A stretch of DNA of 37,358 nt from Oceanospirillales bacterium. Lineage in GTDB: Bacteria > Pseudomonadota > Gammaproteobacteria > Pseudomonadales > Balneatricaceae. Location: assembly GCA_018223185.1 (NCBI GenBank), contig JAAEYW010000035.1, positions 1-37,358 on the forward strand, in the 5' to 3' direction. Position numbers and translations under genes: made by a program. Positions within the stretch are counted from its first letter, which is position 1, and each line of letters starts with the position of its first letter. Below the pieces are notes generated by a model. It saw nothing but the letters and a program-made list of their open reading frames with translations. It was not told where the DNA came from and searched no databases. This document shows positions 1 through 37,358 of the stretch, piece by piece.

Positions 1-2
1 CG

Positions 3-251
3 AAGATGGAAGGGGCGGTAGAACTGGCGGAAGAGATTTTCCATATGCCGGTGCGACTGGCGTTGCCAAAAGGTGTGCGGGGCATGGGGGATATCCTCAA
101 CAGCCCGATCTATGCCACCGGCATTGGTCTGTTGCAATACGCCAAACAGGATAGCCATCATCAGGGGGACGCAGTCCCGCTTGATGACGATGTAGAAGAT
201 CGGCCAAATGTACTGAACCGGATGAAAGCCTGGTTTCAGGGAAATTTTTAG
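3..251 (+). CDS. ftsA: Cell division protein FtsA, C-terminal fragment
   Basis: This is the 3' end of an actin-like protein that anchors the FtsZ ring to the membrane. The reading frame is open from the window edge, so the gene is truncated by the window and not by mutation; about 82 residues are visible. The segment reading MPVRLALPKGVRGMGD followed by a statement of the last nucleotide-binding subdomain (SPIYATGIGLLQYA) is typical of the FtsA C-terminus. The very end, RMKAWFQGNF, is the amphipathic membrane-targeting helix (basic residues plus W and F). ftsZ follows 58 bp downstream in the same direction, the usual dcw order. Identification is strong because both the C-terminal helix and the neighbour fit. 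Confidence 0.93.
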   Translation, partial: KMEGAVELAEEIFHMPVRLALPKGVRGMGDILNSPIYATGIGLLQYAKQDSHHQGDAVPLDDDVEDRPNVLNRMKAWFQGNF

Positions 252-309
252 AACGTAAAATAAGCAATACAACAGGTGCGGGTTGGGCACTGAACCTGGA
301 GGAAGGGAC

Positions 310-1515
310 ATGTTTGAATTAGTTAATAACATAGCGCAGAACGCCGTCATTAAGGTGATTGGCGTAGGCGGTGGTGGCGGCAATGCCGTGCAGCACATGG
401 TCTCATCGGATGTTGATGGGGTTGAATTCATCTGTGCCAATACCGACGCACAGGCTCTCAACAATATGGGGTCGCGCAACGTCCTGCAACTGGGTGGCGA
501 GATCACCAAGGGGCTGGGTGCGGGTGCCAATCCTGATATCGGTCGTGAGGCTGCGCTGGAAGATCGTGAGCAGATTCTGGATATGCTCAGCGGTGCGGAT
601 ATGGTGTTTATTACCGCAGGAATGGGCGGTGGTACCGGTACGGGTGCTGCGCCAATCGTTGCTGAAGTAGCGAAAGAACTGGGTATCCTGACCGTTGCCG
701 TGGTAACCAAGCCGTTCCCGTTTGAGGGCAAAAAGCGAATGCTGATCGCCGAACAGGGGATCAAAGAGTTGTCAGAGCATGTTGACTCGCTGATTATCGT
801 GCCCAACGAAAAGCTGCTGCAGGTGCTGGGTAAAAACTGCACCCTGATGAAAGCGTTCGACGAAGCAAACGATGTCCTTAAAGGGGCAGTGCAGGGTATT
901 TCTGACCTGATCATCCGTCCGGGTATGATCAACGTCGACTTTGCTGACGTACGCACCGTTATGTCAGAAATGGGCACATCAATGATGGGAACCGGCTCTG
1001 CCCGTGGTGAGAACCGTGCGATTGAGGCTGCTGAGGCGGCGGTACGCAGCCCGCTGCTGGAAGATGTCGACCTGATGGGGGCACGGGGTATTCTGGTGAA
1101 TATCACTGCCGGTCTGGATCTTGGGTTGGGTGAGTTCAGCGATGTTGGTCAGGTGATCGAAGAGTTTGCTTCCGATAGTGCCACTGTTGTGATCGGCACC
1201 GTTATCGATCCAGAGATGTCAGATGAGATCAAGGTAACTGTGGTAGCAACCGGATTGGGTGGTGCTGAACAGAAGGATATCCGCGTAGTCAGTAATGGCT
1301 CATCCGTTGCGGTAGGTTCGCGCCGTGCTGCCAGTGCTGTCAGTGATTACAGTCAGCTTGAACTGCCAACGGTAATGCGTAACCGTAATGACTCTGTGCG
1401 GGCACAGGACAACCCTGTGGTCGAACCGGAACCTGCGTCAGAGTCACGTAAAACAGGTACCGATGACATGGATTTTCTGGATATTCCAGCGTTCCTGCGT
1501 CGTCAGGCTGACTAA
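310..1515 (+). CDS. ftsZ: Cell division protein FtsZ
   Basis: Tubulin-like GTPase that polymerises into the cytokinetic Z ring. The 401-residue product has the normal length. The N-terminal glycine-rich loop ([10 protein letters not shown]) and the tubulin signature [10 protein letters not shown] are both present. A variable, charged linker leads to the conserved tail DIPAFLRRQ, which binds FtsA and ZipA. The start is the ATG at 310, preceded by GGAGGAAGG at 298-306; a TTG 27 bp upstream in frame lacks a ribosome site of its own. It lies just downstream of ftsA and is followed by a rho-independent terminator. lpxC, which follows ftsZ in most Gammaproteobacteria, is not found next to it. Confidence 0.98.
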
Positions 1516-1569
1516 AAGGATTGCCCATAGGGATATGTCCCGTCCCTTACCTTTATAAAGTCAAACTTA

Positions 1570-1608
1570 CCCCGTCTGTGGTGCAAATCCAGGCGGGGTT
1601 TCCTTTTT
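1570..1608 (+). terminator. Rho-independent terminator after ftsZ
   Basis: The arms CCCCGTCTG (1570-1578) and CAGGCGGGG (1590-1598) pair over nine positions with one G-U, with an 11-nt loop, and are followed by TTTCCTTTTT. It closes the ftsA-ftsZ transcript. Confidence 0.85.
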
Positions 1609-1743
1609 GCACTCGCTGAAATCCCTGTCGGGTAAAGGTTTTAAACGAATCTGAAAAAAGTGACTAAAAACCCTTTCAGATGTTTGATTTAAGTCCTGAA
1701 TTCTATTAAAGTACGCGGCCTCTGAGATCAGTCTCAGAGATTT

Positions 1744-1831
1744 GGTGAGGTGTCCGAGTGGCCGAAGGAGCACGCCTGGAAAGTGTGTATACCGCAAGGT
1801 ATCGAGGGTTCGAATCCCTCCCTCACCGCCA
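1744..1831 (+). tRNA. tRNA-Ser (anticodon GGA)
   Basis: An 88-nt class II tRNA. The acceptor arms GGTGAGG and CCTCACC pair perfectly, followed by discriminator G and an encoded CCA (1829-1831). The anticodon arm has the loop CTGGAAA, giving anticodon GGA, which reads UCC and UCU. A long variable arm (ACC-GCAA-GGT) is typical of serine tRNAs, and the T loop GGTTCGAATCC is canonical. It stands alone between ftsZ and an accessory region. Confidence 0.97.
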
Positions 1832-1848
1832 TCTATTTAAAACGAAAG

Positions 1849-1875
1849 AGCCTGGTTTAAAAACCGGGCTTTTTT
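1849..1875 (+). terminator. Rho-independent terminator after tRNA-Ser
   Basis: The arms AGCCTGGTT and AACCGGGCT (one G-U pair) are separated by a 4-nt loop and followed by six T, about 18 bp after the tRNA 3' end. Confidence 0.88.
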
Positions 1876-1890
1876 GTGTCTGAAATATGA

Positions 1891-1980
1891 GGGGAGGGTG
1901 AGATCCCTCGCAGGTTCGAGCCGAGCGCAGCGAGACCACATCGGAGCCTGCGACGAGTAATTCACCCTCACCACCACCCA
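1891..1980 (+). repeat. Structured tRNA-adjacent element with partial echo of the tRNA 3' end
   Basis: Nested inverted repeats lie directly after the tRNA terminator: AGGGTGA (1895-1901) with TCACCCT (1962-1968), and TCGCAGG (1908-1914) with CCTGCGA (1947-1953). It contains a T-loop-like GGTTCGAG and ends in CCCTCACCACCA, which resembles the tRNA end CCCTCACCGCCA. It could be a decayed tRNA duplication, an attachment-site remnant or a dispersed repeat. The rest of the stretch to 2235 shows nothing recognisable. Confidence 0.4.
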
Positions 1981-2235
1981 TTATGTTCGATTTATTCTTA
2001 ATACACTGCGGCGGTATGTTTCGTTGAATATTGACGCATATGTTGACGTCACGCAGCGGTCAGAATTTTATCAGATTCACTATGTTGCCAGGTCTGTAAT
2101 TAAGCACTGATATCATGCAGTTTTTTTCTGCTTAATGTTGGCTGTAGGTTTACTCTCAACGAAAAACGGCAACCAGAAAGTCGCCGTATCAGTGTCGTCA
2201 GAATATGCTGAGAAAGCTATGAACCCATTTAGTTA

Positions 2236-2574
2236 TCAGGGTGAAACGCAAGATATCAGGTAGGTAGCCATTGAATCAGACTGAACTCCTGTATCGGTAT
2301 TGGTTATAGTGTTTGTTGCCACGACATCAACCACTTTACACCCTTGCGCCTCTAAAGACGTGATACAGGGAGCGCATGCGTCCGGTCCTCCAGAGTCAAA
2401 ACTTCTGCATAGATCGACGTTAAAACCTTCAGCTATGGATCGACTCAGAACCAGATGCGTACCTGCACTTGCACACGTCACTATCGACTCAGCACTTTGT
2501 CTGATCGGTATGTCGGCAATAGCTACCCCGGAAAGCCAGTAGACTACCAGTGCCATAGTCGCAATTATTTTCAT
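2236..2574 (-). CDS. Small secreted cysteine-containing hypothetical protein
   Basis: I do not recognise a family. The 112-residue product begins with a clear signal peptide (MKIIATMALVVYWLSGVAIA), so it should be exported. The predicted mature part is about 92 residues and has six cysteines, including a CAPC pair, suggesting disulfides. Hydrophilic, Thr/Ser/Asp-rich stretches follow. The start chosen is the ATG at 2574, six bases after the ribosome site GAGGAG; an ATG two codons upstream (2580) abuts that site and is less likely. No obvious partner is nearby: the tRNA lies behind it and a cytochrome c gene diverges from it. Real coding is supported by the ribosome site and the signal sequence. 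Confidence 0.65.
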   Translation of the reverse strand: MKIIATMALVVYWLSGVAIADIPIRQSAESIVTCASAGTHLVLSRSIAEGFNVDLCRSFDSGGPDACAPCITSLEAQGCKVVDVVATNTITNTDTGVQSDSMATYLISCVSP

Positions 2575-2580
2575 GCTCAT

Positions 2581-3025
2581 CTCCTCTCATTTTGGTGATG
2601 CTTATGATTCAGAGTAGTTTATTAAAGGTGATTAACAAACCAGAACCGGTCTCTGCTATAGGCCTTAATATTGAGTATGCAACGTGTACGGGGCGCCTAT
2701 TCCTTACCACAATTTATCTAATATCCTTTCTAATCATAAGGCTATGGAGTATCTGCGTGGATGTGATGTAAATATTGATCTGCACGGCAGGTGAAAATGT
2801 CATCTGCGTCATATTCACATAATGCTTTTCGCCGGTTTCTTTTTCAAACTGAATCAGTGAAGGTGAATTTCGTTCAGGTTCAAGGCTTCGTCAAAATTCA
2901 TCTTCTTGACTTAAGGTAAGCAGGAACTATTTTTAAAGTGGCTTCAGTCCATTATCCTCACCCACTCTCCGTAGAGAAGAATCGTTGCTGTTTCTGATCT
3001 TCAATAGCATAAAAGGGAGAATGTC
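2581..3025. other. Divergent intergenic region, no gene seen
   Basis: About 445 bp between the small secreted protein and the cytochrome c gene. No ORF with a ribosome site is visible. A TTGACT at 2906-2911 lies 17 bp before a weak ATTTTT and may be part of the cytochrome promoter, but this is only suggestive. Confidence 0.4.
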
Positions 3026-3487
3026 ATGTCAAAGATTATTCAGTTGAAGAATGCGGCAACAGTGTGCGGCCTCTTTTTAATTCTTGCTGTACCATTTGGT
3101 ATAGGTAATGTCGCGGCAGAAGAAGAGTTAATCGGTGCCGATGAGTTTCGTAGGTCCTGTGTCTCCTGTCATGGTATTGGTGGAAAGGGAGATGGCCCCA
3201 TGGCCGAGTTTCTTACGCCTAAACCTGCTGATCTCACCGTGATAGCTAAGAATAATAATGGTCAGTACCCTGCTATGAGAACCGGGCAATATCCGTTTTT
3301 TCGTGTATTTCAGATAATCGATGGCAGGACGTTAGTATCGGGACATGGCGATCGGGTTATGCCTGTTTGGGGTAGTCGTTATAAGGAGGAAGCAGGGGAT
3401 ATGTATGGCCCGATGGGCTCTGAAAAGGCTATACGAGGAAGGATTCTTGAGCTGGTTTACTATATTCAGCAGATTCAGGAAGAATAA
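3026..3487 (+). CDS. Periplasmic class I cytochrome c, monohaem
   Basis: A 153-residue exported electron carrier. Residues 1-31 form a signal peptide (hydrophobic GLFLILAVPFGIG, cleavage near VAA). The haem motif is CVSCH (C45, C48, H49), and M112 in MPVWG is the likely axial methionine. A PKPADLT segment follows the haem site, as in many small cytochromes feeding terminal oxidases or periplasmic dehydrogenases. GGGAG lies 9 bp before the ATG. No oxidase, dehydrogenase or maturation gene is adjacent, so its electron partner is unknown. It is followed by simple tandem repeats. Confidence 0.88.
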   Translation: MSKIIQLKNAATVCGLFLILAVPFGIGNVAAEEELIGADEFRRSCVSCHGIGGKGDGPMAEFLTPKPADLTVIAKNNNGQYPAMRTGQYPFFRVFQIIDGRTLVSGHGDRVMPVWGSRYKEEAGDMYGPMGSEKAIRGRILELVYYIQQIQEE

Positions 3488-3526
3488 AGCGCATGATCGA
3501 AAACCGCCAAACAGGCTTCTATCCGC

Positions 3527-3558
3527 ATCAGGGCATCAGGGTATCAGGGTATCAGGGT
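3527..3558. repeat. 8-bp tandem repeat, four copies
   Basis: Four adjacent units of ATCAGGG(C/T), the first ending in C and the next three in T. A microsatellite-like tract 39 bp downstream of the cytochrome c stop codon. Confidence 0.9.
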
Positions 3559-3626
3559 AATAGGTGCGTTATTGACGCATTAATGATGACACAACGTTCT
3601 CGCACTGACAAAGTTGTGTTCGGTTG

Positions 3627-3674
3627 TTAAGTTTCAGTTATTAAGTTTCAGTTATTAAGTTTCAGTTATTAAGT
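3627..3674. repeat. 14-bp tandem repeat, about 3.4 copies
   Basis: TTAAGTTTCAGTTA is repeated three times exactly (3627, 3641, 3655) and followed by six further bases of the unit. It lies only 68 bp after the 8-bp repeat, so the intergenic stretch 3488-3836 is mostly repeats plus a hairpin. Confidence 0.92.
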
Positions 3675-3737
3675 AAAGGAATGCTGATGAGTGCTGATCG
3701 GGCCGCGCGGGTAGCTGAACAAAAATAGTCAGATCAG

Positions 3738-3785
3738 ACATATCAGGTGGAAGAGTGAGACTTAATCTCACTCTCCTTGATATGT
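3738..3785 (-). terminator. Long hairpin between convergent genes, possible terminator
   Basis: The outer arms ACATATCA (3738-3745) and TGATATGT (3778-3785) enclose inner arms GAGTGAGA and TCTCACTC around a short loop. It lies 50 bp downstream of the shikimate dehydrogenase-like gene, so it probably ends that minus-strand operon, and possibly the opposing transcript too. The T-tract is poor on both strands. Confidence 0.55.
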
Positions 3786-3836
3786 ATTGTCGTTTTATTT
3801 TAAGCGGGGAGAATTTACTTCTCCAGTTACCCGGTT

Positions 3837-4694
3837 TTAGTCAATCAGATCACTGTGGATATTAAACTCTTTCTTGAATGGCTCCAGTGCGATGAGTGGA
3901 TCAATTTTGCTCTGAGAAAAAGTCTGATACGCATCGATTCCCTGATAATAGAAGAGATCGAAGCCGCTCACGAGATCTAAGCCCGCGCTGTGTGCTGCCT
4001 GAAGAAATTCAGTATCCATCGGGGTGTAGACCGCATCAAATGCCCAGCTTTGCCCCCCAAACAAGTTTGCATCCAGTGGATTGCCTGGCGACTTAAGGTG
4101 TCCGATGGGGGTGCAGTTCACCAGTCCGTCAACGGATTTGGCGATGCTGGGTAACTGATCGGCGGTAATAACCTCAGCCAGATAGCCCGCGTTGTTCAGT
4201 GCATCCGCCAGCGATTGAGCCCCTGCCTCATTAAGGTCAAAGATATAGGTTTTAGTACCGCCCACCTGGTACAGGCCAAATGCTACTGCCCGGCCGACTC
4301 CACCCGCTCCGATCAGCAGTGTTGTGCCGGCGGGTTTATCAGAACGCCGGTGGCGATAACCATGAATGAATCCGCTGTAATCGGTGTTGGTTGCAAAGAC
4401 CTCACCATTAGCGAAATAAAGTGTATTTGTGGCGCCGACAGTGGTTGCTGCTGCGTCTGCTGTATCAACGAACTGCATTGCCAACTGCTTAAAAGGGTAG
4501 GTCACATTACAACCGGTGTAGCCCTCTTGGCGCAGCCGTTGCAATGTGTCAGCGAAGGCGTCGACGCTGTTTTCCTGTGGGTCATTGAGGTCATAAGTGA
4601 CCTCTGCTCCATAGATGCTACCAAGCTTTTGATGCAGGAAGGGGGCGCGGGATGCAGCAATTGAGATACCGATTAAGCCAAGTTTTAATTTCAT
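3837..4694 (-). CDS. Shikimate/quinate dehydrogenase family protein (copy 1)
   Basis: A 285-residue AroE-fold oxidoreductase that interconverts a 3-oxo and a 3-hydroxy group on shikimate- or quinate-type rings. The N-terminal substrate domain has NVTYPFKQ with catalytic K69, N90 in GATN, and D105 in TNTDYSGF. The dinucleotide domain has GAGGVG at 129-134. After the second strand there is D153 (IFDLN) where biosynthetic NADPH enzymes usually have an Asn-Arg-Thr type motif, which favours NAD and a catabolic role. The usual SxSP substrate motif is altered to SIAASRAP. AGGA lies 8 bp before the ATG. It is the last gene of the dctPQM operon and has a paralogue at 28588. Quinate versus shikimate specificity cannot be read from sequence. 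Confidence 0.87.
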   Translation of the reverse strand: MKLKLGLIGISIAASRAPFLHQKLGSIYGAEVTYDLNDPQENSVDAFADTLQRLRQEGYTGCNVTYPFKQLAMQFVDTADAAATTVGATNTLYFANGEVFATNTDYSGFIHGYRHRRSDKPAGTTLLIGAGGVGRAVAFGLYQVGGTKTYIFDLNEAGAQSLADALNNAGYLAEVITADQLPSIAKSVDGLVNCTPIGHLKSPGNPLDANLFGGQSWAFDAVYTPMDTEFLQAAHSAGLDLVSGFDLFYYQGIDAYQTFSQSKIDPLIALEPFKKEFNIHSDLID

Positions 4695-4736
4695 GTGAGA
4701 AGTCCTGAGTAATCGTCAATATAAATGGAGGACTGT

Positions 4737-4764
4737 TAAAAGTGAGGGGGGCAGGCAACCCCCT
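4737..4764 (-). terminator. Hairpin between dctM and the dehydrogenase gene
   Basis: AGGGGG (4745-4750) pairs with CCCCCT (4759-4764). On the minus strand it is followed by a weak CACTTTTAA tract. It may act as a partial terminator or an mRNA stabiliser inside the operon. Confidence 0.4.
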
Positions 4765-4791
4765 GATTTATCAGCTCGTTAACTTATGCTT

Positions 4792-6075
4792 TTACAATAA
4801 GCCCAATAGTTTCGGTAATCCGATCACTAAATCCGGGAAGAAAGTGATGATTATTAAAACCAGTAGCTCTACCAGAAAGAACGGCATTATCGTTCGACTT
4901 AAACGCCCGATACCCACATTTGCAATCGAGTCTGCGACAAACAGACATAAACCCATCGGTGGCGTAATCAGGCCAATCATCAGGTTGAAGATAATCACGA
5001 TTCCCAGATGCGTTGGATCGACTCCCAGGCTTACAGCAATCGGGTGCAGAATGGGAACCAGCACCAGCATCGCGGCAATACCCTCAAGAAATAAACCGAC
5101 AACGAGGAAAAGAATTATTACAACTGAGAGGAACATCCATTTCTCAGACATATAGTTGACTGCGAAATCGGTGATCATGTTGGGAACGCGATTATAGTTA
5201 AGCAACCAGTTGGCGGCTGCGACTGCACCGATAACAACCATGACGATCGCGCTGTCACGCATCGCCCGGGCAAACAGTCCGGCCAGACGGCTGGGTTTCA
5301 GTTCCCGGAATATAAACAGGCCGACAAACATCGCATAGGCAACAGCAAAGCTGGCAGCTTCCGTTGGTGTGACGATACCCATCAGAATACTGCCAACCAC
5401 GAAAACAGGCATCAGCAAGGGGATAATTCCCTCTAGCAGGGCTTTTCGGGAGCTTTTTCTTTCAGCGAAATCGTGATGCTCACCGGCTTTCTCGTAGTGA
5501 CCCGCAAAAATATAAACATAAACAGACAGGAATACCGCCAGCAATAAACCTGGGACGACGCCCGCCATAAAGAGGGCTGGTACAGAAACGCCCGTAACGG
5601 TCAGTGCATAGATAATGACCGGGATGCTCGGTGGAATAATCGGGCCGATAACAGATGAAGCTGCGGTCAGGGCTGCTGAAAAGTCGCGAGGGTAGCCTTT
5701 TTTCTCCATCTCAGGAATAAAGACCCGTCCGATTGCTGAGGTATCTGCAACGGCCGAACCAGACAGGCCGGCAAAGATAACAGATGCCCAGATATTAACC
5801 ATCGCAAGGCCTGCGCGCATCCGGCCAACAAGGACGTTGGCGAAAGCGATAATACGACTGGTAATACCGGATTCATTCATCAGCTCGCCGGCGAGAATAA
5901 ACAGCGGAATTGCCAGCAACGGATAGGAACTGATTCCACCGAACATCTGGGTGGCAACGATGCGGATATTGTAAGGAAAATCGCCAACGGCCATGAAGTA
6001 GAGCAGTGCCGCCAGAATCGCGAATGCGATGGGTAAGCCAATAACAATTGCACCCAGGAGAATTACATACGTCAT
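4792..6075 (-). CDS. dctM: TRAP transporter large permease DctM (system 1)
   Basis: The 427-residue, multi-spanning subunit of a tripartite ATP-independent periplasmic transporter, which imports an organic anion using a sodium or proton gradient. It has the family motifs PLLAIPLFILAGELMNESGI and VIGPIIPPSIPVIIYALT, and GLITPPMGLCLFV near the C-terminus. The ATG overlaps the DctQ stop by one base (TGATG), so translation is coupled. It is the third gene of a minus-strand dctP-dctQ-dctM-dehydrogenase operon. Linkage to a quinate/shikimate dehydrogenase and a nearby dehydroquinate dehydratase suggests a hydroaromatic acid substrate; this is inference. Confidence 0.95.
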   Translation of the reverse strand: MTYVILLGAIVIGLPIAFAILAALLYFMAVGDFPYNIRIVATQMFGGISSYPLLAIPLFILAGELMNESGITSRIIAFANVLVGRMRAGLAMVNIWASVIFAGLSGSAVADTSAIGRVFIPEMEKKGYPRDFSAALTAASSVIGPIIPPSIPVIIYALTVTGVSVPALFMAGVVPGLLLAVFLSVYVYIFAGHYEKAGEHHDFAERKSSRKALLEGIIPLLMPVFVVGSILMGIVTPTEAASFAVAYAMFVGLFIFRELKPSRLAGLFARAMRDSAIVMVVIGAVAAANWLLNYNRVPNMITDFAVNYMSEKWMFLSVVIILFLVVGLFLEGIAAMLVLVPILHPIAVSLGVDPTHLGIVIIFNLMIGLITPPMGLCLFVADSIANVGIGRLSRTIMPFFLVELLVLIIITFFPDLVIGLPKLLGLL

Positions 6076-6632
6076 CAGAAAGCTCCTTCTGCAATGTGTT
6101 TATCTTGCCGCAATATCCGGTTGGCAAATCGCAATAAGGCGGCTAAAGCAAGCATGCCCCCGCCAAGTACCATGGCAAAATAGTAAGGATACATCTGCCC
6201 CAGTACTGCCAGACTGTCAATCCCGGTTGCATCACGCAGAGCCCGTGCAGACGATATCAGACTGGACGCGTCAACTTTGCCGCGCTTCATCATAAAGAGG
6301 TAGCCTGAGTAACCGAGTAAAACACCCACCGCCACCATTAACAGGTCGACAACAGCATTGAATGCTTCATGAACCCGTTTAGGTAATAAGTTGGCAAGCA
6401 GATCAAACGCAACGTGGCGATCCAGCATATAAGCCCAGGCCATGCCAAACATCACCCCGTATACAGCAAGGTACACTGGCAGTTCTTCCCCCCACTCGAA
6501 CGATCCGCCAAAGGTATAACGCTGAACAGAGTTAACAAAGATAATCAGGAAAACCAGCCCCATACAGAGCGCAGCGCCGAAAGCATATAGCGTAGCGACA
6601 CCTTTGGTGAGTGTACGTATTAAGCTAATCAT
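6075..6632 (-). CDS. dctQ: TRAP transporter small permease DctQ (system 1)
   Basis: The 185-residue small membrane subunit of the TRAP system, with four predicted membrane segments and the family pattern SVQRYTFGGSFEWGEELPVYLAVYG split across helices two and three. It pairs with DctM to form the translocation unit. I start it at the ATG at 6632 (MISLIRTL); the frame stays open upstream into the end of dctP, but those residues are not family-like. The ribosome site is weak, so translation may depend on dctP. Its stop overlaps the dctM start by one base. Confidence 0.92.
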   Translation of the reverse strand: MISLIRTLTKGVATLYAFGAALCMGLVFLIIFVNSVQRYTFGGSFEWGEELPVYLAVYGVMFGMAWAYMLDRHVAFDLLANLLPKRVHEAFNAVVDLLMVAVGVLLGYSGYLFMMKRGKVDASSLISSARALRDATGIDSLAVLGQMYPYYFAMVLGGGMLALAALLRFANRILRQDKHIAEGAF

Positions 6633-6699
6633 AAAATTAAACCGAGGAGTTGAGAAAGAGGGAGTCGGTTCCGGCGATAACCGGAACCGATCAGCAGGT

Positions 6700-7710
6700 T
6701 TACTTACTTTCAGCTGCAGCGACGGCGGCGTCCAGTTTTTCGATCCAGACAGCGTCGTCACCCAGCTCGCCAGCAAGCCATTTCTTAACAGAAGGCTGTG
6801 CCAGACGTTTGAATTCAGCCAGTTCTGCGGCCGTTGGAGAATAGACCTGCATACCTTCAGCAGAGACCTTGGTTACACCTTCGGCCGTGTTGAATTGCTG
6901 AATAGCGCGGCCCATTGTGCCAGCGATGCGGGCGGCCTTAACGATGATCGCCTGGTCTGATTCAGGCAGAGAGCTTAAGAATTCATCGTTAATAACGATG
7001 AAGTCGGCACCGTAAACATGACCATCCAGTACCATATATTTCTGCAGTTTGTGCAGGCTGTTGTTGTAAATGGTTCCGACAGGGTTTTCCTGCCCGTCGA
7101 CAACGCCGGTGGTCAGAGCGTTTGGTAATTCTGACCATGCGATAGGAGTAGGTTCTCCGCCCAGTCCTTTAACCATTTCTACGTAAAGAGGAATTGGCTG
7201 AACCCGGAATTTAAGCCCTTTCATGTCAGCAGGTGATTTGATTTCATGGGCATTATTGGTGAAGTTACGGAATCCTGTTTCGCCATAAGCCAGAGTACGC
7301 AGACCGGTTTCTTCCAGGCAGTGATCGCTCAGAGCCTTACCAAACTCTCCGTCCAGAACATCCCACGCAACAGTAGGGGAGGAGAATGTATAGGGGATAT
7401 TCAACACATCAGCGGCTTTACAAATTTTGGCCATTGCACCGGAGACGATTGCCATTTGCGTGGTGCCTTCCTGAGCCTGCTGAACCAGTTCTCCTTCGTT
7501 ACCCAGTGCTTTGGCAGGGAACAGCTCCACAGTAATATCGGTTTCACCTTCAACGATGTTCTTGAAGATCACGCCTGCAGCACCCTTCTTAGATGTTTGC
7601 CACTCAGCGCCATCTACATGGCCCAGTTTAATTGTCGGTCCAGCGACAGCTGTAGCCGAAGCGGCGGCGATTGCGGCGGCCAGGCTTAAAGACAGTGCAT
7701 GCTTGATCAT
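6700..7710 (-). CDS. dctP: TRAP transporter periplasmic solute-binding protein DctP (system 1)
   Basis: The 336-residue substrate-capture protein of the TRAP importer. Residues 1-23 are a signal peptide (LSLSLAAAIAAASATAVA). The domain has the DctP-family GFRNF (R148) and LKFRVQP (R169); the arginine in the latter motif usually forms the salt bridge to a carboxylate ligand. The start is taken as the ATG at 7710, six bases after GGAG; an in-frame ATG at 7722 overlaps that site. It is the first gene of the operon and diverges from a TetR regulator. Two copies of a 17-bp sequence lie in the shared promoter region. Confidence 0.95.
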   Translation of the reverse strand: MIKHALSLSLAAAIAAASATAVAGPTIKLGHVDGAEWQTSKKGAAGVIFKNIVEGETDITVELFPAKALGNEGELVQQAQEGTTQMAIVSGAMAKICKAADVLNIPYTFSSPTVAWDVLDGEFGKALSDHCLEETGLRTLAYGETGFRNFTNNAHEIKSPADMKGLKFRVQPIPLYVEMVKGLGGEPTPIAWSELPNALTTGVVDGQENPVGTIYNNSLHKLQKYMVLDGHVYGADFIVINDEFLSSLPESDQAIIVKAARIAGTMGRAIQQFNTAEGVTKVSAEGMQVYSPTAAELAEFKRLAQPSVKKWLAGELGDDAVWIEKLDAAVAAAESK

Positions 7711-7778
7711 TCGGAGCTCCATACTTTTCTCATTATTTTGAATTTATGGCTGAGATTATGAACGGTATTTTTATGTAA

Positions 7779-7795
7779 TGTACCATTAGGTTAAT
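7779..7795 (+). promoter_or_regulatory. Candidate operator, copy A
   Basis: TGTACCATTAGGTTAAT contains an ACC-N4-GGT dyad and matches a second site 67 bp away at 13 of 17 positions. It lies in the divergent region between dctP and the TetR gene, so it is a natural candidate binding site for that regulator. Confidence 0.55.
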
Positions 7796-7845
7796 TATCT
7801 CAGTGATGCAAGAATGAACCATGATGAACAATTCGTCAACTGTTT

Positions 7846-7862
7846 TGTACCAGACGGTTAAA
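7846..7862 (+). promoter_or_regulatory. Candidate operator, copy B
   Basis: TGTACCAGACGGTTAAA shares TGTACCA and GGTTAA with copy A, in the same orientation and with the same inner dyad. It lies about 60-70 bp before the TetR start codon, which suggests autoregulation. Confidence 0.55.
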
Positions 7863-7933
7863 AAGCTTGATTCCTTCGTTTTAAGCAGTACAGTGGTGGA
7901 ATTGCCACTTACCAGATACTGATGCTGTGTTGT

Positions 7934-8605
7934 ATGACTGAAAATAAAGAGAAGAAAAAACGTCAGGGCTGGAAACAGAACCCTGAAGCGGTACAGGAAA
8001 ATATACTTGAGGCGGCCCTTGAAGAGTTTGCCGAACGTGGTTTTGCTGGCGCCAGAATAAATTTGATTGCCGATAAAACAGACACATCTAAACGGATGAT
8101 CTATTACTATTTTGGTGATAAAGAGGGGCTGTATCGCAGGGTTATTGAGAAAACCTACACCGATACGCGTCAGGGGGAACTGGCGCTCGAACTTGACCTG
8201 TCTAAGCCCCAGGAGGCCCTGAGGAAGTTAATTACTTTTACCTTTAACCATCATCGAAAGCATTCAGATTTTATTCGTCTGGTGATGATTGAAAACATTC
8301 ATCAGGGAAGACACTTGGGTGAAAAACAGCACTTTGCCGATATAAATGCTCCAGCCATTCAGCGGGTTAAAGAGATCTATTCAGCGGGCGTTGAACAAGG
8401 CGTTTTCCGTCGCGGTTTATCGGCGGAGCAGCTTCACTGGCAGATCAGTGCTATGTGTTTTTTTAACGTGTCTAACCAGGCTACATTTGGAGCGGCTTTC
8501 GGTGATCAACTGTTTACTCCAACCGGGCAAAAGGAGCTTTGCCAAACGATCGAAGACACGGTGCTAACGTTTTTGTTGCACGAACCCGATCGCTTATTGA
8601 AGTAA
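7934..8605 (+). CDS. TetR/AcrR family transcriptional regulator
   Basis: A one-component regulator of 223 residues. The N-terminal helix-turn-helix is typical: [19 protein letters not shown], then [23 protein letters not shown] with the signature YYYFGDKE. The C-terminal ligand domain is variable and gives no inducer. The start is taken as ATG 7934 (MTENKEKKK); an ATG at 7922 is also possible and neither has a good ribosome site. It diverges from the dctPQM operon and is followed 46 bp later by a 3-dehydroquinate dehydratase gene. It probably controls uptake and catabolism of quinate, shikimate or dehydroshikimate. Confidence 0.9.
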
Positions 8606-8651
8606 GTTTATTTTAAAGCGTATTGTTAACATCTTATATGAGAATAGTTTT

Positions 8652-9104
8652 ATGCCTGCCCTGATGATTCTTAATGGACCAAATCTTAACCTCCTGGGAA
8701 CCCGTGAACCTGAACAATACGGCTATGAAACCCTGGCCGACGTGGAAGTCATGTGTCGGGAGGCCGCTAATACCCATGGTTATGAGATCGACTTCAGACA
8801 GTCGAATCATGAAGGGGTTCTGGTGGACGCCATTCATGAAGCCCGGGAGTTGATGTTACAAGGGGAGCTTGCAGGAATTGTGTTCAACCCCGGCGCATAC
8901 ACCCATACCTCTGTGGCGCTTCACGATGCCATTAAAGGTACTGAAGTGCCCGTGATCGAGGTGCATATCAGTAACGTGCACGCCCGTGAAGCATTCAGAC
9001 ATCACTCTTATATATCACCGGCAGCCACTGGAATAGTCATCGGTATGGGGGTCTATGGATACGTACTGGGGATCCATGGTTTGGTGGCAAAGCTTAAATC
9101 GTGA
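8652..9104 (+). CDS. aroQ: Type II 3-dehydroquinate dehydratase
   Basis: A 150-residue enzyme that converts 3-dehydroquinate to 3-dehydroshikimate by anti elimination, normally as a dodecamer. All hallmark segments are present: [18 protein letters not shown] with catalytic Tyr23, [10 protein letters not shown] with N79, and EVHISN with catalytic H105, then a basic [10 protein letters not shown] loop. The type II reaction is used in both biosynthesis and quinate catabolism. Here it sits with a TetR gene, a TRAP importer and quinate/shikimate dehydrogenase genes, not with accBC, so a catabolic (quiB-like) role is likely. The ribosome site is weak. A terminator follows. Confidence 0.93.
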
Positions 9105-9196
9105 TGTGAAGTAAAGTCGCTTACTCCCGCGGAGTAGCTGTTAATCAGGCTATATGAGCGTGATCGGGCATGCCCGTCTGAAGAGCATGAAATAGA

Positions 9197-9218
9197 AAGA
9201 GGCGAGAGCCTCTTTTTT
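9197..9218 (+). terminator. Rho-independent terminator after aroQ
   Basis: AAGAGGC and GCCTCTT pair around a GAGA tetraloop, followed by a run of T. It closes the tetR-aroQ unit. Confidence 0.88.
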
Positions 9219-9340
9219 GTTAATACGTACCTGCCATCGCTAAGGCGAGTCTCTGATATGGTTTTTTCTTAGGGCCTGGCGAGGCTATCTGCAAGGGGGG
9301 GCTGCGTACGCCATTCGCTCCGTCTTAAACGCAATACACT

Positions 9341-10237
9341 CTATGTTTTACTTTCGGATTCCTTTGATATCGCGCTGCGAAAATCGGTGGGTGTAATGCC
9401 GGTCTGTTTTTTAAAAAAACGGGAGAAATAGGCGGCATCCTCAAACCCGAGAGAGTGGGCGATCTGCTGGATACTCATAGTGGAGTATGCCAGTTCCCGT
9501 TGAGCGATATGGACTATGCGGGTATTGATCACCGTCAGGGGCGACTGGCCGAGCACATCGGTACAGATGCGCCGTAGCTGACTGGCCGTCATTCCCAGCT
9601 GATCTGCATATTGATCAACACTCATCAGTGTTCCAAGTGATCCATTCACCAGTGAACGAAACCGCTTTATCTGTTCTGCTTTACGTGTGGAGTGATTGGT
9701 AGTTTCTCCTGATTGATCCTGGTGATAACGATGCATATGAACCAGAAGGCATACGATCAGGGAGTGCGCTGCTGTCATCTCAACCATTCCCTGTTCAAAC
9801 GTTTCGTGTTCTATCATGTCAAACAGCTGGCAGATAGTGGCATTGATTTTCTCATTCCGTGGCACGGATACTACCGAGGGCTTATTCATTGACTCGAGTA
9901 TCGCCGGTGATATCCCTTTTAATGCTGACTCAATAGGGCGTTGTGACACGGTGACGACAGAGCCATCAATACCCGCTGTAAAATTGAAGCCATGAATTGT
10001 CTGTGCCGGAACCAGGATAAAACAGGGGGACTGAAACTGAATCTCTTCGCCTTCAAAATAAGCGGTACCTGACCGCTTTTCGACGTACAGCAACTGCATC
10101 AGCGTGTCATGCTGATGGGGGTTGATCTTCCACTCATAGTAAACCGCCCGCCTTGGGATTTTTTCAAAATTGAGTATGTCACTGGTATTGGCTTCGGGAC
10201 TTTCGCCATAGAGGGAGTAACTGGGAATTGTTGTCAT
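9341..10237 (-). CDS. AraC family transcriptional regulator, cupin sensor type
   Basis: A 298-residue regulator. The N-terminal half is a cupin-like ligand domain with a typical YEWKINPHQHDTLMQLLYV segment, as in regulators of 4-hydroxybenzoate use (PobR/PobC-like); that sub-family match is from memory and tentative. The C-terminal half carries two helix-turn-helix motifs, including MSIQQIAHSLGFEDAAYFSR followed by FFKKQTGITPTDFR. The start is ATG 10237, seven bases after GGAAGG; a TTG at 10252 is in frame but overlaps that site. It diverges from the operon starting at 10404 and probably activates it. Confidence 0.9.
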   Translation of the reverse strand: MTTIPSYSLYGESPEANTSDILNFEKIPRRAVYYEWKINPHQHDTLMQLLYVEKRSGTAYFEGEEIQFQSPCFILVPAQTIHGFNFTAGIDGSVVTVSQRPIESALKGISPAILESMNKPSVVSVPRNEKINATICQLFDMIEHETFEQGMVEMTAAHSLIVCLLVHMHRYHQDQSGETTNHSTRKAEQIKRFRSLVNGSLGTLMSVDQYADQLGMTASQLRRICTDVLGQSPLTVINTRIVHIAQRELAYSTMSIQQIAHSLGFEDAAYFSRFFKKQTGITPTDFRSAISKESESKT

Positions 10238-10403
10238 TTTTATACCTTCCAAACGATATGCGCGGATTGTCCTGTTGTGTGCGTGTTTTGTCTGTACGCC
10301 TTCCCGCGGACATTGATTATTGTGTATATACGGTCAAGTTGAATATAAATAAAACAACGAAACCGAATAAATAACAACTTATTAAAATAATAAAAGGTTA
10401 AAT

Positions 10404-11438
10404 ATGAACAGTAACTTTAAAACAATAATGTTTTCATTAACTGCAGGTTTAACATTATCGTTAAGTGCTCAGGCCGCAGAGGTTAATCTTAGATTTGCAC
10501 ATTTTTGGCCAGCCACATCTGGTATTTCTCAGGAACTTGAATCCTGGGGTAAAAATATTGAAGAGAAGTCTGCTGGCCGGATTCATGTCGAGATGTATCC
10601 ATCACAGATGCTGGCTAAAGCACCAAAAGTGTATGACTCAGTGGTGACAGGTGTTGCCGATGTCGGCGCATCTATTCAGGGTTATACCGCTAACCGCTTT
10701 CCCCGCAGTCAGTTAGTTGAACTACCCGGAATTGTTGCCACTGGGCAGCAGGGTTCATGCATCATTCAGAATCTTTATCAGGAAGGGATGTTTGATAAAG
10801 AATATGATGATGCTCATGTGCTGTTTATGTTCACTCATGGTTCCGGGCATATCCACACCAAAGACAAAGCGATTAAAACGCCAGCTGATCTGGATGGTGT
10901 CATGATTCGTCGTCCGACTGTGGTTGCAGGAGAACTGCTGAAAGGTCTGGGAGCTGAGCCTGTAGGCCTTGCTGCGCCTGAAATGTACGGTGCAATGTCA
11001 CGTGGTGTGATAAATGGTGTAACCCTGCCATGGGAGGCTATGACCTCCTTCCGCCTCAATGAACTTGCCGATAAACACACTCAGATTGGTCTGTATTCGC
11101 TGGCATTTGTGGTCACAATGAACAACCGTGTTTATGACTCTATGCCAGATGATCTGAAACAGATTGTCAGTGATAATTCGGGTATCGAGTGGGCGCTGAA
11201 ACTGGGTGCGGCTTATGATCGTCTGGATAAAAAAGGGTTGCAGCAGGCTAAAGATATGGGCCATGAGATTACGGTCATCGAAGGTGGTGTACAGAATTCT
11301 GAATGGAAACCAATGATTGATACCGCTGTTAATACTTATACTCAAAGTCTTAAAGAGCAGGGTATTAATGCAGATCCGATTATTAATCGCGCTAAGGCTT
11401 TATCTGAAACCTGTAATCAACAGGTCGTAATTAAATAG
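10404..11438 (+). CDS. dctP: TRAP transporter solute-binding protein DctP (system 2)
   Basis: A 344-residue exported binding protein. The signal peptide ends near AQAAE (residue 25). The DctP fold shows in FAHFWPATSG, and in GVMIRRP with R169/R170 at the usual carboxylate-binding position. It is only distantly similar to the system 1 protein. AAAGG precedes the ATG. It is the first gene of an operon that continues through a stem-loop into an SDR and a flavoprotein, while its membrane partners DctQM lie at the far end. The substrate is therefore probably what those enzymes oxidise. Confidence 0.94.
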   Translation: MNSNFKTIMFSLTAGLTLSLSAQAAEVNLRFAHFWPATSGISQELESWGKNIEEKSAGRIHVEMYPSQMLAKAPKVYDSVVTGVADVGASIQGYTANRFPRSQLVELPGIVATGQQGSCIIQNLYQEGMFDKEYDDAHVLFMFTHGSGHIHTKDKAIKTPADLDGVMIRRPTVVAGELLKGLGAEPVGLAAPEMYGAMSRGVINGVTLPWEAMTSFRLNELADKHTQIGLYSLAFVVTMNNRVYDSMPDDLKQIVSDNSGIEWALKLGAAYDRLDKKGLQQAKDMGHEITVIEGGVQNSEWKPMIDTAVNTYTQSLKEQGINADPIINRAKALSETCNQQVVIK

Positions 11439-11473
11439 TTTAAACCTCTCACCTATGACTCCCTGGTGATTTT

Positions 11474-11499
11474 CCGGCAGTAAATACTGCCGGTTTTTT
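11474..11499 (+). terminator. Stem-loop with T-tract after dctP (attenuator)
   Basis: CCGGCAGTA and TACTGCCGG form a nine-pair stem with an AA loop followed by TTTTTT. It has full terminator form but is inside an apparent operon, so it probably reduces readthrough and keeps binding-protein mRNA in excess. Confidence 0.85.
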
Positions 11500-11530
11500 C
11501 AAATCTTATATTAAATAATTTGGTGACTAT

Positions 11531-12334
11531 ATGAGTGACTCAGTAGCGTATGGCTGGCTGGATCTGTCAGGTCGTGTCTGCGTTGTGACGGGGGCTGGCA
11601 GCGGGATTGGTTTTGCTGTTGCCGAGCAGTTGCTGCAAGCAGGCATGCGGGTTGCGATGCTGGATAAAAATATCGAAGGTTGTGAGCCTTTGATCGATTT
11701 GTACAAGGGGCACGCTCTGGCTGTTTCTGCCGATGTGGCTGATGAAGCCGCAGTTAACGGATTTTTTTCACAGGTTAAAACTCAGTTTGGCAATATTTAC
11801 GGACTGGTTAATTGTGCAGGATTTGTGCGGCCAGCAGGATTGGTCGATGTCGCGATTGATGAGTGGAATGCCGTGATCAATACCAATCTGACCGGTGCAT
11901 TGATTTGTGCACGTAATGCGATTCCGCAGATGATCGAAAACGGGCAAGGCAGCCTTGTGCATATCTCTTCTGTGGCGGCTTTGTACCCACAAACCTGGAG
12001 TGGTGCATACAGTGCCAGTAAAGCCGGTATGACGCTTATGTCCCGACAGCTGGCTGCCGAGCATGGGGCGAACGGCATTCGCAGTAACTCCATCTGCCCC
12101 GGGATGATCCGTACGGCGTTATCCGAAAAATTCTATCTGGTGCCTGGCATTGAGGACAAACGCAAAGCGATGACAGCATCACGAAGAATAGGCAAACCGG
12201 ATGACATAGCCAATACCGCTGCTTTTCTTCTGAGTGAACGATCCTCTTATATCAATGGCACAGAGCTAACGGTTGATGGAGGGATGGGGTCGATGTTAAT
12301 GGATCTGATTCCCCGCCCTGGTTTCTCTGATTAA
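11531..12334 (+). CDS. Short-chain dehydrogenase/reductase
   Basis: A 267-residue classical SDR that oxidises a secondary alcohol or reduces a ketone with a nicotinamide cofactor. It has TGAGSGIG at 20-27, D45 at the end of the second strand (favours NAD), NCAG in place of NNAG, S147, and the YSASK active site with Y160 and K164. The C-terminus reads INGTELTVDGGMG. Translation starts 32 bp after the upstream stem-loop, and the flavoprotein gene begins 20 bp after its stop. In this operon it may make the ring ketone that the flavoprotein desaturates; this is inference from gene order. Confidence 0.92.
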   Translation: MSDSVAYGWLDLSGRVCVVTGAGSGIGFAVAEQLLQAGMRVAMLDKNIEGCEPLIDLYKGHALAVSADVADEAAVNGFFSQVKTQFGNIYGLVNCAGFVRPAGLVDVAIDEWNAVINTNLTGALICARNAIPQMIENGQGSLVHISSVAALYPQTWSGAYSASKAGMTLMSRQLAAEHGANGIRSNSICPGMIRTALSEKFYLVPGIEDKRKAMTASRRIGKPDDIANTAAFLLSERSSYINGTELTVDGGMGSMLMDLIPRPGFSD

Positions 12335-12354
12335 ACAGATGAGCGTATAGAGTC

Positions 12355-14097
12355 ATGAGTCAAATGAAAATTAAGTGTGACCTGCTGGTCGTGGGTGCCG
12401 GTGCGGGTGGTTTGTCCACCGCGATTACCGCTAAGAAAAATGGGCTGGATGTCGTTGTTATTGAAAAAGCCGATGTTTTTGGTGGCAGTACAGCGTTTTC
12501 GGGAGGTGTTCTCTGGATTCCGGGTAATTCACACGGACGCAAACAAAACCCGGGTGATAGCCGTGCGAAGGCGCGAACCTACCTTCAGGAGGAAACCGGT
12601 GATGCTTTTGATCCCGTAGCCTGTGAAGCGTTTCTGTCAAAGGCGCCGGAAATGGTCGAGTTCTTCGAACGGGAAACCGAGGTGAAGTTTGTGCCGACAC
12701 TGTATCCCGACTATCACCCGACTGTACCGGGAGGGGTCGATGTTGGTCGCTCAATTCTGGCCAAACCGTTTGATATTCGCGGGTTGGGTGACAATATGAA
12801 GCGTCTTCGCCCGCCGCTGAAGACGATTACGTTTATCGGCATGATGTTTAACTCATCGAACGCCGACCTGAAACACTTTTTTAATGCGACTAAATCGCTG
12901 GAGTCGTTCTGGTATGTTGCCCGGCGTCTGGCGACTCACATCAAGGAACTCTGCTTTTATGGCAAAGGTATCAATGTTACCAGTGGTAATGCCCTGGCAG
13001 CACGATTAGCCAAGAGCGCATTTGATCTTAATATCCCCGTGCATACCTCTGCTGCGGCTAAAGAGTTGATGATGGAGGGTGATCGTGTTGTCGGGATGGT
13101 CGCTGAAATCGACGGTAAGATGACGAATATTGAAGCCTCTCATGGGGTGGTGCTGGCCTGCGGAGGTTTTGCCCATGATAAGGCGCGTACTGCACAGGTA
13201 TACCTACATTTAAAGCGGGGCGGCGAGCATCACTCTCCGGTGCCTGAGAGCAGCACCGGTGATGGCTTGAAAATGGTTGAGCAGCTGGGGGTGGATATTC
13301 AGTGTGATTTTTCCAGCCCTGCGGCCTGGATGCCAGTATCCCGGGTACCGTTGGGCGGGGAGAAGTATGGTGTATTTCCTCACTTGCTGGATCGCTATAA
13401 GCCGGGTGTTATCGGCATTAATCCTCAGGGTAAGCGGTTCTGTAACGAGTCTGAATCATATCATGATGTGGGCGCCGCTATGGTTGAATACAGCCGTAAT
13501 CAGCAAGAGCAGACCTATATGTGGCTGATCTGCGATCAGACCTGTATGGATAAGTATGGTCTGGGATTTGCAAAGCCTGCACCGATGCCTAAAGCATCCC
13601 TGATTAAGAATGGTTATCTGATAAAAGCCAAAACCCTTGAAGCGCTGGCGGCAAAATTATCGGTTGATGCTAAAACGCTGATCTCGACGGTTGAGGAGTA
13701 TAACACTGGGGCAACGCAAGGCGTGGATCAGCAGTTTCAGCGAGGAGAAACCGCGTTTAACCGTTTCCTGGCCGATCCTGAGAATAAGCCAAACCCTTGC
13801 GTAGCACCTGTTACGAAGGGCTCTTTCTATGCGGTTAAGGTCTTCATGGGTGATCTGGGAACTTTTGATGGCATCAAAACCAGTGTTTATGGTGAGGTGC
13901 TGCAGAATGATGGACAGCCGGTCCCCGGACTCTACGCTGTGGGTAATGATCGCAAAAGTATTATGGGGGGCAATTATCCGGCTGCAGGCATAACCCTCGG
14001 GCCAATTATGACCTTTGGTTATATTACCGGGCGGCGTATTGCGGGTATTGACGATCAGTTGGTGTCCGGGGAGGTCTGTGATGAAGCCCTTAGTTGA
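12355..14097 (+). CDS. FAD-dependent dehydrogenase, 3-ketosteroid delta-1-dehydrogenase/fumarate reductase type
   Basis: A 580-residue flavoprotein. The N-terminus has the FAD motif GAGAGG (14-19) with E37, and GGSTAFSGGVLWIP. A PDYHP segment corresponds in placement to a region of KstD that carries an active-site tyrosine. The C-terminus has NYPAAGITLGP, where Y541 and G545 match the Tyr-x3-Gly pair that polarises the substrate ketone in KstD. I therefore infer a ketone alpha,beta-desaturase, not a fumarate reductase. No signal peptide is seen, so it is probably cytoplasmic. It lies between an SDR and a NIPSNAP gene in a TRAP operon. The substrate could be an oxo-cyclohexane carboxylate or another cyclic ketone. 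Confidence 0.88.
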   Translation: MSQMKIKCDLLVVGAGAGGLSTAITAKKNGLDVVVIEKADVFGGSTAFSGGVLWIPGNSHGRKQNPGDSRAKARTYLQEETGDAFDPVACEAFLSKAPEMVEFFERETEVKFVPTLYPDYHPTVPGGVDVGRSILAKPFDIRGLGDNMKRLRPPLKTITFIGMMFNSSNADLKHFFNATKSLESFWYVARRLATHIKELCFYGKGINVTSGNALAARLAKSAFDLNIPVHTSAAAKELMMEGDRVVGMVAEIDGKMTNIEASHGVVLACGGFAHDKARTAQVYLHLKRGGEHHSPVPESSTGDGLKMVEQLGVDIQCDFSSPAAWMPVSRVPLGGEKYGVFPHLLDRYKPGVIGINPQGKRFCNESESYHDVGAAMVEYSRNQQEQTYMWLICDQTCMDKYGLGFAKPAPMPKASLIKNGYLIKAKTLEALAAKLSVDAKTLISTVEEYNTGATQGVDQQFQRGETAFNRFLADPENKPNPCVAPVTKGSFYAVKVFMGDLGTFDGIKTSVYGEVLQNDGQPVPGLYAVGNDRKSIMGGNYPAAGITLGPIMTFGYITGRRIAGIDDQLVSGEVCDEALS

Positions 14098-14410
14098 TTA
14101 TCGTGTCTACACCATCAAACCGCGAAAAATGAATGAGTTTGTTGAGGTTTTTAACCGGCTTGCGATGCCCGTGTTAAAAGAGACCCTGGGATACCCAATG
14201 GGGTTTTATACCACTCTGGTGGGGCCGCAGAATCAGTTTGTTCACCTGTGGGGATATGACTCGCTTGCGGATTACGAAGCGCGCAGTCTGAAACGGGACA
14301 CCCATCCTGATTTCCCCGCTTACCTGGAAGCGTCCGGACATCTTATTGTGGCTCAGGAGAACAACCTGATTAAGTCAATCGATAGTCTGGCTGTTTGGGT
14401 TGATCAGTAA
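14081..14410 (+). CDS. NIPSNAP family protein
   Basis: A 109-residue ferredoxin-like dimeric alpha/beta-barrel protein. The opening VDYRVYTIKPRKMNEFVEVF, the central LVGPQNQFVHLWGYDSLADYEAR and a conserved aromatic/acidic pattern are typical of NIPSNAP. The start is ATG 14081, seven bases after GGGGAGG; the gene overlaps the end of the flavoprotein gene by 17 bp, implying coupled translation. No enzymatic activity is established for the family. Bacterial members often sit in catabolic operons, so it may bind or tautomerise an intermediate of the flavoprotein reaction. Confidence 0.85.
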   Translation: MKPLVDYRVYTIKPRKMNEFVEVFNRLAMPVLKETLGYPMGFYTTLVGPQNQFVHLWGYDSLADYEARSLKRDTHPDFPAYLEASGHLIVAQENNLIKSIDSLAVWVDQ

Positions 14411-14440
14411 CTGACCTTTTTCTTTTCCGGAGGCCTGGAT

Positions 14441-14463
14441 ACAGGGCTTTTGCTAAGCCCTGT
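14441..14463 (+). other. Intercistronic hairpin before dctQ
   Basis: ACAGGGCTT and AAGCCCTGT form a perfect nine-pair stem with a five-base loop and no T-tract. It is probably an mRNA-stability or processing element within the operon. Confidence 0.6.
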
Positions 14464-14556
14464 GTTCCGCTGCAGATTTTGTATGCCGAACAGGTCGCCA
14501 GAGAAGGTTCAGCCCGGTTGCTTCAGTTTTATAACGAATAATAAGAAGAGATGAAA

Positions 14557-15084
14557 ATGCTGTTATTTAAAATAATAGATGGTGTTGCGATAGCATTGCA
14601 TCGTGCCGCCGGCGTTATGATTGTCTTTGTTATGTTTTGTGTGTTTGCGGATGTTGCCTCCAGGGCCCTGTTAAACATAACCGATGGCGCAATTGACCTG
14701 ACCTTCAGGGGCGGTATTGAGCTGGTTAAGTTTGGGCTGATGTATTCGGTTTTGTTTGCATTTCCTTACGCGGTAGATAAGGGGCAGATCGTGGTTGATC
14801 TGTTCACTCAGAATATGACAACCCGTTTGCAGGCCTTTATTGATGGGCTTTATCTGGTGTTGTTTGCTGTTTTGGGAGCTTTGCTGTGTTGGCGCTTTAC
14901 TGAAGCTGCGATGACGACATGGAGCACAGGTGAACAGACTCAGGACCTGTTGATATCTCTCTCATATATCTATGCGCTGGCCTCCGTTGCCTTAGGGTTA
15001 CTGGCTCTGCGCGCTCTGTCGACCGGTATTGATCAGCTAATAAATGGTAAACGCGAGCATAAAACGGCAGGAGATACACTATGA
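14557..15084 (+). CDS. dctQ: TRAP transporter small permease DctQ (system 2)
   Basis: A 175-residue four-helix membrane protein of the DctQ family, with FADVASRAL near helix one and GGIELVKFGLMYSVLFAFPYAV in helix two. It is the small subunit partner of the adjacent DctM. The ATG at 14557 sits at a good distance from AGAAGAG; an ATG two codons earlier (14551) is also possible. Its stop overlaps the dctM start as ATGA. It is separated from its binding-protein gene by three enzyme genes, an unusual arrangement for TRAP operons. Confidence 0.9.
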   Translation: MLLFKIIDGVAIALHRAAGVMIVFVMFCVFADVASRALLNITDGAIDLTFRGGIELVKFGLMYSVLFAFPYAVDKGQIVVDLFTQNMTTRLQAFIDGLYLVLFAVLGALLCWRFTEAAMTTWSTGEQTQDLLISLSYIYALASVALGLLALRALSTGIDQLINGKREHKTAGDTL

Positions 15085-16367
15085 GCCCTCCTGTTATTGG
15101 CATCATCTGTATGTTGATTATGTTGCTGTTTATCGCCCTGAGGTGTCCTATTGCCCTTGCAATGGCTGCTACCGGCGTGATCGGCTTCGGTCTGATTGTC
15201 GCGTTTGAACCTGCATTTTCTATTCTGGAAGCGGGGCCTTTTGAAATTCTCAGTAATTACAGTTTCAGCCCTATTCCGATGTTTATTCTGATGGGGGTGT
15301 TCGCCTCAAAAGCGAATATGTCCAGTGAACTGTTTAATGCTGCCAGAACATTATTTGGTGGTTGGAAAGGGGGGATGGCGCTGGCGGCAATCTCCGCTTG
15401 TGGGATCTTTTCAGCGATTTCCGGATCGTCTGTGGCGACAGCCGCCAGCATGTCAAAAGTAGCCATCCCTGAGATGCGTAAGTATGGTTATGCTGACTCT
15501 CTGGCGACGGGCACTCTGGCCGCGGGTGGAACGCTGGGTATTATGATCCCTCCAAGCATTGCATTGCTTCTCTATGCTCTCATTACCGAGCAGTCTGTCG
15601 GGGATATGTTTATTGCCGGACTGATACCCGGGTTGTTGGGATTAGTATTGTACTGTGTCACCATCTCACTGTTAGTGTATTTTTTCCCTCACCTTGCCAG
15701 AAAAGGTGAGTCAACAACGATCAGGGAGAAGATTCAGGGAATGGCCGGATTTGCGCCCTTCATGCTGGTCTTTCTAATGATCATCGGGGGGATCTATACC
15801 GGTACATTTACACCCACCGAGGCCGCTTCAATCGGTGCGTTCATTACGCTAATTATTGCTCTGATACGGGGGATGCGCTGGAAGGGGTTCTGTTTAGCGG
15901 TAGAAGAGACCCTTGCATTAACCTCGATGATCTTCTTCATGATTGTCGGAGCAGAAATTTTTGGCTACTTTTTGTCAGTGTCGCGAGTATCGTTTTTTCT
16001 GACCGAGTGGGTTGGGGCATTGGGACTGCCGCCCTATGCTGTACTGGCATTAGTGTTGTTTATGTTCCTGTTGCTGGGATGTGTTATGGATAGCCTCGCT
16101 ATGTTGCTGTTAACGGTTCCGGTGGTGTTACCACTGATACTTGAAGCAGGTTTTGATCCGGTCTGGTTTGGAATTATTGCCGTTATCACTGTAGAAGTGG
16201 GTCTTATTACTCCCCCGGTGGGAATCAATGTGTTTGTGATTAAAAGTATGTTACCGCAGGTGAGGCTGAGCACAATATTTAAAGGTGTTCTTCCTTTTGT
16301 GCTGTCAGACTTTGTTCGACTGGCGTTACTCGTTGCCTTCCCCTCGTTGGCGCTTGGGCTACTCTGA
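15081..16367 (+). CDS. dctM: TRAP transporter large permease DctM (system 2)
   Basis: A 428-residue polytopic membrane protein that forms the transport channel of the second TRAP system. Family motifs include SPIPMFILMGVFASKANMS, GGTLGIMIPPSIALLLYAL and VGLITPPVGINVFV. The start overlaps the dctQ stop by four bases. It is the last gene of the AraC-controlled operon and is followed by a terminator. Confidence 0.95.
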   Translation: MSPPVIGIICMLIMLLFIALRCPIALAMAATGVIGFGLIVAFEPAFSILEAGPFEILSNYSFSPIPMFILMGVFASKANMSSELFNAARTLFGGWKGGMALAAISACGIFSAISGSSVATAASMSKVAIPEMRKYGYADSLATGTLAAGGTLGIMIPPSIALLLYALITEQSVGDMFIAGLIPGLLGLVLYCVTISLLVYFFPHLARKGESTTIREKIQGMAGFAPFMLVFLMIIGGIYTGTFTPTEAASIGAFITLIIALIRGMRWKGFCLAVEETLALTSMIFFMIVGAEIFGYFLSVSRVSFFLTEWVGALGLPPYAVLALVLFMFLLLGCVMDSLAMLLLTVPVVLPLILEAGFDPVWFGIIAVITVEVGLITPPVGINVFVIKSMLPQVRLSTIFKGVLPFVLSDFVRLALLVAFPSLALGLL

Positions 16368-16376
16368 ATCATAGGG

Positions 16377-16416
16377 CAGGTAATCTGAGCGGATTATCTG
16401 TCATTTTCTTTATTTT
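16377..16416 (+). terminator. Rho-independent terminator after dctM (system 2)
   Basis: CAGGTAATC and GATTATCTG pair over nine positions with one G-U and a six-base loop, followed by the T-rich tract TCATTTTCTTTATTTT. Confidence 0.75.
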
Positions 16417-16442
16417 ATTATTTACGTAGATTGCTTAAGTCA

Positions 16443-16458
16443 TTATGTATTACAAAAT
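16443..16458. promoter_or_regulatory. Candidate GntR-type operator upstream of uspA
   Basis: TTATGTATTACAAAAT holds the palindrome TGTA-T-TACA. The same 16 bases, with one change, occur upstream of tctC at 20331-20346, next to a GntR gene. Confidence 0.45.
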
Positions 16459-16577
16459 TGAATAGATAGAATATAAAGATCAATTGGTTATTTTATATTC
16501 TTTACTGCTAGGCTGGTTTTGACCTGAATATCGTTAGTAGGTCGTCTGCCGGTGACTGAAAAATAGGAATAAAAACA

Positions 16578-17066
16578 ATGCCTTTAAAAAATATTGATTC
16601 AATTTTGTATGCTTCTGATCTGTTGGGGCACGATGGGCGTGATGCATTTCGCGTAGCGGTATCCCATGCAGTTGCGCACAATGCTAAATTAATCTTTCTG
16701 AATGTGATGGAACCCCTGAGTCCAATGGCTGAGAGAGCTGTAAGTCACTGCTTTAGCGAGGAGGAGATAACAGAGATCCGGAATAAAGGTTATCAGCGGG
16801 TTCAGGAGGATATTGTTACACGTATCAAAAACTTCTGTGAAGAAGAGCTGAATGAAGGTATGCAGTTACCTTCTGAACCGGAAGTCTGTGTTGAAACCGG
16901 GATGATCGCGGATACCATACTGAAAGTGGCTAAAGAGAAGCAGGTGGATATGATCGTGATGGGAACCCGGACTCATAGTAAGCTGAGTCAGGTGGTGCTG
17001 GGGTCAACTGCACATCAGGTGTTGTTTCATGCATCGTGTCCGGTTTTGATTATTCCGATCGGTTAA
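16578..17066 (+). CDS. Universal stress protein UspA family, TeaD-like
   Basis: A 162-residue single-domain nucleotide-binding protein. The fold shows in ILYASDLLGHDGRDAFRVAV and the C-terminal MGTRTHSKLSQVVLGSTAHQ. The usual ATP motif G-x2-G-x9-G-S/T is present except that the second Gly is Thr. In Halomonas the related TeaD regulates the TRAP transporter TeaABC, and this gene directly follows a TRAP operon. It has its own promoter region, since a terminator lies between them; AGGA lies 9 bp before the ATG. A role in tuning TRAP activity is plausible but not shown. Confidence 0.9.
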   Translation: MPLKNIDSILYASDLLGHDGRDAFRVAVSHAVAHNAKLIFLNVMEPLSPMAERAVSHCFSEEEITEIRNKGYQRVQEDIVTRIKNFCEEELNEGMQLPSEPEVCVETGMIADTILKVAKEKQVDMIVMGTRTHSKLSQVVLGSTAHQVLFHASCPVLIIPIG

Positions 17067-17082
17067 TCGTTTAACGTTCATG

Positions 17083-17109
17083 AAAAATCCGGCATCGCCG
17101 GATTTTTTT
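17083..17109 (+). terminator. Rho-independent terminator after uspA
   Basis: AAAAATCCGGC and GCCGGATTTTT form an eleven-pair stem with a three-base loop, ending in seven T. Confidence 0.9.
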
Positions 17110-17113
17110 ATGC

Positions 17114-17142
17114 AAAAAAAAACGGCTTACAAAGTAAGCCGT
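17114..17142 (-). terminator. Rho-independent terminator after tctA
   Basis: Read on the minus strand, ACGGCTTAC and GTAAGCCGT pair perfectly around a three-base loop and are followed by eight or more T. It closes the tct operon, back to back with the uspA terminator. Confidence 0.88.
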
Positions 17143-17174
17143 AAAGGAGGAGTCAACTCGTTTGACTCAAACTG

Positions 17175-18683
17175 TCACACGGTTTTTCTGAACACCGCGG
17201 CTTTGGCTTTAGTCCACAGGGGAGTCTGTGAAATAAAGATCAGGACTATTGATATGAATAGTACAAAGGATAATGGGCTGCTAAGCAGGTTGATAAAGAA
17301 ATCCGGCAGGCTTTCGCGTTCAGAGATGATCGCCCGGCGCCAGTTCTCATCCATCAGACGGCTTAGAATTACCCCCAGAATTACCGGGCCCACCTGATAG
17401 TCATACTGCTTCATAAAGTACCCGATCACACCAAATCCAAGCATCCACCAGATATCAGCGATTGAGTTGTTGATTGCATAGGCACCGACAACGGAAAGTA
17501 GCAGAATCAGCGGAATCAGGATTCCCTTCGGACACTCAACAATTTTAGAGAACAGCTTGATACCGGTTAAGCCAAACACCAGCACAAAGATGTTCGCCAG
17601 GGTCAGGTTACCGACCGTAAACCAGAACATTCCAGGGTTTTCAGTCAACAGAAGCGGCCCCGGATTGAGTCCGTGAATAAACAATGCTCCCAGGAAAACC
17701 GCCGTCACTGCATCACCGGGAATACCCAGTGTCAGCATCGGAATATAGGCACCACCAACAGCAGCATTGTTGGCCGCTTCAGGAGCGATCAGTCCCTCTT
17801 TAGCGCCCTGACCAAATGGCACTTCGGGGTTCTTTGTCACCCGTTTAGCATGGTCGTAAGCCATCAGTGCCGCTATATCACCACCGGTTCCGGGTAAAGC
17901 CCCTACAATGACACCGATAGTGGAGGTTTGCAGGCTCAGTGGCAGGTATTTTTTGATATCGCTCCAGCGAGGAATAATACGATCGATCTTCTGTTTAATG
18001 GCCGCTTTATTCATATAGTGCAGCTGAGTCAGGGCTTCAGACACACCAAACAGACCGATCATCACAGCAATAGGATTGATGCCGTTCCATAACTCGACAA
18101 CCCCGAAGGTAAAGCGCTCTTCGGCAGTCAGCGGATCAAGTCCCACGGTGCCGATTAACATACCAAAGGCTCCGGCGAAGACTCCCTTGGTCAGGTTATT
18201 ACCTGACAGTGAGCCGACCAGCATGATCCCGAGAACTCCGAGCATCAGATAATCTCGGGGTTGGAATTTCAGGGCAAACTCGCTGACCATGGGGGCTGCC
18301 AGTGCAAGCACGATAATGCCGACAAAACCGCCGACAACTGACATCACTGTAGACAGGCCAATGGCTTCACCCGCCTCGCCTTTCAGTGCCATAGGATAGC
18401 CGTCAAGTGCTGTGGCGATCGCTGAGGGTGCGCCGGGTATATTCAGCAGAATCGCAGTACGCGAACCGCCATATACGCCACCCATAAAGATACCGACCAT
18501 CAGGCAAAGTGCGTTATTTACATCCCAGGAGAATGTGAAAGAGATGAGGATCGATACCGCCATTGTAACTGAGAGGCCTGGTATCGCACCGATATACACC
18601 CCTAAAAAAGTGCCCAGCGCGGTGAGGGCCATCAGTTCCGGGGAGATCCAGGATGTAGCGAAATAGTTCAAAGCTTCCATCAT
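17175..18683 (-). CDS. tctA: Tripartite tricarboxylate transporter large permease TctA
   Basis: A 502-residue polytopic membrane protein, the channel of a TTT-family secondary importer for carboxylates. Family landmarks are GVYIGAIPGLSVTMAVSIL near the N-terminus, GGVYGGSRTAILLNIPGAPSAIATALDGYP, and VGALPGTGGDIAALMAYDHAKR. The operon order tctC-tctB-tctA is standard, with 14 bp after tctB. Two ATGs stand in tandem; the first is used here. Possible substrates include citrate and aromatic or hydroaromatic carboxylates; sequence does not decide. Confidence 0.96.
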   Translation of the reverse strand: MMEALNYFATSWISPELMALTALGTFLGVYIGAIPGLSVTMAVSILISFTFSWDVNNALCLMVGIFMGGVYGGSRTAILLNIPGAPSAIATALDGYPMALKGEAGEAIGLSTVMSVVGGFVGIIVLALAAPMVSEFALKFQPRDYLMLGVLGIMLVGSLSGNNLTKGVFAGAFGMLIGTVGLDPLTAEERFTFGVVELWNGINPIAVMIGLFGVSEALTQLHYMNKAAIKQKIDRIIPRWSDIKKYLPLSLQTSTIGVIVGALPGTGGDIAALMAYDHAKRVTKNPEVPFGQGAKEGLIAPEAANNAAVGGAYIPMLTLGIPGDAVTAVFLGALFIHGLNPGPLLLTENPGMFWFTVGNLTLANIFVLVFGLTGIKLFSKIVECPKGILIPLILLLSVVGAYAINNSIADIWWMLGFGVIGYFMKQYDYQVGPVILGVILSRLMDENWRRAIISERESLPDFFINLLSSPLSFVLFISIVLIFISQTPLWTKAKAAVFRKTV

Positions 18684-18697
18684 AATAATAACCCCGA

Positions 18698-19207
18698 TTA
18701 TTTAAACAGAGACCCGATCCAGGCCATGATTTCACGCTCAGGAATAATTCCTTCAGGCAAAATGACACTGAATACCAGCCGGAATATGATATAGATGATC
18801 GTCAGGGCAAGTAGTGAGAGCAGGATCGAACGAACCAGCCCCTTCTGATGCAGAAACTGAATGCTGATGATCAAAAAGAGCAGGGCGGAGATAATAAAGC
18901 CCAGGGTATCCAGAGCAATGCCAAAAATAAAAATGATGGCGATCATTATGGAGACGATAGGTGGTAATACATTGCTCCAGAAAACTTCAAATCCACCTAT
19001 TTCGGCAGGTCGCTTTAGGTCTTTTAACAGGCTTATGCAGGAGGCGACAACCATAATGCCACTAGCGGCTATAGGAAATGCGCCAGGTGAACTTAACGCG
19101 CTAAATCCTGAAATTTCATACGCTTGCCAGAAAAGAAACAGGCTGAAAGCCAGCACCAGGAAACCAAACAGCGTTTCACCGGGTTTTTTGGCACGAATAG
19201 TAGGCAT
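18698..19207 (-). CDS. tctB: Tripartite tricarboxylate transporter small permease TctB
   Basis: A 169-residue membrane protein with four predicted helices and the TctB pattern SSPGAFPIAASGIMVVASCISLLKD. It supports TctA in the TTT complex. AAGGA lies 9 bp before the ATG. Poorly conserved in sequence as a family, but its size, helices and place between tctC and tctA make the call firm. Confidence 0.9.
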   Translation of the reverse strand: MPTIRAKKPGETLFGFLVLAFSLFLFWQAYEISGFSALSSPGAFPIAASGIMVVASCISLLKDLKRPAEIGGFEVFWSNVLPPIVSIMIAIIFIFGIALDTLGFIISALLFLIISIQFLHQKGLVRSILLSLLALTIIYIIFRLVFSVILPEGIIPEREIMAWIGSLFK

Positions 19208-19249
19208 TGGACGTAATCCTTATTGTTATAGCTGGCCAGAGAGGAAAGA

Positions 19250-19282
19250 AAAGCGCAAACAGGGTTCGTTTATTCGCGCTTT
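19250..19282 (-). other. Hairpin between tctC and tctB
   Basis: AAAGCGC and GCGCTTT flank a second short pairing (AAAC with GTTT). It probably protects the binding-protein mRNA or partly terminates transcription, as is common after binding-protein genes. Confidence 0.5.
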
Positions 19283-19307
19283 CGGTTCTCCTTACACTCA
19301 GGACAAA

Positions 19308-20300
19308 TTAAGGACGTGGGATACCAAACTCTTCAGGAGAGCGTTTGGAGAAACCTGCGTCATGAACAATCCATGAGGATACGGAACGGTAGGTGCTAAG
19401 GAACTTCTCAGCTTCCGGACCCGCTACGTTCATGATGGAAAAGCCACGCTTATTCATCAGATCGATAAAGTCAGGATGTTGTGCCGCTGTGTGGTAAGCC
19501 GAAACCAGTTTGTCAACCGCTTCCTGAGGTGTGCCATTCTTCACGAAAACACCAAAGAACGGACCCCATGGAAGGTAAGTAGAAAAGCCAGGGAAATCTT
19601 CTGTAATCGGTGCTACGCCGGGCAACAGGTCGTTAGCTTTAACATCGACCAGGCCAATCACTTTCATACGACCCGCTTTTACATGCTCAATCGCGGCACC
19701 CAGTACTGCAGGCATCACATCAAGAGCACCTGATTGCAGGGCCGTCAGGGCAGGGCCATCACCATCGTATGGAATATTGGTCAGATCTAGTTTTACCTGA
19801 GAATCAAGCATCGCAAGCACTATGGAGGTCAGCCCGCCAGGACCGGTAGAGCCTGTTTTTACCATACCAGGGTTCGCTTTAGCGTACTCAACAAACTCTT
19901 TCATATTGTTGTATGGGGCATCGTTGTTAGCGACGAAGATGGGAATACCACGGGCGAGAATATTGATCGGTGTAAAGTCACCGTAGTCCAGATTGGCCAG
20001 TCCCAGTGTTTTATACATTTGTGGATTCTCGGCACCCATTAACAGGGTGTAACCATCGGCCTTCTTGGCATAAACGAATTTTGTTGCGATTGCCCCCACA
20101 CCACCGGTGCGGTTAGTCATAACGATATCGACACCAAGCTCTTTTTCAGCGTGTGGCGTAACTGAACGCATAACGGTATCAGTAGAACCACCAGCACCCC
20201 ATTGGATAATGCCCTGAATATCCTTCTTCGGAAATTCAGCAAACGCGGGAGCCGCAACTATTGAGAGTGCAGCAAGTGCAACGATAAGACGTTTTTTCAT
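19308..20300 (-). CDS. tctC: Tripartite tricarboxylate transporter substrate-binding protein TctC (Bug family)
   Basis: A 330-residue exported binding protein. The signal peptide runs to about AFA (residue 21). The Bug fold shows in IIQWGAGGSTDTVMRSVTPH, TNRTGGVGAIATKFV and KADGYTLLMG, followed by STGPGGLTSIV. Bug proteins bind carboxylates through two carbonyl-contacting loops. AGGTG lies six bases before the ATG. It is the first gene of the tctCBA operon and diverges from a GntR gene; an operator-like palindrome lies 31-46 bp upstream of its start. Confidence 0.95.
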   Translation of the reverse strand: MKKRLIVALAALSIVAAPAFAEFPKKDIQGIIQWGAGGSTDTVMRSVTPHAEKELGVDIVMTNRTGGVGAIATKFVYAKKADGYTLLMGAENPQMYKTLGLANLDYGDFTPINILARGIPIFVANNDAPYNNMKEFVEYAKANPGMVKTGSTGPGGLTSIVLAMLDSQVKLDLTNIPYDGDGPALTALQSGALDVMPAVLGAAIEHVKAGRMKVIGLVDVKANDLLPGVAPITEDFPGFSTYLPWGPFFGVFVKNGTPQEAVDKLVSAYHTAAQHPDFIDLMNKRGFSIMNVAGPEAEKFLSTYRSVSSWIVHDAGFSKRSPEEFGIPRP

Positions 20301-20330
20301 AACAACACCTGTTTTATGTTTGTATTATTC

Positions 20331-20346
20331 TTATGTACTACAAAAT
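20331..20346. promoter_or_regulatory. Candidate GntR operator between tctC and gntR
   Basis: TTATGTACTACAAAAT contains TGTA-C-TACA, a symmetric site of the kind used by FCD-type GntR proteins. It matches 15 of 16 bases upstream of uspA. Two copies of TTTGTATTATT (20319 and 20360, 41 bp apart) flank it. Confidence 0.5.
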
Positions 20347-20492
20347 CATTTTTATAGTATTTGTATTATTACATATGTTTTTTGTTATTACGTATTGGTT
20401 TTATGATCAGTTGATTGAATTTTCAGATATTGCGCTTCCTTTGTAATCGGGTAAGCTTACTCCCATTAATATGATGAAAATGCGGAGTCACG

Positions 20493-21161
20493 ATGAAGGA
20501 AACTGATAGTAGTGTAGCTTACCTTCGGTTACGTGGAGATATTCTGGACGGGAGTATTGAGCCCTCCAGCAAACTCTCGATCAGCCAGTTGACCGGTAAA
20601 TATGAGTCCAGTGCTGCGCCTGTGCGGGAGGCCCTGTCCAGGTTGTCTGCAGAGGGCTTGGTTGTGCGTAAAGGCCAGCGGGGGTATTGGGCTGCCCCGG
20701 TATCACTGGACGAGTTTAAAGAGGTTTCACGTTTGCGTCTGATGTTGGAGGTTGACGCATTTCGTCAGTCAATTGAACATGGCAGTCTTGATTGGGAAGC
20801 CGAAATTGCCGGCGCCCGCCATCGGGAGATGACGATCAGAAAACAGGCATTCGAAAATGAGATGGAAGGTGATAATGTTGCCGCGCTGATTAAGGAAAAC
20901 CGTCGTTTTCATATGGCGCTTATCAGTGCTTGCCCATCTGTCTGGCAGCTGCGTTTTATCTCTACGCTTTATGATCAGTCAGAACGATTCCGGAGATTGT
21001 CTCTGATCAATAAGAGTCGCAAAAGTAAAGGGGAGGGGGTGGATGATCATCAGTTAATTATGGATGCGGCGTTCCGACGTCAGACTGACGAGGCCTGTCA
21101 GTTGTTGTATAACCATATAGAACACTCCAATACTCAGGTTATTGAAAACCTGTTTGACTGA
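20493..21161 (+). CDS. GntR family regulator, FCD (FadR) subfamily
   Basis: A 222-residue repressor/activator. The N-terminal winged helix-turn-helix spans residues 5-70 (KLSISQLTGKYESSAAPVREALSRL, then GLVVRKGQRGYWAAPV). The C-terminal all-helical FCD domain keeps the metal-site histidines in NRRFHMAL, DDHQLIMDA and NHIEHS. Such proteins sense small organic acids. GGAG lies six bases before the ATG. It diverges from tctCBA and converges with the TIM-barrel gene, so the transporter operon is its most likely target. Confidence 0.93.
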   Translation: MKETDSSVAYLRLRGDILDGSIEPSSKLSISQLTGKYESSAAPVREALSRLSAEGLVVRKGQRGYWAAPVSLDEFKEVSRLRLMLEVDAFRQSIEHGSLDWEAEIAGARHREMTIRKQAFENEMEGDNVAALIKENRRFHMALISACPSVWQLRFISTLYDQSERFRRLSLINKSRKSKGEGVDDHQLIMDAAFRRQTDEACQLLYNHIEHSNTQVIENLFD

Positions 21162-21200
21162 TCACTGTGTTTTTATAAGCGTGTAGGTATAAGCAGTATG

Positions 21201-22037
21201 TTATACGTTCGGTGTTAAAAGCGCTTTGACGTATGCCAGGCTATTACTTATCTCGGCCGAGACAATCTCTTCCGAACAGCCCCGGTAGGGTATTGATTGA
21301 GCATAGAGCGAATATCTGCCCTGATAGCCCTGTTGTTCCATAAGCCTGATAAGCTCGGGTATAACAGGCTCATGGTCAGCCTTGGTTGGCAGCATTCGCG
21401 TAGGGATAGTGGTGTGTTGTACCGAGTCCTGATTATGAATAGCGGAGAGCTGCACCAGGCCGACCATCTCCATCGGTATCGCTCTGATCAGTGTTGCCAG
21501 ACCTTCATCACTACAATGGCGCAGTGCGATATTATCGATCACAAGACACAGGTTCGCATTATTGGCTTGTGTTATCAGTGTGATGGCGTCCTGATAGTTA
21601 TTAATACTCTCTGACCAGGGCAAGGGTTTAAAACCGATTCTCACTCCCCGGACTGTACCCAGCATTGCGAGAGCGCGAAGCTCTTCAACCATGCGTTGCA
21701 GATCGGGTTTGCTGTAGTTTTCGGTGGCCGGACTCACGATCAGCAGGTCTGCTCCTACATTTTCCATTAGTCGCAGATTTGATTTGGCCAGGTTCATTTT
21801 ATAATCCATCAAGTGGGATGGATGACCGAGAAAATCTTTCAGCTCGTGAAAAGCGGCTACTTTCAGCGCGCTGTTTTGCAGAATGCTGGCATTGGTTTGC
21901 AGATTTTGATCGGGCGTTGTCAGGTCCGTATTGCCAATCTCAATAACACCGAACCCCAGTTGTTCTGCCAGAGCCAGTTTTTTTTCCAGGCGGTAGGGAA
22001 GAACGCCCACGTTCAGAATTATGCGATCTTCAGCCAT
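21201..22037 (-). CDS. TIM-barrel protein related to the N-terminal domain of 3-dehydroshikimate dehydratase
   Basis: A 278-residue xylose-isomerase-like TIM-barrel protein of sugar phosphate isomerase/epimerase type. It aligns with the N-terminal half of the fused dehydratase at 26718 (for example GFGVIEI with GFQGVEI and VQLSAI with VQVADA). Of the four metal ligands in the fused protein, D168 and Q196 are kept, the first Glu is K137 (GFKPLPW), and the last Glu is missing (SLYAQS). It is therefore unlikely to be a normal metal-dependent dehydratase. Its start overlaps the stop of the VOC gene by one base (TGATG), so the two are co-translated and may form a complex. Confidence 0.78.
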   Translation of the reverse strand: MAEDRIILNVGVLPYRLEKKLALAEQLGFGVIEIGNTDLTTPDQNLQTNASILQNSALKVAAFHELKDFLGHPSHLMDYKMNLAKSNLRLMENVGADLLIVSPATENYSKPDLQRMVEELRALAMLGTVRGVRIGFKPLPWSESINNYQDAITLITQANNANLCLVIDNIALRHCSDEGLATLIRAIPMEMVGLVQLSAIHNQDSVQHTTIPTRMLPTKADHEPVIPELIRLMEQQGYQGRYSLYAQSIPYRGCSEEIVSAEISNSLAYVKALLTPNV

Positions 22038-22816
22038 CAGACCTCTACCTCTATTGAGAAATCAATACCTTCCGGAAGGTTTTTCAATGTTCTGAAGCCC
22101 GTTTTATTGTCTGTATAGTCCGGCAGAAAAGGCTCCAGAGTGTCGAGCTGATCTTTCTGGGTGCTCAGCCGGATGGCAGAGATGCCTTCATCAGTAATGT
22201 TGTTGTCTTCAATCGATTTCAGAATCAGGCTGAATGATTTGTCAGGGCTAATCAGCTTTTCGTTCTGAACGCTAAAATGTAATAGCTGTGTAAACAGATC
22301 CTGCCACTGTTTGTAATGTTGTGGTGCAATTGACAGTGACAGACTTTCAATCTTATTAAACACTGGTGAAGGCTGGTCTTGTGGGGTCACTGGTGTGAAA
22401 TCAATATCATAGATGCTGAATCGCTCATTGTAGTTGTTGATCAGATAGAGGACAGCGCCTCCGGTAATCTCAATGCCGGGAATATTCAGCTCCATGGCTC
22501 CCGGAGATGAGCTACAGCCCCAGGCACCCTTATGGAGTAACTCTTCATAGGCCAGCTTGGCATTATCTACTCTGACAGCCAGTGCTTTTATCTGACTACC
22601 TGACACCTGGTTCTTCAGAAACAGTTTGCAATCGGCTTCCGCGTTTACAATCACGTTGAGTGTACCCTGGCGATAAAGCTTGACCGATTTGCTTCGATGC
22701 ACGCCGACCATCCTGAAGTTAAGTTGTTGCAGGAGTTGCTCCAGAGTCGCTGGGTCTGCTGTGGCGATCTCTACAAATTCAAGGCCTTTTGGTGTCGTAG
22801 CGGAATTTTGAGTCAT
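22037..22816 (-). CDS. VOC/HPPD-like protein related to the C-terminal domain of 3-dehydroshikimate dehydratase
   Basis: A 259-residue protein with two vicinal-oxygen-chelate-type modules. It aligns with the C-terminal half of the fused dehydratase: HRSKSVKLYRQG against HRSKNVTLMQQG, ELNIPGIEITG against ELNIPAIKAIG, and IYDIDFTPVT against FYDVDFKPLT. The three positions that hold iron in 4-hydroxyphenylpyruvate dioxygenase are S158, A214 and S254, so no catalytic metal site is expected. AGGAAG lies six bases before the ATG. It is the first gene of a two-gene operon with the TIM-barrel gene, the reverse of the domain order in the fused protein. Confidence 0.78.
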   Translation of the reverse strand: MTQNSATTPKGLEFVEIATADPATLEQLLQQLNFRMVGVHRSKSVKLYRQGTLNVIVNAEADCKLFLKNQVSGSQIKALAVRVDNAKLAYEELLHKGAWGCSSSPGAMELNIPGIEITGGAVLYLINNYNERFSIYDIDFTPVTPQDQPSPVFNKIESLSLSIAPQHYKQWQDLFTQLLHFSVQNEKLISPDKSFSLILKSIEDNNITDEGISAIRLSTQKDQLDTLEPFLPDYTDNKTGFRTLKNLPEGIDFSIEVEV

Positions 22817-23369
22817 TGTTCTTCCTGGTGATAGGCTTCTTCTGATTCAGGTTAGTACAGTCAGTTTAATTTTGCGTAGCAGTTTGAACAGTTATGTTGT
22901 CATTTATAGCATATAAATGATTAGGTAGCATCTAATTTGACAGGTGTTATGATTTTTATGTCAGATCGGGTTTAGCAACTGAATAAAAGGGGGATGGCAC
23001 TTTTAAGTCAGAGGAATTCAAGCCAGAGAAATCCTGGGGGGCAGGACGTCGAAAAATTATCGGTATTAATATCACCAGATATGCAACGGGAAATACTTGT
23101 CAGTTGTTTAATGAATAAACCTATAAGACCTGATCTGCTCCATTGGAAACTCGCTTCTGTATCGTTGCTATCCGATTAAAAATGTTCGCTTCAGATACGC
23201 TGCGCTGGTCAGTATGTTCACATTAGTTAGCAGTGAGAATAACGCGGCTGCTTTGTCCTGGAGGGAGTAAGAAAGAGATAACGCTCCGTATTAATGGTCG
23301 AACAAACGTCAATATTAAACCGGTAGAAACTTAGCGTTACTCCCGGTTTGGGGCATATGTTATTGCGAC
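22817..23369. other. Intergenic region without a convincing gene
   Basis: About 550 bp between the VOC gene and the SDR gene. A 61-codon frame (22994-23179) directly follows AGGGGG but has no family resemblance. On the minus strand AAACCGG (23317-23323) and CCGGTTT (23343-23349) could form a weak terminator for the SDR operon. It marks the GC-content boundary of the cassette that follows. Confidence 0.4.
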
Positions 23370-24137
23370 TTAACGTGCCGTAAAGCCGCCATCCACGGTG
23401 ACTTCTGAGCCAGTCATAAAGCGTGAGGCTTCAGACGCCAGGAAAACAATAACATCGGCCAGTTCATCGGGCTGCCCGAATCGTCCCATGGGCGTCTGTC
23501 CCACGGTTCTTGCCGCATAGGGCTCGATTATTTCTGCTGGTGTTACCGCCGCTGCGTTCATCACCATCGGCGTTTCAATGAAACCCGGATGAATGGAATT
23601 GACCCGCACACCGGTGTTGCGGGTCGCACAGTCAAGGGCGATGGACTTGGTCATGGTTCGCACGGCACCTTTAGAGGCGGAATAGGCCAGTGTGAGCTGA
23701 TCGGACACGATGCCGAAAATAGAGCTCACGTTGATGACTGATCCTCCGCCCGACCGTTGCATCAACGGGATAGCATATTTGCACCCCAGAAAGACCCCGC
23801 CCACATTTACTGCCAGCATGCGGTTAAAGGCTTCCAGCGAAGTGGAGTCCAGTGTACCACCTTCGCCCAGTCCGGCATTATTGACCAGCACGTCGAGACG
23901 ACCATGCTCTTGCTCGACAGACCCGATTGCTGAGCGCCAGGCCTCGTCACTGCTAACATCCAGTGGAACCGCCGATGCTGACAGCTGATCTGAGCGAATC
24001 TGTTCCGCGGCTGTCTGTGCAGCAGCCGTCTGAATATCGGCGATCACGACATGATGGCCGGCCCTGGCCAGGGCCTGTGCAGTTGCCAGACCGATTCCCG
24101 ACGCGCCGCCGGTAATAAACGCTACTTTTTGGCTCAT
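23370..24137 (-). CDS. Short-chain dehydrogenase/reductase
   Basis: A 255-residue classical SDR. TGGASGIG (9-16), D34 (NAD preference), NNAG, S139, and YSASK with Y152 and K156 are all present, followed by PGFIETPM. It resembles the branch containing cyclic-alcohol and 1-phenylethanol dehydrogenases, but that is a family-level impression. It is the third gene of a cupin-SDR-SDR operon, 15 bp after the preceding SDR. A likely job is oxidising a secondary alcohol to the ketone used by the cupin enzyme or an intermediate near it. Confidence 0.92.
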   Translation of the reverse strand: MSQKVAFITGGASGIGLATAQALARAGHHVVIADIQTAAAQTAAEQIRSDQLSASAVPLDVSSDEAWRSAIGSVEQEHGRLDVLVNNAGLGEGGTLDSTSLEAFNRMLAVNVGGVFLGCKYAIPLMQRSGGGSVINVSSIFGIVSDQLTLAYSASKGAVRTMTKSIALDCATRNTGVRVNSIHPGFIETPMVMNAAAVTPAEIIEPYAARTVGQTPMGRFGQPDELADVIVFLASEASRFMTGSEVTVDGGFTAR

Positions 24138-24152
24138 TTTTATCTCCTCTGT

Positions 24153-24944
24153 TTAACCCAATGCCATGCCGCCATCGACACTCATACCGATACCCGTAAT
24201 GAATCCGGCCTCATCTGAGCAGAGGTAGGCTGCTGCGTTGGCCACATCTGCAGGTGTCCCCGTACGCTTGAGTGGGGTACGACTGATAACGTATTCCTGT
24301 AGTGATTCAGAATCGGGGAATACACCCAGCCTGAGCAGATCCTGCCCCAGCTTGTCCTGCATGGCCGTGGCGATAATACCCGGATACAGGCAGTTGACCC
24401 GAATCCCCGCGCCGAGTACGCCAGCCTCTATAGCCGCGACCTTGGTCAGTTTGTCCACAGCTGACTTGGTTGCCCCATAAGGCCCGAAGCAGGGTTGAGA
24501 GATGACGTGTGACATGGAAGATAGGTTGAGTATTGCTCCGCCATTACCACCGTTGGCCACACTCATCCGCTTCAGAGCGTGCTTCATGCCGAGAAAAACG
24601 CCCGCCACATTCACGTCCAGCAGCCTGCGGAAGTCAGTCAGCTCGCACTCGGTAATAAAGCTTGTCACTTCGATACCGGCATTGTTCACCAGGATGTCAG
24701 CCTTGCCGAACAGTATTTCGCACTGATCGAACACCGCCGGCCAGCCCGCTTCATCACTCACGTCATGGCGTACGAATGCTGCATGGCTGCCGATCTCTGC
24801 GGCGGTTGCCTTGCCAGCCTCTTCTGCGATGTCGGTCAGCAGGACTCTGGCTCCCCGGCGCACAAAGTCTCTGGCCAGCTCTGCACCGATGCCGTTGGCG
24901 GCACCGGTGATAATGGCAATCTTTCCGTCCAGATTAATCGACAT
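24153..24944 (-). CDS. Short-chain dehydrogenase/reductase
   Basis: A 263-residue classical SDR with TGAANGIG (13-20), D38 (NAD preference), NNAG at 87-90, S143, and YGATK with Y156 and K160, ending in GMSVDGGMALG. It overlaps the cupin gene by 11 bp, so translation is coupled. It is clearly different from the SDR downstream and from that at 11531, so the operon encodes two different alcohol dehydrogenases or reductases, perhaps for the two enantiomers of one alcohol (inference). Confidence 0.92.
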   Translation of the reverse strand: MSINLDGKIAIITGAANGIGAELARDFVRRGARVLLTDIAEEAGKATAAEIGSHAAFVRHDVSDEAGWPAVFDQCEILFGKADILVNNAGIEVTSFITECELTDFRRLLDVNVAGVFLGMKHALKRMSVANGGNGGAILNLSSMSHVISQPCFGPYGATKSAVDKLTKVAAIEAGVLGAGIRVNCLYPGIIATAMQDKLGQDLLRLGVFPDSESLQEYVISRTPLKRTGTPADVANAAAYLCSDEAGFITGIGMSVDGGMALG

Positions 24945-25452
24945 CGCTGAACCCCGCCTTGGCTTTCGGCTTGATGTAGCGCGGCAGTTTACGTCCCTGG
25001 GCCTTGCAGCACTCGATGATCACCTCTTCGATCCAGCCCGCATCCATAACGTTGACGAACTCGCCTTGCGGCGTGAAGTTGATGTTGGAGCCCTGTACCA
25101 CCATGAAGCCATCCGCCGGTTCAGACGCATTATCAGGCACGGAGAAGGTATGGATGGAACCACCGGGTTCATACAGGTAGCTGTTCGCCTTAAGGACATC
25201 ATCGGGGTACTCCATGTAGTTCCAGACACCGCTGAGCTGATAGAAATGCACAGTGCCAGTATGAAAATGCATCGGCAGGCGGGTACCCGGCTGGAACTGA
25301 ACACGCAGAACCCAGTAACCATTTTCGGAGTCGAGGAACAGAGGCCACACCTTCAGGCCGGGGATAGCGGCACTGACATCAACCGGGTCGATGTCATCGG
25401 TATGTATGCAGAGCAGACGGTCCTGTTCATTGATAGTAGTTGGTAAAGTCAT
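24934..25452 (-). CDS. Cupin-domain dioxygenase-like protein, 2,4'-dihydroxyacetophenone dioxygenase type
   Basis: A 172-residue single-cupin protein. The first cupin motif is LPMHFHTGTVHFYQLSG, with H62, H64 and possibly H69; E81 and H101 (GSIHTF) complete a three-His or His/Glu metal site. Sequence character and length fit the family of 2,4'-dihydroxyacetophenone dioxygenase, which splits an aryl hydroxyketone to 4-hydroxybenzoate and formate; the exact substrate is not certain. It is the first gene of an operon with two SDRs, and an AraC gene diverges from it. GC content is higher than in neighbouring modules. Confidence 0.75.
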   Translation of the reverse strand: MTLPTTINEQDRLLCIHTDDIDPVDVSAAIPGLKVWPLFLDSENGYWVLRVQFQPGTRLPMHFHTGTVHFYQLSGVWNYMEYPDDVLKANSYLYEPGGSIHTFSVPDNASEPADGFMVVQGSNINFTPQGEFVNVMDAGWIEEVIIECCKAQGRKLPRYIKPKAKAGFSDVD

Positions 25453-25592
25453 GGTAATGCCTCGTTATTTTTATGATTGGTGACTTACTGTGTTCTATCA
25501 ATTTACTACCAATATCTGACCTATTCTTGATGTTTCACGAATAAAACTTTATAAATTACGAAATCAGGAAATAAATATAGGACAAAAACAAG

Positions 25593-26597
25593 GTGCATCT
25601 TGCCAAAAGTTACAGCATCGTTGGCTATCAGCGACTAGTCACCGAACTGGGGCAAAACCCTGTGGCACTGGTACGCTCGGTTGGATTTTTGCCCTCGCAG
25701 TTCAATGGTGCCGACCTCTTTGTTTCTTACAATAAACTTGCGGAACTGCTTGAACTGACCGCTATTAAATGTCGTCAGCCACTGTTCGGATTGCTGCTGA
25801 CTCAGCACCAGCCACTGGAGGCCCTTGGTCCCTTGCCCCTGTTTGCGGCCCAGTCACAAACCATCGGTGACGCTCTGACCAAAGTGAGTAGCGCTCTCTA
25901 CCTGCAGGCTTCAGGAGTTCATGTCAGGCAGATATCGGCTGGAGATAACACCCAGGTTGTGCTTGATTTCGATATATCGACACCTCTTGGCATCACTCAG
26001 ATGAAGTTGCTGAGTGTCGGGCATCTGTGTAATTTTCTCGCCGAGATCACTGGACTACCCCGCTATGAGTTCGAAATTTCAGTCTCGGCCCCGGCCCCAC
26101 ATTTGAGCGATTACGGCAATAGTGAGTACACACAGGTCCATTTCGACCAGCCCTTCTGCGGTATTACCCTGCGGACCCAGCAACTGAACTGTCAAAATCG
26201 CCAGTACGCCTCGGCCATCTCCACCTCCAGCAAGCGCTACGTCGAGTTCCTGCGCGCCCAGTTTCCCACCAGTCTGGAAGAGCAGGTACGACAAGTCGCC
26301 AGTGCATTGCTTGCCAGCGGAGATTGCAGCCTGGAACATGTCGCTGCGTCGCTCGATCTTCATCCGCGTATGCTGCAACTTAAACTCAGGAAACTGGATG
26401 TCAGCTATACGCAGATCATGCGCAGCATCCGCCAGACCCTGGCAGAAGATCATCTGCGTCGAAAAACCATGAGCGTGACCGATCTGGCACTCAATCTCGG
26501 CTATGCCGATGCCTCGATATTCAGCACCCAGTTCAAGGCGTGGACGGGGTTGTCCCCGAAGCAGTGGCAGAAGACGTTTTGCTCAGACATGGTTTGA
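25593..26597 (+). CDS. AraC family regulator with Arabinose_bd-type N-terminus (OruR/ArgR-like)
   Basis: A 334-residue regulator. Residues 20-205 form the large N-terminal ligand-binding domain seen in OruR-type proteins (LGPLPLFAAQSQTIGDAL is characteristic). The C-terminus has the paired helix-turn-helix with MSVTDLALNLGYADASIFS and FKAWTGLSPKQW. The start is GTG at 25593, with AGGA ten bases upstream. It diverges from the cupin-SDR-SDR operon, shares its elevated GC, and probably controls it. A bidirectional terminator follows. Confidence 0.92.
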   Translation: MHLAKSYSIVGYQRLVTELGQNPVALVRSVGFLPSQFNGADLFVSYNKLAELLELTAIKCRQPLFGLLLTQHQPLEALGPLPLFAAQSQTIGDALTKVSSALYLQASGVHVRQISAGDNTQVVLDFDISTPLGITQMKLLSVGHLCNFLAEITGLPRYEFEISVSAPAPHLSDYGNSEYTQVHFDQPFCGITLRTQQLNCQNRQYASAISTSSKRYVEFLRAQFPTSLEEQVRQVASALLASGDCSLEHVAASLDLHPRMLQLKLRKLDVSYTQIMRSIRQTLAEDHLRRKTMSVTDLALNLGYADASIFSTQFKAWTGLSPKQWQKTFCSDMV

Positions 26598-26636
26598 GTC
26601 AGCGCCTGTTGTCACTCGTGTTCTGCGGTAAGCAAT

Positions 26637-26663
26637 AAAAAACCCACCTTGAAGTGGGTTTTT
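26637..26663. terminator. Bidirectional rho-independent terminator
   Basis: AAAAAACCCAC and GTGGGTTTTT pair around a six-base loop with A and T runs on the two sides. It can end both the AraC gene (plus) and the quiC gene (minus), which converge here. Confidence 0.88.
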
Positions 26664-26717
26664 ATCAGAACGACACGGCATGGAGCACTATATAAAACAG
26701 TCAGAGCCGTTTCATGG

Positions 26718-28565
26718 TTACTGCTCTGTTTCTTTGTAGAGCCGGGACTGGGCGGCCAGTCTTATATGGGCATTAGGTTCGCCATACTGCTGATAGTCTC
26801 CTTCACGCTGGAGAATCTCAAAAAACACGCCGTTAGCCTCCCGTGTGTAACAGTGGAAAAACTCTCCCTGTTCATTCCGGTCATACATAATGTTGTGTTG
26901 TTTCATTCTGGCCAGCAGTTCGGGCTCCAGCGCGAAGCGGGCATCCAGATCAAGATAATAGTTGTCAGGTATCGGTAGCTGAAACTGGCTGCCGATAGCG
27001 GCTGCAGCCGTAAAAATATCATCACAGGAAAATGCGATCTGCTGCACCCCTGAACCTTTGGTTTTATCAAGAAATCGGCGTGCTGATGCATGCGACGTAG
27101 ATGTCATATTCAATGGGATGCGTACTTTTTTGTTCTTACTCATCGCCAGACGACTGACGACCAGACCATAAACGTCGGGCAGGTCCTGATTCGGCGTGAT
27201 ATCAAACTCCAGCAGTGACTTATAGAAAAATGCCGCTGACAGAAAATCAGTATGCGCGACGGTCTGGCCGATATGGTCAATGGCTTTCAAGCCAATTCCT
27301 GAGTCTGGCTGGTCCGTGAGGGGCTTGAAATCAACATCATAGAAACGGACTTTAGACTGATCATCGAGCAGATAGATAAGGCTGTCGCCAATCGCTTTGA
27401 TAGCCGGGATATTCAGCTCACCCGGACCTGCCTGGTTCATAAAGCTGGGACAGTGATACTGTTTAGCCCGATCGAACGAACGCTTCAGATTGTGGGTTTT
27501 CATCGCCAGAGCACATACAGAAGTGCCATGGGTTTCAAAATGCTCATGTGCCTGGCTGGAGGGTTCCCGGTTTAAGACCAGATTGATATCACCTTGTTGC
27601 ATAAGGGTGACATTCTTTGAACGGTGGGTATGGGTCTCTGAAAAGCCCATAGCGTTCAGTAGTTCCAGCAGATTACTATCTGAGTTTTCAGGCAGTGCAA
27701 ACTCAATAAATTCTACGCCGGTAACTCCTTCATCTACATCACTGTCAGCGTGCTTTGATGTTTGTTCGTCCAGCCATATCAGGGAACGTATACCGTCGAT
27801 CGCTTTTTCAGCGGCAGGGGATGAACGGAACTCATCATTAAAAATCTCATGGGAAAGGTAATCGTTATAACCTTTATCCCGAAGACACTGAACAAACTCT
27901 TTGACGGGCAGATCGCCCTGGCCGGGAAAACAGCGGTAGTGACGGCTGTAGTGAAGCACTTCCATCTGTAGTGCCGGTGCATCGGCGACCTGAACCAGGG
28001 TGATTTTATCCAGCGGTATTTCATCCCGGAGAATATCCAGAGTGTTGCCCCGGGCAAACATATGGAAACTATCGAGAATAATTCCCAGGTTTGGGTGGTC
28101 TGCTTGTTTGACAATATCCCAGGCATCGCCGTAATCAGCGGTATACCTTCCCCAGGCCAGGGCTTCGTAACCGATGTCGAAGCCTTCTTGTCTGGCGATA
28201 TCTGCAAGTTCATACAGATCCGCGGCGGCCCGGTTTTTATCGTTGATAAGGTGAGGGGAGACGTTACTGCAGATCAGTAGCTTTCGGGTTCCCAGTTCAT
28301 GCATCAGCTCAAATTTTTTGCGGGCGCGATAAAAGTTCTGGCTGCGAAAGGGTTCAGGCATCGCTTCAAAATCCCGGAATGGCTGTAAAGCAATGATCTC
28401 AAGGTTGAGGTCTTTAGCTATTGCGCGAATGTCTGCAGCACTGCCGTTGAATTGAGTCAGGTCGTTTTCGAATATTTCAACGCCCTGAAATCCAGCGGCA
28501 GCAGCCGCCTGTAATTTTTCCGGAAGTGTTCCGGAAATTGATACGGTAGCGATAGATGATTTCAT
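26718..28565 (-). CDS. quiC: 3-dehydroshikimate dehydratase, fused TIM-barrel and HPPD-like domains
   Basis: A 615-residue enzyme that converts 3-dehydroshikimate to protocatechuate. Residues 1-265 are the xylose-isomerase-like barrel with metal ligands E134 (GYEALAW), D165 (ILDSFHMF), Q192 (VQVAD) and E240 (SHEIF), matching the QuiC1 type. Residues 280-600 are an HPPD-like VOC region; of the three HPPD iron positions, H431 and E583 are kept but the middle His is Q509 (GVQQIAF). Start ATG 28565 is 22 bp after the upstream dehydrogenase gene; a longer frame overlaps that gene and lacks support. It forms a minus-strand operon with the dehydrogenase. Length fits bacterial fused enzymes (about 600-640). 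Confidence 0.92.
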   Translation of the reverse strand: MKSSIATVSISGTLPEKLQAAAAAGFQGVEIFENDLTQFNGSAADIRAIAKDLNLEIIALQPFRDFEAMPEPFRSQNFYRARKKFELMHELGTRKLLICSNVSPHLINDKNRAAADLYELADIARQEGFDIGYEALAWGRYTADYGDAWDIVKQADHPNLGIILDSFHMFARGNTLDILRDEIPLDKITLVQVADAPALQMEVLHYSRHYRCFPGQGDLPVKEFVQCLRDKGYNDYLSHEIFNDEFRSSPAAEKAIDGIRSLIWLDEQTSKHADSDVDEGVTGVEFIEFALPENSDSNLLELLNAMGFSETHTHRSKNVTLMQQGDINLVLNREPSSQAHEHFETHGTSVCALAMKTHNLKRSFDRAKQYHCPSFMNQAGPGELNIPAIKAIGDSLIYLLDDQSKVRFYDVDFKPLTDQPDSGIGLKAIDHIGQTVAHTDFLSAAFFYKSLLEFDITPNQDLPDVYGLVVSRLAMSKNKKVRIPLNMTSTSHASARRFLDKTKGSGVQQIAFSCDDIFTAAAAIGSQFQLPIPDNYYLDLDARFALEPELLARMKQHNIMYDRNEQGEFFHCYTREANGVFFEILQREGDYQQYGEPNAHIRLAAQSRLYKETEQ

Positions 28566-28587
28566 AATTGCGGTTCCGGATGTTGAG

Positions 28588-29436
28588 TTATACGAGAGTG
28601 CTTTCGATCTTGAAGCGATGCCGGTACTCAGACATAACTTTTTCTGGATCAGGCTTGGTACCGGTAAAGATTTCGAAGGCATTCAGGGCCTGATAGAAAA
28701 ACAGATCAAAGCCCGATACGATCTTCATTCCGGCATTGGCGCAGCACTGCAGGAACTCGGTATCAATCGGTGTATATATAGCATCAAACGCCCATTTCTG
28801 TGGGCCGATAGCGGCGGCAGAGATAGGAATGCCTGGTGTTTTGTAATGCCCTATAGGGGTACAGTTCACCAGTCCATCACACTCTGCTGCGACAGCAGCA
28901 AGTTGCTCAGCCGTCACCGTTGATGCGTTAAAACCTGCGCTATTGATTGCGTCAGCCAGTGATGTAGCACTTGCCGGATAAAGGTCATAAATCACCACTT
29001 CAGTTGTTCCCAGTTCAAACAGTCCGAATGCAACAGCGCGACCGACGCCACCAGCGCCTATCAACAATACTTTGCCGGCAGGCTGGTCTCCCATACGATG
29101 CCGATAGGCGCTGATAAAGCCGGTGTAATCGGTGTTAAACCCCTGGATTTCGGAACCACTAATTTTCATGGTATTGGTTGCACCGACCAGCTTGACCGCA
29201 GTATTAACGGAGTTGCAGTGATGCAACGCCAGCTGTTTGAATGGATAGGTGATATTGGCTCCCCGGTATCCAGTTGCACGCATCTCCAGCAGTGTTGCGC
29301 TGAAAGCTTCCTGAGTATTTTCCAATGGCTCATGCAATTGATAGGAAACCGGATAGTGATAAAGCTGCCCCAGCATTTCGTGCATAGCCGGGGAGCTGGA
29401 TTGTTGAATGGACAGGCCAATAAGTCCTAATTTCAT
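28588..29436 (-). CDS. Shikimate/quinate dehydrogenase family protein (copy 2)
   Basis: A 282-residue AroE-fold dehydrogenase, paralogous to the copy at 3837. It retains SSSPAMH, NITYPFKQ with catalytic K67, D103 in NTDYTGF, GAGGVG at 127-132, and D151 after the second cofactor strand, suggesting NAD use. The start is ATG 29436, with GGAG eleven bases upstream; a longer frame starting at 29484 adds 16 residues with no family match. It is the first gene of an operon with quiC, which links it firmly to quinate or shikimate catabolism: it makes the 3-dehydro compound that AroQ and QuiC carry on to protocatechuate. Confidence 0.9.
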   Translation of the reverse strand: MKLGLIGLSIQQSSSPAMHEMLGQLYHYPVSYQLHEPLENTQEAFSATLLEMRATGYRGANITYPFKQLALHHCNSVNTAVKLVGATNTMKISGSEIQGFNTDYTGFISAYRHRMGDQPAGKVLLIGAGGVGRAVAFGLFELGTTEVVIYDLYPASATSLADAINSAGFNASTVTAEQLAAVAAECDGLVNCTPIGHYKTPGIPISAAAIGPQKWAFDAIYTPIDTEFLQCCANAGMKIVSGFDLFFYQALNAFEIFTGTKPDPEKVMSEYRHRFKIESTLV

Positions 29437-29836
29437 CGTTCGGGAGTCTCCATTTTGCAGACAGCATAGGTATAGAGAACACACTACAGATTAGCTGATG
29501 TTAAGGGTTTTGAAATCAGCTTTAGTACTGTAGGTCTCTTTATTGTTATTAAGTGTTATTAAATATAATACATACTACTAAATATAGTCAGTAGGATTAA
29601 GAGGTTCTATTTTTGGGGTCTGGGCGCTTCTCATGCACAGAAAAGTGAACATATACGGGGGTAATCCCTTTAAATTCAAAGGATGAGCGCCTGGGTAGAA
29701 TCTGTCAGCGCTAGCTTTGTGATCTAAAAAAAGAATAGTCAGAACGATTTACTTATTGGTTGTGCTAGTCAGATAGTCATTACCATATGTGTAACCCTTC
29801 AGTGTTCCTCTTCTATCTCCCCATGCCGGATCCATC
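29437..29836. promoter_or_regulatory. Divergent promoter region of dehydrogenase-quiC and the AEC transporter
   Basis: About 400 bp with no gene. An AT-rich core (29530-29590) probably holds the operon promoters. GCTGAT and ATCAGC (about 29493-29519) make a small dyad. No clear operator repeated elsewhere in the window was found. Confidence 0.45.
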
Positions 29837-30787
29837 ATGACTGCAATTCTTAATATTACAGCGCCTATCTTTCTGATCATCTTTGTAGGCTATGTCACAG
29901 TTCGCTATGGCTTGATACCACAGAGTGCCCTGCCGGGTATGAGCCGGTTTGTTCTCTATCTGGCGTTGCCAGCGCTGATCTTTTCGAAACTATCGATGAT
30001 GCCGATCTCAGAATTACTGGATCTGCAGTACATCATCTCGTATAGCGTTGGATGTTTAGGTGTGATTATCGCTGCCATACTGGTGAACCGGTTTTTGTTG
30101 AAAAGCTCCCTGCTTTTTAGCGGGATAAAAGCGGTGGGTAGCGCTCAGCCGAACAGTGCATTTATTGGTTTGCCGGTGGTCATGCAGTTTTTTGATTCGC
30201 CACCGGCGCAGGCCTTTGCAATGGTTCTGATGGTTGAAAATATTATTGCCCTGCCATTGGCCCTTGCGTTTATAGAGTCAGCCTCAGCTAAAGAGGGGAG
30301 TGAGCGTAAAATCTCTCTCGTGATGGCGCTCTCTATTGGCAGACGGGTCATTCTGAATCCAATTATTTTATCGGTTATCATCGGAGTGGCATTTTCTCTG
30401 TTTGGTTTACGTTTGCCTGAGTTCATTCAGCAGGGGTTGTCACTAATGGGAAACGGCTCAACGCCGGTTGCACTTATTATCATTGGTGGATCGCTGGTGG
30501 GCGTGTCGATCCGTTCGAGTCTTGCGGATATCGCTCTCGTGTCCGGCGCTAAGCTGCTGCTGCATCCGTTACTGGTAGCACTCATGGTGATCTATGTTTT
30601 TCCGGATATGTCCCTTGAGCTGAAACAGGCCGTTATCTTATTTGCTGCCTCACCGATGTTCAGCACCTATCCGATTATTGGCGGGCAGTATGGTTATCAG
30701 GCATTCTGTTCATCGACACTGCTGGTTGCCACAGTGATGGGATTTTTAAGCATCAGTACGGTATTGAGTCTTGTTCCGCTTCTATAA
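29837..30787 (+). CDS. AEC family (auxin efflux carrier-like) transporter
   Basis: A 316-residue membrane protein with about ten predicted helices, of the AEC family, whose bacterial members carry malate, malonate and other organic acids. Typical parts are ITAPIFLIIFVGYVTVRYGLIP at the N-terminus (split by a polar turn) and GSAQPNSAFIGLPVVMQFF in the middle. GGATC precedes the ATG. It diverges from the dehydrogenase-quiC operon, so it could export or import a related acid, but this is only by position. Confidence 0.9.
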   Translation: MTAILNITAPIFLIIFVGYVTVRYGLIPQSALPGMSRFVLYLALPALIFSKLSMMPISELLDLQYIISYSVGCLGVIIAAILVNRFLLKSSLLFSGIKAVGSAQPNSAFIGLPVVMQFFDSPPAQAFAMVLMVENIIALPLALAFIESASAKEGSERKISLVMALSIGRRVILNPIILSVIIGVAFSLFGLRLPEFIQQGLSLMGNGSTPVALIIIGGSLVGVSIRSSLADIALVSGAKLLLHPLLVALMVIYVFPDMSLELKQAVILFAASPMFSTYPIIGGQYGYQAFCSSTLLVATVMGFLSISTVLSLVPLL

Positions 30788-30895
30788 GGTTTTGAAATGG
30801 CCGTTTTAAGTCGGCGGATTGCGTTCCTGCTTCCGATCATGGGGCGGTGTAGCATCGACCTGAATGAGGGTAACGCAGAGGCGACACAAGATGTC

Positions 30896-30925
30896 TCGGA
30901 CTTGCCACGCTGGTGGCAAGACCGA
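30896..30925. other. Strong hairpin downstream of the AEC transporter gene
   Basis: TCGGACTTGCCAC (30896-30908) and GTGGCAAGACCGA (30913-30925) pair over 12 of 13 positions around a GCTG loop. No T-run follows directly, so it is not a standard terminator. It is part of a longer structured stretch. Confidence 0.6.
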
Positions 30926-30939
30926 CGTAAAGTGGTTCT

Positions 30940-31030
30940 TTGTTTTCCGCTTCTGAGCCTGCACCAGAGCACGGGTATGGCCTGATATGAGGGGACTCAT
31001 ATCCGGTAGTCAGCCCAAAAGCGGAAAAAC
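30940..31030. other. Nested inverted repeats (long stem with inner hairpin)
   Basis: The outer arms TTTTCCGCTT (about 30943-30952) and AAGCGGAAAA (about 31018-31027) enclose a perfect inner hairpin, GATATGAG (30984-30991) with CTCATATC (30996-31003), loop GGGA. It lies between convergent genes and could be a two-way terminator, a small RNA or a miniature repeat element. Confidence 0.5.
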
Positions 31031-31038
31031 ACGTCCTG

Positions 31039-32418
31039 CTAGCGTTTTTTCTCAGCAGCAATTAAGACATCCCGCAACAGCTCTTCAGCACTTGGATGGT
31101 AGATGGGCATCTCCAGTACCTGACTGGCTGTCATTTGATGGGTGATGGCCAGTGCCAGTATATGTGCCAGGTGTTCAGCCTGATGCCCGAGCAACTCCGC
31201 GCCAAGAATGACGCCGGTTCTCGCGTCCAGGTATACCTGAATGCGGCCATCGACTTTATTCCAGACAATATGTCGCGGACTATCAAATGTCAGTTCACCA
31301 ATGACAATCTCCTGATCCTGTAACTGTTTATACGTCTGACCAACAATTGCTATCTGAGGGTCAGTGAAATATATCATCAGAGGTGTTCTGCGTTTGCTAT
31401 CGACGGTGGCCGGGTAGTGCAGTGCGTTATCAGCCGCTATACGCCCCTCATCGAAAGCCTCATGCCAGACGGGCAGAATGTCGGTTGCATCGCCAGCAAT
31501 AAAAATGGGATGACCCGGGTATGTCAGGGTTTCAGGGTCGAACGGCATATCGCCGTCCGCAGAGTATTCAACGCCTGCGGCCTGAAGGTTCAGACGATCA
31601 ATATTCGGTGTCCTGCCTGCGGCTACCAGAACCCGGTCGTATACCCGGGTCACGGTCTCGCCGTTCGACTCTCTGTACTGAATCCACGCTCCGTCTTCAT
31701 CTTCCCATGTTTTCTCTATGGCTCCGCTGGGGTAGATCTCCAGTTCTTTGCTGAAAATCTCCAGCGTTTCCTGCTTCATAACCGGATGCGTGAGGCTGCC
31801 GATTGAGCCAGAACGCCCATATAGTGTGGTATCAACACCCAGACGGTGGAGTGCCTGACCGAGCTCCAGGGCAATCACACCCAGACCAATAACGGCAACT
31901 GAGCGTGGCAGATCGGCTATCTCAAAAATTGTATCGCTGGTAAGCACCCGCGAGATAACGGGTTGGAATACATCATCGATCGCAGGTCTTGAACCACAGG
32001 CCAGGATGACTTTCTTTGCCCTGACGTCGATATCCTGGCCAACACTGAGGTGCCCCGGACCGATGAAAGTCGCCCGTCCTTCGATCTTATGGTGCGCTGG
32101 AATTTTCCCGACATAATCAAGATTACGCGCCACAAACCGATGATCCCGCTCCCGGCGCAGTCGCTCCAGCACTTTCTGGCCATCTACTGTACCTGTTGTG
32201 TTAATGCCAAAAAAATCGCTGGTTTCGATATGGTGAGCATATTCTGCTGCGGTGATCAGAAGCTTGCTTGGCATGCAGCCTACACGTGCGCAGGTGGTGC
32301 CATAAGGGCCATCCTGAATCATCACAAGGCTATCTGTTTGACGGCTTATCCTGGAGTAGGCTCCTAAGCCTGCGGTTCCAGCCCCAATGATTGCGTACTC
32401 AACGTCGATCTGTTTCAT
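31039..32418 (-). CDS. Dihydrolipoamide dehydrogenase-like flavoprotein disulfide reductase
   Basis: A 459-residue FAD/NAD enzyme of the pyridine nucleotide-disulfide oxidoreductase family. FAD motif GAGTAG is at 12-17, the redox pair is C43 and C48 in CARVGCMPSK, a second nucleotide motif occurs in VIGLGVIALELG, FIAGDATD binds the flavin, and the C-terminal HPSAEE supplies H441 and E446 as the acid-base pair. These features make it catalytically complete. It is not beside any 2-oxoacid dehydrogenase genes, so it may serve another disulfide substrate. Start ATG 32418; an in-frame codon at 32454 adds 12 unsupported residues. Confidence 0.88.
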   Translation of the reverse strand: MKQIDVEYAIIGAGTAGLGAYSRISRQTDSLVMIQDGPYGTTCARVGCMPSKLLITAAEYAHHIETSDFFGINTTGTVDGQKVLERLRRERDHRFVARNLDYVGKIPAHHKIEGRATFIGPGHLSVGQDIDVRAKKVILACGSRPAIDDVFQPVISRVLTSDTIFEIADLPRSVAVIGLGVIALELGQALHRLGVDTTLYGRSGSIGSLTHPVMKQETLEIFSKELEIYPSGAIEKTWEDEDGAWIQYRESNGETVTRVYDRVLVAAGRTPNIDRLNLQAAGVEYSADGDMPFDPETLTYPGHPIFIAGDATDILPVWHEAFDEGRIAADNALHYPATVDSKRRTPLMIYFTDPQIAIVGQTYKQLQDQEIVIGELTFDSPRHIVWNKVDGRIQVYLDARTGVILGAELLGHQAEHLAHILALAITHQMTASQVLEMPIYHPSAEELLRDVLIAAEKKR

Positions 32419-32882
32419 GCCTGGCTTGCTCCATTGATCCCGGTTATCACGCAATGGGTGAGAGTGGGGGGTAACTTAGGTAAACGGGGGCGTTCATTGT
32501 CCGGTAAAGAACCCGGCCAAACCAAACGAAACCCGAATGGCGAATAACGATCAATCCAGCTCTGTCTTCAGACCAGTTGTTTTTTGACTGGCCGTTCTGA
32601 TCTGATACCAGGAAAGCTAATCGTTATCAGTGTGTAAGAGATGTTAGCGTGATGGCTGTGGTCGGTAAAACGATGAGTTCTATCTATTTTGGTTAGGTTT
32701 TGTAATGCAAAAGAATGGTGTTTATCAGTCTGATACCAATATAACTGAATTGTCATAGAGGCCATTGAATTCAGCCTTGGATTAGCATTTCTAAGCGTTT
32801 CGGTTAGGAAACATCGTTTTACACTGATATGTGGTTTTCCTAAAGTAGGGTCCAAAGTAATTCAGAAAAGAGACCTTCCGTT
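32419..32882. other. Divergent intergenic region, Lpd-like gene and osmC
   Basis: About 460 bp. TCTGATACCA occurs twice (near 32598 and 32736) in the same orientation. A 95-codon minus-strand frame here has no ribosome site or protein-like composition. No RNA gene is recognised. Confidence 0.4.
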
Positions 32883-33332
32883 ATGTCTGTACATGAAGCA
32901 AAAATAAACTGGCAGCGAAATTCCCACAGTTCAGATTCAGATACTTACTCGCGTAATCACCAGGTTATGTTGAATGGCAAACAGCAGCTGAATGTTTCTG
33001 CTTCTGAAGAATTTAAAGGTGATCCCGGTTGTGCTGATCCCGAACAGATGCTGGTAAGCGCCGTTTCCAGTTGTCATATGCTGTTTTTCTTAGCTATTGC
33101 TGAGTTTCAGGGATTTTATGTTGAGTCATATGAAGACTCTCCTAAGGGCTACCTTGAGAAGAACGGCAAAGGCGGCATGGAAATTACCCGTATAGTTCTT
33201 TCCCCCAGCGTGATATTCGGAGGCGATAAAATGCCCGATCCGGAGAAGATTTCTAAAATCCATGCCAATGCACATAAAAATTGTTTTATCAGAAACTCTG
33301 TTACCGCCAGTGTTGAAATAAATCATTCTTAA
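32883..33332 (+). CDS. OsmC family peroxiredoxin-like protein
   Basis: A 149-residue protein of the OsmC/Ohr superfamily, which reduces organic or hydrogen peroxides with a pair of cysteines. C64 in SAVSSCHMLFFL and C134 in AHKNCFIRNS are the expected catalytic pair, and DPEQMLVSA is a family signature. The sub-family is nearer to general OsmC-like proteins than to Ohr. The ribosome site is weak. It is followed after 25 bp by a crotonase gene, so it may form an operon, and the Lpd-like reductase diverges from it and could in principle reduce it. Confidence 0.92.
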   Translation: MSVHEAKINWQRNSHSSDSDTYSRNHQVMLNGKQQLNVSASEEFKGDPGCADPEQMLVSAVSSCHMLFFLAIAEFQGFYVESYEDSPKGYLEKNGKGGMEITRIVLSPSVIFGGDKMPDPEKISKIHANAHKNCFIRNSVTASVEINHS

Positions 33333-33357
33333 CGTTTGATATTTTGTGAGGATTTCT

Positions 33358-34158
33358 ATGAACACTAATCAGTCAAAAGAGAGTATTTTGCTGCGCAGCG
33401 ATCAGAACGGTGCTGTTTTTCTTTCTTTAAACCGGCCGGATAAATTAAATACCTTATCCGAAGCTATGCTGGCGTCACTGCAAACTGAGTTAGACAGTAT
33501 AGCTGCAGATCCTTCTGTCCTGTGTGTAGTTCTTAGTGCTGAGGGACGTGGCTTTTGTGCCGGGCATGATTTACAAGAGATGCGCAGCAATCCAGAGCAT
33601 AGCTACTATCAGGAATTGTTTCGTCGTTGCGGTAAAGTCATGCAAAGCATCGTTAATCTGCCGGTTCCGGTCATTGCAAAGGTGGGCGGTATCGCCGCAG
33701 CCGCAGGCTGTCAGCTGGCCGCCAGCTGTGATCTTGTGATAGCCGCCAGATCAGCCCGATTCGCCGTCCCGGGCATTAATGTGGGCTTGTTCTGTTCAAC
33801 CCCGGCCGTTGCGCTGTCACGAAATATCTCACCTAAACGTGCATTCGACCTGCTGGTGACCGGCGATATTATCGACGCTGAGACTGCGCTGGAGTGGGGG
33901 CTGATCAGCAGCGTAGTCGATGACACAGAACTGGATGATGCTGTTGCAGCAAAAGTAGAAAAAATTCTCAGCAAGAGTCCTTCTGCTATTCGGTTTGGCA
34001 AATCGATGTTCAACCCTCAACGTCAGATGTCGCTCTCCGATGCTTACGAATTTGCGGGCAAAATAATGGCCGATAATATGATGAGCCCTGACGCAGGTGA
34101 AGGCATTGATGCTTTTCTTGCCAAGCGAACGCCCATCTGGGAAAAACCGTTTCATTAA
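33358..34158 (+). CDS. Enoyl-CoA hydratase/isomerase family protein, ECHDC3-like
   Basis: A 266-residue crotonase-fold protein. Oxyanion-hole segments RGFCAGHDLQEM and IAAAAGCQLAASCDL are present. The segment FAVPGINVGLFCSTPAVAL matches the ECHDC3 subgroup, in which the usual first catalytic Glu position is Gly; the second Glu also appears absent. So it binds a CoA ester but may not hydrate it in the standard way. Start ATG 33358 has GAGG seven bases upstream; an in-frame GTG at 33346 is less likely. It lies between osmC and an acyl-CoA synthetase gene. Confidence 0.9.
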   Translation: MNTNQSKESILLRSDQNGAVFLSLNRPDKLNTLSEAMLASLQTELDSIAADPSVLCVVLSAEGRGFCAGHDLQEMRSNPEHSYYQELFRRCGKVMQSIVNLPVPVIAKVGGIAAAAGCQLAASCDLVIAARSARFAVPGINVGLFCSTPAVALSRNISPKRAFDLLVTGDIIDAETALEWGLISSVVDDTELDDAVAAKVEKILSKSPSAIRFGKSMFNPQRQMSLSDAYEFAGKIMADNMMSPDAGEGIDAFLAKRTPIWEKPFH

Positions 34159-34261
34159 GGTTTTTTACATCTCAGGATAGCCCGTTTGATTTTTGTAGTT
34201 TCACAGGCTTTTAATAATTTTTGAATAGATATTGACGCCATCAGCCGGGCTCTGCTTTCTC

Positions 34262-34280
34262 CAGGTAAATATTTAACCTG
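34262..34280. promoter_or_regulatory. Dyad-symmetric candidate operator before the acyl-CoA synthetase gene
   Basis: CAGGTAAATATTTAACCTG is symmetric at seven of nine base pairs, centred about 50 bp before the ATG. The CAGGT/ACCTG arms suggest a dimeric regulator site; the LysR protein downstream is one candidate. Confidence 0.4.
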
Positions 34281-34322
34281 AGCAGAGGTAGCTGATTAGT
34301 CATTAAACAGAGTGGCAATGAA

Positions 34323-35963
34323 ATGACTGAATTATGTGCTTTTAATCAGGCGATGGATAAAACAACAGCTAATTATGTAGCACTGTCGCCACTAAGCTTT
34401 ATCAAGCGGGCTGCGGCCGTGTATCCGGACAGATCGGCTGTCATATACGATGATACAACCTATACCTGGCGTCAAACCTATGGGCGATGCTGTCAGCTGG
34501 CCTCCCTGCTGCAGAAATTCGGTATCTCCAGAGGAGATACTGTATCAGTCATGCTGCCAAATATTCCGGCGATGTATGAGGCGCATTTTGGTGTGCCTAT
34601 GGTGGGAGCCGTGTTAAACGCAATCAATACCCGCCTGGACGCAGAAGCGATCGCTTTCATTCTGAATCACAGTCGCACGCGCCTTTTGCTGGTGGACACT
34701 GAATATGCAGATGTCATTGGAAAAGCCCTGTCTCAGGTCGAAGGTCCTGCACCCATTGTTATCAATGTTTCCGACCCGGGCTACTGCGAAGGACGACTGA
34801 TTGGCGATCTTGAATACGAAGCTTTACTCGCTGAGCAGCCAGAAGACACTAAGTGGGAACTGCCTGCAGACGAATGGGATGCGATTGCGCTGGGATATAC
34901 CTCCGGGACAACCGGCAATCCAAAAGGCGTGGTAACTCACCATCGGGGTGCCTATCTGAATGCGGTAAGCAACTCGCTTTCATGGAACCTGCCAGCAAAG
35001 GTCGTTTATTTGTGGACCCTGCCAATGTTTCATTGCAATGGCTGGTGTTTTCCCTGGACGCTGGCTGCGATCGGTGGGACAAGCGTCTGCTTACGTAAAG
35101 TGGATCCGGAAAGAATTCATCAGCTCATGAGACAGCATCAAGTCACTCATTACTGTGGTGCACCAATCGTACATTCGATGATTGCCGATGCTGCCGTCAC
35201 CCAGACAACCACGATCGACCACAAGGTTGCAGGGCTGATTGCAGGTGCTGCACCGCCAGCTGCAGTTCTGGAGCGAATGGAACGACTGGGGTTTGAACTG
35301 ACCCATGTCTATGGTCTTACCGAGACATATGGTCCTGCTTCAGTATGTGTTAAACAGGATGACTGGTCAGCACGCACACTTGAAGAGCAGATCGTACTCA
35401 ACGGCCGACAGGGGGTGAGTTACCCTTTGCAGGAAGAGGTGACTGTTCTGGATCCGGAGACAATGCAGCCGGTACCGGCCGACGGGGTCACTGTTGGTGA
35501 AATAATGTTCCGCGGCAATATTGTTATGAAGGGATATCTTCATAACGAGGCCGCAACCGACGAAGCGTTTGCAGGCGGGTGGTTCCATACCGGTGATTTA
35601 GCGATAGTGCATTCTGATGGCTACATCAAGATTACTGACCGTTCCAAAGATGTGATCATTTCAGGTGGTGAAAATATATCCTCACTGGAAGTTGAAGATA
35701 TTATTCAGCGTCACCCCGAAGTAGAACTTGCCGCTGTTGTCGCTATGGCGGATGAGAAGTGGGGAGAAGTACCTGCGGCGTTTGTACAGCTTCGCCCTGG
35801 CAGCGAACTGAGTGAAGACGCTATGATTGACTACTGTCGCAATAATATGAGTCGCTTCAAAGCGCCCAAGAAGATCATTTATGGTAGCCTGCCGACCACC
35901 TCAACCGGGAAAATACAGAAATTTGCCCTGCGTCAGTTACTGGTTCCCGAGGTGTGTAATTAA
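34323..35963 (+). CDS. Acyl-CoA synthetase (AMP-forming), medium-chain/DmdB-like
   Basis: A 546-residue adenylate-forming ligase that activates a carboxylate to its CoA ester through an acyl-AMP. Motif A5-type loop YTSGTTGNPKGVV lies at 192-204, then HVYGLTETYGP, GWFHTGDLAIV, the hinge DRSKDVIISGGENISS, and the C-terminal K530 in TSTGKIQK. Length fits medium-chain ligases and methylmercaptopropionate-CoA ligase (DmdB). The neighbouring crotonase-like gene would also fit a DMSP demethylation branch, but no DmdA or DmdC is seen, so the substrate stays open. No strong ribosome site is visible before the ATG. Confidence 0.92.
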   Translation: MTELCAFNQAMDKTTANYVALSPLSFIKRAAAVYPDRSAVIYDDTTYTWRQTYGRCCQLASLLQKFGISRGDTVSVMLPNIPAMYEAHFGVPMVGAVLNAINTRLDAEAIAFILNHSRTRLLLVDTEYADVIGKALSQVEGPAPIVINVSDPGYCEGRLIGDLEYEALLAEQPEDTKWELPADEWDAIALGYTSGTTGNPKGVVTHHRGAYLNAVSNSLSWNLPAKVVYLWTLPMFHCNGWCFPWTLAAIGGTSVCLRKVDPERIHQLMRQHQVTHYCGAPIVHSMIADAAVTQTTTIDHKVAGLIAGAAPPAAVLERMERLGFELTHVYGLTETYGPASVCVKQDDWSARTLEEQIVLNGRQGVSYPLQEEVTVLDPETMQPVPADGVTVGEIMFRGNIVMKGYLHNEAATDEAFAGGWFHTGDLAIVHSDGYIKITDRSKDVIISGGENISSLEVEDIIQRHPEVELAAVVAMADEKWGEVPAAFVQLRPGSELSEDAMIDYCRNNMSRFKAPKKIIYGSLPTTSTGKIQKFALRQLLVPEVCN

Positions 35964-36107
35964 AAAAACGAGGCAAGAGCCGTTGTTGCATGACTGTCAG
36001 TAAAAATATAGTTATTGAATCTGTTAAGCTACTATAGTTAGCCGTCTGTTATCGGGGTGCTGCTGTACCCCGTTGATGGTTCTTGTTTTTTCCTAAGGGT
36101 AGACGCT

Positions 36108-37043
36108 ATGTCACGACTCCCCCCTATGATAGCCCTCTCATATTTTGAGGTTGCCAGCCGAACCAAAAGTTTCGCCAAGGCTGCGCAGGAGCTTAATGTT
36201 ACCCCTGCGGCCATCAGTCACCAGATTAAGGCTCTGGAAGCTTATCTGGGGGTTGAGTTGTTTGTACGCCACCATCGCCGGGTCAGTCTGACGCCTGCTG
36301 CACGTGCAGCGTTGCCGGAGTTGCATGAAGGCTTCAAAATATTGGAGCGAGCCGTAGACAATATCCGTCTCTTTAGCGAAGAGCGGAGTGTCGTTACCGT
36401 CTGTGCAGAACCTTTATTCGCCACGAAATGGATCGTGCCTCGACTTCACCGCTTTTACGCCCGCTGTCCAGAAGCGGAAGTACGGTTACAGGCCAGTCTG
36501 CATACTGTAGATAAGTGTCGTAACAGTGAATTCGAGGGGTCGCAGTTAAAGCGTGCGGGGATCGATGTGTCTGTACGACTGGGTTATGGCGATTACAAAG
36601 ATCTTGATCCGCAGCGCTTAATGAGCCTTGATTTAGTTCCGGTGTGTACGCCGGAGCTTGCTGCCCGCATTGAGAGTGTTGAGTCATTACGTCTACAACC
36701 ACTGCTATGGGACAGCACTCTGTCAGGTTTTAAAGATTCCTGCGGCTGGCAAGAGTGGTTTTTACAGCAACAAACAGAAAACACGGATTCCTTGCGGGAA
36801 CTACGTTTTGGCAATGGCTTGCTGACACTTGAAGCGGCTCTGTCCGGACAAGGTATTCTGCTTGGCAGTAAAGGTCTGCTGCATGCAGAGCTTGCTGCAG
36901 AAAAACTGCAGGTCGCGATTGATCGCCCGATGCACTGTGACCAGGCGTATTATGTGGTGAGTGCGGGCTTAAATAATGAACGGGACATTGCCCGGCAGTT
37001 TCGTGAATGGTTGGTGGATGAGGCGGGTTCGTCTGATAACTGA
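36108..37043 (+). CDS. LysR family transcriptional regulator, GcvA-like
   Basis: A 311-residue regulator. The N-terminal helix-turn-helix covers about residues 5-62 (ALSYFEVASRTKSFAKAAQELN, then VTPAAISHQIKALE split by a turn), typical of GcvA-type LysR proteins. The C-terminal substrate domain follows. AAGGG lies before ATG 36108; the upstream ATG-less extension to 36057 is unlikely. It comes after the acyl-CoA synthetase gene in the same direction with a 145-bp gap, and may regulate that gene. Confidence 0.92.
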   Translation: MSRLPPMIALSYFEVASRTKSFAKAAQELNVTPAAISHQIKALEAYLGVELFVRHHRRVSLTPAARAALPELHEGFKILERAVDNIRLFSEERSVVTVCAEPLFATKWIVPRLHRFYARCPEAEVRLQASLHTVDKCRNSEFEGSQLKRAGIDVSVRLGYGDYKDLDPQRLMSLDLVPVCTPELAARIESVESLRLQPLLWDSTLSGFKDSCGWQEWFLQQQTENTDSLRELRFGNGLLTLEAALSGQGILLGSKGLLHAELAAEKLQVAIDRPMHCDQAYYVVSAGLNNERDIARQFREWLVDEAGSSDN

Positions 37044-37358
37044 GTTTCCCCTTTTTACACGTGAGTGTTCGCCTGTCCGCAACGGACAGGCCTGAATTAA
37101 ATCTTCATTTCTCCATTACCGCTCACCGATCTCTCAGCCAGTGCTGGCCAGATATTCAAATGTGCTTGTAGTATGGATCCTGTCCAGATCAGGATCTGAT
37201 TATGTCTGTAGTGCTGGTGGATAATCCAGTGTAAACCACCCTTAAAAAAGGTTCTTAGCGCTTTATCGGGAAAGGATTCTATCGTGGTAGATAGTAGCGG
37301 AGCTATATATTGCAGGGGCCCTTAGAATCTAAAACAGACTCACCACAGAGGACACGGA
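37044..37358. other. Region after the LysR gene: hairpins, no gene
   Basis: GCCTGTCCG (37071-37079) and CGGACAGGC (37083-37091) form a perfect nine-pair hairpin, possibly the LysR gene terminator although the T-run is missing. ATCCTG and CAGGAT near 37178-37196 form a smaller one. No coding frame is seen to the window end. Confidence 0.5.

Follow-up and report, generated by a model that had tools for sequence, protein, structure and literature searches.

What is the function of two coupled genes that resemble the two halves of a 3-dehydroshikimate dehydratase (DSD), stand near a fused copy of that enzyme, and lack part of its metal site? In the window (i.e., the whole 37,358-nucleotide stretch that was analysed), the question turns on three genes:

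22037..22816, minus strand: VOC gene, 259 aa, with the HPPD N-terminal domain (PF14696) followed by a compact VOC domain at the C-terminus, in which the first two iron His are missing.
21201..22037, minus strand: TIM-barrel gene, 278 aa, a QuiC-type barrel (PF01261) in which K137 replaces the first metal Glu, the last Glu is lost, D168, Q196 and R214 are kept, and E65 and H72 are clade-specific.
26718..28565, minus strand: fused QuiC (TIM barrel plus HPPD-like half), open frame readable from 28682, with all nine checked barrel active-site residues canonical.

Both genes of the pair were found as open frames where the first-pass annotation had placed them, with VOC upstream, TIM downstream and base 22037 common to both in a TGATG stop/start junction. 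Their homology to both QuiC halves, as split genes in reversed order, was likewise confirmed: the QuiC barrel matched TIM at 26% identity (E 5e-20) and the HPPD-like half matched VOC at 28% identity (E 2e-22), while PF01261 in TIM (48.6 bits, Pfam gathering score 31.1) and PF14696 in VOC (E 8.1e-36) were both above their gathering cut-offs. The predicted models (mean pLDDT 87.9 for TIM and 78.9 for VOC) aligned with QuiC-type domains as had been anticipated: the top solved-structure match of TIM was QuiC1 5hmq (23% identity, TM 0.80-0.84 relative to the query); VOC matched P. fluorescens HPPD best, and 5hmq appeared in its list at ranks 20-25. E-values, Pfam domains and fold matches thus ruled out a chance resemblance. 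On the NCBIfam QuiC model NF042435 the two proteins scored 80.2 and 83.4 bits, under a cut-off of 1200 bits of which the window's own fused QuiC reaches just 615. Compared with the two-domain DSD QuiC1/QsuB (NF042435, PDB 5hmq), the pair shares both folds, a basic residue at R64, R210, D165 and the pathway context, but differs in four respects: i) it consists of two genes rather than a single chain; ii) the order is opposite to the QuiC-type one (barrel first, HPPD-like half second); iii) the first and last metal Glu are lost; iv) iron His are lost in the VOC protein.

The same layout was found well beyond the window. A scan of the genome contigs gave one relative. In a profile search of the window's family (116 genomes), 17 genomes carried a stand-alone barrel, all 17 also with a fused QuiC, and six carried QuiC only; within the window's genus the pair was present in two of 17 listed genomes. 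Two more genomes, G416 and G465, came from an order-wide search of 390 genomes and a third, G1340, from the 44 genomes of their family; each of the three has a fused QuiC. In 20/20 pair genomes of the window's order a fused QuiC was present, and in 20/20 VOC was adjacent to TIM on the same strand, VOC first. Searches at class level (369 genomes) and at phylum level (398 genomes, partly the same ones) yielded five further barrel genomes, in none of which a fused QuiC was detected at E 1e-10; VOC stood directly before TIM in three of them, an aroE-like gene lay in between in G991 (7377-8246 within L138 6509-9130, same strand), and G1023 had no VOC, its intact-ligand barrel (L140 8637-9506) standing beside aroE-like and aroQ genes in the absence of QuiC.

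The largest set came from f153, a family which we label Burkholderiaceae-like; in support of the label, the named plasmid sequences closest to one f153 barrel come from Vitreoscilla filiformis (65.5%), Massilia putida (55.0%) and Azoarcus (39.7%), of which the top two are listed as Betaproteobacteria. At E 1e-35, 44 of its 140 genomes had a stand-alone barrel, 12 a fused QuiC and four both, and no fused QuiC was found in 40 of the 44 (counted by eye, with barrels above 200 bits and QuiC open frames above 600 aa; G1268, a partial match, was placed in neither class). Fused QuiC thus accompanied the barrel in 20/20 pair genomes of the window's order versus 4/44 in f153 (Fisher test, in which kinship is ignored). 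A separate observation in this survey was G1218, where two fused QuiC-type open frames lie ~3 kb apart (contig C9, 134436-138175). VOC was directly upstream of TIM in all 28 further f153 loci read, and at 31 of the 33 loci outside the order at which a stand-alone barrel was read for ligands and VOC (mostly f153, with 13 of its 44 barrel genomes left out). On all three named plasmids a gene annotated as 4-hydroxyphenylpyruvate dioxygenase immediately precedes the barrel, and the barrel partner in outside pairs is annotated as sugar phosphate isomerase/epimerase. The arrangement, which the first-pass annotation had regarded as peculiar and undescribed, is therefore neither peculiar to the window nor a unique local rearrangement, as it recurs in the order, in f153 and in three plasmid records. 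Since it recurs with the metal ligands kept, the split and the gene order form an established architecture, and what sets the window's pair apart is the metal loss alone.

The active-site comparison used the QuiC1 residues given in the excerpted text of PMC7442255 (R64, L97, E134, L136, D165, H168, Q191, S206, R210 and E239) minus L97, i.e., nine positions, with E134, D165, Q191 and E239 (QuiC1 numbering) scored as metal ligands. The fused QuiC barrels compared, nine in number, were canonical at every one of these positions. At the four ligand positions the window's TIM reads K, D, Q and Y: K137 aligns with E134 and a Tyr with E239, while D168 and Q196 are retained, in agreement with the earlier claim that two of four metal ligands are replaced. 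In the window's clade (20 barrels), the E134 position was Lys in 16 and Arg in four, and the E239 position was Asp in 12, Ser in four, Tyr in two, Asn in one and Phe in one, but never Glu. Loss of the last Glu therefore holds for all relatives, whereas the Tyr is atypical, being found only in the window and L003. D165, R210 and a Lys or Arg at position 64 were present in 20/20; Q191 was kept in 16/20 and was Arg in the same four barrels that have Arg at 134; H168 was kept in 8/20 and is Ala in the window's own lineage. Moreover, two polar residues that flank the R64 position, E65 and H72, were conserved only in this clade (19/20 each, L072 being the member without them).

On the other hand, stand-alone barrels outside the order (n=33) kept nearly the full site: E134 in 32, D165 in 32, H168 in 33, Q191 in 33, R210 in 32 and E239 in 33. 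The lone exception, L193 (G1214), reads Q/G/G at 134/165/210, and its site loss is, judged from the alignment, separate from that in the window's clade. Every ligand was intact in the V. filiformis and M. putida plasmid barrels. The Azoarcus barrel kept E134, D165 and Q191, but its position 239 is Asp and its position 168 is Gln, matching many members of the window's clade, so that it may be an intermediate.

The VOC protein resembles HPPD (TIGR01263, PDB 1cjx/7x8e) in its N-terminal Glyoxalase_5 domain and in its best fold match, but its C-terminal domain is shortened to ~110 aa, its iron triad is incomplete and it scored 67 bits on TIGR01263 (cut-off 277). The triad was HHE in 14 HPPD rows, HQE in the ten QuiC rows shown (some being one gene fetched twice, as also among the HPPD rows) and G-R-E in 14 VOC rows of outside pairs. 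In the window's clade the second His was absent from all 19 VOC rows and the first from 18/19, L072 being the exception; at the third position all 19 rows have an alignment gap. Of the three iron positions named for the window's VOC, S158 and A214 were borne out, aligning with the first two iron His of HPPD; S254 is present, but the third position lies in that gap. The triad was incomplete in 33/33 aligned pair VOCs, 14 of them with barrel partners that keep the metal site, and its loss is therefore not specific to the window's locus. Every row of either pair group carries Trp99, which is not the usual residue of HPPD or QuiC; Glu210 was likewise conserved in pair VOCs, at a position where the rows of HPPD and QuiC, trimmed for this comparison, are gaps. 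One sequence, H_L004x1, is a truncated QuiC mislabelled HPPD; it was counted as HPPD in the quick VOC tree and dropped from the triad alignment, the careful VOC tree and the Trp99/Glu210 comparison. In the fused enzymes themselves, the C-terminal half of the window's QuiC (26718-28565) has Gln at the second HPPD iron position, and the iron-position motif reads QQ in 28 of 45 QuiC rows (41 distinct stretches; seven rows were unmatched by the search pattern).

The following genes surround the pair:

8652..9104, plus strand: AroQ, type II 3-dehydroquinate dehydratase, the step before DSD.
17175..18683, minus strand: TctA-type membrane protein.
18698..19207, minus strand: TctB-type membrane protein.
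19308..20300, minus strand: TctC-type binding protein of a tripartite tricarboxylate transporter.
20493..21161, plus strand: GntR/FCD regulator, convergent with the pair in the window and divergent from VOC in several relatives.
23370-25452, minus strand: cupin (PF12973) and two SDR genes, between QuiC and the pair.
25593-26597, plus strand: AraC-type regulator, between QuiC and the pair.
28588..29484, minus strand: AroE-like shikimate/quinate dehydrogenase (longest reading).

In L003 (Amphritea sp. OB2) the aroE-like gene, quiC, VOC and TIM are consecutive, followed by GntR on the other strand and tctCBA, and G133 (L070) has the same order. The cupin/SDR/AraC block is thus likely an insertion in the window, given that QuiC, VOC and TIM are contiguous in L003 and L070. 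A GntR gene of the window's type was part of the cluster at 14 of the 17 loci examined. In G101, the pair (0.30 Mb) lies far from QuiC (1.04 Mb) and beside transporter genes. At L071 1384-2841, close to a GntR-tctCBA-VOC-TIM cluster, there are open frames made of a repeated VHCRTGSLE; the stretch is CRISPR-array-like, presumably of type I-F.

Outside the order, an aroQ or aroE-like gene was near 19 of 23 loci (tblastn within the fetched stretch, with the identity of the queries confirmed), and G991 has one more aroE-like gene, missed by tblastn. The V. filiformis plasmid pVF1 carries a TRAP transporter, shikimate dehydrogenase, VOC, TIM with intact ligands and aroQ within 8 kb. From this context the outside metal-intact pairs look like a working DSD of quinate/shikimate breakdown in genomes without detected QuiC. 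Counted against this reading are the different neighbours of the Azoarcus sp. KH32C pair on plasmid pAZKH (L224 3122-4825), which adjoins CoA transferase and citryl-CoA lyase genes; that pair is possibly an intermediate with another pathway context. The outside pairs (f153 and the plasmids of V. filiformis, M. putida and Azoarcus sp. KH32C) share with the window's pair the gene order, the close spacing, the VOC architecture and Trp99; they differ in that the barrel keeps the DSD ligands (with Asp as the last one in Azoarcus) and in the fused QuiC, undetected in most f153 barrel genomes.

Upstream of the pair lies a candidate operator:

22922..22934, no strand assigned: palindrome TAGGTAGCATCTA, 106 bases upstream of the VOC start.

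The window holds no other exact match to TAGRTANYAYCTA. Across the 860 kb of 52 large loci, TAGRTANYAYCTA matched exactly at eight places (13 strand hits versus 0.44 expected): before VOC in the window (22922), L035 (10844) and L075 (1904); before QuiC in L038 (7699), L075 (6247) and L076 (11478); before tctC in L079 (11351); and inside the tct genes in L035 (13245). The palindrome also occurs in G080, a genome that yielded no pair: at its QuiC locus L062 it starts 104 bases before the QuiC start. The pattern was derived from VOC-GntR intergenic regions, a palindrome search having found few words in common before the sites of L035 and L075 were set side by side, and TAGRTANYAYCTA is a loosened form of TAGRTACTAYCTA adopted after the hits had been inspected; the sites in the window, L038, L079 and L035 (13245) needed the looser form, while the QuiC sites at L075 6247 and L076 fit the original TAGRTACTAYCTA and lay outside the discovery set. 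In the window, no exact match preceded QuiC or AroE, and matches with up to two mismatches were not in excess (12 versus 10.35 expected). GntR may control the pair through this palindrome.

Was the pair a piece of the window's own QuiC, as the first-pass annotation had implied? The trees did not show it to be so: the two barrel clades were separate, and VOC could be grouped with either HPPD or QuiC. Barrels of the window's clade formed one clade (100/100) and QuiC barrels another (100/100); in the careful barrel tree (51 of 92 TIM rows) the former joined QuiC at 82/43, and neither of two constraints was rejected (the clade with outside pairs, AU p 0.43; outside pairs with QuiC, AU p 0.29). In the careful VOC trees (58 of the 145 rows of the quick tree), pair VOCs formed one clade (94/91) beside HPPD, and forcing them together with QuiC against HPPD cost just 0.45 log units (AU p 0.44), such that both placements fit. 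As to origin, which is compatible with any of the functional readings, fission and reordering of a fused QuiC is a tentative option: the small cost of the VOC-QuiC grouping and the barrel grouping favour it, but the free VOC tree places pair VOCs by HPPD, and Trp99 is a feature of neither HPPD nor QuiC at large. The alternative, a separate HPPD recruitment, would stand as well.

The stem of the Amphritea lineage was long (TIM 2.63, VOC 1.24), while QuiC of the same genomes sat on short branches. Omega between the window and L003 was 0.059 for TIM (NG86) and 0.077 for VOC (YN00), rough values as dS was at or near saturation, and 0.014-0.088 for neighbour genes (NG86, where defined). By these estimates the pair is under purifying selection.

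Taken as sequences, the two genes most likely encode a heteromeric pocket protein with an altered or accessory function in the quinate/shikimate regulon. More specifically, with a probability of about 0.5, the pair would derive from a two-gene DSD-like system as a conserved form without metal, and its role at the quinate/shikimate node would be changed or accessory. The two proteins may form a heterodimer whose pocket would bind a carboxylated cyclohexene such as dehydroshikimate, and the Lys or Arg at the E134 position may stand in for the charge of the metal. Fused QuiC would perform the normal dehydration, leaving to the pair a different or accessory job, i.e., either a metal-free reaction on some related substrate or the adjustment of QuiC or of flux. 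We rate metal-free chemistry a little above a pseudoenzyme with a purely regulatory role, since the clade without the metal has fixed new polar residues. Several points count against the derivative reading: i) four of the 20 barrels have Arg at the E134 position and at Q191 as well, so there is no universal single catalytic Lys, and L072 is without E65 and H72; ii) the window's lineage is the most diverged (Ala for His168), which also fits a loosened constraint; iii) the free barrel tree joins the clade to QuiC rather than to the outside pairs, although neither grouping is rejected; iv) the palindrome comes with its intergenic discovery set, its loosened pattern and the lack of a two-mismatch excess in the window. 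The range proposed at first (pseudoenzyme, sensor or new mechanism) still contains this reading, and the metal-ligand loss on which it was built holds; the peculiarity of the layout, also invoked, does not.

A possible but tentative alternative is that the pair is catalytically dead and assists QuiC through its HPPD-like fold, whether by allostery, by stabilisation or by tuning flux. Such a regulatory role would suit the constant presence of QuiC in genomes with the metal-depleted pair, the palindrome common to the QuiC and VOC upstream regions, and the proposal, in the excerpted text of PMC7442255, that the HPPD-like domain of QsuB promotes oligomerisation. It sits less well with the conserved E65, H72 and basic residue at 137, which suggest a working pocket, and with G101, where pair and QuiC are far apart.

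Type I 3-dehydroquinate dehydratase holds a Lys/His/Glu set in a (beta/alpha)8 barrel and acts on a neighbouring substrate. By analogy with that enzyme, the pair might be a metal-independent enzyme at the dehydroshikimate/dehydroquinate node, in which the metal was swapped for a Lys-His-Glu site (K137, H72 and E65), perhaps with a Schiff base, and with an Arg variant in one subclade. We consider this unlikely. A difference from the type I enzyme is that Arg replaces Lys in four of 20 members.

Still less probable is an ordinary metal-dependent DSD or epimerase with the metal held by D165, Q191 and another residue, e.g., the Asp at 239. The retention of D165 (20/20), Q191 (16/20) and Asp 239 (12/20) and the Azoarcus pair, which combines Asp 239 with kept E134, D165 and Q191, are in its favour, but the first ligand is Lys or Arg throughout the clade, the last is Tyr, Ser, Asn or Phe in eight of 20 (the window among them), and Q191 is Arg in four. 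A decaying duplicate of a split DSD, retained through recent inheritance, would match the long branches and the additional residue loss in the window's lineage but was rejected on omega (about 0.06-0.08), no internal stop occurring in any listed search match for the 20 loci and the pair and its new residues being maintained over two families, which makes it the most improbable reading of all.

Four DSD classes, none of them split, are named in the introduction of a 2022 paper (PMC9324987), and no description of a split or pseudoenzyme DSD was found among literature titles and abstract openings, a set that did not cover the primary QuiC1 paper. The metal-intact VOC-TIM pairs, which by their context look like an undescribed split DSD, are thus a candidate fifth class, with a stand-alone barrel in 44 of 140 f153 genomes; their VOC partners are publicly annotated as 4-hydroxyphenylpyruvate dioxygenase despite the incomplete iron triad. 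The role of the HPPD-like domain is left open in the excerpted text of PMC7442255, and the window bears on this question as it keeps an HPPD-like partner without an iron site as a separate subunit.

In this marine bacterium the metal site is lost beside a normal QuiC, an enzyme of plant-acid breakdown, and related pairs in other bacteria keep the site, which together offer a good natural example of how an enzyme takes on another job. If the Lys-His-Glu reading were true, nature would have exchanged metal for Lys/Arg catalysis within one barrel family, with the metal-using relatives extant as the split DSD class. More generally, with a metal-depleted clade beside an intact QuiC, and with the Azoarcus pair looking intermediate, a change from metalloenzyme to metal-free protein would be testable with close living relatives.
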